From assembly GCA_022827885.1 (NCBI GenBank), contig JAJEIP010000007.1, positions 62,001 through 126,000 of the forward strand: a DNA stretch of 64,000 nucleotides, given 5' to 3'. The stretch's first letter is position 1. Each line of letters begins with the position of its first letter. The translations under genes and the position numbers were made by a program. This DNA comes from Candidatus Poribacteria bacterium (GTDB lineage: Bacteria > Poribacteria > WGA-4E > WGA-3G). Below the pieces are notes generated by a model that worked only from the letters and a program-made list of their open reading frames with translations, had not been told where the DNA came from and did no database searches. Below are positions 1 to 64,000 of the stretch, piece after piece.

Positions 1-258
1 TCTACAGATGCCCTAAAGGGTTCATTTGAAGAGACAACACCTGCGTTCCAACTGGCTGCTGCTGTTGCTGAGTTCGCCGAAATTTTACGCGGCAGCTTCT
101 GGGCACAAGAAGGAAGTTTAGAAATTGTCCGTGAGACCCTTGAAGGGGTCTTACCGCATATCGATGTGAAGACTCCGGAACATAGCATGAGGAACGAAGA
201 ATTGCTCAGCCTTGTCCGTAAAGTACATCGTCTTAAGGAGCAACAAAAGGAAGGATAA
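1..258 (+). CDS. C-terminal fragment of a VWA-domain protein (YfbK/DUF3520-like C-terminus)
   Basis: Frame 1 open from the window edge to TAA at 256-258; FQLAAAVAEFAEILRGS resembles the C-terminal domain of YfbK-type VWA proteins. Confidence 0.6.
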   Translation, partial: STDALKGSFEETTPAFQLAAAVAEFAEILRGSFWAQEGSLEIVRETLEGVLPHIDVKTPEHSMRNEELLSLVRKVHRLKEQQKEG

Positions 259-337
259 TCTGTTTTTTGGCAGGGCGATTTCCGCTCCGTTTTCCGTAAG
301 TCAAATCGCCCTATACTACAGATCCATTTAATTCTTC

Positions 338-1738
338 TCATTGGCGAAACGGTTTTCCCAGTTGCGTCTGCATGAGTCTTTCTAAAATTTGCAGGCGCAA
401 CGCCGTTTCAACGTCCGCAACTTCAGGTCTACCAGCGAGGTTCTGTATCTCATTCGGGTCGTTTTGGACATTAAATAAGAGGTAAACTTCGCCATCTGCG
501 TTGAGAGCCGCCTTCCACTCCCGATTTAGGAGCATAATCTCACCCTCTATTTCCGAAATTGCGAAGTCGCGATGTGTCGCTTCAGGTTGCGTCAACACTG
601 GACACAACGATTTCCCGAATTGACGATGTTCCAATTGACCGCCCACCAATTCAACAAGCGTTGGACCGATGTCGAGCCATTCCACTGGACTCTCACAAAT
701 TGTTCCTGTGGGAGGGGTTTGTAACCCCGATGTATCAGGCGTTCGGACGAGTAGCGGGATCCGAACGGCACCGTTGAGGAAGTTGCTCTTATAGATGAGT
801 CCATAGTCTCCGTTCATTTCACCGTGGTCGGAGGTGTGGACAATGATTGTGTTTTCGAGTTCACCGCGTGCCGCGATTGTGTCGAGAATCTCTCCGATCT
901 GATCATCAATGAGCGTTACGTTGCCGGCGTAATTCGCTCGGAGCCTTCCGATTTCACCGGCCTCAAACGTCGGGTTCACGCGCTGCATGAGCCCGTCCAA
1001 ATGTCCAGTGGGACGTTTTTCCGTAAATGGACGCGGGATCGCTGGTGGCATGTTGGCAGGGTCGTACATACTGGCATAAGGTTCAGGCGTATCCCAGGGT
1101 TCATGCGGTCCCCCGAAACTCACCCAACAGCACCACGGTTCCTCCCGTTCATAGTTCTGGAGGTATTGCTTCGCTTGTTGTCCGACGTAGACATCGGCGT
1201 AGTCTTCAAACCCAAGCGTCGAAGAACGGACGAGATGCGGTTTCGTGCTGAACCGTTCGCGATAATCGGCGCGGTAGCCCTCCCATACCCCCTTTTCTTC
1301 CCACATAGCCGTCATGTGGGACAGCACTTTCGCGCTTGCCCGCGGTCCACCGATTTCGTTCACATCGTCCAATCCATAAGCGTTCATTAAGCCTTCGCGT
1401 TCGCGCAGATCGCCGCTGTGCGGATGGAGGTGCGTTTTACCGAAGAGGCTCGTCCGATACCCAGCATCGCGCACGGCTTGCATCCATGTCGGTGTTTCAG
1501 CAGGCATCTGGTGATTCATATTGTTCCAGACGTGGGTGTTATGCGGATATAAACCTGTCGCCAGACTGAGTCGCGTCGGGATACAGACGGGTGATGTGGT
1601 GACACAGTTCGTGAATCGGACACCTTCACTGGCAATCCGATCCAAATGTGGGGTCTGGACCCAATCACCACTGCAACTCATCGCGTCCCAACGCTGTTGG
1701 TCTGTCATGAGCAAAAGGATGTTCGGGGTGGTTTCCAT
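338..1738 (-). CDS. Sulfatase (arylsulfatase family)
   Basis: N-terminal NILLLMTDQQRWD, Cys-type signature CIPTRLSLATGLYP, GKTHLHP, HTSDHGEM. Confidence 0.95.
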   Translation of the reverse strand: METTPNILLLMTDQQRWDAMSCSGDWVQTPHLDRIASEGVRFTNCVTTSPVCIPTRLSLATGLYPHNTHVWNNMNHQMPAETPTWMQAVRDAGYRTSLFGKTHLHPHSGDLREREGLMNAYGLDDVNEIGGPRASAKVLSHMTAMWEEKGVWEGYRADYRERFSTKPHLVRSSTLGFEDYADVYVGQQAKQYLQNYEREEPWCCWVSFGGPHEPWDTPEPYASMYDPANMPPAIPRPFTEKRPTGHLDGLMQRVNPTFEAGEIGRLRANYAGNVTLIDDQIGEILDTIAARGELENTIIVHTSDHGEMNGDYGLIYKSNFLNGAVRIPLLVRTPDTSGLQTPPTGTICESPVEWLDIGPTLVELVGGQLEHRQFGKSLCPVLTQPEATHRDFAISEIEGEIMLLNREWKAALNADGEVYLLFNVQNDPNEIQNLAGRPEVADVETALRLQILERLMQTQLGKPFRQ

Positions 1739-1740
1739 CG

Positions 1741-2583
1741 TTATCCTCGTTGGATTCCGGCTTCTTCAAAAGCGTTCGCCAATGTTTCGTAAGAGAGTGT
1801 CGCGGCGGCGAGCGGATCGTAGTCTTCGCGTGCTTGCACCATGAAACTCACTTCGGCAGTAATGAATCCGTCATAACCGTGCGCCTGCATCCGCTTGAGA
1901 TAATCCACATAATCGAAGGGACCTTCCCCGGGGATGAGGAATTCGTGGTCGGGTGCAGTGCCGCGCTGGTCCTTGACGTGTGTATGCGCTGATACGGGTG
2001 CTAATGCTGACACTGTCTCTTCCGTCGGCATCCCGATAATATCGAAATGGCTGATGTCGAAGTTAACTTTGAGATACGGCGAATTGACCATTTCGAGGAG
2101 TTCAAGTACCTTTGCAGGCGTATCAATAATCGCACCCACATGGGGTTCCATCGCGATGATGACACCGCGCGATGCGCCGTAATCAACGAGTTCCCCCACG
2201 CGTTCTGCGAGGAAATCTTTTTTGATTTCCCATTCTTCCGGCTTTCCACCGGGTGTCGTGTTGACGGCGGGCGGTTCGTCCCCTTGTGCGAGTTCAACAG
2301 CCAAATCAACACCACCTTTTAACCGCCACATGTTTTTCGCATGGGCTTCTGGATCTATTTCCAATAGACTGGAATGCGCTGCAATTGCTGGCAGTGCCAA
2401 GTTATGCTGTTGGAACAGGGATGCGATCCGTTTCCGTTCTGCGGCATCAAGCGTGCTGAGTTCAGTCGTAAAGCGTGGGATAATGGTGAGTTCAACGCCA
2501 TCGTATCCGAGGTTGGCGAGATGGGAGAGAGCCGTGTCTATGGGAACCGTGGGCATCCCCCACGTACTATATCCAATTTTCAT
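1741..2583 (-). CDS. Sugar phosphate isomerase/epimerase (xylose isomerase-like TIM barrel)
   Basis: MKIGYSTWGMP...GYDGVELT, NFDISHFDI, HVKDQRG motifs. Confidence 0.9.
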   Translation of the reverse strand: MKIGYSTWGMPTVPIDTALSHLANLGYDGVELTIIPRFTTELSTLDAAERKRIASLFQQHNLALPAIAAHSSLLEIDPEAHAKNMWRLKGGVDLAVELAQGDEPPAVNTTPGGKPEEWEIKKDFLAERVGELVDYGASRGVIIAMEPHVGAIIDTPAKVLELLEMVNSPYLKVNFDISHFDIIGMPTEETVSALAPVSAHTHVKDQRGTAPDHEFLIPGEGPFDYVDYLKRMQAHGYDGFITAEVSFMVQAREDYDPLAAATLSYETLANAFEEAGIQRG

Positions 2584-2644
2584 TTTTTAATTTTTCCTTG
2601 CGGTTAAACGTCATGGGTAATGTATAAGGCAAATGGGTACGGAT

Positions 2645-2684
2645 AAAAATTTGGCTACCTTGTTGCTAAGGTAGCCAAATTTTT
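2645..2684. repeat. Perfect 17-bp inverted repeat with 6-nt loop, followed by a T-rich run (terminator-like or inserted palindrome)
   Basis: AAAAATTTGGCTACCTT-gttgct-AAGGTAGCCAAATTTTT. Confidence 0.85.
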
Positions 2685-2870
2685 TCTTTCTTTTTTTATT
2701 CGCTTTATATCAATACCTAAAGCCTCAGCGATATACGTCGGTATAGATGTAACACTAGCTCCAGTATCTAACACCACTAAAACATTAGTATAGGAAGTTA
2801 AATCTATACTGCTGACTACCAAGTTTAGTTTTATAGATGAACCATTTCCATCAAAACGAGTATGTCCCAT
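2655..2870 (-). CDS. Retropepsin-like (clan AA) aspartic protease, probably truncated
   Basis: VLDTGASVTSIP active-site motif; only 71 aa; the last residues and stop lie inside the 2645-2684 hairpin. Confidence 0.6.
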   Translation of the reverse strand: MGHTRFDGNGSSIKLNLVVSSIDLTSYTNVLVVLDTGASVTSIPTYIAEALGIDIKRIKKERKNLATLATR

Positions 2871-3097
2871 TAGAGTAAGTAAGCCATCCCCTCTGGAAGT
2901 GTCCCAGTATACCGTATTGCGGATCCGCCCTTATGATTTGTAAGGGCTTTATAGACCTCATCTCTGGATGGGCTGTTCACTAATACGACACCTGATATTA
3001 GCTCAGTATTTTCGCTGACTTCACAATCAGTAATAAACAACCACTGATCGGGATATTTCAGCATCATTTCCTCTATGGACATTCTCCTTTGAGCCAT
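2870..3097 (-). CDS. Small hypothetical protein coupled to the retropepsin-like ORF
   Basis: TAATG stop/start overlap with the downstream protease ORF. Confidence 0.6.
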   Translation of the reverse strand: MAQRRMSIEEMMLKYPDQWLFITDCEVSENTELISGVVLVNSPSRDEVYKALTNHKGGSAIRYTGTLPEGMAYLL

Positions 3098-3209
3098 GAT
3101 AAATCTCCAATTTGGTTAATTTTAGTTTATTCAGACTTTTTGTCAAGCATTTTATCAATTTTGACGCAATAAATAGTATAAAGGTTTACAAATTACTGGT
3201 CAAAAAACG

Positions 3210-3863
3210 TCAAAAAATTGTGCCGAACCAATCATTGAGGAGGAAATCAACGCGTTGAATTAAGAGGGCGACACGTCCCATGACTGTATTTCCGAACGCA
3301 GAACCGAACCCTATCATGAGAAAGGCGATACCGACTTTTGAAACCCACTTGACGGGACCTCGGTGTTCTATGGAAAAGAAAAAATAGGTAAGTGTGCATA
3401 CAACACCGACAACCATGAGAATTGCCTCAAAAACGCCCCAGCCAGAAAGCGTTCCCGCATGGATAGCTGCAAACGGCCCAATCGTTCCCCGTGTCTGTTC
3501 AAAAATGTGTGCTTGTAGTACATTCGGGATCGCAACCCCTGAGGTCACGCCGATAAGAATGGCACTGGGGTACCGAATCAACCATGTCTGCTGCGGCGAC
3601 AATCCGGCGAAAAACAACAAGCCGATGGCGATAGGAATCAACTTTATGAGACCGGTGAGTGAGCCCCCTGTTACCGCTGCCGAGAAGGGTTGCCACGCGA
3701 ATGGGATGAGACCTTGGTGGATCTGAAGCACAATGCTGTATCCAAGGGACACACCTACAAAAAGATATTCCGCAAACCGGTAAAATGGGTTATCTCGGTA
3801 TAGAAAACTGTAGATACAGAGGGTCAAAAACGCTGCGATCCAAATGCCAATAATTTTTTCCAT
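3210..3863 (-). CDS. Multi-pass membrane protein of the DUF6754-associated cluster
   Basis: Hydrophobic helices; start at MEKIIGIW preceded by GGAG RBS. Confidence 0.75.
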   Translation of the reverse strand: MEKIIGIWIAAFLTLCIYSFLYRDNPFYRFAEYLFVGVSLGYSIVLQIHQGLIPFAWQPFSAAVTGGSLTGLIKLIPIAIGLLFFAGLSPQQTWLIRYPSAILIGVTSGVAIPNVLQAHIFEQTRGTIGPFAAIHAGTLSGWGVFEAILMVVGVVCTLTYFFFSIEHRGPVKWVSKVGIAFLMIGFGSAFGNTVMGRVALLIQRVDFLLNDWFGTIF

Positions 3864-3867
3864 CAAT

Positions 3868-4683
3868 TTACTCCTCTCGCCGTCGCTGAATGAAGAAAGC
3901 AATATTCCCAATAACGACTAACCCTATGATTAATAGGTGTACAAACGATTCAATGTTGATCCATAGCGTTCCTTTTGCCGGAGCCTCTATGAGGCGTTCA
4001 TACTCCGCAGCACCCGCAATCCCCGGAATCAGCCCGACCAATTGCCCGGTTTGCAAATATGGATACATCTGCGAGATAATCACACCCGTGACCCCTGCCG
4101 CGATCTGTAGATTGAATTGCACGTTTGCGTAGGTAATCCATGCTTCCGTAAGACTTCCAGCAGACAAATCGACGAGGAGATCAACTTGATCGTAGTTGGT
4201 GACATTTTGCATCATCGGGATTTCCGAGAGCGGTTTTCCGTTGTAATCCCTGTCAAAAATACTGGTGATGTCCGTTCCCATTCCGAGAATAACTAATTCA
4301 AGTCCAGGGCGAAACCCCAAGAAAACGTAGTCCTCCCCATCAACCGCCCCTGTTTCTTCCACGACCTCTTGAATCAATGTACTTCCCATGGTTGTCCCCA
4401 CTGCATAAAGCGTGAGACCGATGACTCTTATATCTTTCGCAAAACACTGTTTCATAATAGCTCTCGCCATCGGATTCAGTTCTGCTAAGGAAGCGGGACC
4501 ATAGTCAAAAACCAACATAATGGTTCCGCCCGCTGGGATAGTTTCAATGTAATCGTAGAGTTTTTGTGTGGGTTCCGATACCGAAATCGGCATGCTAACG
4601 GGGATCAAAGTTGGTAGGATAACCGCCAACGCCACAAGAATAAAGATAATCCGCCGGTCTATGCTCATCAATTTCTCAAGCAT
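3868..4683 (-). CDS. Membrane-anchored protein with a large extracytoplasmic domain (DUF6754-associated cluster)
   Basis: N- and C-terminal TM segments around a soluble core; packed against neighbours. Confidence 0.8.
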   Translation of the reverse strand: MLEKLMSIDRRIIFILVALAVILPTLIPVSMPISVSEPTQKLYDYIETIPAGGTIMLVFDYGPASLAELNPMARAIMKQCFAKDIRVIGLTLYAVGTTMGSTLIQEVVEETGAVDGEDYVFLGFRPGLELVILGMGTDITSIFDRDYNGKPLSEIPMMQNVTNYDQVDLLVDLSAGSLTEAWITYANVQFNLQIAAGVTGVIISQMYPYLQTGQLVGLIPGIAGAAEYERLIEAPAKGTLWINIESFVHLLIIGLVVIGNIAFFIQRRREE

Positions 4684-4686
4684 CTG

Positions 4687-5337
4687 TTAATCCCCTCCTC
4701 CCAGGTACGAGCGTTCAATTCCCAATATAATTCGGATAGATTGTGAAATAACACCTAAGCTGATACCGAGGATAATCCCGCGTCTTGCCGAAAGATTCGG
4801 ATTATCCAAAATCCACTGTTTCATGCCTGAGGTAGCATTCTCCCACGGCAGCCAAGCGAATACGGTGTTCCAAACCAAATCGCCTACCGGCACATTTCCG
4901 AGCATGACAATCAGAGCCGTAACCAATAGCAAACTCGCCTCAAGCGTTCTCGCCCGAAAAGCGCGGTATGCCGCTGACGCAATAAAGAAAGCGAGGAGCG
5001 AAAACATCGTGGCATCCATAGGGACTTGGACATTATTGAATAACCACTCAAAAACATGATGTTGAGGTCCAAAGGGCACACCTATCACGACCATCATCAG
5101 GATACCTATAAATATAAGAAAACTATACCGCCAATGTTCCGTGCGACGGCGAATACGCATGACGTGTGTTCGGATAAGTGCGATTGAACTGAACACAAGC
5201 GCGAAGGGGAAGATAATCAGGTACCATTGTCTTACCTCTTGGTGGAGGCTTTGAGAAAGCGAATGCGGGATAAACTGTGTGAAGATCATCACAATCCCGA
5301 AAACAAAACAGAGAATTAACGGAACTTGTCGTCGCAT
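4687..5337 (-). CDS. Multi-pass membrane protein of the DUF6754-associated cluster
   Basis: ORF; start MRRQVPLILC with GGAG RBS preferred over the longer 5379 start. Confidence 0.75.
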   Translation of the reverse strand: MRRQVPLILCFVFGIVMIFTQFIPHSLSQSLHQEVRQWYLIIFPFALVFSSIALIRTHVMRIRRRTEHWRYSFLIFIGILMMVVIGVPFGPQHHVFEWLFNNVQVPMDATMFSLLAFFIASAAYRAFRARTLEASLLLVTALIVMLGNVPVGDLVWNTVFAWLPWENATSGMKQWILDNPNLSARRGIILGISLGVISQSIRIILGIERSYLGGGD

Positions 5338-5345
5338 AAAATCTC

Positions 5346-6485
5346 CTAACTTACCCGCTGTAAGAGTGTTGTGATCCAACTGATGCCCGCGAGTTCAAGA
5401 ATCACTCCGAGCACGATAGCAGCGAAAATGATCATTTTTCCCCAATCTTGTCCCCTGATACTGCCCAGAAGCATCGGTTCTTTAGAAAGGTAGGCACTCG
5501 CAGTGTAGAGTTCTTCGCCAATCAGCGTATAATCACACGCTGTGATTAAAAATGGGAGTTGATGTTCAGAATCTGTCCCTGCGATCTGGATTGCCCCGAT
5601 AGAATTCCCGGTTTCCGCGAGGATAAGCGATTCAGCATAAAACGTGCCTTGTAGAAATATCGCTGCCGGTTTCTCTCGTAGCATTATCCCGTCCACACCC
5701 GCGGCGTAAGCGAATTGGCTGTCGGTGAGGAAGAAGATATTTTCCTCGTTATATGCATCGGGACGGCCCTCATTGAGATATGCGGCTTTTACCATCTCGC
5801 GCACGACATTCATCACGATCGGATCGTTGCACGGCACGTGCAAAGGGGTTTCATAATCAGCAGTTCGGCGAGCGACTTGTCCCAAAATGTTCATACTCGC
5901 GATCGTCGCAGCACCGCTCACCCCACCCAAGCCAAGAACGTACAAAATCGAACGTCCCATCTCCGTCGCGCGACCGATCGCTTCATTTACGGCTTCAAGT
6001 CCCGGAATCCGCCGAATGAAAACCTCTTGACCACTACGAGCGTGATAGATACTCACCATAACCGCGATCGAAAAAACTATCATCGCAACGAATAGTGGAA
6101 TTTTACCGGTATGAAACCATTCCCCTGTGCCTTTAGCGGGGGCAGTTTCGTTGGAATCCACTGTTGCCTCTGTGCCGCTTACAGCACGCACGATGTAGGC
6201 GTAAGCGTTTCCTTTTTCGATAGTGGCATCAACGTAAGAGGTTGCTCCAGCAGGTAACATCTCGCCAATTTCTTCGAGACCTCCGCCCGCAATCCGGCGG
6301 AGGATTTGATACCCACTGATACCGCTATCCTCCGGTGCGGCGTCCCACTTAATGGTGACGCTGCTGCCGTCGTCGTTGGGTGTGTCCATTGCCGTGACAT
6401 TCGAGGGTGGCGAAAGTCCTTGGCTGAATGCAAGGCTAACGCATAAAACCAAGCAGACAACTACACATTGAATTGTTTTTGACAT
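5346..6485 (-). CDS. Fibronectin type III + DUF6754-like membrane protein
   Basis: Signal peptide MSKTIQCVVVCLVLCVSLAFS, FN3 domain PPSNVTAMDTPNDDGSSVTIKWDAAPEDSGISGYQILRR, then TM region and DUF6754-like domain; 6486-6620 ORF extension is repeat-derived. Confidence 0.75.
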   Translation of the reverse strand: MSKTIQCVVVCLVLCVSLAFSQGLSPPSNVTAMDTPNDDGSSVTIKWDAAPEDSGISGYQILRRIAGGGLEEIGEMLPAGATSYVDATIEKGNAYAYIVRAVSGTEATVDSNETAPAKGTGEWFHTGKIPLFVAMIVFSIAVMVSIYHARSGQEVFIRRIPGLEAVNEAIGRATEMGRSILYVLGLGGVSGAATIASMNILGQVARRTADYETPLHVPCNDPIVMNVVREMVKAAYLNEGRPDAYNEENIFFLTDSQFAYAAGVDGIMLREKPAAIFLQGTFYAESLILAETGNSIGAIQIAGTDSEHQLPFLITACDYTLIGEELYTASAYLSKEPMLLGSIRGQDWGKMIIFAAIVLGVILELAGISWITTLLQRVS

Positions 6486-6499
6486 AAGTGTTATATTCC

Positions 6500-6600
6500 T
6501 TAATAGTTGTCGGTTATCGGTTGTCGGTTGTCGGTTACAAGAGGTTTTTGTTAAACGAACGCCTCTTAACTGAAAACTGATAACTGAAAGGGTTGCGTAG
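6500..6600. repeat. TCAGTT/TCGGTT-type inverted repeat (SQL-repeat family), copy 1
   Basis: gttgtcggttatcggttgtcggttgtcggttacaagaggttttt...cgcctcttaactgaaaactgataactgaa. Confidence 0.7.
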
Positions 6601-6620
6601 CAACCCGCACTGATAACCAT

Positions 6621-7709
6621 TTAAAAACATTGCGCAATCGCTTGTAGGACATGCCGATCGTCTATATCGTCGCGGATAACGACATCTCCAATACGCGTCG
6701 GCAGGATGAGGCGGAGTTTCCCCCCTAACGTCTTTTTGTCTAAATACATCGCATCACATAACGCCTCTGGAATGAGATCGTTTGGAAAAGTGATCGGCAA
6801 TCTTGCACGCTTTAAGAGGGTGCGTTGCCGTTGAAAATCGGTCTCAGCGAACATCCCTAAGTTGACAGCCAACTGCGCAGCACAATTCAGACCGATAGAC
6901 ACCGCTTCGCCGTGCCGATACCTGTTGTAATGGGTCAGTGCTTCCAAGGCGTGTCCAAAAGTGTGTCCATAGTTCAGCACCATCCGCAGTCGGCTTTCTT
7001 TTTCATCTTTGGCGACAATTTCTGCCTTGTTGACACACGCCTGTGAGATAACCTCAATCAGTATTGTGTCGTCTAAGTTTAAGATAGCCTCCAGATTTTT
7101 TTCAACCCTCTCAAACAGCGGTTCATCACGGATAACACCCATTTTTATAACTTCGATAAGTCCTGCTCGGATGTCGCGCTGCGGCAAAGTTTTGAGCGTG
7201 TCTACATCAATGACTACCAACTTCGGTTGATGAAACGCACCGATGAGGTTTTTCCCTTTTGGGTGATTAATCGCTGTCTTACCACCGACGCTTGCATCGA
7301 CTTGTGCTTGGAGCGTCGTAGGAATCTGAACGTAAGGGATACCGCGCATATACACGGCTGCAGCGAATCCAGCCACATCGCCGATAACCCCTCCACCGAG
7401 CGCAATGATTAGTGAACCTCGATCGAGTTGGTGTTCCACCAAACTATCCTGTATCCGGGAGAACTGCGTCAGTGATTTGCTCTCTTCGCCACCGGGGACT
7501 TCAATCGTGCGGACATCAAATCCGGCATTTTCAAGGCTCTTCAGAACGACAGGCAGATAGCACGTTTTGACATAAGTATCCGAAACGATGAGAACCTTAT
7601 TAGATTTCATAACGGGTGTGAGCAGTTCTCCAACACTGTTGAGAAGTCCTGTCCCAACAACGATCGGATACCTATTATCACCGAGTTCCACGTGTAAGGT
7701 TTTCATCAT
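6621..7709 (-). CDS. aroB: 3-dehydroquinate synthase
   Basis: GGGVIGDVAGFAAAVYMRGIPYVQIPTTLQAQVDASVGGKTAINHPKGKNLIGAFHQP. Confidence 0.97.
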   Translation of the reverse strand: MMKTLHVELGDNRYPIVVGTGLLNSVGELLTPVMKSNKVLIVSDTYVKTCYLPVVLKSLENAGFDVRTIEVPGGEESKSLTQFSRIQDSLVEHQLDRGSLIIALGGGVIGDVAGFAAAVYMRGIPYVQIPTTLQAQVDASVGGKTAINHPKGKNLIGAFHQPKLVVIDVDTLKTLPQRDIRAGLIEVIKMGVIRDEPLFERVEKNLEAILNLDDTILIEVISQACVNKAEIVAKDEKESRLRMVLNYGHTFGHALEALTHYNRYRHGEAVSIGLNCAAQLAVNLGMFAETDFQRQRTLLKRARLPITFPNDLIPEALCDAMYLDKKTLGGKLRLILPTRIGDVVIRDDIDDRHVLQAIAQCF

Positions 7710-8248
7710 TTTAGTTTCCTAACGCTCTTTGTGAACACCCGTTTAATGTGCGTGATAATTTCACCGAAGGAGCGTCCCGTTGTGCTAATGGTATGATCGG
7801 CTTCCGCATAGTAGGGCTGTCGTTCGGTTAGCATCGACTGGATCTGCGCGAGTGGGTCAGCGGTTTGGAGTAACGGGCGGTGCGTCTGGTGTCCGACCCG
7901 TCTGTAAATCTCTTTCGCCGTTGCTGTTAGGCAAAAGACAATGCCATTTCGCTTTAGTGCTATCATATTGGCTTCTTTCAGGACGACGCCGCCCCCGGTG
8001 GAAATAACGTGGTTGTGCAGTTTCGATACCTTCCGCACGGCTTCGCTCTCAATCTCCCGAAACGCAGGTTCTCCGTCTTCCGCGAAGATATCGCTGATGC
8101 GTCTACCACTGTCTCGTTCAACAACATCATCTGTATCCACATATCGCATCCGAAGTTGCGAGGAAAGCCGTCTTCCGATAGAAGTTTTTCCTGTGCCCAT
8201 AAAACCGACAATCACAATATTGGGGCTTCTTTTTACAGGTCGTTGCAC
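7706..8248 (-). CDS. aroK: Shikimate kinase
   Basis: P-loop GFMGTGKTSIGRRLSSQL; DTDD; STGGGVV; overlaps aroB start. Confidence 0.95.
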   Translation of the reverse strand: MQRPVKRSPNIVIVGFMGTGKTSIGRRLSSQLRMRYVDTDDVVERDSGRRISDIFAEDGEPAFREIESEAVRKVSKLHNHVISTGGGVVLKEANMIALKRNGIVFCLTATAKEIYRRVGHQTHRPLLQTADPLAQIQSMLTERQPYYAEADHTISTTGRSFGEIITHIKRVFTKSVRKLK

Positions 8249-8310
8249 CAGATTTCCACCTTTTAAGAGTTTTAACCATTATAACATTTTTGAAAAATAT
8301 TGCAAAGGTT

Positions 8311-8339
8311 TTGCATCAATTTTTCAGGTATGGTATAAT
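8311..8339 (+). promoter_or_regulatory. Sigma70-like promoter upstream of GNAT pair
   Basis: TTGCAT-17 nt-TATAAT. Confidence 0.55.
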
Positions 8340-8454
8340 TACGGCAGTGATGAGACGTTTCTTTTGAAGTTGCGAAGGGTGCGAAAGTGGAAGGAAGTTT
8401 ACGAGTGTGCGAAAGTTGTAAAGTCTGTAAAGTTTAAAAAGGTATAATTAAAGA

Positions 8455-9051
8455 ATGGCACGACAGCTCAGAATGGTGCGTCCCAATTTAGAAGATTTAC
8501 CTGAACTGCAACTCCCGTCAGGCTACGACATGCGCACCTATCGCGAGGGAGATGAGGAACATTGGGCACATATCATTAGCGACTCGTTTGGGGGCAGGAA
8601 ACGCACCGCCGAAGATACGAGGCATGAGATTACAGAGAGAGATGTATTCATTCCTGAGGGACTCTATTTCGCGACACATCAGGATATCCCTGTTGGCACT
8701 GCCTGTGCGTGGCGGGAATCCGTAGATGAAAAGGATGTCGGCTATGTCCACATGGTAGGCGTTGTCGCCGAACACACCGGACACAAGCTCGGAAAATGGG
8801 TCTCGCTCGCTGTGCTTATCTACTTCCGCGACAACGGATTCAAATGCTCAATGCTGGATACCGATGATTTCCGTATCCCCGCTGTCAAAACCTATCTCAA
8901 TTTAGGATTCATCCCTGTTTACGTTGAAGAGGGACAGGTGGAACGATGGCAGCAGATTTTTGAGACATTGGGACTGCCCGCTATGTCAGCGCAAATCGAG
9001 AATGTTAGAGAGACGCTCCCTGAGGAGCTGTGGGTGAAAGTTTCACGTTAG
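8455..9051 (+). CDS. GNAT family N-acetyltransferase
   Basis: VGVVAEHTGHKLGKWVSLAVLIYFRDNG acetyl-CoA binding-like motif. Confidence 0.85.
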   Translation: MARQLRMVRPNLEDLPELQLPSGYDMRTYREGDEEHWAHIISDSFGGRKRTAEDTRHEITERDVFIPEGLYFATHQDIPVGTACAWRESVDEKDVGYVHMVGVVAEHTGHKLGKWVSLAVLIYFRDNGFKCSMLDTDDFRIPAVKTYLNLGFIPVYVEEGQVERWQQIFETLGLPAMSAQIENVRETLPEELWVKVSR

Positions 9052-9058
9052 AAGTAGC

Positions 9059-9586
9059 ATGGAAGATCAACTCAAAATGGCTCGGCACAGTTTGGAAAAT
9101 CTACCGGCACTCCAGTGTCCTGACGGGTATCATATCCGTACCTATCAGCAAGGAGACGAGATACATTGGGCAAAAATAATGGACAGCGCCTTCGTAGACC
9201 AAGGGAGAACCGCTCAAGATACCCACACTGACGTTATTAGCCAACCCAATTTCGATCCAGATGGCTTCTGTTTCGTCATTCACAAAGATATTCCTATCGG
9301 CACGGCATGTGGGTGGAAGGAATCCCTTCATGGCAAACCGATTGGCTACATTGATATGCTCGCCGTGCTTCCCGAACACACCGGACATAAACTCGGGAAA
9401 TGGTTAACAGTGTTTCTCCTACACTATTTCAAAACGCAGCACGTAACCTCCATCATGTTAGATACAGACGATTTCCGACTCCCCGCAATCAAAAATTATC
9501 TCAACCTGGGGTTTGTTCCTGTTTATGTAGGTGAGAACCACCTGTCCCGTTGGCGCAGTATCTTCGAAAAACTGGACATTTTTTAA
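9059..9586 (+). CDS. GNAT family N-acetyltransferase, tandem paralogue
   Basis: Shares PDGYHIRTYQQGDEIHWAKI and LAVLPEHTGHKLGKW with the preceding ORF. Confidence 0.85.
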   Translation: MEDQLKMARHSLENLPALQCPDGYHIRTYQQGDEIHWAKIMDSAFVDQGRTAQDTHTDVISQPNFDPDGFCFVIHKDIPIGTACGWKESLHGKPIGYIDMLAVLPEHTGHKLGKWLTVFLLHYFKTQHVTSIMLDTDDFRLPAIKNYLNLGFVPVYVGENHLSRWRSIFEKLDIF

Positions 9587-9603
9587 TTTTTCCTTTTCTA
9601 AAA

Positions 9604-11451
9604 ATGAGAGTACCCCTCGCGGTGAGAAACTATTTCCGTTTGCCGAGTTGTTTTGTTATATCTGCGATTCTCATCAGCGGCTTCGGTTTCCGACTTATCG
9701 GGATAAATATCGGCTTACCTGATTCTCCCGACCCCCGTGAAGTGCTCATCGCCCGAGATGTGCTGAACCTCATCCACTTCACAGCACCCCCTGAAATCTA
9801 CAACTGGCCCGGGACAGCATGGTTTTACGTCATTGCTGGGATAGGCAAATTACTGTCGCTTACGGGTTTGCAGCTAACGGAAGCCCGCGTCATCCTATTG
9901 GCACGCTGCATCAACGTTCTGTTGTCCACAGCGACCCTTTGGTTCACCTATCGCCTTGGCGTTCACTGTTACAGTAAACGTATAGGTCAGATTGCCGCAG
10001 GGTTGCTCACTGTTGCGATGTTACATGCCACCAACGAATCGCGTTTCGCACTCGTTGACATCCCCGCGACCTTCTGTGTAACACTGTTTCTCTGGCTCGT
10101 GATACGTGGGCGTTCTTCTTCGACGGAAGCCCGCCATCACGATGGGACGCTCCAGCAGACTGCCGAAGTCGCACCTACATTTCAAACTGCGGTATGGCTC
10201 GGTGTCATCTTAGGGATCGGTTTCGCGGTCAAATTTACAACCGTCTTTGTAGGTTTCTCCTTGCTGGTTTTCACTTTAAGTGAAGACTTTCCCCCACGCG
10301 ATAGGTGCGGTTTCAAACCGCACCTACCAAGGAGCTCCGTAACTCCTAAAAAATTTGCAACAATTATCGGTGTTTCCGTATTAACCTTTACGCTCCTCTG
10401 CCCTTATTGGCTCATTGATCTGGTTTCGCCGGAGTGGAATCTCTTCTTTGAGGATTTCTGGTACGAAGCCACGCATTACCATCGCGGGCACTTCGGTCTG
10501 ATCGCTGCGGGGGAATCTGGGTTACTACATCGGTTTATCTATCTATGGACGCTCCTGAAATGGGGCATGGGACTGCCGCTTGCGCTCCTCGTTAGTTTGG
10601 GAATTTTGTGCGCGCTTGTGCGGCTTAAAAGAGGCGTTGGTGGGTTGCCTGTACCAGAAGTACTCTTGCTGGCTTTTGTTATTCCCTATCTATTATTTAT
10701 CGGGATACATAAGATTAAGTTCGCCCGCCATCTACTCATACTCTATCCGGCGCTTATCGTGCTGGGAGCTGCCGCGTTGGAACGCCTTCCAAGCCTTGTG
10801 GAAATGCTATTATACTCGGTCCGTCCACGCGAGGCTGTAAATTTTCTACGTTCCACTGAAGGTCCTATAGTAAAGTCCATAATTACTTTTATACGACGAT
10901 CGGTGCGGTTAGAAACCGCACCTACCAGGGGAGGGGCAGATTGGAAATGGTTTGGGACAGTCTTGGGGGGTGTTGTGGCACTTTACTCATTGGTTTATAC
11001 GCTTTCGTTTGCCGCTATTTTACTGTCGCAACCGACGAAGATTGCAGCATCCGACTGGATAGCAACACACATTCCACCAGAGGAATCTGTTGCTGTCGCG
11101 CCAGAGATCCTATTCGACTGGCTTCTCCCTGACTTAGACTTTATCGTGACAGATGAAGAGGTGAAATGGGTGCTTATTGTTGTGCCGGATCTTGAAGTGT
11201 TCCAAAAATACCAAGCGTCGCCCCACCGCTATCAAGATGCGGATTGGTACCCGCTCAGCGAGATTGAATTCGAGGAGACACTTGCGTTTTACTCGCGAAT
11301 CTTAGGGGAGGGAAGTTCATATGCGCTGTACAACATATTCCGATGCCCCCCAAAGTTCTTCGGTATTGAAATAATATCCGATAGCGGTGCCCCGTTCCCG
11401 ATGCGCGCCCTGGCACATCCAGAACTCCACGTCTATCGCCGTTTGGATTGA
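9604..11451 (+). CDS. Multi-pass membrane glycosyltransferase (GT39/ArnT-like)
   Basis: N-terminal DPREVLIARDVLNLIHFTAPPEIYNWPGTAWFYV and many TM helices; contains two palindromic repeat insertions. Confidence 0.8.
   Translation: MRVPLAVRNYFRLPSCFVISAILISGFGFRLIGINIGLPDSPDPREVLIARDVLNLIHFTAPPEIYNWPGTAWFYVIAGIGKLLSLTGLQLTEARVILLARCINVLLSTATLWFTYRLGVHCYSKRIGQIAAGLLTVAMLHATNESRFALVDIPATFCVTLFLWLVIRGRSSSTEARHHDGTLQQTAEVAPTFQTAVWLGVILGIGFAVKFTTVFVGFSLLVFTLSEDFPPRDRCGFKPHLPRSSVTPKKFATIIGVSVLTFTLLCPYWLIDLVSPEWNLFFEDFWYEATHYHRGHFGLIAAGESGLLHRFIYLWTLLKWGMGLPLALLVSLGILCALVRLKRGVGGLPVPEVLLLAFVIPYLLFIGIHKIKFARHLLILYPALIVLGAAALERLPSLVEMLLYSVRPREAVNFLRSTEGPIVKSIITFIRRSVRLETAPTRGGADWKWFGTVLGGVVALYSLVYTLSFAAILLSQPTKIAASDWIATHIPPEESVAVAPEILFDWLLPDLDFIVTDEEVKWVLIVVPDLEVFQKYQASPHRYQDADWYPLSEIEFEETLAFYSRILGEGSSYALYNIFRCPPKFFGIEIISDSGAPFPMRALAHPELHVYRRLD
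10302..10326. repeat. Perfect palindrome (GGTGCGG family) inside CDS
   Basis: TAGGTGCGGTTT-c-AAACCGCACCTA; translated in frame as RCGFKPHL. Confidence 0.9.
10866..10930. repeat. Longer TATAGTAAAGT...GGTGCGGTTAGAAACCGCACCTACC element inside CDS
   Basis: Matches intergenic copies at 11530 and 38194 at both ends; palindrome 10902-10922. Confidence 0.8.
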
Positions 11452-11529
11452 AGCATTCTTCGGAAAAAAGTTGTTTTACCGGTCTGCCGAGGTGCGAAAA
11501 GGACATCGAATTCAATTCTGACTCTTCAT

Positions 11530-11632
11530 TATAGTAAAGTTTAGAATTAATTGGGCACTCCGCACCGGTGCAGTTGGGTGAAAGACCCTACCAGGGAAGA
11601 GAAGAGTGCGGTTAGAAACCGCACCTACCGGG
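11530..11632. repeat. Intergenic TATAGTAAAGT/GGTGCGG repeat, compound copy
   Basis: tatagtaaagtttagaattaattgggcactccgcaccggtgcagttgg...agtgcggttagaaaccgcacctacc. Confidence 0.85.
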
Positions 11633-11700
11633 CCTGGGGGAACATATATGTTTTTTTAAATTTAATTTGACTTTATGGTTATAAATTGATATACTCTATA

Positions 11701-11789
11701 AGACTTATGCAAAATGACCAAATTTCACCTATTTTCACAGGAATCGGTGCGGTTAGGTGAAAGACCCTACCGAGGGAATGCGTAAGTCC
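11701..11789. mobile_element. MITE-like element with GACTTATGCA...TGCGTAAGTC terminal inverted repeats
   Basis: Terminal repeats match those at 25267-25471; interior carries a GGTGCGGTT repeat. Confidence 0.5.
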
Positions 11790-11944
11790 GACTCTATATA
11801 CTTTGCACAATTTTGAGGTGACACGGATGCGAAATGGACGTAGCGATGCCAACAGTGACACATCGACTTTCCCCGCGGCTGCGGCGGCTATATGCCACGG
11901 CATAACTGTGCCCTGCTGCGTCGCGTGTTCACCGATAACTCGCC

Positions 11945-11965
11945 GTATTAACGCAGCGTTAATAC
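11945..11965. promoter_or_regulatory. Operator-like palindrome upstream of cohesin cluster
   Basis: GTATTAACG-cag-CGTTAATAC. Confidence 0.35.
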
Positions 11966-12270
11966 TCTCCGCCCCCCCACTTTATATATATTAACTAACA
12001 CTTTTCACAATATAGTATCACGGGTTCTTGCTGTGCTATATGCTTCGCGCTCGCGCGGCCTTCGTCTCATACGAAGGGTCTCGTCGCGGGCTTTTTTTGT
12101 TGCAGTGGACTTTGTCCGGTGGGTGTTAACCCGAAGAGGCATCCATGATCCTTCTGAGGTTAGACCCACCGTTGCTGTATGCACCCAGAGATCCAGTGAA
12201 ACCCAAATTTCTATATCTGTTACAAGACGTAAACGGAAAATCCTGATTCCGACAAAAAAGGAGAATTTTC

Positions 12271-12888
12271 ATGAAAAAATGTCTGCCGATTTTCGCCATT
12301 GTTCTCATCGGATGGCTCGCGCTGACCCTCAGTGGTTGCGATAACGAGATGCGACCCACCATGGACCCCATTGTTGACGCGGTCACCGATGATACGCCAC
12401 CCTCGAAACCTGTGGCACCCCTGGAACCGGAACCTACACCCGAACCGACCGTGCCAACACCGGAACCCGTGGCACCGCTCCCTGTAGGGACGGCTGTCTT
12501 TGTGGAACCGAGACAAATCGCCTCCCCCACTGTCGGGCAGCAACTAACAGTCAATATTAATGTAAAAGAGGCAGCGGATGTCTTGGCTTACGAGGTGACA
12601 GTCGGATTTGACCCGACGGCACTCCGCTATGTGAGCATTGCGAATGCGGATTACCTGCCAACGGGTGCGTTTGCGGCACCCCCGCAAGTTACGGCGAATA
12701 GTGTGTATCTCGCCGCGACCTCCGTGGCAGGGACAGCGGCAACAGCACGCGGTACCCTGGCGACAGTGACATTTGAAGTGGTGTCGGCGAAAGCCTCGAC
12801 GATCACACTCAACGATGTGTTGCTCTCGGATAGCAACGTTACGCCATTGGCATTGAAAACAGTCGATGGCAAGATTACAGCACCGTAG
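12271..12888 (+). CDS. Cohesin-domain lipoprotein
   Basis: Lipobox LTLSGC; proline-rich linker; cohesin-like AVFVEPRQIASPTVGQQLTVNINVKEAADVLAYEVTVGFDPTALRYVSI. Confidence 0.85.
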   Translation: MKKCLPIFAIVLIGWLALTLSGCDNEMRPTMDPIVDAVTDDTPPSKPVAPLEPEPTPEPTVPTPEPVAPLPVGTAVFVEPRQIASPTVGQQLTVNINVKEAADVLAYEVTVGFDPTALRYVSIANADYLPTGAFAAPPQVTANSVYLAATSVAGTAATARGTLATVTFEVVSAKASTITLNDVLLSDSNVTPLALKTVDGKITAP

Positions 12889-12992
12889 GAAGGGGAGTAT
12901 CCCCTTCAAATAAGAGGTATTCATTCTTCTGTAGGCGCGAGTTTCACTCGCGATACCTCTGTAGCACAATCTGTATAAAGATGAAATAAATA

Positions 12993-13147
12993 TTTTGGTA
13001 ATTGACGTGCAATGAATTGCAAGGGTTGGGAAACCTTAGAAGAAACACCCAAGCAAAAACACCCCTACGCAAACTGACCGCTTCGAGCGTAGGGGTGAGG
13101 TCGCCTCGCCTGTTTCCTGCGATTTATCGCACGTTCAGAAATTGAGG
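12993..13147. repeat. GGTAATYGACG...ATTTATCGCACGTTCAGAAATT inverted-repeat family, copy 1 (enlarged interior)
   Basis: Shared ends with 38318-38410 and 55815-55902. Confidence 0.75.
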
Positions 13148-13155
13148 AGTTTCTC

Positions 13156-13962
13156 ATGAAAATCGAATTTTCCAAATCTTTTCGCGGAAAAATGCTTTTT
13201 TCCGTTCTGACACTCACCCTCTGCCTCGGTCTCACAGCGATGGGTTACGGCAGTGCCGTCGTTTCTGTGCAACCCACCACCGTGGAAGCACCGGCAGTCG
13301 GGGAACATCTCACACTGCACGTAGACATCACGGGTGGCGAATCTGTCGCTGGCTATCAATTCACCGTGAACTACGACACCACGGCGCTGCGATACCTCAG
13401 TGCTGCGAATGCCGACTATCTCCCCTCGGAGACGTTCGCGATGCCGCTGCCGGGAACCGACAGTGTTACGGTGGTCGCTGCGGCACTCAAAGGCGCTCCG
13501 TTGTCTGCTGGCGACGGCACACTCGCCACGCTCACTTTTGAAGTGCTGGCACTGACACCCTTTCGGGTTCATCTCACAGAGATGATCCTCTCCGATGCCA
13601 CACCGACGGCGTTAGCCGTCAACTGGACAGACACTCGGCTCGACGGCACTGTGGAAATGCTCCCCGCAGAACGGACCTCCCTCTTTGGGAACTATCCGAA
13701 TCCGTTCAACCCGGAGACGTGGATCCCCTATCAATTGGCAGACGCGGCGGATGTCACCTTGACGATCTACGGTGCCAACGGACGGCTTGTCCGCTCAATA
13801 ATCTTAGGGCATCAACCGGCGGGGTTATATCACCGTAAAGGGAGAGCCGCCTATTGGGACGGCAGAAATGATTTCGGTGAACGTGTAGCGAGTGGTCTGT
13901 ATTTTTACACCCTCACCGCTGGCGAGTTTACCGCCACCGGCAGAATGCTCATCGTGAAATAA
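13156..13962 (+). CDS. Cohesin domain protein with C-terminal FlgD-like/T9SS-like domain
   Basis: Cohesin-like segment plus GNYPNPFNPETWIPYQLADAADVTLTIYGANGRLVR...ASGLYFYTL. Confidence 0.85.
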   Translation: MKIEFSKSFRGKMLFSVLTLTLCLGLTAMGYGSAVVSVQPTTVEAPAVGEHLTLHVDITGGESVAGYQFTVNYDTTALRYLSAANADYLPSETFAMPLPGTDSVTVVAAALKGAPLSAGDGTLATLTFEVLALTPFRVHLTEMILSDATPTALAVNWTDTRLDGTVEMLPAERTSLFGNYPNPFNPETWIPYQLADAADVTLTIYGANGRLVRSIILGHQPAGLYHRKGRAAYWDGRNDFGERVASGLYFYTLTAGEFTATGRMLIVK

Positions 13963-13975
13963 AAGGAGAGAATCC

Positions 13976-15463
13976 ATGAAAACTTTGTTGAAACCGAACC
14001 TATTTTTCAGCTGCCTCACGGTCCTGCTCTGTTTTGGGATAACCGCGCTCAGTTACGGGCAAGCCGTAGTCTCCGTAGACCCTGCGGAAAGTTCCTCTCC
14101 CGCAGTCGGGCAGCAACTCACGATCCGTCTACACATCAGCAACGGTCAGAACGTTGCAGGCTACGAGGTGGGTGTGAATTTCGATACGAGTGCGTTGCGG
14201 TATGTTTCAGGTAGCAATGGGAGTTATCTGCCGACGGGTGCGTTTTTCGCGCCCCCGCAGGTCTCTGGGGGTAAAGTAACGCTTGCGGCGACCTCTGTCT
14301 CGGGTGCGGCGCGCGCCAGCAGCGGCACGCTCGCGAGCATCACATTTCGAGTGGTGGCTGTCAAAAAGTCGACGCTTCGGTTAACAGGTGTCCTCCTCTC
14401 GGACAGTAATGCCAACGCGCTCAGTGTGTCGGTGAGAAACGGCAGCGTTGTTGAGAGACGTGCGGCGAAATGGGATGTCAACGGCGATGGTCGTGTGAAT
14501 GTGTTGGATCTGACGCGTGTAGCGACGCGTTTAGGGTGGCGGGATGCGAGTGCGGACACCAACGGGGATGGCACGGTGAACGTGTTAGACCTCGTGTTGG
14601 TGGCACAACACCTCGGTGAAACGGTTGGGACGACACCTCCGACTGTGCCGGTAACTCCCGTGACACAGCCGACTGTGCCGAAACCACCGCCTGCCCCTGA
14701 AGGCATGGTGCTGATTCCCGCAGGGGAATTTAAGATGGGCAGCGAGGATGCCGAGGCGCGCCCGAATGAACAGCCGATTCATACGGTGCATGTAGATGCG
14801 TTCTATATGGACACACACGAGGTGACGAACCTGGATTTCAAAAAGTTTGTGCTTGCGAATCCGCAGTGGCAGAAGGATCGTATTCCCAAGGCACTCCACG
14901 ATAGAGCTTACCTGCACGACTGGACGGGTAACAACTATCCGACGGGCAAAGCGAACCATCCGGTGGCGTATGTGAGTTGGTATGCAGCGATGGCTTACGC
15001 TGAGTGGGCAGGGAAGCGTCTGCCGACGGAAGCGGAATGGGAAAAAGCGGCACGTGGCGGCACGTCAGGGTTGAAGTATCCGTGGGGGAACACGATATCC
15101 AGTGGTCGTGCGAACTATGGTTATCATCATGTAGGGGGCGCGCGGAAAGTGGGGAGTTATTCAGCGAACGGTTATGGTCTGTATGATGTATGTGGGAATG
15201 TAGGGGAATGGTGTCTGGATGCGTATGACGCGAATTTCTATTTTTCATCGCCGCGCCGGAATCCGTTGAGTGATGTGAATACGTTGTCGAATGCGAACCT
15301 AATCATAGATGACTATACGAATGTAAAGTCACACCGCGTGCTGCGTGGTGGTTCCTACGGCGGTACAGCCCAAGACGTGCGGGTCGCCCGTCGCGCCGGC
15401 GTTACGCCGACGTTCACACACCAAGGTAACGGGTTTCGTTGTGTGAAGGATGTGGTCCCTTAA
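13976..15463 (+). CDS. Cohesin + type I dockerin + FGE/SUMF-like (formylglycine-generating enzyme family) protein
   Basis: Cohesin segment; dockerin repeats DVNGDGRVNVLDLTRVATRLG / DTNGDGTVNVLDLVLVAQHLG; SUMF fold PEGMVLIPAGEFKMGS...RLPTEAEWEKAARGG...GNVGEW...RVLRGGSY. Confidence 0.9.
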   Translation: MKTLLKPNLFFSCLTVLLCFGITALSYGQAVVSVDPAESSSPAVGQQLTIRLHISNGQNVAGYEVGVNFDTSALRYVSGSNGSYLPTGAFFAPPQVSGGKVTLAATSVSGAARASSGTLASITFRVVAVKKSTLRLTGVLLSDSNANALSVSVRNGSVVERRAAKWDVNGDGRVNVLDLTRVATRLGWRDASADTNGDGTVNVLDLVLVAQHLGETVGTTPPTVPVTPVTQPTVPKPPPAPEGMVLIPAGEFKMGSEDAEARPNEQPIHTVHVDAFYMDTHEVTNLDFKKFVLANPQWQKDRIPKALHDRAYLHDWTGNNYPTGKANHPVAYVSWYAAMAYAEWAGKRLPTEAEWEKAARGGTSGLKYPWGNTISSGRANYGYHHVGGARKVGSYSANGYGLYDVCGNVGEWCLDAYDANFYFSSPRRNPLSDVNTLSNANLIIDDYTNVKSHRVLRGGSYGGTAQDVRVARRAGVTPTFTHQGNGFRCVKDVVP

Positions 15464-15845
15464 AAACTGGATATCACCGTAGATATCCCTTCATACATCT
15501 GTTAGATGGGGTCTACGCTGTCTCCAAACCCCGTTTATTCATCAACAGGATGGGCGCAAGTTACCGAAACGTCTTGCGTTCGTCCTCATAGAAAAAGGTT
15601 GGGTTGAACGGGAAACGGTGAAGCGGAATCAATTCCAAGGAAGCCGAGTGAATGGTATCTCTCATCCGTTGCTGGGTGTCCACTACGTGCTGAGATCCGA
15701 TGAAAATATCTTGGTAGGTACCGCTATAGCTGCTTCCTTTTTGGGCAAATTGCGTATACCACGACGGTCATTGGAGCTCCGAACGCCCATCGCTGATCCG
15801 GCACAATCTTGTCATGACAGGGGAGCAAAAAAAGAGGAATTTTAG

Positions 15846-16262
15846 ATGGAAGAATATAATCTTACAATATCGGAAAGTATAGTTTTTAAAATTGCAGATG
15901 AGGTTATCAGGTATCTCAATGAATACCCCGAAGATTATGTTGACTGCCTCATTATGAAAGTAATTTTGGATAGAGAGTCGAAGCTTTCTTGGGAATTTAT
16001 TATTAATACCGCAAGTAAGTTATCGTTCCCGTTATTGTTTAATGGTGAAGAAGTAGACCAGTTTGGCTTTCTTCGTGGTATGTTTGAGATACGTGACAAA
16101 CTTGCAGATCGTGTAGAAAAACGCGTTAAACAAGAAATGGGAGAATATAACGGTCCTCCAAATAATTGGAATAAGTTCGATCGCTTTAGGAGACTTATAG
16201 TAGACATAGCAAGAATCTTGCCTTACCTATCGGATTTCTTCAACTTAAGCAATGAACCATGA
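15846..16262 (+). CDS. Hypothetical protein
   Basis: ORF with AT-rich codon usage; no recognised motif. Confidence 0.5.
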   Translation: MEEYNLTISESIVFKIADEVIRYLNEYPEDYVDCLIMKVILDRESKLSWEFIINTASKLSFPLLFNGEEVDQFGFLRGMFEIRDKLADRVEKRVKQEMGEYNGPPNNWNKFDRFRRLIVDIARILPYLSDFFNLSNEP

Positions 16263-16272
16263 TCAAAGTCAG

Positions 16273-16340
16273 GTAGCGCTTTATCGTGCGAACTGTCATT
16301 TTGCGGGTCATGCAGGCACAAACTGACAGTTTATGCTACA
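16273..16340. repeat. TGTAGC...AACTGACAGTTTATGCTACA imperfect inverted repeat
   Basis: Right arm matches repeat at 32109-32166. Confidence 0.55.
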
Positions 16341-16398
16341 AAAGAGAAGCGTACGGAAGTCCTATTACTCTGAAGTATATAGACAATCACCAGCAACC

Positions 16399-17991
16399 CT
16401 AAGCCGCAGAAGGACGTTCCTGCATCACGGGGATGACGTAACTCCGAATTTTCATACCCGCTACCGTTTCGGTCTCCGCCCGCGGCTCTGGCTGCTGGCG
16501 GTGATCGAAGACGACATAATACCCTTCTTGCGCATCTTCTAACTTCAGATATGCCGCAAGTTGTGCTTTGCCGGCTTGATAATATCGGTTGCCTTCCCAG
16601 ATTTTCGTCTCAACGATGTATTTTCGTTGGTTGTGGAGAATCAGAAGGTCCATTCTGCCGCGTCCGGTCTGGACTTCAAGGAACATACTCGCACCGACAA
16701 TACGGACGAAATGGTCGAGATACGCGTAAAGGAGGTATTGCCCGACATATTCTTGCGGGGTATCCGGCACTTGTAAGATGCGGAACCCGGCGCGAGCGAT
16801 GAAGGCTTGGAAGTTATCAAGAAGGCGTTCTATTTCAAGATCCCCGGTGGGCGTGAGGTAATCCCTAAAATTCTCGCCTGTGTCTTCGGGGAAGTAGGTG
16901 TTCTCAAGTCCGTTAACTGTCGGTTTGAATATTTGCAGGATGCGATGCTGATAGATAGGATTCACAATCTCACAGAGCCCATCGGGATCCTCTGTGATAA
17001 CGCCATACGTAACGAGTTCGTTCATGAGATCATCGTCCGGATCGAAGAGTATACCGTTCTCATAAGAGACGATACGCATCAAGAGTTTTTCAAACCGCGG
17101 GTCCCTTCGGACGTTCGCTCTCAAATGATCGATGTTGGCGTTCCGTTCCCGCAGGAGTTGCTTGTATGCCTGTGCAAAGTGCGTCATAGAAATGATTTCG
17201 GTTTTCGGGATGTCCAATTCTTCAGTAAGAATTTGGGCACATCGATTCACAAGGAAAGGTTGTCCGGCAGTCTGTTTATGGAGACTTTCAATCACCTCTG
17301 GTGCGAAGGGTTGCCCGACTTCGTCGGTATACTGTCCGAGGAGGTCGCCGACTTCTTCGAGTGTAAAGTTCGGCAATCGGAACTCATCTTGGATATTGAA
17401 AGGCGAGATAGACCGGTCATAATCAAGTTGTATGATGCTCTTGATCCCCACAATGCCGACACTGTAGGGACACAGGCGTTCATCGGAAAGGTAGATCTGT
17501 CGGAGTGCATGCAGAAAACCCTTCACAGCGGCCTGCGGGATACCATCAAACTCGTCAATAATGACAACAACCCGCTGGTTCTTCAGGAAACGCCCGAAAC
17601 GCGTAAAAAATCTTCTCATGGAGACATGATCCGTCAGTTGTGTGTTCTGTAAAAATTGCGTTAAAGCGTCAGTGGGTTCTGCTCCGCGCTTTTGAAAAAC
17701 GTTTTCGATTTCCTCACAAATATCTTCGTAGAGGTGGTTGTAAAAGCCAGCCGCAGAATAGTCTTCATACACCTCAAAATTGAGGTGTATGGCGAGATAG
17801 GTTGGATCCTCAGCAGTGAGTTTGTCAAGTGCCAAGCGAAAAAAGGTGGTTTTACCGGTCTGACGGGGCGCGAAGAGGACGATGTATTTTCCATCTCTGA
17901 TGCGGGTGATGAAATCGGCGACGTGCGCTGTTCGGGGGACGATATAGTGTTGTTCTGGGCGTACACGCCCTTGGGTCCCAAAACTTCTCAT
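16399..17991 (-). CDS. AAA-like ATPase with C-terminal PD-(D/E)XK-like nuclease domain
   Basis: Walker A APRQTGKTTFF; VVIIDEFDG; C-terminal GRGRMDLLILHNQRKYIVETKIW. Confidence 0.85.
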   Translation of the reverse strand: MRSFGTQGRVRPEQHYIVPRTAHVADFITRIRDGKYIVLFAPRQTGKTTFFRLALDKLTAEDPTYLAIHLNFEVYEDYSAAGFYNHLYEDICEEIENVFQKRGAEPTDALTQFLQNTQLTDHVSMRRFFTRFGRFLKNQRVVVIIDEFDGIPQAAVKGFLHALRQIYLSDERLCPYSVGIVGIKSIIQLDYDRSISPFNIQDEFRLPNFTLEEVGDLLGQYTDEVGQPFAPEVIESLHKQTAGQPFLVNRCAQILTEELDIPKTEIISMTHFAQAYKQLLRERNANIDHLRANVRRDPRFEKLLMRIVSYENGILFDPDDDLMNELVTYGVITEDPDGLCEIVNPIYQHRILQIFKPTVNGLENTYFPEDTGENFRDYLTPTGDLEIERLLDNFQAFIARAGFRILQVPDTPQEYVGQYLLYAYLDHFVRIVGASMFLEVQTGRGRMDLLILHNQRKYIVETKIWEGNRYYQAGKAQLAAYLKLEDAQEGYYVVFDHRQQPEPRAETETVAGMKIRSYVIPVMQERPSAA

Positions 17992-18089
17992 TTCTCTTCC
18001 TTGAACGGAGCGTTCTCCCCACGGAGGCGATCGGATTTTCAGGTGCCTCACGACAGTTTAAGAGGCGTTTCTCACGGGAGGATCCCGGC

Positions 18090-18740
18090 TTACATGACGG
18101 GGGGCTTGAAATAATTTTTTTGGATAGGCACGAGCGTTGACAGGATTTGATGAAGTACATCCGCTGCAGTCGTATCGGCATCAATGATACGAATGAGGTC
18201 TTGCGGATAATAATCAATCAAGGGTTCGGTTTCTCGTTTGTAAACATCCCACCGGTAACGCACCACGATCTCTTCAGAATCGTCGATTCGATTTTCTTTG
18301 AGTGAGCGTCCTCGGATGCGTCTAAACATCACTTCCCGGTCCTCACAGACCATGTAGATGACCTTAAAAAGTTTAATATAAGGTCCGATGAGACCTGCTT
18401 GCGCGATATTGCGTGGGATGCCATCAAGAATCAGCAGATCGCTTTCTGGCCTGTAGACCTGCTCGTGAACTTTTGCCGCCATGTAGTCTTGCCAGATTTT
18501 GATTGTAATGTGATCTGGAACTAATTTACCGATGCCTGCGTATTGTTGGAAAATCTGTCCGCATTTGGAATTGACATCAAGTTCGCGGAACATATCCCCA
18601 CTGGAGACGTGGAAAATGCCAGGGATTCCAGCCAGCAATTTCCCTTGTGTTCCCTTACCAACACCAGGGGGACCCACAAGTATAACTGCTTGATAACACA
18701 GTCCATCCACCTCGTGTAGAGGGCTCTTATCCGTTGTCAT
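18090..18740 (-). CDS. Adenylate kinase-like nucleoside monophosphate kinase
   Basis: GPPGVGKGTQGKLLA; SSGDMFR; LILDGIPRN. Confidence 0.85.
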   Translation of the reverse strand: MTTDKSPLHEVDGLCYQAVILVGPPGVGKGTQGKLLAGIPGIFHVSSGDMFRELDVNSKCGQIFQQYAGIGKLVPDHITIKIWQDYMAAKVHEQVYRPESDLLILDGIPRNIAQAGLIGPYIKLFKVIYMVCEDREVMFRRIRGRSLKENRIDDSEEIVVRYRWDVYKRETEPLIDYYPQDLIRIIDADTTAADVLHQILSTLVPIQKNYFKPPVM

Positions 18741-18816
18741 GTCTGTTTTTGTCCTCTGCCGCCTTTTTTCTTCGTTGAGTTAGCGAGCCTCACAAAAGCG
18801 TTCACACGCACCCGTA

Positions 18817-19881
18817 TCATACACACTCTGCGCCAAGAAGGTGTTCAAGGATGTAGAAGTCCAGACCTTCATAATCTCGGGCTGCGATAAATTCCTGTTC
18901 GACCTCTTTGTCAAACGTTCGAACTTTCTCAAGTAGGTTAAGGAAGGTTCTGCGACTGCTCAATAAGTGTTTTGTTGAGATGTCGCGGGGTTGGGTTCGC
19001 ATGACTTTCACATCTAATCCAATGAATTCGCCGTTTCTACCGTATCCGTTCTCTTCCAGGACCCGTACCTGATTAAAGGCGCGTCGTAAATTAACGGACC
19101 CGAACGCCTTATCTTGATCGAATTTTAACCCATTCTGATCGTTGAGATGGACGCTCCAAAGTTTCTTATGACAGAGCGCGTATCCCATTTCATCGGAGGG
19201 TTCCAAACCTGCGAGAATCGCGTGTGCGCTTTCGATTAACCCGCCCACGCGCTCCGGTGCGTCGCTTGCATAAGCCAAACCAATGGCGTGTCCGATGGTT
19301 GGAATATAAGCGATGTCCATGGGTTCATTCGGTTTGGGTTCTATAAGGATTCGGATTTCCGGATCGTAGTCGAGCAGTGCGTTCATCGCTTCCAAAATTT
19401 GACCAACTGCGCCTGCTGCGTCTTTCGTTTCCCGGATGTAGGTACCTTCTCGGGCAAGCCACAACACGAGATTTTTACACCCGATCTCGTTAGCAATATC
19501 GACACACCTTTTTGAACGTTCCAGGGCATAGTGTCTTTCTTTTTCGGAATTAGAAGTGTAAGCCCCATCAATCGTCTGTGGAGATTCCCACAACCGGGGT
19601 GCCACCACCTCTGCCGTCAAACCGTGGTCGTCAATCTGTTTTTTTACGGCTTTTGTCCGTGCTATCAGTTGTGTATACGTTTTCTCGTCAATATCCGGCA
19701 CAATATCATCATCATGAAATTGAATTCCAACAAAACCGAGATCGCGATAAAATCCAACTTTTTCATCGAAACTGAACGGCTCCCGAACAGGGGGGCCAAA
19801 AGGGTCTGTTCCCTCATGTATATTCCAGGGTCCGAAAGAGAAACAATATTCTGTTGTTTCTTTAAGGGGTTCGCTCATCAT
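18817..19881 (-). CDS. Xylose isomerase-like TIM barrel protein
   Basis: FGPWNIHEGTDPFG, IEPKPNEP, SVHLNDQNG motifs. Confidence 0.9.
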   Translation of the reverse strand: MMSEPLKETTEYCFSFGPWNIHEGTDPFGPPVREPFSFDEKVGFYRDLGFVGIQFHDDDIVPDIDEKTYTQLIARTKAVKKQIDDHGLTAEVVAPRLWESPQTIDGAYTSNSEKERHYALERSKRCVDIANEIGCKNLVLWLAREGTYIRETKDAAGAVGQILEAMNALLDYDPEIRILIEPKPNEPMDIAYIPTIGHAIGLAYASDAPERVGGLIESAHAILAGLEPSDEMGYALCHKKLWSVHLNDQNGLKFDQDKAFGSVNLRRAFNQVRVLEENGYGRNGEFIGLDVKVMRTQPRDISTKHLLSSRRTFLNLLEKVRTFDKEVEQEFIAARDYEGLDFYILEHLLGAECV

Positions 19882-19987
19882 CCTCTCCTATACGCAACGT
19901 TTTTTCTTTCATTTCGTTACACATCTTACCCTCGATCGCTTTGTTTCGGAAATGCTACAGTAGCGATAAAGAATACGAAAAAACTGC

Positions 19988-20017
19988 TTGACTTTACTAA
20001 TAAGTATAATGTATTAT
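19988..20017 (+). promoter_or_regulatory. Sigma70-like promoter upstream of BamA-fusion gene
   Basis: TTGACT-18 nt-TATTAT. Confidence 0.45.
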
Positions 20018-20105
20018 TTAAAATGTGTCAAGCAATTCTGTAGTCGAGGTTTGCAAACAGATATTGCAAATCAGATATGCTGGATTAAGAAGGAACCTTC
20101 CCAGA

Positions 20106-23100
20106 ATGTTACCCATATCTCGAGCGATTTTCTCTCATGTATATTTATTATATTTTTTCATGCTCACGCTGAACCTATCCATCCAGCATATACATGCAGC
20201 GGACCATGAAGGCACGGGAAGCACTTCCGCGCCATCCGTCAACAATTCGATCCGCGAAGCCCAGACATTGATATTAGGGACACCCTCAACAAAAAACTTC
20301 AGTTTTTTAGATGTTTATCACATAGCACTCAGTCTAAACGTAGCGGGTAATATTGAGCTGATCGCCACAGAGGGGGATGTCATCACCGTTACGCTTGAAA
20401 AGCAGGCACGGAAAACCACAAATACAGAACAGGACGCTCTGATTCGCGACTACCTTGATAGCATCACCTTTACAGGAACGAACAGCGGTGACACACTTCA
20501 GTTAAGGATACAACTCCCCAACAATTCCTCTGAAACACAGCCGAACTCGCTCGCTAATGGGGACGCGTTACCAGCCGCGCGCTATGATGGACTCCAACTG
20601 AAATGTAGAATTAAAACGCCAGCGGATGTCTCCGTTCAGCTCCACACCCAAACCGGAGATATCTCCCTTCAACGTATCCGCGGGAAAATAGAAACTTCGA
20701 CAGAGACAGGGAACGTCCATTTAGATGAAACCGTAGGCAATTATAATGTCCGTGTGACCACGGGTAACATTGACGGGAAGATTTTGCTGACGCATGGACA
20801 AAACAGGTTAGAGACCCAAAACGGCTCAATTGGACTGGAGGTCCTTGACACCGTTGCATCACCGATGGATATAACCGCACAAGCGGGTGGCATCCGTTTA
20901 CGACTTCCTGAAAATTATGCCGCGGATATTGAACTTGAGAGTGAGAAACAGCAGATCGTTGTCAATTTGCCCGCACAATTTGACGAGGCAACGGGATTGA
21001 CCCTTATTAACGAGGGTGGACCGCTGTTTCGTCTGAAAGCCACCAACTTGATTTCACTGCTATCGAGCACATCAAGCAGCAATACATCCACAGATGCTAA
21101 AACGGATCTCGCCATAGATTTCGCGCAACCCGTTCCGCAAGTCGCACAACCGCCTACTATTGACGGAAATTTATCTGAGATCGTGTGGCAAGCCGCCGCG
21201 CCACTCTCTCCACTCCAGAACCCAGATGGCACGGAGGCTCCAAGCAACGCAACTGAAACTTTTTTAATGTGGGATGCCGAGAATTTCTATGTCGGTGTAA
21301 AGGCGCATTTGTCTGATTCGCTGCTTCCGTATGTTTCACAGACTCAGCAGGATTCGCCAATTTGGGAAGACGAGTGTATTGAAATTCTGATTGACCCGAA
21401 TCCGAAAACTGATGTCTATTATCACCTCGTTATTAACCCGATTGGTGCGTATTTTGATCAGCGGGTGAATACCCCTGGAGAGCCGAGTTTCCCGTTCGCG
21501 CCGCATGATGTCCAACTCACTTTAAATCGGAAAACGCTGCAAACGGTATTCAAGGCAGATAGCGCGTGGAATTCAAATGCAAAAGTTGCGAGTCAAATTA
21601 AGGCTACCTTTTGGAGCCTTGAGGTCGCTTTACCGCGTAAAATGTTGGAACCTGCTCCTAAGATGGATCCACAGGCAATGCCCGCTTTTGAAAACAGGTG
21701 GCTTTTTAACATCCATCGTAAAATGCACAGTAGTAACATGAAGAGTCTCATCCGTGCTACGTCCCGAGAATATAGTTATTGGCTGCCGATTTACGATACC
21801 GAGCGTCCGTGGTGGCCCCACACGCCACAAGAGTATACGGGCCCGCTTGCCGGACGCTATGGTCCAGCAATGGGAATTTTGGAATTCATTACGACACCAC
21901 TCGCTGCTGAAAACTTCGCATCCGAAACGAAGGTCCGGGTTGCGACTATTGAGATCAAAGGTAACACCACTATTTCGACAGAGGCGATTCAACAGACCCT
22001 CCCGATTCAGGTTGAAGATGTTATCACAAGTTCACAACTTTCTTGGCTCATCGCAGAATTACGGGAACAGGGTTGGTTCCAAGAGGTGCGTTTGGAAACT
22101 CAGCAAGTCGATGTTGGCAGTGAAGAACCTACCAGCGGCCAGCAAGCGACTGGGAGACAAGTTCGGAAGGAGAGAAGACTGACAGCTGGGGGAAATCAGC
22201 CAATTTTCCCTTCTTTCAACCGTCCAATCAATTTGCATATCCGGGTTACGGAAGCCCCCGTGCTTTTTGCGGAGCAAATTAAGATCGAAGGGAACAGGAG
22301 TTTTCCTTCGCGATTCATCAAGGACTGGTTTCAGTTAGAATCCGGCTATCTTGCGGTTGCTGTTGTTAGATTGAAAGAACGATTAATTGCTGATTTTTAC
22401 GCAAATCGTGGATATGAATTCGCCACTGTTACGCATCGAATTGACAACGATGCCCTTGAATTTAGCATTGACGAGGGGACACTGCACGAGATTCGTTTCA
22501 CTGGGAACAGTCGAATCCCGCGGGCGGAACTGCTGTCGGCACTTAACCTCAGCACCGGAAATGGTGATGGCGCAGGAGGTTCACAAGCCTCGGATATTTA
22601 CCATCACGCGCTGGGTCAATCGAAGATAAACGGTCTGCGCCAGGAACTCAGCAAAAGCAGTGAGCATTTCAAATCGGTTCGGAATTGGCATGTTCAACGT
22701 GAGGGTGGAAAAAACGTCATGATTATTGACATCGAAGAGCAGCCGTTCGCGAGACCCGGTGGTTTCCCGATTCTTCAATTCAATCGTGTTCACGGATTAA
22801 TGCTTGGCGCGGGAGGGACCCTCTCAACGCAGCTTACGGGTCAAGAACGGGTTTTCGGCTCAATAAGTGGTGGATTTTCCAGCAAAATATGGAACTACCA
22901 CGCCGGTATCGAGAAAGGGTTCTTTAAACGGCAGCTGCTCAAATTCGGAGGAGGTTTCTATAAACTCACGGATGTCAGTTCTAATCTCTATCTACATCAA
23001 GGTGAGGCTTCTCTGAGTGCCAGCTATTATGGTTCAGCACTTCAGGATTATTATCAACGTCAAGGCGCGCAGGGATGGGTAACTTACGCGCCATCAGAGT

Positions 23101-23879
23101 GGTCGTATCTTAAACTGGAGTTTACTGGAGAAAGACACGACAACCTGTCCAAATCTACGGATTGGAGTTACTTAAACCGCAATCTAATCAAGCGGGGAAA
23201 CTCACGGATTAATCGTGGACAATTGCGGAGTCTTTCCCTCGTTTATGCGTTCGATACACGAGACCACAGATCGACTATCACACGGCATTTCCATACGCTG
23301 TTTTCTGCGAATGAGCGGACTCGGCGGGGATGGCGCGGTCAATTCGCAGTTGAAATAGCCGGGAACAGTTTCGGTGGGGACCATGCCTTCAATTTCTATC
23401 GGTTTGAGTTGACACGCTACACGCCTATATCCGGCTCACACCATCTGAATGTGCGGATTGCGGGTGATTTTTCCGATGCACCCTTGCCAAGGCAACGGCT
23501 CCTTCACCTTGGAGGTGGGAACACCCTGCGCGGTCACTATTCTAATGTATTCGCTGGGGACAATCGGCTCCTGATTAACTTGGAGTATCGGCTCATCAAA
23601 GAAACAATTCCCAATGAACAAGACGGTGTCCTGGGGTGGAGCCTCAGTTGTTTCTTGGATGCGGGTCGTGTGTGGTGGTATGATGATGCCCCTTTTTCTG
23701 ACCTTGAATATTTCATGACCCAGTTGGAGGCATCTGTTGGGGTTGGATGCTCCATCTTTTGGGATCCTTTCGGGAATCCTGAACCGTTGAGTGTTGCCCT
23801 TGAAGTGGCAGAACCCCTTAATTCATCTTTTTCTTTACGAAATCCGAGCATCACTTTACGTTTAGGACGCATGTTCTAA
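20106..23879 (+). CDS. Outer-membrane fusion protein: DUF4097-like + CBM9/DOMON-like + POTRA repeats + BamA/D15 beta-barrel
   Basis: DUF4097-like TQTGDISLQRIRGKIETSTETGNVHL; CBM9-like PPTIDGNLSEIVWQAAAPLS; POTRA TIEIKGNTTISTEAI and IKIEGNRSFPSRFI; barrel with LGGGNTLRGHYSNVFAGDNRLLINLEYR. Confidence 0.85.
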   Translation: MLPISRAIFSHVYLLYFFMLTLNLSIQHIHAADHEGTGSTSAPSVNNSIREAQTLILGTPSTKNFSFLDVYHIALSLNVAGNIELIATEGDVITVTLEKQARKTTNTEQDALIRDYLDSITFTGTNSGDTLQLRIQLPNNSSETQPNSLANGDALPAARYDGLQLKCRIKTPADVSVQLHTQTGDISLQRIRGKIETSTETGNVHLDETVGNYNVRVTTGNIDGKILLTHGQNRLETQNGSIGLEVLDTVASPMDITAQAGGIRLRLPENYAADIELESEKQQIVVNLPAQFDEATGLTLINEGGPLFRLKATNLISLLSSTSSSNTSTDAKTDLAIDFAQPVPQVAQPPTIDGNLSEIVWQAAAPLSPLQNPDGTEAPSNATETFLMWDAENFYVGVKAHLSDSLLPYVSQTQQDSPIWEDECIEILIDPNPKTDVYYHLVINPIGAYFDQRVNTPGEPSFPFAPHDVQLTLNRKTLQTVFKADSAWNSNAKVASQIKATFWSLEVALPRKMLEPAPKMDPQAMPAFENRWLFNIHRKMHSSNMKSLIRATSREYSYWLPIYDTERPWWPHTPQEYTGPLAGRYGPAMGILEFITTPLAAENFASETKVRVATIEIKGNTTISTEAIQQTLPIQVEDVITSSQLSWLIAELREQGWFQEVRLETQQVDVGSEEPTSGQQATGRQVRKERRLTAGGNQPIFPSFNRPINLHIRVTEAPVLFAEQIKIEGNRSFPSRFIKDWFQLESGYLAVAVVRLKERLIADFYANRGYEFATVTHRIDNDALEFSIDEGTLHEIRFTGNSRIPRAELLSALNLSTGNGDGAGGSQASDIYHHALGQSKINGLRQELSKSSEHFKSVRNWHVQREGGKNVMIIDIEEQPFARPGGFPILQFNRVHGLMLGAGGTLSTQLTGQERVFGSISGGFSSKIWNYHAGIEKGFFKRQLLKFGGGFYKLTDVSSNLYLHQGEASLSASYYGSALQDYYQRQGAQGWVTYAPSEWSYLKLEFTGERHDNLSKSTDWSYLNRNLIKRGNSRINRGQLRSLSLVYAFDTRDHRSTITRHFHTLFSANERTRRGWRGQFAVEIAGNSFGGDHAFNFYRFELTRYTPISGSHHLNVRIAGDFSDAPLPRQRLLHLGGGNTLRGHYSNVFAGDNRLLINLEYRLIKETIPNEQDGVLGWSLSCFLDAGRVWWYDDAPFSDLEYFMTQLEASVGVGCSIFWDPFGNPEPLSVALEVAEPLNSSFSLRNPSITLRLGRMF

Positions 23880-23913
23880 TGGGTATCGGTTCGGATTTTT
23901 CAAAAATCCTTTC

Positions 23914-23976
23914 AGTCGTCAGTCGTCAGTTAAGAGATTTTCGTAAAAAAAACCTCTTGTAACTGACAACTGACAA
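23914..23976. repeat. TCAGTT-type inverted repeat, copy 2
   Basis: cagtcgtcagtcgtcagttaagagatttt...aaaacctcttgtaactgacaactgac. Confidence 0.7.
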
Positions 23977-24120
23977 CTACTATAGTAGATTTTAGAATTA
24001 CTTAGACATTAGAGATGCGGACTTAACCCCCTAACCCCCCTTATCAGGGGGGAATTAGCGGTCTTTCTCATGACACATTGACTTGCAAATATCTACCTAT
24101 TTATAGGATTTACCATAAAT

Positions 24121-25233
24121 ATGAAAACCACACCACTCCATACCACCCATAAACACCTCGGTGCGACATTCGAGAAAAAGCATTTGGACTGGAATATTGC
24201 GACCGAGTTCACCGATACTATTTCTGAACACCATGCTGTCAGAAACAACGTCGGTATTGCTGACGTGTCTTACCGAGGTCGGCATCGGTTAATCGGCGAG
24301 GATCGGGCGAAATTTCTCCATCGTATTATCTCCAACGATGTTGAAAGCCTCTCCATTGGTCACGGAACTTACGCCACGATTTTAACGCATCGCGGGAAAA
24401 TTATAGCCGACATGAACATCACCGTTCTTGCGGACACAATCCGTATTGACACCGCGCCTGAGACCACAGAAAGCCTTTTCACGGAATTGGATAAGTACAT
24501 CATCGCTGACGATGTTGAACTTTTTGATGTAACCGCCGACACCGGAGCCATCGCTGTTCACGGTCCACAGTCGACGGATCTTGTTCAATCTGTGCTGGGT
24601 ATAAACGAATTGGCTACGCTGCCCGAACGGCATAACTGCTTTCGTGAAGCAGACGCGGTTTTTAAATACGAAATTGTCTGCGTGCGAACAGAGAACACAG
24701 GCGAGGTAGGTTGGACGCTTTATACCGCTGCCGAGGGATTAGTTTCGCTTTGGGAAACATTGATGACTGCGGGAGCACGCCTTGACGTTCAACCGATCGG
24801 TTGGAATGCCCTTGAATCGCTCCGTATCGAAGCAGGTATACCGAGATACGGAACGGAATTGACCGATTCTGTTATTCCACTTGAGGCTGAATTAGAACAC
24901 GCTATTGACTTTGAGAAGGGGTGTTATATCGGACAAGAAATTGTGGCGCGTATGAAGTATCGAGGACACCCAAATCGGCTCTTGCGCGGTATTGAAATTG
25001 ATGTAAACTCAACATCACATGACTGCCATAGCGACTTTTTGGAGGCGCGGGTGTTCAACGGGGACAAAGCGGTCGGTTGGGTTACGAGTGCCACCTTTGC
25101 CCCGACGCTCGGGAAGATGGTTGCCCTCGGTTACGTCCGGATGGCAGTCACTGAAGCAGGCAGCCGTGTCCGAATTGAGGCATCAGAAGGACCCGTTGAT
25201 GGGACAGTCGTCCTTCTGCCGTTTTTGGCGTAA
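24121..25233 (+). CDS. Folate-binding YgfZ/GcvT-like protein
   Basis: KGCYIGQEIVARMKYRGHPNRLLRG signature; GcvT-like N-terminus. Confidence 0.9.
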   Translation: MKTTPLHTTHKHLGATFEKKHLDWNIATEFTDTISEHHAVRNNVGIADVSYRGRHRLIGEDRAKFLHRIISNDVESLSIGHGTYATILTHRGKIIADMNITVLADTIRIDTAPETTESLFTELDKYIIADDVELFDVTADTGAIAVHGPQSTDLVQSVLGINELATLPERHNCFREADAVFKYEIVCVRTENTGEVGWTLYTAAEGLVSLWETLMTAGARLDVQPIGWNALESLRIEAGIPRYGTELTDSVIPLEAELEHAIDFEKGCYIGQEIVARMKYRGHPNRLLRGIEIDVNSTSHDCHSDFLEARVFNGDKAVGWVTSATFAPTLGKMVALGYVRMAVTEAGSRVRIEASEGPVDGTVVLLPFLA

Positions 25234-25266
25234 CTTGTTAAGTCGAAAACTTGTTACGTAACATAC

Positions 25267-25471
25267 AGGACTTACACAAATTGTGTAAAAAGGCGATATA
25301 TTCCATCAAAAAAGGCGTTATGTCAATAATTTAACCCCCTAAAGAATCAACGGTATGAATGCGAATCAACGGTATGAATGCGAATCAACGGTATGAATGC
25401 CTTATGGCATTCCCCGTATGGCATTCCCCGCCCCTTATCAGGGGGACTTTAAGAGGGAATGCGTAAGTCCT
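25267..25471. mobile_element. MITE-like element AGGACTTAC...GTAAGTCCT with internal tandem repeats
   Basis: 9-bp terminal inverted repeats; interior has 3 x 19 bp and 2 x 14 bp tandem repeats. Confidence 0.55.
25344..25400. repeat. Three exact tandem copies of GAATCAACGGTATGAATGC
   Basis: 3 x 19 bp at 25344, 25363 and 25382. Confidence 0.95.
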
Positions 25472-25629
25472 AACATATTAGAATAAGGTTTTTATCAGCA
25501 CGCGGGTTGATGTCTATTTTTAGGTTTTGCTTTACAAGCGCGGGCAAAACCGCAGCAAAGGAATTTTACAATTAACCGACGGCTGATAACCACTATAATT
25601 AATAACTCTAAGGAGGTAAATCTAAACCG

Positions 25630-26529
25630 ATGCTGGACAACAAATTTTATTTTCGTATATCGCTTCTATTGTTACTCCCCATGCTTTTAGGCGGATGCGG
25701 TCTTGCGAAATTGGCAAGAATTCAAGGGGAAGGGGATCTCACTGTAGTAGAAGCCACCCTTGAAGGGAACATCGGCACGCTTGAAAACCTATCTAAAATT
25801 GGGAATAAAAATCTCATTATCAAGACGGCGCGCGCGTATTCATCTTATGCGGGTTTTATTGAGGATAAGATGGAAGAGGCTGAAATAGCAGGCGACTATG
25901 AAACTGCGGACGAGATGCGTGCACGTGCCATCGACCACTATAAACGTTCTGAGGGATACGCGATTAAGGCTTTAGCGAAATCCGATGAAACCTTCAAAGA
26001 GATAAGAACTGCCGATATGGCTGTGTTTGAAAAAGCCCTACAGAAGTTGAAACCGAAGGATGTCGAACCCCTGTTTTGGGCGGCGTATTCAATCGCACGC
26101 GGCATTAGTCTCCAGAAAGATGATCCGATGCAAGTGATTGACCTCGCTCGGGTGGAATTGATGATGGGACGTGTGCTGGAATTGGAGGAAAACTTCTACT
26201 TCGGGAGCGCGCATCTGTTCTATGCCGTCTATTACGGCGACCGGGCACCCTCCATCGGTGGGGACCCAGAGAAGGCAAAGGAACATATTGCCCACGTAGA
26301 TGAAATCAATGACGGTAAGTTTTTGATGAGCAAACTCTATCTTGCACGTTACTATGCTTATCCGAAACAGGATGTGACGCTTTTCAAGGAGTCGTTACAA
26401 GAAATTCTTGACGCCCCCGCGGACATTTATCCGGGGGAAGAAGCCGCGACTTCGTTGGCGAAATCGCGTGCCAAACGCTTACTCAACCAGATTGATGACC
26501 TTTTTGATCCAGAAATGGAGGAAGAATAA
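25630..26529 (+). CDS. TRAP transporter TatT component family lipoprotein
   Basis: Lipobox LLGGCG; helical TPR-like; YDxAxLFYAVYYG-type region; adjacent to DctP. Confidence 0.8.
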   Translation: MLDNKFYFRISLLLLLPMLLGGCGLAKLARIQGEGDLTVVEATLEGNIGTLENLSKIGNKNLIIKTARAYSSYAGFIEDKMEEAEIAGDYETADEMRARAIDHYKRSEGYAIKALAKSDETFKEIRTADMAVFEKALQKLKPKDVEPLFWAAYSIARGISLQKDDPMQVIDLARVELMMGRVLELEENFYFGSAHLFYAVYYGDRAPSIGGDPEKAKEHIAHVDEINDGKFLMSKLYLARYYAYPKQDVTLFKESLQEILDAPADIYPGEEAATSLAKSRAKRLLNQIDDLFDPEMEEE

Positions 26530-27572
26530 TGAAGAACGAAAAAACAGACTACAAAGCACACGCTGCTAAATTAGTCGGCGTGTTTCTACTGATTTTAGGA
26601 ATTTTCTGTCTACCGATAGTGCATCTGAGTGCCGAATCTATTAAGTTCGCAACACTCGCGCCAAAGGGTTCTACATGGATGAACAATTTTGAAGCGATGG
26701 GGAAAGAGATTCGCTCTAAAACAGATGGTGAGATTCGTCTGCGTATCTATCCGAACGGGGTTCAGGGAGATGAACTCGACGTTATCCGCAAGATGCGAGC
26801 CGGATTGATCCACGCAGGTGCTATGACCGCTACGGGTCTTGGCGAGATACAGGAAGAGGTCCTGATTTTCCAATTGCCTCGAATGTTCAGAACTTACGAA
26901 GAACTCGACTATGTCCGTGACTATCTCCGGGCAGACCTTGACAAAGCCTTCATGGATGCCGGGTATGTTCTACTCGGTATGGGAGACATCGGCTTTTATT
27001 ATATATTCAGTAGTCAACCCATCCGCACTATTGCCGATCTTCAATCCCCAAACATCAAAATGTGGGCTCGGACGACTGACAGAATTGGGCTTACGTTTTA
27101 CGAAAACGCTGAGATCGCAACTGTGCCGAGAGAGGTCACACAGGTTCTCGGTTCGCTCTACTCAGGGCATATCAACACCCTCGCTGCGTCTCCTTATGTC
27201 ACTGTCGCCCTGCAATGGCACGATAAATTCAAATATATGACGGACCTTCCTGTGAGTGTTGGTGTGGGTGCCACAGTCATGACACAGGAAAAGTTTGATG
27301 CGCTTTCCCCGGAGCAGCAAAAGGTTTTGCGCGAAGTTGCGGACGCGCATCAGGGACAGTTAATTCAGGATATTCGCAAGGACAATGAAAGGGCACTGGA
27401 GGCATTGCAAAAGAAGGCAGGCATTCAAGTGGTTGAATTCGAGGACGATTCTCGGGAAGCGTGGGATGCGCTTGCCGCAGAAACCCACAAAGCCCTGGTC
27501 GGTGAGATCTACTCGCAAGAATTTCTTGATAAGATTAACGCCCTCTTGCAAGCGTATCGGGAGAAAAATTAA
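26529..27572 (+). CDS. TRAP transporter substrate-binding protein (DctP family)
   Basis: IKFATLAPKGSTWMNNFEAMGKEI...KMRAGLIHAGAMTATGLGEI. Confidence 0.92.
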   Translation: MKNEKTDYKAHAAKLVGVFLLILGIFCLPIVHLSAESIKFATLAPKGSTWMNNFEAMGKEIRSKTDGEIRLRIYPNGVQGDELDVIRKMRAGLIHAGAMTATGLGEIQEEVLIFQLPRMFRTYEELDYVRDYLRADLDKAFMDAGYVLLGMGDIGFYYIFSSQPIRTIADLQSPNIKMWARTTDRIGLTFYENAEIATVPREVTQVLGSLYSGHINTLAASPYVTVALQWHDKFKYMTDLPVSVGVGATVMTQEKFDALSPEQQKVLREVADAHQGQLIQDIRKDNERALEALQKKAGIQVVEFEDDSREAWDALAAETHKALVGEIYSQEFLDKINALLQAYREKN

Positions 27573-27607
27573 GGGGCACTGACGTAACCCTTTAGTAAAC
27601 TTTTGTT

Positions 27608-27636
27608 GATAGGCGCGCCTCCAAAGCGCGCCTATC
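27608..27636. terminator. GC-rich hairpin after TRAP genes
   Basis: GATAGGCGCGC-ctccaaa-GCGCGCCTATC. Confidence 0.5.
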
Positions 27637-27678
27637 CATTTTATGTCAGTTCTATTTTCTAAACTCTGGCGATTCCCC

Positions 27679-27708
27679 TTGCAATTGTCCTTCACATCCG
27701 TGTATAAT
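27679..27708 (+). promoter_or_regulatory. Sigma70-like promoter upstream of restriction-modification gene
   Basis: TTGCAA-18 nt-TATAAT. Confidence 0.5.
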
Positions 27709-27755
27709 TGGCATTATCCTAAGTTCAACCGCCGAAAACACACGGAGAAAAGGTC

Positions 27756-36907: not shown

Positions 36908-38122
36908 ATGGCAACATTAGCAATAAACGGAGGCGAACCTGTCCGAACCGCTGGATTCCCTGCGTGGCCTACGTTTGATCCAGCCGACCTTGAAGCGTTT
37001 GAAACTATCTACAAGAGTGGTCAATGGGGGGTTGGGGGACCCAAGGTTCCCGAATTCGCACAACAGTTCGCAGAATTTCAAGGTGCGAACTATGGTGTTT
37101 GCGTCAATAGCGGCACTTCAGCACTCTATATCGCCCTAAAAGCCGCTGGTATTTGTCCGGGTGATGAAGTCATTACGACCCCGTATACCTTTCAAGCGAC
37201 GGTCGTTGCTATTTTGATGACACACGCCGCGCCCGTCTTTGTAGATACTGCCCCAGACAGTTTTTTGTTGGATCCTTCAAAGGTTGAAGACGCTATAACC
37301 GACAAGACGAAGGCAATTTTGCCGGTTCATATTGCCGGCTATCCTGCAGATATGGACACGCTTATCGACATTGCGAATCGGCATAACTTGGGGATTGTCG
37401 AGGATTGCGCGCAGGCACACGGCGCGGAATGGCGCGGGCGCGGGGTCGGCAGCTGGGGGCATTTCGGATGCTTCAGTTTCCAGTCATCTAAAAACCTTTG
37501 TGCTGGCGAGGGCGGTATCGTCCTTATGAACGATCGAGAACTCTACGAACGTGCGTGGGCATTGCATAATTGTGGGCGCACGCTACCCGATGCTGAGTTC
37601 GGAGAGGCGGAACCTTTTGGTGGAAACTTCCGAATGACGGAGTGGCAGGCTGGATTACTCCTGTCCCGCTTGACTCGGCTTGAAGCGGAAACCAACCATC
37701 GGCACCAAAACATGCGATGGTTAGATGGATGGCTTGGCGAGATTCCAGGCATTAAAATCACACCGCTCGACCCGCGTGCAACCCGTGGCGGATGCCACGG
37801 CTATAAGGCGATCTTTGATTCTGAGGAGTTTGAAGGCATCTCGCGTGAGACGTTTCTCCGCGCCATGCGGGCGGAAGGGATACCGCTGGGACATTGGTAT
37901 ACGACCCCGATGTATCGCGAAGCATTTCTCGCCTCTAATCTTTTCGGTCAAAACCTCAATTATGACGATACACATTGTCCTGAAACTGAAAAGATATGTC
38001 AAACGGGTTTCTCCTTGAGTCAAAACGTGTTAATGGCGAGTGAAGAGGACATCGAGGATATTGTTAAGGCGGCGATTAAAATCCGCCGGAACGTCAACGA
38101 ATTAAAGTCAGAAACATCGTAG
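36908..38122 (+). CDS. DegT/DnrJ/EryC1/StrS family aminotransferase
   Basis: NSGTSALYIALKAAGICPGDEVITTPYTFQAT; EDCAQAHGAEW; SFQSSKNLCAGEGG. Confidence 0.95.
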   Translation: MATLAINGGEPVRTAGFPAWPTFDPADLEAFETIYKSGQWGVGGPKVPEFAQQFAEFQGANYGVCVNSGTSALYIALKAAGICPGDEVITTPYTFQATVVAILMTHAAPVFVDTAPDSFLLDPSKVEDAITDKTKAILPVHIAGYPADMDTLIDIANRHNLGIVEDCAQAHGAEWRGRGVGSWGHFGCFSFQSSKNLCAGEGGIVLMNDRELYERAWALHNCGRTLPDAEFGEAEPFGGNFRMTEWQAGLLLSRLTRLEAETNHRHQNMRWLDGWLGEIPGIKITPLDPRATRGGCHGYKAIFDSEEFEGISRETFLRAMRAEGIPLGHWYTTPMYREAFLASNLFGQNLNYDDTHCPETEKICQTGFSLSQNVLMASEEDIEDIVKAAIKIRRNVNELKSETS

Positions 38123-38182
38123 TCAACAGTCGTCAGTTAAAAGAGGCTTCTTTTAAAGGAAAACCTCTTAACTGAAAACTGA
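38118..38182. repeat. TCAGTT-type inverted repeat, copy 3
   Basis: cagtcgtcagttaaaagaggcttcttttaaaggaaaacctcttaactgaaaactga. Confidence 0.75.
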
Positions 38183-38193
38183 ACAGATTTTTT

Positions 38194-38269
38194 TATAGTA
38201 AAGTTTAGAATTAATTGGACACTCTGCACCGGTGCGGTTGGGAAACCACACCTACCGGGAAAGGTGGGA
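38194..38269. repeat. TATAGTAAAGT/GGTGCGG repeat, intergenic copy
   Basis: tatagtaaagtttagaattaattggacactctgcaccggtgcggttgggaaaccacacctaccggg. Confidence 0.9.
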
Positions 38270-38317
38270 AGGTCCATTTATTTTTCGGATCCACTATAAT
38301 GAAGATTAATTTATTAA

Positions 38318-38410
38318 TTCGGTAATTTCTGAACGTGCGATAAATCGCACGACTACGAACCAGCCCGTTTGTAGTAGGGAGCCCCTTTAGGGTTTCCCGT
38401 CTATTACCGA
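38318..38410. repeat. TTCGGTAATTTCTGAACGTGCGATAAATCGCAC...ATTACCGA inverted-repeat family, copy 2 (opposite orientation)
   Basis: Reverse complement of the 55815-55902 copy. Confidence 0.85.
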
Positions 38411-38534
38411 TTTATTTTTTTAAACCCCATACAAAAAATCCGACTGACTGCTGAAAACTATTTTGATTTTTTTACTATCCTTTTCAATCTTAAGGGACTC
38501 TATATAGGCAAATCCATAGAAAGAGGAGAAAATC

Positions 38535-39119
38535 ATGTCTAACGAACGTGAAGCCCAGAAGGAAATCCGGCGGCAGAAGGAGATTCGCCAGATTCTGAGG
38601 CTATTGGAAATGACTGCACGCATCATAGAAACCTCAGCGATTACAGACCAATTTTCAGGAAGTGAGGAGCGATGCGCCCGGCAATTTAACAATGCCCTTG
38701 AGCTCCTGACCGACCTCGGTGCAGTGCCTGAAGATCTGTTTGAGCCTTTGGAAGACCATGATGCATCTTTTGGCGATATTTGCTTCGCTTGTCACCAAGT
38801 CGCTGCCTACGTTAAAGAAAGCTGCACTGATGACTTTGTTGACTTCACGCAAATCAAGAAAACGATTGGCGATGAGTTGAAAGATGTCAGGGAAGTTGTG
38901 CGGCAATCAATGCCTTCCTTCCTCAAAGATGTTTGGAGCGGACAAACACAAGAAAATGATGCTGATGCCCCTGAAACCGTTGAGATCGTCTCGGACGATG
39001 ATGAGGATGCGCCAGCTGTCGAACAGCGTATTGCCAAACTTGAAGGGCAAATGGAGACTGTTGTGGAGATCCTCCAAGAGATCCGGACACAACAGCTTGA
39101 CCAGAACAAAGAACTTTAG
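38535..39119 (+). CDS. Hypothetical protein with C-terminal coiled coil
   Basis: ORF with AGAGGAG RBS; heptad-like C-terminus. Confidence 0.7.
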   Translation: MSNEREAQKEIRRQKEIRQILRLLEMTARIIETSAITDQFSGSEERCARQFNNALELLTDLGAVPEDLFEPLEDHDASFGDICFACHQVAAYVKESCTDDFVDFTQIKKTIGDELKDVREVVRQSMPSFLKDVWSGQTQENDADAPETVEIVSDDDEDAPAVEQRIAKLEGQMETVVEILQEIRTQQLDQNKEL

Positions 39120-39138
39120 AATAGGAGATGGAGCCATG

Positions 39139-39182
39139 GTTATCGGTATGAAAATTTCTGGAACAGATTTCATACCGATAAC
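39139..39182. repeat. Perfect 15-bp inverted repeat between two genes
   Basis: GTTATCGGTATGAAA...TTTCATACCGATAAC. Confidence 0.85.
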
Positions 39183-39189
39183 TACTTAG

Positions 39190-40281
39190 GTGATAACCAA
39201 AATGATGAAAGCGTTTATTCGGTTACCCATTTTTTTCTCAACATTACTTCTATTCTATAGTGTTGGTTGCCAATCCATGCCTCTAATGGCGGAGGAATCG
39301 ATTTTGGAAAAGATTGAAAGGACATATAGCGTCAAGGCCGGTGGAAATTTAACCATTGTGTCGGAGTTCGGGGCAATTGAAGTGGAAACCGCTGACCAGA
39401 ATCACGTTGAGATTGTCGTCACAAAAGCAGCAAAGTCGTTGAACCGATCAGCGAAAGAAGCACTTGCCGATTTTGAGGTCGCATTCTCGCCCGAGGATAC
39501 CGATGTCCATATTGAGGGTAGGTTCAAACAGGGACGAGAACGTTGGCGCAAAATACTGAATCGCTTGAAAATTCGTTTCCACGTGACGGTCCCCAAAGCC
39601 TATAACGTTGATTTGGAAACCCAAGGCGGTAGTATCAAAGGCGGCGATCTGGACGGTACAGTTCGCGCCCATACCTCGGGAGGGAGTTTACGTTTCGGGA
39701 ACATTACAGGAACGGTCTGGGGGCGGACATCCGGTGGTAGCATTGAACTTACATCGTGTGGCAGTCGAGTCGATCTGAAAACATCTGGCGGCAGTATTGA
39801 AGTCGTTGATGTCGCCGGTGATGTCCAGGCACAAACTTCTGGGGGTAGCCTCCGCTTCGGTGCGATTCAGGGTTCTATTTGGGGCAAAACATCTGGCGGC
39901 AGCATCAGGGTTGCGAGGTGTAGCGGAGGGGCAGATGTGCAGACCTCTGGTGGTAGCATCAGGCTACAGAGCATCGGTGGCGATGTAAATGCCAAAACTT
40001 CGGGAGGCTCCATCCATGCCGTTACGAAAACACAACTCCAAGATGCGTGTAATTTACGCACATCGGGCGGTGGGATAACTGTCACGCTGATCCCAGATAT
40101 CGCGATTAACGTAGATGCCGAAACCAGCGGCGGACGCGTCTCAACGGATTTTGCGGTGGCATCGCTTATCCAAGGGAAGGTTCCCAGAAATAGATTGAAA
40201 GGTAGCATCAATGGTGGCGGTCCCTTACTGAAATTGCACACCTCTGGTGGGAACATCCACTTGCAAAAGGCATCAGATTAA
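39190..40281 (+). CDS. DUF4097-like beta-repeat lipoprotein
   Basis: Lipobox-like SVGC; repeated TSGGS-[LI]-R/E-x motifs about every 20 residues. Confidence 0.85.
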   Translation: MITKMMKAFIRLPIFFSTLLLFYSVGCQSMPLMAEESILEKIERTYSVKAGGNLTIVSEFGAIEVETADQNHVEIVVTKAAKSLNRSAKEALADFEVAFSPEDTDVHIEGRFKQGRERWRKILNRLKIRFHVTVPKAYNVDLETQGGSIKGGDLDGTVRAHTSGGSLRFGNITGTVWGRTSGGSIELTSCGSRVDLKTSGGSIEVVDVAGDVQAQTSGGSLRFGAIQGSIWGKTSGGSIRVARCSGGADVQTSGGSIRLQSIGGDVNAKTSGGSIHAVTKTQLQDACNLRTSGGGITVTLIPDIAINVDAETSGGRVSTDFAVASLIQGKVPRNRLKGSINGGGPLLKLHTSGGNIHLQKASD

Positions 40282-40292
40282 ACGGTAGAGTA

Positions 40293-42221
40293 TCACCAGT
40301 GTTTGAACGAATACATCCGTTGTCCGAGAAACAATCCTAAAATTGCCCATAGACTCCCCATCACGAATTCGCCGAGCATTGTCCCTAAAAACAGGGGGAG
40401 TGTTCGGCGATACGCCCCGATCCCACCGTGGCGAATCAGTATAGATTTTAGCACCCACGCCACGAATACAGGAAACCAAAGTCTACCGAAATTCCAATTG
40501 CCCGCGAGCGGATAGGCGAGTGGATGGAGCTGCCACCAAATAAAGCGCAGGCGCATAAAGAGCGTCGTGAGCGTCAAAGTGATACCGAAACCAAAAAATC
40601 CCATGCGTCCCCAGTCCGTGTCGTTCGGGAGCGTTAACCAGCGTTGTAGATCACTGAAAGCCTCCTGTCCGCGCCATGTTCCGAGATTCCCATGCAAGTA
40701 ACCCGCATGAAGGAACGCAACGAACCCAATCACCAGCCCAATCACCGTGGCACCCCACATCACCCAGAGAATCTGACGCGCGTTGATCCCACCTCTGTCA
40801 GCGAGTTTAAAGCCTTCCAATTGATTCGGCATCGGTTGTGAGCGGTAGTTTCGGGTAAATCCGTAGAGGAAAGCGAACCCCGTTAGCGTTGGGGCACCAA
40901 TTTTTCTGGAACCCACAAGCGAAGTCAGGAAGAGTCCAGGACCGGCACGATAGAAATCCATCGTTGGTGTTCCAAGTTCGGCACGCATCCGAGTGAACGC
41001 TAAAACAAGTATGAATTGTATGCTGAAGAAGCCAAGCACGCCCCACCACGACATCCCCGCCTTCAGGCAAAATCCAAACACAACTGCAATACCGAGCAGG
41101 AATCCAACAAACGCGCTCCGGTATCCCATCGGTTCATTTGTTGTATCCAAATTCGTTTTCAAACCTAAGATATTGCGGACAACCTGCCAGAGGTGCTTGT
41201 GTGTTATCCAAAGCGCAAAGAAACAGAGCCCAAAATACGCGCCCGTCGACTGCATATCAATGTGCGGATAACCCGGTGTCTGATTCATCCCTGTCATTGC
41301 CCCAAAGACAAGTTGTGCCTTCCAAAAGAGATAGAACAGCCAGCAAGAGAGCGACAAATCCAGGGGCATTAAGAAACCGATGCCGATCGCATAAGGGTTT
41401 AGATGAATAGGCGTTGAACCGATAGCACTCAGTGGTTTTTCTGTGAACAAGAGTCCTATATCGTGACGGATGGGGATGCTCGGGACATAGGGATAGAGAA
41501 AACTAATGCCATTGAGCAAATCGATCCCGCATCCGATAGCGAACCCTACCCAGAGGAGTCGGTTTCGGTAGAAACCGGCATCTTTCGTCATTTCATAAGG
41601 GAGTAGGATGATCGGGTAACTCAGCTTTTCGTGTTCGATCCACTGTTTACGGAGGATGACACTGAGCATCATCATAGAGAATGCCAGGGCAGAGAAGAAT
41701 ACAAGCCACGCCAACACTGGCGTGAGCCATGCTTGAATATGTTCTACCTCGAATAGATTTGACGTGCCTTCATAGTAGCCTGTTAAGGCACGCCGATTCA
41801 TGACAGCAATCCAATCCGGGATGTAGCGGAAAAAGAGCGTTTGCCATTCGTTCTCTGGTGTCGCGAACCACGCTGCATGCCCTAAAACACACATTGTTGC
41901 CTGCAAAAGGTCGTGCCCGCAGACGACGCATGCGAGCGTTACCATGAGATACACTGTTAGCATTTCTGCTTGTGTGAGCTGCCATTTCGGGAGATGGCGT
42001 GTTAAGAATAGGTTGAATATTGCAAGAAGGAAGAGGGTAAAGACGGCGTTGAAGAAAATCGCCATCGTGGTGGGATATTGTGTTGTCCACACCGTTTCCG
42101 TTTGAACAACGAGGTAGATATTGAGTGGAAGCGATAACACCCCTAACAGAATGGCACGCCATGTAATATTTTCGTTTTTAATTATACCTTGCGGTTCGGT
42201 TAAGTGAGTTGATTGTTTCAC
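40293..42221 (-). CDS. DUF6785/DUF6784-like multi-pass membrane protein
   Basis: Long polytopic protein, N-terminal TWRAILLGVLSLPLNIYLVVQTETVW; LTQAEMLTVYLMVTLACVVCGHDLLQ. Confidence 0.8.
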   Translation of the reverse strand: MKQSTHLTEPQGIIKNENITWRAILLGVLSLPLNIYLVVQTETVWTTQYPTTMAIFFNAVFTLFLLAIFNLFLTRHLPKWQLTQAEMLTVYLMVTLACVVCGHDLLQATMCVLGHAAWFATPENEWQTLFFRYIPDWIAVMNRRALTGYYEGTSNLFEVEHIQAWLTPVLAWLVFFSALAFSMMMLSVILRKQWIEHEKLSYPIILLPYEMTKDAGFYRNRLLWVGFAIGCGIDLLNGISFLYPYVPSIPIRHDIGLLFTEKPLSAIGSTPIHLNPYAIGIGFLMPLDLSLSCWLFYLFWKAQLVFGAMTGMNQTPGYPHIDMQSTGAYFGLCFFALWITHKHLWQVVRNILGLKTNLDTTNEPMGYRSAFVGFLLGIAVVFGFCLKAGMSWWGVLGFFSIQFILVLAFTRMRAELGTPTMDFYRAGPGLFLTSLVGSRKIGAPTLTGFAFLYGFTRNYRSQPMPNQLEGFKLADRGGINARQILWVMWGATVIGLVIGFVAFLHAGYLHGNLGTWRGQEAFSDLQRWLTLPNDTDWGRMGFFGFGITLTLTTLFMRLRFIWWQLHPLAYPLAGNWNFGRLWFPVFVAWVLKSILIRHGGIGAYRRTLPLFLGTMLGEFVMGSLWAILGLFLGQRMYSFKHW

Positions 42222-42239
42222 GTGCTTTTCCGTAGGGTC

Positions 42240-42260
42240 GCCTGCGCCGGTGTTGCAGGC
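42240..42260. repeat. GCCTGCGCCGGTGTTGCAGGC repeat
   Basis: Near-identical to 35047-35067. Confidence 0.7.
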
Positions 42261-42295
42261 TGCGTTTTTGATGGCGTTGGGAAGAGGTACATAAA

Positions 42296-44248
42296 TTAAA
42301 AGGTTCGCTCTTGACCATAGAAAATTCGAGGTTTCAACGACAGGGTAAAGGGTGGATCAAGTGGGAAGGCGAACTCTACCCGAAGGATACCTGTCCCACT
42401 AAACTGAGAAAGGCTTCCACGCAGTCCAAACCCAACGCTTCGTTTCGGTCTTAGTAAATTGAAGGTGCGTGTGCCGTTCCAAATATATCCAATATCTGCA
42501 AAGACAACGCCACTCAATATAACGCCGAGATGCACGCGTCTGTCGCTAAACGGACGCGCCACAGATGTTGCAACCGCTGCCAGTCCTTCGTCTATTTTTC
42601 GGAAAACGGTTCCACCGAATATCGTTCGGCTTTCAAGACTCAGCAGCATCATCTTTTCACCACTAAACTGCCGATAGGCGTAGCCGCGTAGCCCATCGAA
42701 CGCCCCCAAAAGCACCTGACTGCGTCCACTCCATCCAAACTGCATTTCCGTTTTAAACTGCATGACAAACGTCTGATGAAAATCGAAGAGGCCGTTTTCT
42801 CTAAAACCGGCTTCAAGTGTATAGATATCACCTGTGTCGAATACATCTGTATAAAACCAAGCCGTTTGTGTTTGGAGTACGGAACGTTCAATCCGGCTCG
42901 TAAAGTTCGTGCTAAATGCCAATGTTGTCAAGTTAAAGAGCTTACTTCCGTTCATCCATCCGGATGCCAAAGCCAGTTCGGCGTAAGATTCTGCGCGGTC
43001 AGAGGCATATACAGGTGAAGCATATCCCAGCGAAAGCGCGTATTGAGAGCCGATAAGAAAATTTTCCTCTTGCCCCATTCGTCGGAGAAATCGGGTTTTG
43101 TGATACGCAATACGCTGTCTCCCTAAGGTGAATCCGATCCGTTTTATGTCTCGGTTCTCTAACATTGCAGTGGATCCGCTTGATTTTTCAAGCAGCACGT
43201 ATTTTGAACGTCGTGAAGCCGTCCATAACCCTATATAATTCTGTTGCTGTCTGTCTCCGAAATATCGTCGGACGTTTGCAAAGGTTCCCTGTAAATTTTG
43301 TTCAAACGTATCGGTTTTCTTCGCGTTTTCATACCAATATATCGGATTCACCGATTCAGAAAAACGCACACTTGCACTCCATCGGCTTTTCAGCGTATAT
43401 TGAGGACGTTCTAACAGCACAACCAAAGAATCGCCTTCCCGTTTCTGGATATATTCACCATCAAAGTTCCAGTGCGAATTGAAGAGGCGCGGGTTATTAT
43501 ACCGCCCTCTCACGAGGCTCCGCGTCTTTTCACCGACTTCGCTAATCCTTTCGTAACGCCACAGCGTGCCTTGCCCCGATCCAAACATGTTCGGATCTCG
43601 AAACTGTAGGAGCCAATACCGCTTTTGGTTATTTAGGTTCAGATCCCCTCCAAATGGAAAGGACAAGAGTTCCCTAATAGTGGCGCGAATCGTAACGGAT
43701 TTGGACAGCTCATCCCACTGTGCGTCAACTTTAGCAGCACCAATATAAGTCTTGCGGCGGAGGATCTGTTCGCTTTCCTCTCTATCCGCTTCTGTGTAGA
43801 TATCCCCTGGCATAAACAGGAGTTCTCGACGGACAACGTCCTCTTTCGTCTGTATATTGCCAGTTACGATGATGTTGCCGACACGCCCTTCATCAATTTC
43901 AATGCCGAGATAAACCCCGTCCGCGAATTTCTTCACAGAGAGTTGCGCTTCATCCACACGTGCGAAACGGTACCCGTTTTCCCGATAAAAGCGCGTAATC
44001 GCTGCAAGGTCGGATTTCAGAACGGATTCATCATAAGTACTCCACACATCCGTCTGCATTAGTGCGCGGATTTGTTGTTCAGAGAACGATTCGTTTCCAT
44101 CAATGACGAGGCTCCGTACAATATTAGTTTCATCAATGAAGGTTGGCTGACCAACAGCCTGACCGCCGACGGCTATCTTGCTGATACCCAGCAAAACGAT
44201 TAAGTACACAGTCCCCAACAGGCGCGTGACATATAAAAAACCTGCCAT
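42296..44248 (-). CDS. POTRA + BamA/TamA-like outer membrane protein
   Basis: RSLVIDGNESFSEQQIRALMQTD; YRENGYRFARVDEAQLSV; IIVTGNIQTKEDVVRRELLFMPGDIY; C-terminal barrel. Confidence 0.88.
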   Translation of the reverse strand: MAGFLYVTRLLGTVYLIVLLGISKIAVGGQAVGQPTFIDETNIVRSLVIDGNESFSEQQIRALMQTDVWSTYDESVLKSDLAAITRFYRENGYRFARVDEAQLSVKKFADGVYLGIEIDEGRVGNIIVTGNIQTKEDVVRRELLFMPGDIYTEADREESEQILRRKTYIGAAKVDAQWDELSKSVTIRATIRELLSFPFGGDLNLNNQKRYWLLQFRDPNMFGSGQGTLWRYERISEVGEKTRSLVRGRYNNPRLFNSHWNFDGEYIQKREGDSLVVLLERPQYTLKSRWSASVRFSESVNPIYWYENAKKTDTFEQNLQGTFANVRRYFGDRQQQNYIGLWTASRRSKYVLLEKSSGSTAMLENRDIKRIGFTLGRQRIAYHKTRFLRRMGQEENFLIGSQYALSLGYASPVYASDRAESYAELALASGWMNGSKLFNLTTLAFSTNFTSRIERSVLQTQTAWFYTDVFDTGDIYTLEAGFRENGLFDFHQTFVMQFKTEMQFGWSGRSQVLLGAFDGLRGYAYRQFSGEKMMLLSLESRTIFGGTVFRKIDEGLAAVATSVARPFSDRRVHLGVILSGVVFADIGYIWNGTRTFNLLRPKRSVGFGLRGSLSQFSGTGILRVEFAFPLDPPFTLSLKPRIFYGQERTF

Positions 44249-46518
44249 TATGATTCACCTACGGTCAGTGCCCTTTCACGATTCGAGAGAAAACTTTCAA
44301 GCAACATAAGACAGATGACGAAAATAAGCAATTCCCCCCAAATCTCCCTACCGTGTCGCTTAACGTTGTAGGCATCAGCCGCCTCCGGTGTTTCCCCGAT
44401 TTCCGGATCTGCTGTTGTTTTCGCACCAATCCGTGCCGCCACCTGTGATAGTGGAATCTCCGTTAAGTCAGCTTCAGTCGTATCCACATTAACAGCAAAA
44501 AAGTCGCGTCGGATTCTGTCCTGTGTTCGCACCTCGACCTGATAGATACCCGGACGTTCCGTGTCTTGAAAGCGTAGTGTGCCATCTTCGGCAATCGGAA
44601 CGACTGTGGAAGGGTTCTCCGTCTTCGGTCCTTGGTCTTCGGTGAAGCGGTTTTCATTTAACGAAGGTTCCGGCTCGTGATCGGTAATTGATAACTGGTA
44701 ACTGATAATCGCCTTCCCACCTGCGCCCCTCGGGTAGTGTGCTGTATAGGTATCCCCGACATGCCCGCCCCATGTTAAAATATTATTGCTGGCTATTGCG
44801 GCGTAAAGTACACTTTGTTGAAGTATCGGAAGGAAATACGGATTAACAAACAGATCGTTAGGCGTAAGTGACGCTTCTAACCCCGATTTCATAGACGTGG
44901 TCGCCTGTTGCGCGAGTAAACCACAGTTATAGAGGAGCACGGCACTTGTTCCTTGACTTCGTTCAATGAGAAAGGGTGTATCATCTCCGAAACGTGCGAT
45001 AACGTTAGATTCCGACGCCGGCTGCAGTGCTATGCCGTTGTAAAACTGCGGGGCGTATTGCATAGAGAATCCTTCGCTTGGAAAGATGTCGAAAATAGGA
45101 TGTGTTTCTCGGTATGCCTGCACTCGTTCGGGTGGGACCCAGGTTAGCGGATTCCCAAGTCGGGCAGGTAACCAAGCATTCTGAGATTGATTGTAACTTG
45201 TGGGGTCGCTGTGAGCACTCACGAAGGCAATGATACTTTTGCCTTGGCGGATGAATTCTTGAAGTTGTACACTCATTTGAAGCGACAGGGTCTTTACGTC
45301 CGCAAGGACAATAACATCATAGTCTTCCAAGGGAAAGGTTTCAAATTCACCGGGTGTGCATTGCGTTGGTAGAATCGCGCGCGCCTCCATAGACTTGCGG
45401 GACAATGTATTAGAATAATTACCAGTTAAAGAGGACTCTGGTTCAACCGACAGCTGCCCCCTATAAATATGTGGATTTAATGCCAACGTTAGATATTCCG
45501 TTTGTTCGCCTACACAGAGTACGCGGACTTCACCGAGGGCATCCCAGGCGAAATAACGATGGTTGTCGATATTAAGGCGATCATCCGTGAGTGTGAGGTA
45601 ACCGATATGCGTGCCGGGCGTCGAAAAGTTGTATGTTAGCGCGGTGTTCAGCGATTCGTTCGCTGCCGCAGAAAGGCTCATGGTTTTTTGTTTCTCGCCT
45701 CCAATAAAAAGTGTGAGTATATTTTCGTTCAAAGGTGCTACCGAATGGTTCACAGTCGTCACGTTCAATTGAAATGGTAAATCTACGCCTATTAGTTGAT
45801 TGGACGGACGAATTTCTTTAATACTTATGTTATGTGCCTCACCCTCTGCCACTGGAATCAGAGAAATACGTGCGCCCGATCGATTCGGAAGTCTATTCCA
45901 GTTCTCCCATCCGTTTCGAGCGAAGTCCGAGACCAAATAGATTTCTTTGTTCAGTTGCTCTGATTCAGCAAGGATTTCGTGGGCGAGTTCAAGGCTGGGC
46001 TGCACATTCGTAGTGCGATAGGAAGTTTCTGTATCGTTAATCGCTTCGGTGACACTCTCAATGTCGGGTGTGAGTTGCCGAAAAACAGGTGTCGGGATGT
46101 CTGACATTAATATGAGGGCGGCTCTATCGCCATGGCGCAAAGTGTCAATGATGTCAGTCGCCAGCGTTTTCGCTTTGTCGAATCTGACGCCATTGATGTC
46201 TTGATACGCCATACTGTAAGAGTTATCTAAAACGACAACGACATCCGTCTTTGCCCGCACAGACGCGACCGGGAGTCCGAGTGTCAAGAACGGACGTGCC
46301 AAGGCGAGTGCGATGAGCGCGATAATTGCCATTCTCAGGAGTAAAATGAGAAACTGACGGAGCTGGAATCGGCGGGCATTTTCGCGGTGTGCAGCGGTGA
46401 TGAATATCAGACTGCTAAAGTCGATTGTCACAACACGACGACGGTTCCAGAGGTGAATGACTAAGGGGATACCAGCAGCAAGGAGTCCAAAGAGGAAAAA
46501 TGGGTTGAGAAATGCCAA
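44248..46518 (-). CDS. BatA N-terminal domain + VWA protein (DUF4159/glutamine amidotransferase-like middle)
   Basis: MAFLNPFFLFGLLAAGIPLVIHLWNRRR; VVVVLDNSYSMAYQD; C-terminal TM; TAATG coupling to next gene. Confidence 0.9.
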   Translation of the reverse strand: MAFLNPFFLFGLLAAGIPLVIHLWNRRRVVTIDFSSLIFITAAHRENARRFQLRQFLILLLRMAIIALIALALARPFLTLGLPVASVRAKTDVVVVLDNSYSMAYQDINGVRFDKAKTLATDIIDTLRHGDRAALILMSDIPTPVFRQLTPDIESVTEAINDTETSYRTTNVQPSLELAHEILAESEQLNKEIYLVSDFARNGWENWNRLPNRSGARISLIPVAEGEAHNISIKEIRPSNQLIGVDLPFQLNVTTVNHSVAPLNENILTLFIGGEKQKTMSLSAAANESLNTALTYNFSTPGTHIGYLTLTDDRLNIDNHRYFAWDALGEVRVLCVGEQTEYLTLALNPHIYRGQLSVEPESSLTGNYSNTLSRKSMEARAILPTQCTPGEFETFPLEDYDVIVLADVKTLSLQMSVQLQEFIRQGKSIIAFVSAHSDPTSYNQSQNAWLPARLGNPLTWVPPERVQAYRETHPIFDIFPSEGFSMQYAPQFYNGIALQPASESNVIARFGDDTPFLIERSQGTSAVLLYNCGLLAQQATTSMKSGLEASLTPNDLFVNPYFLPILQQSVLYAAIASNNILTWGGHVGDTYTAHYPRGAGGKAIISYQLSITDHEPEPSLNENRFTEDQGPKTENPSTVVPIAEDGTLRFQDTERPGIYQVEVRTQDRIRRDFFAVNVDTTEADLTEIPLSQVAARIGAKTTADPEIGETPEAADAYNVKRHGREIWGELLIFVICLMLLESFLSNRERALTVGES
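44606..44711. repeat. TCAGTT-type repeat insert inside VWA CDS
   Basis: minus strand ...ATTATCAGTTACCAGTTATCAATTACCGATCACG...; encodes ISYQLSITDHEPEPSLNENRFTEDQGPKTENPST. Confidence 0.5.
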
Positions 46519-46621
46519 TTTTTAATTATGGCCTCCTGGGCCGCTACGTCCGTTGTCCTTGCGGTTTTCCGATTAAATCGTGACTGGCTCTGGGAATTTG
46601 CGCAATTTTTGAAAGGTAAAT

Positions 46622-48187
46622 TTAAAAAATCGTAATTTCAAGTTGGTTGAGCGTCTGGAGCACATCTACTGCGTATTCCATAAGATTGTCCGTCTCCAAG
46701 GTGCTTCCACCGAGTTGAATGTGGTTCGCATCAGCGATAACCTGATCCAATGTTGGATCCATTTGTACCCATTTACCGACATAGACTTCGGGCCAGAAAT
46801 GGTAATAGAAGGCATCCTTCGCGAATACGATACCGGAGCAGATACGTGCGGGAATGCCAGCGGCACGCGCCAGCGCGATAAATAACACTGTATGTTCCGT
46901 GCAATCCCCAGCGCGTGATTGTAGCACTGTTAATGACGAATCAAAGCCTCCGCTCATCTTTTTGTCGTTAATAGCGGCATAAACCCACCGACATAATTTT
47001 TCCGCGGCACGCCATGAATTGACCTCGTTCTCCAAAATCTCTTCAGTCTTTGCCTGAATATCGGGGTGATCGGCTTGAATATAGGCACTCGCGGCAAGGA
47101 ATTCACCTTCCCCGTTCTGAACCGGGAGATTCGGACACTCTTCAGCGACAATTGATGGAACCTGAATGGAAAGTTTGTAGGAGGGGTTTGTAACTCCGAT
47201 TCCACTATAATCCGCCTCAAGTTTCTGTCGAGGCGTAGACATAACAACTTCAGTGACGTTCCCTGTTGGGAGTTTCACTGCTGCCTCAAGGTGTCTTGCT
47301 TTTGGGATCGGTAGCTTGCCAGCGGGAAGGATCCGCGTTTTTAAGATGACATCAACTTCTTCGATACCCACAAGAGCAGTTTCTTTGTCGGTCTTTTCCG
47401 TTACCATGGAAAGCCCCATCAACGGCACCTCTGTCCGATAGGTTACGCCGTCGGTATCAATCCACAGTTTCGCAGTAATGCCGTTCATCACATCCAACGT
47501 TTGCTTCAGAACGTAGACCTGCTTTTCCCTCGATTGATAGGTTAAAGTCTCTTCCCTTAAAACCTCAATGTCCGTTTTCACAGGCTTCAGGAGATCGAAA
47601 ATAAATGTATGAAAGGTCCGTTTATCGCCCGTTTTAAGCCCCTCCTGGGTTAACAGTGATGCCACGCCTGTATGCTCAGAAATGGTGCCCGGTGGCACTG
47701 GAATTTCTGACGTAGTGGTTTCACCATTGAGTGTTGTTTTAACGTGGGCGATTCCATCCACAATCCGTCCTTCGATCTGCTTTAAACCAGATTCATTAGA
47801 GGTCAGAAGAAAATGACGCGGCATTAAGTCAGGACCCGTGTATTCAACGCGCGTAATTTCAACCGTTATGTCGGTCCCGAGTGCCTTAAAGTTCATAACT
47901 ATATCGGTTTTGTTCCGAGCGAGCTGTTCGCCTTGATGTTCAGTTCCTTCAATAGACGTGTGCATGTAACCGATTTTGGTGTTCATCAGGGTAAGGTTGT
48001 ACCAATGTTCTATAGACATGTCACCCCTCTGGGATTCCCAAAGGTTGTTCTGGAATGTATCTTGTTTTTCGCCTGTGGTGTCCGCCGGTGTCGCTGCTTG
48101 CAAGCCAATATTAAGAAGTATCGCTGCCTGGCATACAAACATCAGGCAGCGCAGATGATAAAACTTCAAAGGCTTTAATAATATCAT
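46622..48187 (-). CDS. Transglutaminase-like domain protein
   Basis: QSRAGDCTEHTVLFIALARAAGIPARICSGIVFAKDAFYYHFWPEVYVGKWVQMDPTLDQ. Confidence 0.93.
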   Translation of the reverse strand: MILLKPLKFYHLRCLMFVCQAAILLNIGLQAATPADTTGEKQDTFQNNLWESQRGDMSIEHWYNLTLMNTKIGYMHTSIEGTEHQGEQLARNKTDIVMNFKALGTDITVEITRVEYTGPDLMPRHFLLTSNESGLKQIEGRIVDGIAHVKTTLNGETTTSEIPVPPGTISEHTGVASLLTQEGLKTGDKRTFHTFIFDLLKPVKTDIEVLREETLTYQSREKQVYVLKQTLDVMNGITAKLWIDTDGVTYRTEVPLMGLSMVTEKTDKETALVGIEEVDVILKTRILPAGKLPIPKARHLEAAVKLPTGNVTEVVMSTPRQKLEADYSGIGVTNPSYKLSIQVPSIVAEECPNLPVQNGEGEFLAASAYIQADHPDIQAKTEEILENEVNSWRAAEKLCRWVYAAINDKKMSGGFDSSLTVLQSRAGDCTEHTVLFIALARAAGIPARICSGIVFAKDAFYYHFWPEVYVGKWVQMDPTLDQVIADANHIQLGGSTLETDNLMEYAVDVLQTLNQLEITIF

Positions 48188-48327
48188 AATAAACTACGAC
48201 TCCTCACGAAATATGCCAAACAACACAACTATCACCTGTTATGTCGTTTCTGTAGCGTGTTTGATTGATGATATTAATTATACCTGATAGGTGGGCTTAT
48301 GTCAAGTCCGCAGCGGCAGCAATACGG

Positions 48328-48903
48328 TCATACACGAGTTGCCATAGCAACGGTATGGGTGTGGCGTTGTTTGACCTTGTCATAGTTTCCAAATATATTC
48401 AGAAAGTTACGCTTGATGAATGGTCGAAGGCCTGAAATGGTAACAACATAAAGTCGCCCATTCGGTTTGAGATGCCGCTTCGCGTCGGTCAGAAAAATTT
48501 GTAGGAGTTCCTTACCGACATTGGCAGGTAGATTAGAGGCAATGAGATCGAATTGAATATCGGGGAGATGGCTAAAACCGTTGCTCAGCAGGACGTGACA
48601 ATTCTGGAGTTGATTCTGTTTTGCGTTTTTACGGGCATAGTCAACGGCTACGAAATCCTTATCCACCATATAGACGGTTGCCGTTTGTGCACATTTCGCG
48701 AGTGTGATACCGATGGCACCATATCCACACCCGAGGTCGAGACAGGTGTCGCCTTCCTGAACGTCCAGATGCTCAATCAACAGGTGTGTTCCTGCATCAA
48801 TCGCTTTTGGTGAGAAAAGCCCCCACGTTGCGGAAAAGGTAAGGGGTATCCCACGCAGTTCCGCTCGGAAGTTAACTTCTCGTGGAAAGGAATCTACTGC
48901 CAT
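48328..48903 (-). CDS. Class I SAM methyltransferase (RsmC/MTS-like)
   Basis: TWGLFSPKAIDAGTHLLIEHLDVQEGDTCLDLGCGYGAIGI; LIASNLPANVGKE. Confidence 0.9.
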   Translation of the reverse strand: MAVDSFPREVNFRAELRGIPLTFSATWGLFSPKAIDAGTHLLIEHLDVQEGDTCLDLGCGYGAIGITLAKCAQTATVYMVDKDFVAVDYARKNAKQNQLQNCHVLLSNGFSHLPDIQFDLIASNLPANVGKELLQIFLTDAKRHLKPNGRLYVVTISGLRPFIKRNFLNIFGNYDKVKQRHTHTVAMATRV

Positions 48904-49856
48904 TTTATCAGGACTCCGAGTGCATCACCGGGAGTATTCCAGAGCAGGTCAAACGCATCTTTCGCTTCGGTATAATGGAAACGATGGGTGATCATCTCAG
49001 ATGCGTGAATCTCCTTGTTCTGTATCTTTTGCAAGGCGCGTGCTGCAATCTGAGAGCGAGGTTCGTCGGTTAAGATACCTGCCACGAGACGTTTGCTCAT
49101 CATCTTTGAGGAATGTAAGGGTAAGGGTGCCTGTTGGTAGAGTGCGATGAGCTGGATAATCCCGAACCGACGTGTCATATCTTGCGCCTGCTCGAAGGAT
49201 TTGACCCCGGCATATCCACCGACACAATCGATCACCAGATCAGCGCCTTTGCCACCCGTGAGCCCCAGAACTGCTTCCACCGGATCTACGTCCTCAACGT
49301 TTATGACGGTATTGGCACCAAGTTTCGCCGACAATTCACATCGGAGTGGCAACGCATCCACGGTTATAATTCGCGCCGGATTGTAGCCTTGTAACACCTG
49401 CATCATAAGGCTTCCGACCAAGCCTTGTCCGAGAATAACGATGGTATCTTCGGCTTTAACGCCGGACGAATCTGACCAAGCGATAGCACTGGTTGCAAGC
49501 GGTAGAAAAGTCCCTTCCTCAAAACTCACGCCGTCAAGAAGCGGGACGATGCGTCCCTCCGTTGCGTTCGGTTCAGCGACGACATATTCCGCGTGTGGTG
49601 CCACCACCATGACGCGTTGACCGACCTGATAATCTTCTACCTCTGCGCCAACTGCCTCCACAACGCCTGTGAGTGAGTACCCCATAATTGCGGGTGAAAC
49701 TGCATCTTCTCGGATATACCGCCGAAACAATTCGGAGCCTCGGCTGATTAAGGTCGTGTCCGTCTGTACTCGAACCTGTTGCGCATTGATTTCCGGCATC
49801 GGCACCTCTTCCAATTGGATGTTGCCGAAACCTTCTGGCTTAGTTACTCGAATCAT
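48894..49856 (-). CDS. Zinc-binding alcohol dehydrogenase family protein
   Basis: MDR fold: VILGQGLVGSLMMQVL; start MIRVTKPEGFGN at the CCACAAGGAAAAATAAAAATG motif. Confidence 0.9.
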   Translation of the reverse strand: MIRVTKPEGFGNIQLEEVPMPEINAQQVRVQTDTTLISRGSELFRRYIREDAVSPAIMGYSLTGVVEAVGAEVEDYQVGQRVMVVAPHAEYVVAEPNATEGRIVPLLDGVSFEEGTFLPLATSAIAWSDSSGVKAEDTIVILGQGLVGSLMMQVLQGYNPARIITVDALPLRCELSAKLGANTVINVEDVDPVEAVLGLTGGKGADLVIDCVGGYAGVKSFEQAQDMTRRFGIIQLIALYQQAPLPLHSSKMMSKRLVAGILTDEPRSQIAARALQKIQNKEIHASEMITHRFHYTEAKDAFDLLWNTPGDALGVLIKWQ

Positions 49857-49967
49857 TTTTATTTTTCCTTGTGGATAAGTGACGGGGTCTGTGATTTGTG
49901 AGTTTGCAGACCCCCTTTCATCTTTCACCAAAAGTCATCGTGAAACGAAGTGGAACGATACCCAGAT

Positions 49968-51305
49968 TTAATAGTTAAAAAGACGTTTGGCTAAATCCTG
50001 ACGCGTGACAGGTTTGTCGAGAGACATCAGATAGATGTGGAACGTATCACTCCTATCGGAAACATACGCGAGATAGCGTCCATCCGGCGAAAAGGCGGGT
50101 TGAATAGACCTGCCGATGTCGCTGGTAATCCGCCGTTCATTTTTACCATCTGCATCAATGAGATAGATCTCCCAGTCGCCTTCTCTGGCAGACACATACG
50201 CAATCGTTTTTCCGTCAGGCGACACCGTGGGATTGTAACAACCGTAACGATTCGGGTTGAAATGTTTCTCGTTTTTTCCGTCAATATCTATGGTGTAAAG
50301 TTGGTTTTTTTCGTTTCGAGAGGAGACAAATATAATCCGCTTTCCGTCCGGAAAGAACGCGGGACTGCCGTCATCGGTTTCATTAAAGGTGATACGTCTC
50401 GGCTGAATGTCTTCTGGTGTGAGTTGTGCGAGATCGAGTCCTGCCAAATCCAGGAGATATAATTCGAGATTTCCATCTACGTTGGATTCATAAACAACCT
50501 GATCGCCAGCAGGCGATGTCCGAGGCACGCGGGCACCGAAGCTTACAGGTAAAACGGTTCGCGTTATTTTGCTATGAATATGTGTTATATGGAACCCGGC
50601 GTAGATCGGCGTGGAGCCGCTGCTTTGGATGACAACTTTAACTTCGCGAGATGATTTCGGTTCGGAGCTATAAAACAGATAGTTTGGGGTCTTGAGGAAT
50701 GCGGGTGAACTATCGTTGAAATCTGTTGTGAAGGTTACACGCCGTTGGATACGCCCATTTAAGTCCATTAAATAGATTTCGCCGTTGTCGAGTCGAAAGG
50801 AGGCAAAGGCGATTTGTGTGCCATCGGGTGAGAAGGTGGGTGAATAGTTATCCGAATCGCCACGGGTCAACCGCTTTGTATGATACGTGTCTCCCACGAG
50901 TTCAATGATCTGGCGCAGGACCTCAGGATCCAGTGTACTCCGCTGAACGAGGCGTAGCACCCGAAAAGCGGAACCTCTATCACCGAATTTTAAATAGGTC
51001 CGTGCCAATTCAAGTCGTGCTGCGGTCCGTTCTTCGGGTTGTGCGGCATACAGTTGTGAAGCCTTCTGTAGCTCGGTAACCGCATCGTTGTAGCGCCCTA
51101 AGTCATTGTAGGCTTTTCCCAATAACATCCGTGCCTTCGGGTCCTCTGGGGCTGTTTCGATAAAAGCCTCGAGTTCTGTTACTGCCGCTTGTGGGGTTCC
51201 AGCGTTCAGAAGTTCTTCACTCTTTTTAAGAACCGCTGTATCATCTTGGCACCCCATCATCAAGACAACAAAAAGGACACTACACTGAACGATTATTTTA
51301 ACCAT
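49968..51305 (-). CDS. TPR + TolB-like beta-propeller (PD40) lipoprotein
   Basis: Lipobox MMGC; TPR; repeats YSPTFSPDGTQIAFASF, YNPTVSPDGKTIAYVS, IQPAFSPDGRYLAYVS. Confidence 0.9.
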   Translation of the reverse strand: MVKIIVQCSVLFVVLMMGCQDDTAVLKKSEELLNAGTPQAAVTELEAFIETAPEDPKARMLLGKAYNDLGRYNDAVTELQKASQLYAAQPEERTAARLELARTYLKFGDRGSAFRVLRLVQRSTLDPEVLRQIIELVGDTYHTKRLTRGDSDNYSPTFSPDGTQIAFASFRLDNGEIYLMDLNGRIQRRVTFTTDFNDSSPAFLKTPNYLFYSSEPKSSREVKVVIQSSGSTPIYAGFHITHIHSKITRTVLPVSFGARVPRTSPAGDQVVYESNVDGNLELYLLDLAGLDLAQLTPEDIQPRRITFNETDDGSPAFFPDGKRIIFVSSRNEKNQLYTIDIDGKNEKHFNPNRYGCYNPTVSPDGKTIAYVSAREGDWEIYLIDADGKNERRITSDIGRSIQPAFSPDGRYLAYVSDRSDTFHIYLMSLDKPVTRQDLAKRLFNY

Positions 51306-51452
51306 AGACTTCTGAAATAAGGATATGTATGGCATGGCATCAAAACCCAAGCCTGCAACAATACGCAAAAACACCCAAGCAAAAACACGCAGGCGACTCG
51401 AACACAAAGAACACCAAGATACAGATAACTGATACTTATCCGCAAGGCACAT

Positions 51453-51899
51453 TTAAAATCTACGCCTGCCTCTCCATCCATCGCCGACTGCGTAGAGCCA
51501 ACATAAAATTCCTTGGACAGACGCACTGATTTTCAACTTCCACGAAGGTCGGTACATCAACTTTTCGCCATCATCGAACGTCCAGATGTGAATTGAATAC
51601 GGCTCTTGTGCTTCCGAGCTTTCAGTTCCGTCTGTTGAGGGGTTCTCCTGGGTTGCGGGTTTGAACCGCCTTAAATCATCCCATCCTGTAACGGGCAGTG
51701 AATTGAGATAGAAAATACCGATTGCAGAAGCGAAAATGGCAAACAGGACAATCGCCTTCGGAAATTGCCCTAAATAGAGTTGACCGAGTCCTGGAAGCAT
51801 TGCGGAGAGGACCATCGCAACAAATGAACGGGCAGGCGGTTTCTCTTCCCTGCCCCCAAAATTGCTGGCGGCGACACGCGTATTTGCTGGGTCTACCAT
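51453..51899 (-). CDS. Small membrane protein (DUF5683-like N-terminus)
   Basis: SFVAMVLSAMLPGLGQLYLGQFPKAIVLFAIF. Confidence 0.65.
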   Translation of the reverse strand: MVDPANTRVAASNFGGREEKPPARSFVAMVLSAMLPGLGQLYLGQFPKAIVLFAIFASAIGIFYLNSLPVTGWDDLRRFKPATQENPSTDGTESSEAQEPYSIHIWTFDDGEKLMYRPSWKLKISASVQGILCWLYAVGDGWRGRRRF

Positions 51900-51902
51900 T
51901 GA

Positions 51903-52271
51903 TTAAGATTCTCCTTGCGCCACAAGGTAGACCCCAATACAGATGATCAGAGCCCCTATGATACGAATTTTAGGGACAGATTCCTTGAACAACATCCAGG
52001 AAAACAGGATTGACAGAACATACCCAGAACTTAACATCGGATACGCAACGCTGAGTTTAACACGCGACAGGATAATCAACCAGACGAGCGTTGTGAAGCC
52101 GTATATCGCAATGCCACTGAGGATATAAGGGTTCAGGAATGCTTGGACCAATTTACCCGTAGCGTCTCGGAGGCTATTGATACGACCGATTGTATTCATG
52201 CCGTGCTTAAACAGAATCTGTCCGATGACCGTTAGTAAGACGTTGAAGAATAGCAGTAAAAAATCTTTCAT
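51903..52271 (-). CDS. EamA/SMR-like small transporter
   Basis: Four TM helices, AYPMLSSGYVLSILFSWMLFKESV. Confidence 0.85.
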   Translation of the reverse strand: MKDFLLLFFNVLLTVIGQILFKHGMNTIGRINSLRDATGKLVQAFLNPYILSGIAIYGFTTLVWLIILSRVKLSVAYPMLSSGYVLSILFSWMLFKESVPKIRIIGALIICIGVYLVAQGES

Positions 52272-52374
52272 GACCCTATTATATCACACCTCTATTCTTT
52301 TTATTACAATTTTTTCAGCCATCACCTGATTGCAAATTGAAATCACTTTAATAACAGTGAAACCCAACATTTCA

Positions 52375-54624
52375 CTATAGATTATAAAGATACGTCACTT
52401 TGATGACAATGACACGGTTTTCCAGTTGTAACTCGCGAGCGGGAGCTGTTCCAACAGTTGCATCGCCCCACGTTTCGTTATATGCAACGAAAAGGTGACT
52501 TTTTGGACTATATTCCCACCCAAAGAGAAGACTTAGCAGATACGTCTGATGAATTTCCATAGAAACGGAGCGTTCCCTATTGGCTTGCGTGAACAGCCGG
52601 AGAAACGATTCTCGCGTGAAGAGGTAAGTCGTCCGCAATGAACTGACGAAAAACCGACCGTCAATTGCCCCTTCCAAATTAAAACTCTGGGCGTAGCCGC
52701 TGTCCAATTCTATGGACAAATTGCTCCGTGGCCGGATAGTGGACTCCAGCAGGAGGCTCCGCTGTTTGCCCGCTTGTTGTCGTCTAAAGTTAAAATAGTC
52801 AGCGAAATCTACACCGATACCGATAGCAACCGGTTTTGTGGAATCGGTATCCATCTCAAACCCGTATCTGTCCGCCGTAAATACCTCTGTGAGTTCAACT
52901 TCCCGACTTCGGTCATAGTACACCGTGATGTCATCCAAGAGAATTTCCCTGAAATCCATCCCAATATTCGCACCAGCACTCCATTTGAACAGATCTTCAT
53001 CAAATTCCGGCGATAGGGACAACTCCGGATTCCGTTCTCTCCATTCCGCAAAATACGCGGGTGTATAGAGACTTTGAGAGAGACGAGCGATTAGACCCGA
53101 AAAAAATTGGTGCTTTCCCCAGTGTGGGGAATAGGAACTTCGCATAGAGACGCGTTGCCAACCACGATTGCGTTCCTTTCGGAGAAACCCTGTCTGATTA
53201 ATTTCAAAGTTCGGCGCGACCCGTTCAAACCCAATGTCGCTGCTCCAGAGATAGTTGCGCTGTGCGAAATCAACCGTCCACGCAAAGTTATCACTATCCT
53301 CACCCGGATGGAAACTCCCGGCGTATTGTCCCGTGAGGTGATACGTTTTGCCCAAAGCGAGGTTCATATCAATACCCCCCACTCGGCTATGATTCCATCC
53401 CTCACTCCCCGGCTGCTCCTTGTTCACGAATAGAACGCCAACGTTGGAACGTTTGAGGATGTCGCGTTTCACACGGATTGCGGAGAACCATGCCTGCTCC
53501 TTTTCGGACGGGGTGCTCTCGGAAAACCTGAATTCACCGGTTTGGTTTCCCAAGACGCCAACGGAGTAGTTCCCGACTTTTCCTGTAAGTTTACCCCCCC
53601 AGAGAATATTACCACGACTCCCGATACGGCGGCTGAACATCAGGTCGTAAGGCGTTTCAAAGAAACTGTTGCCTTCGACAAAAAACGGGCGTTTTTCAGG
53701 AAAACGCGTCGGGAATCGGGTCAGATTAATCTCTAATTGGTCTGCTTCAACCTGGGCGAAGTCAGGATTGACCGTAACGTTCGCCTTTAGTGCACTCGTG
53801 AGGCTGTATTGTACATCCAAACCCGTTCCGAGCTGGCGTGTGAAATCGGCATCGGTGGCACCCATACCACCGCCTAAGAGATAGGGCGAGATTTCAAAAT
53901 TTTTTCCGGTCTCGATGTCCCGAATGCCTACAATGTGTCCTAAATCAGACATTCGCGTGACAACACCGGCTTGTGTGAGCTGTTTCCACACCGTAACCTC
54001 GCTTTTCCGGCGGTTGACTCGCTCAATATCGAACCCCCAAATCTGTGTTGGTCCAGATTTATGTGAGAAGTCGGTGAACCGGAAGTTTGCGAACGGAATT
54101 TTAAACTCGGCACTCCATCCGAGTTCATCAATATTGCTTTCAACCCACCAAATGCCTTTCCAGTTGCTGTCGCGTTGGGTGTCTTCGTACCGGTAGTTAT
54201 CACTCTGGACCCCCGCTGGATTTGTGGCGAATTTATAGCCTGTGCGGTGGTCATGATGTGGATCGATGAAGAAGGAGATGACATCCGAGGCATAGAGGTC
54301 GCCGCGTCGCGTCATCCGGTTGATAATTTTATTCGGTTCTGCATCGTAACATCGGAATGCGATGTAAATGTTATGCACATCGTAAGCGATGCGAAATTCT
54401 GTGTCGTCCGTTGCGGGATTCCCGCGTGACGGTTCGAGCTGAATAAAACCGCTTTGCGGTTCTGCGTTCTCCCACACGGCATCGTCCAGTATCCCGTCAA
54501 TTCGCGGAGGTTCGCCTACAATTCGGTAGGCTTCAACGACATGTTCACCCACGCCTTCTGGGTGCGCAAAAAGGTATAGTGGATAGGCAATGAATAGCAG
54601 TAGGGCAACTACGAATTTTGGCAT
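52375..54624 (-). CDS. CBM9-like + DUF5916 outer-membrane-type protein
   Basis: EPPRIDGILDDAVWENAEPQSGFIQLEPSRGNPATDDTEFRIAYD; RFPEKRPFFVEGNSFFETPYDLMFSRRIG. Confidence 0.92.
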   Translation of the reverse strand: MPKFVVALLLFIAYPLYLFAHPEGVGEHVVEAYRIVGEPPRIDGILDDAVWENAEPQSGFIQLEPSRGNPATDDTEFRIAYDVHNIYIAFRCYDAEPNKIINRMTRRGDLYASDVISFFIDPHHDHRTGYKFATNPAGVQSDNYRYEDTQRDSNWKGIWWVESNIDELGWSAEFKIPFANFRFTDFSHKSGPTQIWGFDIERVNRRKSEVTVWKQLTQAGVVTRMSDLGHIVGIRDIETGKNFEISPYLLGGGMGATDADFTRQLGTGLDVQYSLTSALKANVTVNPDFAQVEADQLEINLTRFPTRFPEKRPFFVEGNSFFETPYDLMFSRRIGSRGNILWGGKLTGKVGNYSVGVLGNQTGEFRFSESTPSEKEQAWFSAIRVKRDILKRSNVGVLFVNKEQPGSEGWNHSRVGGIDMNLALGKTYHLTGQYAGSFHPGEDSDNFAWTVDFAQRNYLWSSDIGFERVAPNFEINQTGFLRKERNRGWQRVSMRSSYSPHWGKHQFFSGLIARLSQSLYTPAYFAEWRERNPELSLSPEFDEDLFKWSAGANIGMDFREILLDDITVYYDRSREVELTEVFTADRYGFEMDTDSTKPVAIGIGVDFADYFNFRRQQAGKQRSLLLESTIRPRSNLSIELDSGYAQSFNLEGAIDGRFFVSSLRTTYLFTRESFLRLFTQANRERSVSMEIHQTYLLSLLFGWEYSPKSHLFVAYNETWGDATVGTAPARELQLENRVIVIKVTYLYNL

Positions 54625-54978
54625 GCCTTACATTATAGTTAAAATCCTGGGTGTTGTCAAATTTGCCTCTCCAAGTTCGCAGGACCCCTGAATGACGACC
54701 AATTTGTTGCTTTTCCTTGAAAAAATCGTTGAATTCCTTTAAAATTCTTGAAATGTGGTTAGAAGAATGTGCCTGTTTCTTTTTCGGTATAGCGGATAGA
54801 AAAAAAGGCACGCGAAATCCTGCAGTCCACTTAAAGTTGTCCAACGATTCGTCTTCGTAGTATAAAGCGCGTCGCTCGTAATGAAATGGAGGGGTTTTTG
54901 CTTGGGTGTTTCTTAAGATTCGAGCACAGAACGTTAAAGCACAAACTCACGTCATTTAACCGCAAGGAACAATTAAAA

Positions 54979-55770
54979 ATGGTTGAACTTACACGAGAAG
55001 ACATTGAATTTTTCAGAGATGAAGGGTACTTGGTGAAACGGAACGTCCTGAACCCGGAATTGATGGAGCGGGCACGGACAAGACTTTGGGACGGTGCACC
55101 CGAAGGACGTAAACGTGAGGATCCTGAAACATGGGTCGGTCCCTTCACACCAGAGGAAGAGAACCCTGACGGAAATAACCATCGACGCGGTTTCCGGTGG
55201 AACTTCCGTGAGCCGGGTGGCGAAGATTGGATGGTTCGGCTGCTCGCTACCGATCCGAATGTCTGGCGGATGGCAGAGCAATTCTTGGGTGAGGGGAATT
55301 TGACGCAACCCGACCGTGTGCGCGGTATCTATTGCACCCTCCCTTACGGCGACATCCCGAAGAAGTCAATCGGGTGTCATGTTGACGCACATCCGTTTCA
55401 TCTCGGTGCTGTCGGTTATATTGATGATGTGCCGCCGGAAGGGGGTGGGTTTACGGTCTGGCCCGGGAGCCACAAAATCTTCTATTACGACTACCAGTCC
55501 CAATACAAGAACGAGCCGACCCCGCAATACGAAATCGACCGCGAGCGTCTCAGCAGAGAAGCCGGTGTTGAATGCTATGGGAACGCAGGGGATGTTGTCT
55601 TCTGGCACCATCGCATCGGTCATGCTGCGGGACATAACTACTCGCGACAGATCCGGCAGGCAGTGCTATACGATTTTCGGAAAACGGAATTAGAACAGAG
55701 GCAGGAAGAACCGCCTAACAAGGATATGTGGCGGGATTGGCCCGGCATCAAAGCATTGAAGTCTGATTAA
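54979..55770 (+). CDS. Phytanoyl-CoA dioxygenase (PhyH) family protein
   Basis: REDIEFFRDEGYLVKRNVL; HVDAHPFHLGAVGYIDDVPPEGGGFTVWPGSH; start at CCGCAAGGAACAATTAAAAATG. Confidence 0.93.
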   Translation: MVELTREDIEFFRDEGYLVKRNVLNPELMERARTRLWDGAPEGRKREDPETWVGPFTPEEENPDGNNHRRGFRWNFREPGGEDWMVRLLATDPNVWRMAEQFLGEGNLTQPDRVRGIYCTLPYGDIPKKSIGCHVDAHPFHLGAVGYIDDVPPEGGGFTVWPGSHKIFYYDYQSQYKNEPTPQYEIDRERLSREAGVECYGNAGDVVFWHHRIGHAAGHNYSRQIRQAVLYDFRKTELEQRQEEPPNKDMWRDWPGIKALKSD

Positions 55771-55814
55771 TCTATTGTCTCACAAGCGCGGCTTTATGAA
55801 GTTTGAGAAAATAT

Positions 55815-55902
55815 TTCGGTAATCGACGGGCAATGAATTGCCCTACTACAAGCGGGCCAGTTCGTAGTAGTGCGATTTATCGCACGTTCAGAAATTACCG
55901 AA
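55815..55902. repeat. TTCGGTAATCGACGGGCAATGAATTGCCC...ATTTATCGCACGTTCAGAAATTACCGAA repeat, copy 3
   Basis: TTCGGTAAT...ATTACCGAA ends; internal GGGCAATgAATTGCCC palindrome. Confidence 0.9.
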
Positions 55903-55924
55903 TCTTCATCCAGCCGCGTCTATT

Positions 55925-56746
55925 TTATCTCAGCCCTAATTCTTGCAGTGTGCTTGCCATCATGTCGTGAGCGATTTGCGCCTTCTCCATCCGCATGTGA
56001 GGGAACGTTTCCACCGAGATATACTTATCGTAACCGACTTTCCCTAAACTCTCTGCGAAGGTTCGGAAATCCAACTCATCTCCGTCTTCTCCGGGGATCA
56101 GGAAGGTGCTGTAGGGATACATCCCTGTTACGCCTTTTACATGACAATGCGTCGTGAGCGGTCCCAGTTTTTCAGTAACTTCGGCGATGTCTTCACCAAG
56201 ATGATAAAAATTGGTGATGTCATTGAGGGATCTCAAGGCATCAGAGCCGACGTGTTCAATCAGAAGCGTGACTTTTGAAGAGGCATCGATTGTTGTCGCT
56301 TCGTGATTGTGGATGTTCATTGTGATACCGAGTTCTTCAGCGCGTCGGCAGATCGGTTTCAGAACATCAACGAGGAGTCGCCATGCGAACGCGTCCCCAT
56401 TCTCGCCGCCATATCCCGTAAGGAAGTTAACACCCCCTGCCCCAAGTGCGATCGCCACATCTTGAAGAAGCGCGTAGTGGTCAACAGCGCCCTGCTGGTC
56501 CTCCTCTGCGAGTTGGTATAGTCCTTTCCCGGCGAACGGGTTAATGACAGAGACCTTTAACCCGCTGTCGGTTACCATCGTTTTGACCTCTTTGAGCAAG
56601 CCATCGGTGACTTCACCAGAGGGGATATGTGCCTCTGGTCCACACATCATCTCGATTGCGTCGTAGCCTGCATCGGCGAGAATCGTGATAACTTCTTGTA
56701 GGGGGATGTCTTTCATTCCACCCGCGTGATAAGAGATACCAATCAC
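55925..56746 (-). CDS. Sugar phosphate isomerase/epimerase
   Basis: MIGISYHAGGMKDIPLQEVITILADAGYDAIEMMCGPEAH. Confidence 0.9.
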   Translation of the reverse strand: MIGISYHAGGMKDIPLQEVITILADAGYDAIEMMCGPEAHIPSGEVTDGLLKEVKTMVTDSGLKVSVINPFAGKGLYQLAEEDQQGAVDHYALLQDVAIALGAGGVNFLTGYGGENGDAFAWRLLVDVLKPICRRAEELGITMNIHNHEATTIDASSKVTLLIEHVGSDALRSLNDITNFYHLGEDIAEVTEKLGPLTTHCHVKGVTGMYPYSTFLIPGEDGDELDFRTFAESLGKVGYDKYISVETFPHMRMEKAQIAHDMMASTLQELGLR

Positions 56747-56776
56747 TGCTTCAGCTCCTTCTGTCTTTTCTGATTA

Positions 56777-64000: not shown

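Follow-up and report, generated by a model that had tools for sequence, protein, structure and literature searches.

A dispersed GTAG-type REP family in Candidatus Poribacteria includes two in-frame copies in one membrane glycosyltransferase gene

A perfect palindrome within a membrane glycosyltransferase gene of Candidatus Poribacteria is a GTAG-type REP (repetitive extragenic palindrome), an element with a 9-bp stem, a 3-nt loop, and a GTAG tetranucleotide. We studied it in a 64,000-nucleotide stretch of one contig (the window), together with the rest of the genome and its relatives. We hold with good confidence that this palindrome belongs to a Poribacteria family of GTAG REPs that is probably moved by a REP-associated tyrosine transposase (RAYT), that insertions of the family into genes are normally purged, and that two have survived in this gene. 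The system is REP/RAYT, and the double in-frame insertion is a rare, already described type of event, seen here in a new phylum.

The palindrome, TAGGTGCGGTTTCAAACCGCACCTA, lies at exactly 10302 to 10326 of the window (site 1), where an earlier sequence-only reading had placed it. It is a perfect 25-bp palindrome with no strand assigned, and the open reading frame at 9550 to 11451 (plus strand, 633 amino acids) runs through it, reading it as DRCGFKPHLP, or DRCGFKPHLPR with the next residue. The true start of this frame is probably downstream of the listed TTG. Its product is a PMT_2/GT39-like membrane glycosyltransferase, as judged from its match to Pfam PF13231 PMT_2 (27.5 bits; cut-off, 26.1) and from its orthologues, which are present in 49 of 60 related genomes. 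As single-stranded DNA, site 1 folds into a hairpin (z = -5.2) whose 11-bp stem is perfectly paired and whose loop has 3 nt, and GTAG occurs in site 1 itself on the minus strand only.

The sequence-only reading had proposed a dispersed palindromic repeat in a lineage unrelated to Rickettsia, and both points are borne out. The host genome is a Candidatus Poribacteria MAG of a sponge symbiont, and within 3 mismatches it holds 114 strand matches on many contigs, some sites counting twice as the element is near-palindromic; a reversed-pattern control in the same genome gave 0. With up to 3 mismatches allowed, TAGGTGCGGTTTCAAACCGCACCTA had 0 matches in 100 shuffled windows. Given these counts and the empty orthologue sites described below, the probability that the palindrome is a chance one or part of the ancestral coding sequence is negligible, and the shuffles and empty sites rule that reading out.

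We compiled 93 non-redundant copies with their flanks from fetched stretches of the genome. Taken together, 89 close copies give the consensus GGTGCGGTTAGAAACCGCACCTACC (CCGGTGCGGTTAGAAACCGCACCTACCGGGtctGGG), and its reverse complement starts GGTAGGTGCGG. On that other strand it reads CCCGGTAG-GTGCGGTT-TCT-AACCGCAC-C, in which GTAG sits at the base of a perfectly paired stem; a REP unit comprises GTAG and then a hairpin with a GGTGCGGTT/AACCGCACC stem and a loop of 3 nt. The reverse complement, GGTAGGTGCGGTTTCTAACCGCACC, has the form of a GTAG REP palindrome, 20 to 40 bp long with an unpaired GTAG at one end, and the single-stranded hairpin is GTAGGTGCGGTTTCTAACCGCACC. The CTAC columns are at least 98% conserved in the 89 copies, and the family combines high copy number with dispersal, as GTAG REPs do. 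The REP is present in 44 of 60 relatives and absent from more distant families of the class. Across the genome collection, hits to the pattern come almost exclusively from Candidatus Poribacteria MAGs, the sole exception being the end of one short gammaproteobacterial contig.

The distribution of copies relative to genes does not support the suggestion that the repeat as a family tolerates protein-coding insertion. We called a copy coding when the same open frame was coding on both sides, as scored from hexamers with long open reading frames of Poribacteria as the training set. By this measure, 7 of 88 copies are intragenic, in several reading frames, compared with 66% of random positions taken in the same DNA under the same coding test; the remaining 81 are extragenic, where 34% would be expected. 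One of the seven (L214) is doubtful, as it belongs to a tandem array in a short open reading frame. Other Poribacteria give a similar count (7 of 124 copies coding), and the family is therefore depleted from genes, as REPs are. Insertions into genes would normally be purged, leaving about 92% of copies extragenic.

These counts bear on the alternative of a coding-tolerant mobile element like the Rickettsia palindromic elements, selected for an open frame and a conserved peptide. In-frame copies do occur in several genes (twice in the GT39-like gene, and in those for GlyQS, acyl-CoA synthetase, LplA, and UPF0182), and several proteins, from several species, share the peptide VGAVSNRT. However, the strong depletion from coding sequence argues against such tolerance, and a conserved peptide is at odds with stops in three of the six consensus frames and with at least four different peptides, CGFKPHLP, VRLETAPT, VGAVSNRT, and AVRDRTY being the four clear ones, which come from different frames and strands. 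We consider this alternative very unlikely, and the size of the element, its frames, and its share of coding copies led us to reject an RPE-like family.

Orthologue alignment identifies site 1 as a true in-frame insertion. The window species carries 54 extra bp (18 codons) at 10290 to 10343 on the plus strand (boundaries ±3 bp, from the orthologue gaps), within the 10 to 20 amino acids that the sequence-only reading had anticipated. A gap of exactly 54 bp is found in 7 of 8 orthologues aligned at the DNA level, and 28 of 29 lack the insert at the protein level, including the closest (G008). In an alignment of 30 orthologues, PPRDRCGFKPHLPRSSVT occurs only in the window species (G000) and, decayed, in G034, whose copy of site 1 is identical at 46 of 54 positions. 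G026 has an apparently uninterrupted target (GATTTTCCTAAAAAA versus GACTTTCC...CCTAAAAAA). We found no clean target duplication for REP insertion; TCC at site 1 is a possible one that could also be due to chance. Since site 1 is held by G000 and G034 and is absent from the nearer G008 and G017, its history requires recombination or loss. Identity between G000 and G034 rises to 0.91 to 0.94 just downstream of site 1, from mostly 0.82 to 0.87 elsewhere. This locally raised identity (around 10290 to 10600 of the window) and the shared insert point to recombination between Poribacteria species as the likely source.

The same gene holds a second REP copy, which the earlier reading omitted, at 10902 to 10926 on the plus strand (site 2). 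It has 0 mismatches to the genome consensus and is read as VRLETAPT, in a frame unlike that of site 1 (CGFKPHLP). The site 2 insert spans 66 bp (10867 to 10935, plus strand, boundaries approximate, from gaps in relatives). Among the aligned relatives only G008 shares the insert; the others have a 66-bp gap there, apart from G007, a more distant one, whose gap is 69 bp. Over 60 bp the insert is 95% identical to another copy, L209 on contig C143, the left end of which corresponds to the left part of the insert. In G008 (L148), site 2 has grown by a further unit in the region of window 10900 to 10935 and is still in frame, with CCTACCGGGGGAGGGGCAGA duplicated around a broken REP.

The gene has a third insert that keeps the frame, 45 bp or 15 amino acids long (10122 to 10166, plus strand), which is found only in the window species and G008. 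It is not a REP copy, and we rejected it as a further repeat because it had no second copy among the fetched loci. A fourth insertion place, at about residues 361 to 370, carries other in-frame insertions in G010, G026, G030, and G034 (L166, L164, L147, and L163), which are partly GGCAATCGGCAGTC- and CTTCCAACC-type simple repeats. The lengths of the site 1, site 2, and 45-bp inserts are all multiples of three. Alignment gaps and helix prediction suggest that sites 1 and 2 lie in loops; the AlphaFold check that had been proposed likewise puts both between helices, as an indication only given a weak model (pLDDT 43). Both REP copies may have survived because their inserts are multiples of 3 bp, remain open in frame, and would sit between transmembrane helices, where we infer them to be neutral.

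The genome also encodes candidate enzymes for moving the element. It has four Y1 transposase genes, three of them above the cut-off of the RAYT model NCBIfam NF047646. The RAYT scores 128.5 bits against this model (cut-off, 80), contains MPDHIH and RYCYANPVRKGL, in keeping with the HUH motif and catalytic Tyr of RAYTs, and has TnpA-REP 4er8 among its PDB relatives. On contig C137, an exact palindrome lies 34 bp upstream of the RAYT gene on the minus strand and two exact copies lie downstream on the plus strand; these inverted REPs on either side of the gene match the REPtron arrangement as published (PMC2817692). The RAYT gene on C144 has a downstream copy only. Among related RAYTs, a GTAG hairpin lies within 300 bp of 17 of 26, compared with 10% of control windows, and 12 of the 26 have hairpins on both sides. 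The RAYT-adjacent GTAG palindromes vary by clade, with GTAGGTTCGGTTTCCTAACCGAACC beside the RAYTs of G004, G016, G025, and G029 and GTAGGCGGGGCATCTTGCCCCGCC in G041. G031 has the most copies in its genus (161 strand matches) and a RAYT ringed by five of them. The palindrome count does not always track the presence of the closest RAYT; G011, for instance, has 100 strand matches and a weak best RAYT hit. On contig C68 of the window genome (L177), a different tandem palindromic repeat family adjoins a second RAYT gene, which shares 58% identity with the one on C137.

The GTAG hairpins flanking RAYTs, together with RAYT/REP biochemistry in E. coli, Stenotrophomonas, and Marinomonas (PMC8266576), lead us to infer RAYT catalysis here, by which the enzyme would mobilize the hairpin, probably copying or moving the REP as single-stranded DNA.

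Several copies are nested in larger elements. The sequence-only reading had listed further copies between genes at 11606, 11744, and 38231. The first is a true intergenic copy with 1 mismatch, downstream of the glycosyltransferase gene (11605 to 11629, plus strand), while the other two are diverged copies inside larger MITE-like inverted-repeat elements. One element lies at 11702 to 11788 (plus strand; ends GACTTATGCA and TGCGTAAGTC; diverged REP at about 11744) and the other at 38195 to 38299 (plus strand; ends TTATAGTAAAG... and ...CCACTATAA; diverged REP at about 38231 to 38256). At least three types of larger MITE-like elements hold the REP hairpin centrally (both window elements; L016, L024, L029, and L199).

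As an alternative, an ordinary DDE transposase could move the family as a MITE, with the REP hairpin a mere central passenger. This would account for several copies being nested within inverted ends, of which there are at least three types (TTATGGTA..AGACATT, CGGTAATT, and GGACTTACGCA), and for the site 2 insert carrying one such left end. However, the hairpin is constant and the flanking ends vary between copies, flanking inverted repeats score above the 99% null level in only 9 of 89 copies, and the exact palindrome adjoins a RAYT rather than a DDE transposase. The variable ends and constant hairpin disfavor a pure DDE-MITE, and we regard this origin as quite unlikely. The preferred reading, a probably RAYT-moved REP, would have its copies often embedded in larger inverted-repeat elements.

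REP-derived peptides also occur in other proteins. Several species, such as G010 (VGAVSNRTESAPTTVGAVSNRTE), have REP-derived residues in the linker between the subunits of GlyQS, the fused glycyl-tRNA synthetase; the linkers of others are unrelated. Six species carry VGAVSNRTD or a close variant in an acyl-CoA synthetase, and at least seven others lack it; G009 has three tandem VGAVSNRTD-type units. VGAVSNRT is tandemly amplified in frame in both the GlyQS linker (L263 to L281) and the acyl-CoA-synthetase loop (L282 to L295). The insertions in these two proteins have outlived speciation. The retention and tandem amplification of in-frame VGAVSNRT units between species, in the GlyQS alpha-beta linker and the acyl-CoA-synthetase loop, could mean that REP peptides have been co-opted as flexible linkers of essential enzymes and that RAYT/REP supplies raw material for protein evolution, which we think rather unlikely. 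The double insertion and the tRNA synthetase linkers retained across species offer specific examples with which to ask if proteins merely tolerate REP insertions or at times make use of them. Our analysis documents a GTAG REP/RAYT system in Poribacteria, and empty sites between close species allow REP gain to be measured inside and outside genes. We found no report of REPs in Poribacteria in the open-licence literature, and the phylum is not named among the GTAG REPs (PMC3733652).

Comparison with known systems modifies the proposed analogy to Rickettsia palindromic elements. Like the RPE-1 type (PMC10969869), the Poribacteria REP is a palindromic repeat in frame inside protein genes. The RPE-1 type, however, is about 150 bp long, has one conserved peptide, and places nearly half of its copies in open reading frames (PMC10969869), whereas the Poribacteria REP is 25 to 60 bp long, is read in several frames with no single peptide, has 8% of its copies in open reading frames, and is accompanied by a RAYT; it does not belong to that type. 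The Poribacteria REP also shares features with RAYT/TnpA-REP REPtrons (PMC2817692): an NF047646 Y1/HUH transposase is flanked by two inverted cognate REPs, and variant REPs adjoin variant RAYTs. Its stem is perfectly palindromic, like those of group 3 and unlike the bulged stem of the E. coli REP; the biochemistry of REPtrons is described in PMC8266576. The better analogy is with intragenic GTAG/CGTC REPs, RPE-4 and RPE-6 among them, for which double hits in one gene, tRNA synthetase hits, and nesting with other inverted repeats have been described (PMC3733652). GTAG REPs have reported stems of 5 to 13 and loops of 2 to 20 (Di Nocera et al. 2013, PMC3733652). The Poribacteria REP resembles these GTAG-tagged REPs (PMC3733652) in having GTAG at the foot of a hairpin with a 9-bp stem and 3-nt loop, in being dispersed and mostly intergenic with occasional copies in open reading frames, including tRNA synthetases and some genes hit twice, and in being partly flanked by unrelated inverted repeats; it differs in a stem and loop sequence of its own.

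Follow-up and report, generated by a model that had tools for sequence, protein, structure and literature searches.

Two in-frame repeat insertions, a probable REP-centred MITE remnant and a separate REP hairpin, in a glycosyltransferase gene of Candidatus Poribacteria

The stretch of DNA analysed here (64,000 nucleotides; the window) belongs to the draft genome of a sponge symbiont, a Candidatus Poribacteria MAG of 5.13 Mb in 148 contigs. A GT-C membrane glycosyltransferase gene of the PMT_2/ArnT-like type lies at 9604-11451 on the + strand and encodes 615 amino acids; the enclosing ORF, 9550-11451, has 633. Pfam domain PMT_2 was detected in the product, orthologues are present across Poribacteria, and the AlphaFold2 model has a GT-C fold (pTM 0.79), with ArnT (5f15) as the best match among solved structures. 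Directly 3' of the gene, relatives have an adenylate-kinase-like gene, which in the window lies about 6.7 kb further on (11451-18200); the extra DNA between the two starts at a REP/MITE cluster at 11530-11793. Nothing in the window scored above the cut-off of an Rfam family, and no tRNA was found near the feature.

Two in-frame inserts lie inside the gene. When orthologues from about 60 genomes were aligned, the inserts were missing from nearly all of them; the empty sites in relatives are seen in both protein and DNA, and because nearly all relatives lack the inserts, both are real insertions. Site 1 (10290-10343, + strand) is a net gain of 54 bp that adds 18 residues, PPRDRCGFKPHLPRSSVT. It holds a REP hairpin, lacks MITE arms and has no defined ends apart from the hairpin; the REP core (10304-10328) carries its GTAG tag on the - strand, and the covariance-model match is limited to this core. 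Site 2 (10866-10941, + strand) holds the left arm and centre of a MITE, which we call MITE-A, together with a REP, the right ~19 bp being lost. Its net gain of 66 bp, placed at about 10863-10942 by DNA comparison with relatives, adds about 22 residues, PIVKSIITFIRRSVRLETAPTRGG..., in frame. The left terminal inverted repeat of MITE-A, TATAGTAAAGT, occupies 10866-10876 (+), and the hairpin core at 10902-10926 reads GGTGCGGTTAGAAACCGCACCTACC, or GGTAGGTGCGGTTTCTAACCGCACC on the - strand; TATAGTAAAGT and the sequence GGTGCGGTTAGAAACCGCACCTACCAGGGGA (10902-10932) are both part of the ORF, which here encodes ...RRSVRLETAPTRGGADWK. The two coding insertions thus differ in kind, site 1 being REP only and site 2 a right-truncated MITE with its REP.

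Each insertion is shared by inheritance with another genome. Among the aligned relatives, site 1 is common only to G034 (L060, which is L079) and site 2 only to G008 (L046/L078), where a further 78 bp have been added. G008 is the closest relative, yet it lacks site 1. When the region around site 1 (10230-10360) was compared with L046 and L060, the window resembled G034 leftward and G008 rightward, a mosaic similarity which suggests either a short recombination tract or loss of the insertion by recombination.

Copies of MITE-A are typically 93-105 bp long, with ends TATRGTARA...TTTACYATA, arms of ~30 bp and no ORF of their own. The terminal inverted repeats form a 12-bp outer stem with changes on both sides at several pairs. 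The extended left end, TATAGTAAAGTNNANAATTA, occurs 13 times in the genome, and the REP hairpin has 85 copies at no more than one mismatch, versus none for the reversed control in each case; these numbers are far beyond chance. A covariance model (R1) trained on 10 copies, all outside the window, recovered the copies already recognised from the sequence alone at 38194-38298 (E 3.8e-16), 11530 (E 2.2e-7) and 10866 (E 3.6e-7), and moreover an unlisted one at 23981-24117 (E 7e-7). The first, on the + strand, is a complete 105-bp element with a central REP and a flanking TA duplication. The copy just downstream of the gene (11530-11669, +) is indeed compound, as had been proposed, and consists of a MITE-A left arm, a variant REP (11567-11592), a second REP hairpin (11605-11629) and a degenerate right arm. 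The copy at 23981-24117 (+) is also complete, and its centre is a different palindrome (CCCCCCTTATCAGGGGGG) with no REP; four copies of 124 bp (L001, L002, L010 and L013) likewise have other centres. A second kind of inverted-repeat element, with acttaYgca arms and a variant REP at its centre, lies at 11700-11793 (+), and the same architecture is seen at L024, L029 and L157. The element consists of two nested repeats, a REP hairpin, GGTGCGGTTnnnAACCGCACCTACC, placed centrally in a MITE whose terminal repeat is TATAGTAAAGT.

In the REP hairpin, the tetranucleotide GTAG directly adjoins the 5' side of a GC-rich palindrome (- strand: GGTAGGTGCGG...CCGCACC). Its copies are mainly intergenic, and they also stand singly, form arrays or lie within inverted-repeat elements of other kinds, of which that at 11700-11793 is an example; between about a fifth and a quarter lie in MITE-A, an approximate share in which near-perfect palindromes were sometimes counted on both strands. 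The genome has four Y1 genes, three of them REP-associated by NCBIfam. One RAYT (C137:11904-12317; NF047646, 128 bits) is flanked by this same hairpin on both sides, one copy being inverted; in L075 the order is a REP at 1382 (+), the RAYT at 1420-1911 and a REP at 1976 (-). In other species, the clade of the C137 RAYT adjoins GTAG-GTGCGG or GTAG-GTTCGG repeats. The C137 RAYT and the hairpin are associated, and we predict that they are a cognate pair. A RAYT beside a REP on contig C144 was rejected as the cognate enzyme, being of another clade and ~39% identical to the C137 RAYT.

Mobility is seen directly at 38194. The site in G008 is empty and reads ...GATTTTTTTAATGAAGATT..., with a single TA remaining and flanks that are 94-97% identical, and the filled site in the window reads ...GATTTTTTTA[TAGTAAAG...CCACTA]TAATGAAGATT.... 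Since the copy is absent from G008 and one TA is left there, the composite of MITE and REP entered as a unit, duplicating TA. G017 also lacks this copy and carries, a few bases away, an independent MITE of the family with a GGCGAGG REP, again at TA. TA is accordingly the target-site duplication of MITE-A, in the manner of IS630/Tc1 elements; at site 2 no duplication is directly visible, as the right end is gone. A search of the DDE_3 genes in the draft genome found no IS630-type transposase with TATAGTAAAGT ends, and the sole long DDE_3 gene (L134) has no matching termini nearby. Therefore we claim only a MITE with IS630-like target choice. Another high-copy repeat (aatgaagattaatttattaattcgg...), with many matches in relatives, adjoins the MITE at 38299-38420. 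The sequence-only reading had argued for recent mobility of a non-autonomous element. The empty site with TA duplication at 38194 supports a non-autonomous mobile family, and "recent" fits 38194 rather than the coding copies, neither of which is confined to this genome, since G034 also has site 1 and G008 also has site 2.

We consider it unlikely that the hairpin is just an integral part of the MITE's own centre, such as a terminator-like stem, unrelated to RAYTs. Although all seven copies with exact inner arms have either the REP or a variant of it in one common position, and although the composite moves as a unit, the hairpin is also found outside MITE-A, MITE-A can hold other palindromes, and a RAYT lies between inverted copies of this very hairpin, with the RAYT clade tracking the repeat. 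Less probable still is the proposal of the sequence-only reading, in which the gene twice received one non-autonomous element of 65-75 bp that begins with TATAGTAAAGT and finishes with CCTACCRGG. The window does hold three exact matches to the 11-mer TATAGTAAAGT (10866, 11530 and 38194), each 36-37 bp left of the hairpin, so that the two motifs go together in three of three copies, and the copy at 10866 does lie in frame within the gene. However, most hairpin copies lack TATAGTAAAGT, the copy at 23981 and the four 124-bp copies are MITE-A without this hairpin, full copies, which already contradict the proposal, end in TTTACTATA and not in CCTACC, and site 1 has no MITE arm. The coding copy was said to match both ends of the copies at 11530 and 38194; the 11-mer and the hairpin are common to all three, but the right arm is missing from the coding copy. 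Similarly, the gene has indeed received two separate insertions, but the one at 10304 shares the hairpin only and is not a second copy of the same element, and the complete element, at about 93-105 bp, is larger than had been supposed.

The copy closest to site 2 is a complete 95-bp element (C143:5342-5417) that is 89% identical to it over 76 bp. That element runs on into GGGGGATGTTCAGATATTTTCGGGCTTTACGATA at the point where site 2 ends after CAGAT and host sequence follows. Insertion of a 95-bp element at TA would add 93 bp (31 codons), and the observed gain of 66 bp thus implies a loss of ~27 bp; 93 and 66 are both multiples of three, and the right arm of the element would also be open in the site 2 frame. 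We read site 2 as a MITE copy that probably lost its right arm, and it may alternatively have been inserted as an already truncated copy. The idea that the segment is ordinary protein sequence or a chance similarity can be set aside, for although it is open and in frame in a gene that looks functional, nearly all of the ~60 homologues lack it, no conservation of the peptide was seen in distant homologues, and its 76-bp match lies at an unrelated place in the genome. It is equally improbable that a repeat was joined to the gene by mistake during assembly or binning, since, for all that the genome is a draft, an independent MAG (G008/L078) has site 2 and a further one (G034/L079) has site 1, with the frame intact in all.

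The gene that received these insertions remains under purifying selection, its dN/dS versus relatives being 0.17-0.27. In the AlphaFold2 model, two of the segments with pLDDT below 50, residues 227-245 and 433-444, are inter-helix stretches that coincide in part with the two inserts. The gene seems to tolerate the site 2 element, which is translated as 22 additional residues within a flexible loop. Orthologues in other Poribacteria species have received repeats as well, one carrying a whole MITE in frame (L087:3001-4833) and another an in-frame array of four GTAG-type hairpins (L132:2953-4788).

Only three of the REP copies examined lie clearly inside a CDS, the two described here and one at C81:99262. 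Most other REPs in long ORFs were rejected as coding insertions, being tandem arrays upstream of genes or lying in spurious ORFs. In the second protein (L154:3-1226; G000:C81:98276-99499), one loop carries the REP peptide (PVGAVSNRT and variants) in seven species; in several further species the same loop has another peptide, SCPPEKGGRGV, which also derives from a palindrome, and a few species have neither peptide. This loop appears to be a recurrent acceptor site for repeat-coded sequence, and the presence of the REP peptide in seven species means that intragenic copies can be old and inherited.

We therefore hold it highly probable that site 2 is the remnant of a REP-centred MITE, that site 1 is a separate REP hairpin insertion, and that the loops tolerate both. 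MITE-A targets TA, which is duplicated on insertion, and is presumably mobilised in trans by an IS630/Tc1-type DDE transposase; the GTAG-tagged REP hairpin at its centre is of a type that RAYT (TnpA-REP) enzymes process. In the glycosyltransferase gene, a TA would have received a copy of the 95-bp subtype, open in frame, and a later deletion of ~27 bp, to judge from the junction, would have removed its right arm while the frame was kept. At site 1, a REP hairpin with other flanks entered in an independent event. Both insertions may survive, perhaps neutrally, by extending flexible inter-helix loops of an enzyme that is still constrained. A broader idea, which we put forward tentatively and regard as somewhat less than an even bet, is that MITE-A serves as a carrier whose REP cargo can be exchanged: hairpins made by different RAYTs (GTGCGG, GCGAGG and other palindromes) would repeatedly fill the central slot and be spread by a DDE transposase, and flexible loops would be recurrent in-frame acceptors, the same loop holding different repeat-coded peptides across species.

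The individual parts of this picture have been published: GTAG REPs and RAYT/TnpA-REP systems, or REPtrons (Nunvar 2010, PMC2817692; Di Nocera 2013, PMC3733652; Corneloup 2021, PMC8266576), intragenic REPs, including two in one gene, and REPs inside TATAG palindromes (PMC3733652), and in-frame MITEs (PMC5896051). We found no relevant report of a REP or MITE in Poribacteria in the literature searched. The value of the case lies in unusually clean empty-site evidence and in the nested architecture. It offers a datable, empty-site-supported instance of small palindromic repeats turned into protein sequence in Poribacteria. It shows directly, too, that a MITE inserting at TA can carry REP hairpins within it, which offers REPs a way to spread without a RAYT acting at the insertion step. 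It also supplies a natural series in which to study how repeat-coded loops are tolerated or kept by proteins.

Like bacterial IS630/Tc1-mariner-type MITEs, among them the in-frame QMITE2 of Coxiella (PMC5896051), MITE-A is ~100 bp long, has terminal inverted repeats and TA ends, lacks an ORF and is occasionally fused in frame; unlike them, it has no autonomous partner that was found in this genome. The hairpin resembles known GTAG REP/RAYT systems in having GTAG beside a near-perfect GC-rich palindrome with a loop of 3-4 nt, ~85 mostly intergenic copies and a RAYT flanked by two inverted REPs, but its host is a poribacterium and many of its copies are central in MITEs. Intragenic in-frame REPs and Rickettsia palindromic elements add ~20-30 amino acids and have also entered one gene twice (uvrA, uvrB) (PMC3733652 and references therein). 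The repeats described here work alike, without our claiming membership, and they differ in that their target is a GT-C membrane enzyme, empty sites exist in close relatives and one insert is a truncated MITE. Finally, GTAG-15 of Anabaena variabilis, in which REP dimers lie inside TATAGGA...TCCTATA palindromes (PMC3733652), likewise places a GTAG REP centrally in a palindrome with TATAG ends; in Poribacteria, by contrast, such palindromes also exist without this REP, and an empty site demonstrates the TA duplication.

Follow-up and report, generated by a model that had tools for sequence, protein, structure and literature searches.

A toastrack-CBM9-POTRA-Omp85 fusion protein of Candidatus Poribacteria and its paralogues in ECF sigma operons

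Omp85 proteins build the outer membranes of bacteria, mitochondria, and chloroplasts. Within this superfamily, TamA is accessory to BamA. Heinz and Lithgow (2014) recognised Omp85 subfamilies with non-canonical N-terminal fusions, namely, WD40, patatin, metallo, and lipo (PMC4104836). In the patatin-Omp85 (type Vd) protein PlpD, the N-terminal domain is exclusively periplasmic (PMC11116518). LiaG and other toastrack proteins of PSP systems are linked to envelope stress and are predicted to be intracellular (PMC11237479).

We analysed a stretch of 64,000 nucleotides from a Candidatus Poribacteria bacterium (GCA_022827885.1, JAJEIP010000007.1:62001-126000), hereafter the window, which encodes a protein with an N-terminal toastrack (DUF4097) domain, a CBM9 domain, three POTRAs, and a BamA-type barrel. 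The protein shares with BamA the order of POTRAs and Omp85 barrel, the loop-6 and DxG motifs, the C-terminal Phe, and fold matches over POTRAs and barrel; however, it has three POTRAs instead of five, and the toastrack and CBM9 are added. TamA also combines three POTRAs with an Omp85 barrel, but the window gene is not near TamB, and its product has extra N-terminal domains. PlpD resembles it in that a single polypeptide carries a globular domain, not itself a POTRA, ahead of POTRA and barrel, whereas the window protein has no patatin, three POTRAs, and two different N-terminal folds. Its toastrack belongs to the same beta-helix domain family as the PSP toastracks. Unlike them, it follows a signal sequence and shares a polypeptide with an outer-membrane barrel, and its putative periplasmic placement is noteworthy because the PSP proteins are predicted to be intracellular. 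The CBM9-DUF5916 proteins, a common Poribacterial type (e.g. window 52378–54624, minus strand), also fuse CBM9 to what is taken to be an outer-membrane barrel. They differ in having DUF5916 in place of POTRA-Omp85, and their CBM9 shares only about 23% identity with that of the window protein. The 2014 survey lists no subfamily with a toastrack, DUF4252, or CBM (PMC4104836), and we found no described Omp85 subfamily or architecture with this layout in the open-access literature. The statement in a preliminary description of this DNA that no characterised Omp85 protein has such a periplasmic layout agrees with this survey.

Domain architecture of the window protein

The gene (20106–23879, plus strand) is a single unbroken reading frame from an ATG at 20106 to a stop codon at 23877–23879, and it encodes 1257 residues. 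A GTG at 20025 lies in frame upstream. The ATG was taken as the start because the open frames of three relatives (L045–L047) begin precisely at the aligned position and because a possible ribosome binding site, AAGGA (20090–20094, plus strand), was recognised by eye 11 nt upstream. Judged from hydropathy and visual inspection, the protein begins with a Sec-type signal sequence (MLPISRAIFSHVYLLYFFMLTLNLSIQHIHA-A; residues about 1–33, 20106–20204), and the relatives also have hydrophobic N-termini; no lipobox cysteine was seen in this region. The start and the signal peptide, whose confirmation the preliminary description called for, are both supported.

Domains were assigned by a Pfam scan with curated cut-offs and by a fold search against the PDB with VIA-align. 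The AlphaFold2 model used for the latter covers residues 58–1257 and was built without a deep alignment; its confidence is moderate (mean pLDDT of 55 for the whole, 58.6 for CBM9 modeled by itself, and 82–92 in the toastrack core). The whole-protein TM-scores are low because the arrangement of the domains is uncertain in the model. The toastrack domain (residues about 58–320, 20277–21065) was identified both by its profile (DUF4097, residues 75–281, 29.5 bits against a cut-off of 22.9) and by its beta-helix fold, since residues 58–298 match the toastrack structures 3lyc (Z 13.9), 4qrk (Z 13.2), 3pet, and 4opw (Z 13–14). It is not a LiaG equivalog (NF049997, 32.2 bits against 285). A single further DUF4097 protein was detected in the genome, a secreted toastrack of 363 residues with a repeated TSGGSI motif (window 39190–40281, plus strand).

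The CBM9 domain (residues 338–606, 21117–21923) scores 31.5 bits against a cut-off of 23.4 for CBM9_1 at residues 352–440. In the model of residues 58–1257, it resembles 7nwn (Z 12.6). When folded alone, it matches the cellobiose complex of Thermotoga maritima CBM9 (1i82) with Z 15.4 over 170 residues at 2.7 Å; the match spans the whole domain, and unrelated rows lie near Z 6. The modeled beta-sandwich is therefore complete. Within the motif SPIWEDECIEIL (residues 417–428, 21354–21389), a Trp and a Glu of T. maritima CBM9, which we take to bind the sugar, have W420 and E426 as their aligned counterparts.

Residues 608–880 match the POTRAs of E. coli YaeT (2qcz, Z 12.4). Pfam detects POTRA_1 at residues 611–665 (27.3 bits against 23) and POTRA in three stretches (63.9 bits against 21.3), and the strand order in the model also gives three repeats: the FtsQ-type POTRA A (residues about 609–716, 21930–22253), POTRA B (about 719–789, 22260–22472), and POTRA C (about 795–876, 22488–22733). 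The beta2-beta3 hairpin of POTRA A carries a hypervariable loop (residues about 674–712, 22125–22241). The barrel (residues about 885–1257, 22758–23876) matches Omp85 (PF01103) at residues 1031–1214 (32.8 bits against 24) and resembles BamA and Sam50 barrels (Z 13–14; 8xnb, Z 13.8), with a pLDDT mostly below 60. Alignment of relatives located LRGH (residues 1141–1144, 23526–23537) and FLDAG (residues 1183–1187, 23652–23666), the counterparts of the loop-6 RGF/RGY-type motif and the DxG barrel motif of Omp85. LRGH/LRGY, FLD(A/T)G, and the C-terminal Phe are kept in most of the 41 aligned relatives. The barrel profile, the POTRAs that precede the barrel, and the two motifs place the protein in the Omp85 superfamily. 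Pfam cut-offs and PDB fold matches concur throughout, including for CBM9 and POTRA, so that the four-part architecture first proposed for this frame holds in its order and coordinates.

The window protein is neither of the canonical family members. Against the BamA equivalog TIGR03303 (NCBIfam), it scores 71.4 bits, below the cut-off of 297.15, while another protein of the same genome (L001) reaches 402.7 bits; its identity as BamA was thus rejected. TamA was rejected because the only TamB match of the genome (C144:93617) lies about 2.6 kb from a different Omp85 (L002, C144:96957). The Pfam scan found no patatin domain in the window protein, which is therefore not a patatin-Omp85 such as PlpD. 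Since the genome already has both a canonical BamA and a TamB-linked Omp85, the window protein is a further, non-canonical Omp85. The genome also encodes a three-POTRA Omp85 (L003) and two barrels of the DUF4252 lineage on contig C137.

Several other proteins were noted. A frame of 650 residues at 42299–44248 (minus strand) of the window carries two POTRAs, its C-terminus is Omp85-like (LRGY and ADIG) but missed by the Pfam Omp85 profile, and it abuts a BatA/VWA gene at 44251–46518. Elsewhere in the genome, a single protein (L088:7489–10344, minus strand) joins Peptidase_MA, a WD40/PD40 propeller, and an Omp85 barrel. Omp85 barrels alternate with PA14-domain proteins on C137 (L087) and in L091. 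The window also contains cohesin, dockerin, and FGE-sulfatase domains in one frame (13976–15463, plus strand) and a type ISP restriction-modification enzyme (27756–30881, plus strand) 3' of TAtT-DctP genes.

Distribution and selection in the phylum

An alignment-based search covered 84 genomes of the phylum Candidatus Poribacteria. The same architecture, from toastrack to barrel, was found as one long frame in 73 of them, with a few frames ending at a contig edge. The gene is split across contigs in three genomes, and the five remaining genomes are assemblies that are less than 90% complete. Three genomes of family f3 (L081–L083) encode a form of 650–695 residues in which the toastrack (DUF4097) is joined to the barrel without CBM9 and POTRAs. 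The long form also occurs in two genomes inside the phylum and outside the class. A scan of 84,980 species genomes with the window protein, which reaches close relatives only, returned Poribacteria and one Lentisphaerae genome, in which the match is confined to the CBM9 part.

Judging by dN/dS between close relatives (about 0.1–0.25 in each domain and about 0.13–0.18 in CBM9), purifying selection acts on all of the domains. The hypervariable loop evolves in a near-neutral manner (dN/dS about 0.6–1). Gene order around the gene is conserved within the genus and not beyond. A comparison of neighbourhoods revealed no conserved operon partner beyond the genus, except for a GcvT-like neighbour that is also kept in family f2. 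With conservation largely limited to the genus, the neighbouring genes do not point to a partner protein.

Paralogues, ECF sigma operons, and promoters

In a quick tree of the barrels, which has some long branches, the nearest paralogues are barrels of the DUF4252 and C137 types, which form one clade with strong support, and the DUF4252 paralogues group with the window family and not with BamA. One subclade comprises DUF4252-CBM9-Omp85 proteins, which carry DUF4252 in place of the toastrack. Their gene is the last after those for an ECF sigma factor, a zf-HC2 anti-sigma factor, and often a lone DUF4252 protein. Eleven genomes from two genera have this operon, one of them with an incomplete sigma frame, and the gene ends in the ECF sigma/anti-sigma/DUF4252 operons mostly overlap. 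No sigma or anti-sigma neighbour lies beside the window gene, whereas the DUF4252 paralogues have the pair.

The end of the operon varies. A DUF4252-DUF5694 protein (Pfam) is encoded there in L127 and, by the fourth gene, in the genome of the window itself (L126); L128 and L129 are similar in length and order. Genome G041 has a DUF4252-toastrack fusion (L131) at the same position, and in G047 a DUF4252-barrel protein (L132) is encoded further along the operon. Because DUF5694, a toastrack, or an Omp85 can stand behind the same DUF4252 module in this operon, and because DUF4252 and a toastrack are fused in G041, the two domains look like exchangeable periplasmic modules tied to ECF signalling. 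DUF4252 genes of P. gingivalis occur in co-upregulated runs with sigma-70 genes (PMC10101095).

The CBM9 of the paralogues is 48–61% identical to that of the CBM9-DUF5916 proteins, whose genes adjoin the operon in some genomes, whereas its identity to the CBM9s of the window family is only about 22–30%. A single ancestral CBM9-Omp85 fusion for both lineages is therefore unlikely, and CBM9 has probably joined Omp85 barrels at least twice, independently in the DUF4252 paralogues. The repeated pairing argues that the combination is useful, for a purpose that it does not specify.

ECF sigma factors are also found in other fusions. In a frame of 404 residues (L090:643–1854, minus strand), an FtsZ/tubulin GTPase domain is fused with regions 2 and 4 of an ECF sigma factor. 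Three further ECF sigma fusions, with BNR/sortilin-type propellers (about 1000 residues) or an M16 peptidase as partners, lie near Omp85 clusters of the DUF4252 lineage (L087:2475–5600, L091:1709–4693, and L089:109–2685, all on the plus strand).

The window gene and its divergent neighbour (18817–19881) share a block conserved in the genus, with sigma70-like consensus matches on both strands: TTGACT-18-TATTAT for the window gene (19988–20017, plus strand) and the overlapping TTGACA-17-TATACT for the neighbour (20003–20031, minus strand). The number of such matches is near chance, so the reading as sigma70-like promoters rests on conservation. The sigma operons share the upstream motif TGCAAC...TTTGTAGT, which looks like an autoregulated ECF promoter. 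This motif was not found within the window, and an ECF-type promoter for the window gene was rejected. As the sigma70-like block is present and the ECF-like motif is absent, the window gene is probably expressed in a housekeeping manner, outside the regulon of the sigma operons.

Possible functions of the protein

In the reading that we prefer, and whose chances we put at about even, the window protein is an accessory outer-membrane assembly or translocation factor. It would be exported by Sec, with the C-terminal BamA-type barrel in the outer membrane and the three POTRAs, CBM9, and the N-terminal toastrack extending into the periplasm as one long arm; this location is inferred from the topology of Omp85 proteins and the precedent of PlpD (PMC11116518). 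It would act on outer-membrane or surface proteins, apart from BamA and the TamB-linked Omp85. Substrate would be received by the POTRAs and then inserted or threaded by the barrel, and docking of the toastrack-CBM9 arm onto an envelope glycan or partner proteins would set where or when the barrel works. Housekeeping expression, as read from the sigma70-like matches in the conserved block, counts in favour of an assembly factor, as do the agreement of profiles and folds on all four parts, the retained Omp85 motifs and C-terminal Phe, the single long frame in 73 genomes, the purifying selection, and the presence of a separate BamA and a TamB-linked Omp85. However, family f3 has neither CBM9 nor POTRAs, and these parts are therefore not strictly needed for the role of its barrel. 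The low confidence of the modeled barrel and the lack of a partner among the neighbours also count against this reading, and PlpD suggests that an Omp85 scaffold can also be put to uses besides assembly.

It is possible, though we hold it only tentatively, that CBM9 and the toastrack are structural spacers or protein-protein docking folds without glycan binding, which would be compatible with an assembly factor. The Trp of the sugar-site motif is replaced by Gly in L068 and is also replaced in L076, L079, and L080, in which last three Pfam detects no CBM9; CBM9 is degenerate and the motif decayed in the deepest-branching members. However, nearly all other members of the family retain the Trp and the Glu, and the selection on CBM9 is strongly purifying. 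The preliminary description had proposed a substrate- or glycan-sensing Omp85. This proposal is only partly supported, by the complete CBM9 fold and the alignment of W420 and E426, and the sensing idea gains independent support from the sigma/anti-sigma operons around the paralogues; the motif fails in the deepest members, and the toastrack-barrel proteins of f3 have neither CBM9 nor POTRAs. Glycan sensing is a plausible hypothesis.

TonB-dependent transducers serve cell-surface signalling, and an Omp85 barrel may have been recruited in a similar manner. The barrel would then be a scaffold, and the toastrack-CBM9 sensor would report the state of the outer membrane or of a glycan to an ECF sigma/anti-sigma pair. 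This is the main rival to the assembly factor, but we consider it doubtful for the window protein, although the position of the paralogues at the end of the sigma operons, the toastrack fusion at that place in G041, the grouping of the paralogues with the window family in the barrel tree, the ECF-autoregulation-like motif, and the P. gingivalis gene runs all point to signalling. Against signalling, the window gene lacks sigma and anti-sigma neighbours, the window contains no ECF-like motif and the gene has sigma70-like matches instead, and the operon in its own genome ends in DUF4252-DUF5694 and not in an Omp85. The general form of this idea seems unlikely: Poribacterial Omp85 barrels would serve cell-surface signalling as TonB-dependent transducers do in other bacteria, a periplasmic toastrack or DUF4252 module together with CBM9 would sense the state of the outer membrane or of a glycan and control the ECF sigma factor through the zf-HC2 anti-sigma factor, and the window protein would belong to this family as its unlinked member found throughout the phylum.

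A type Vd-like display, in which toastrack and CBM9 are a passenger carried to the surface by their own barrel to bind glycans of the host sponge, is improbable. The order of passenger, POTRA, and barrel is reminiscent of how PlpD was originally viewed, a sugar-binding passenger would be consistent with a complete CBM9 fold, and Poribacteria are associated with sponges (PMC6081418). However, the passenger of PlpD proved to be periplasmic (PMC11116518), the window protein has three POTRAs and not one, and the link between toastrack and anti-sigma operon in the phylum argues for a periplasmic role. Finally, an artefact of assembly or annotation, in which separate genes were joined by a sequencing error or a chimeric contig, can practically be dismissed, as can the assembly fusion considered in the preliminary description: nothing in its favour was found, and the same single frame occurs across the phylum in independent assemblies, including the single-contig genomes G010, G022, G028, and G044.

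What is new here, besides the window protein, is the set of DUF4252 paralogues, with a CBM9 that was probably acquired independently, at the end of a conserved ECF sigma/zf-HC2 anti-sigma/DUF4252 operon. Nearly all sponge-associated Poribacteria keep the window protein, and its paralogues of similar layout lie next to genes for an envelope-stress switch, which hints that outer-membrane barrels are wired to sensing in these bacteria. A toastrack-CBM9 Omp85 throughout the phylum, together with paralogues in ECF operons, suggests a concrete connection, accessible to experiment, between a scaffold for outer-membrane assembly and the control of transcription.
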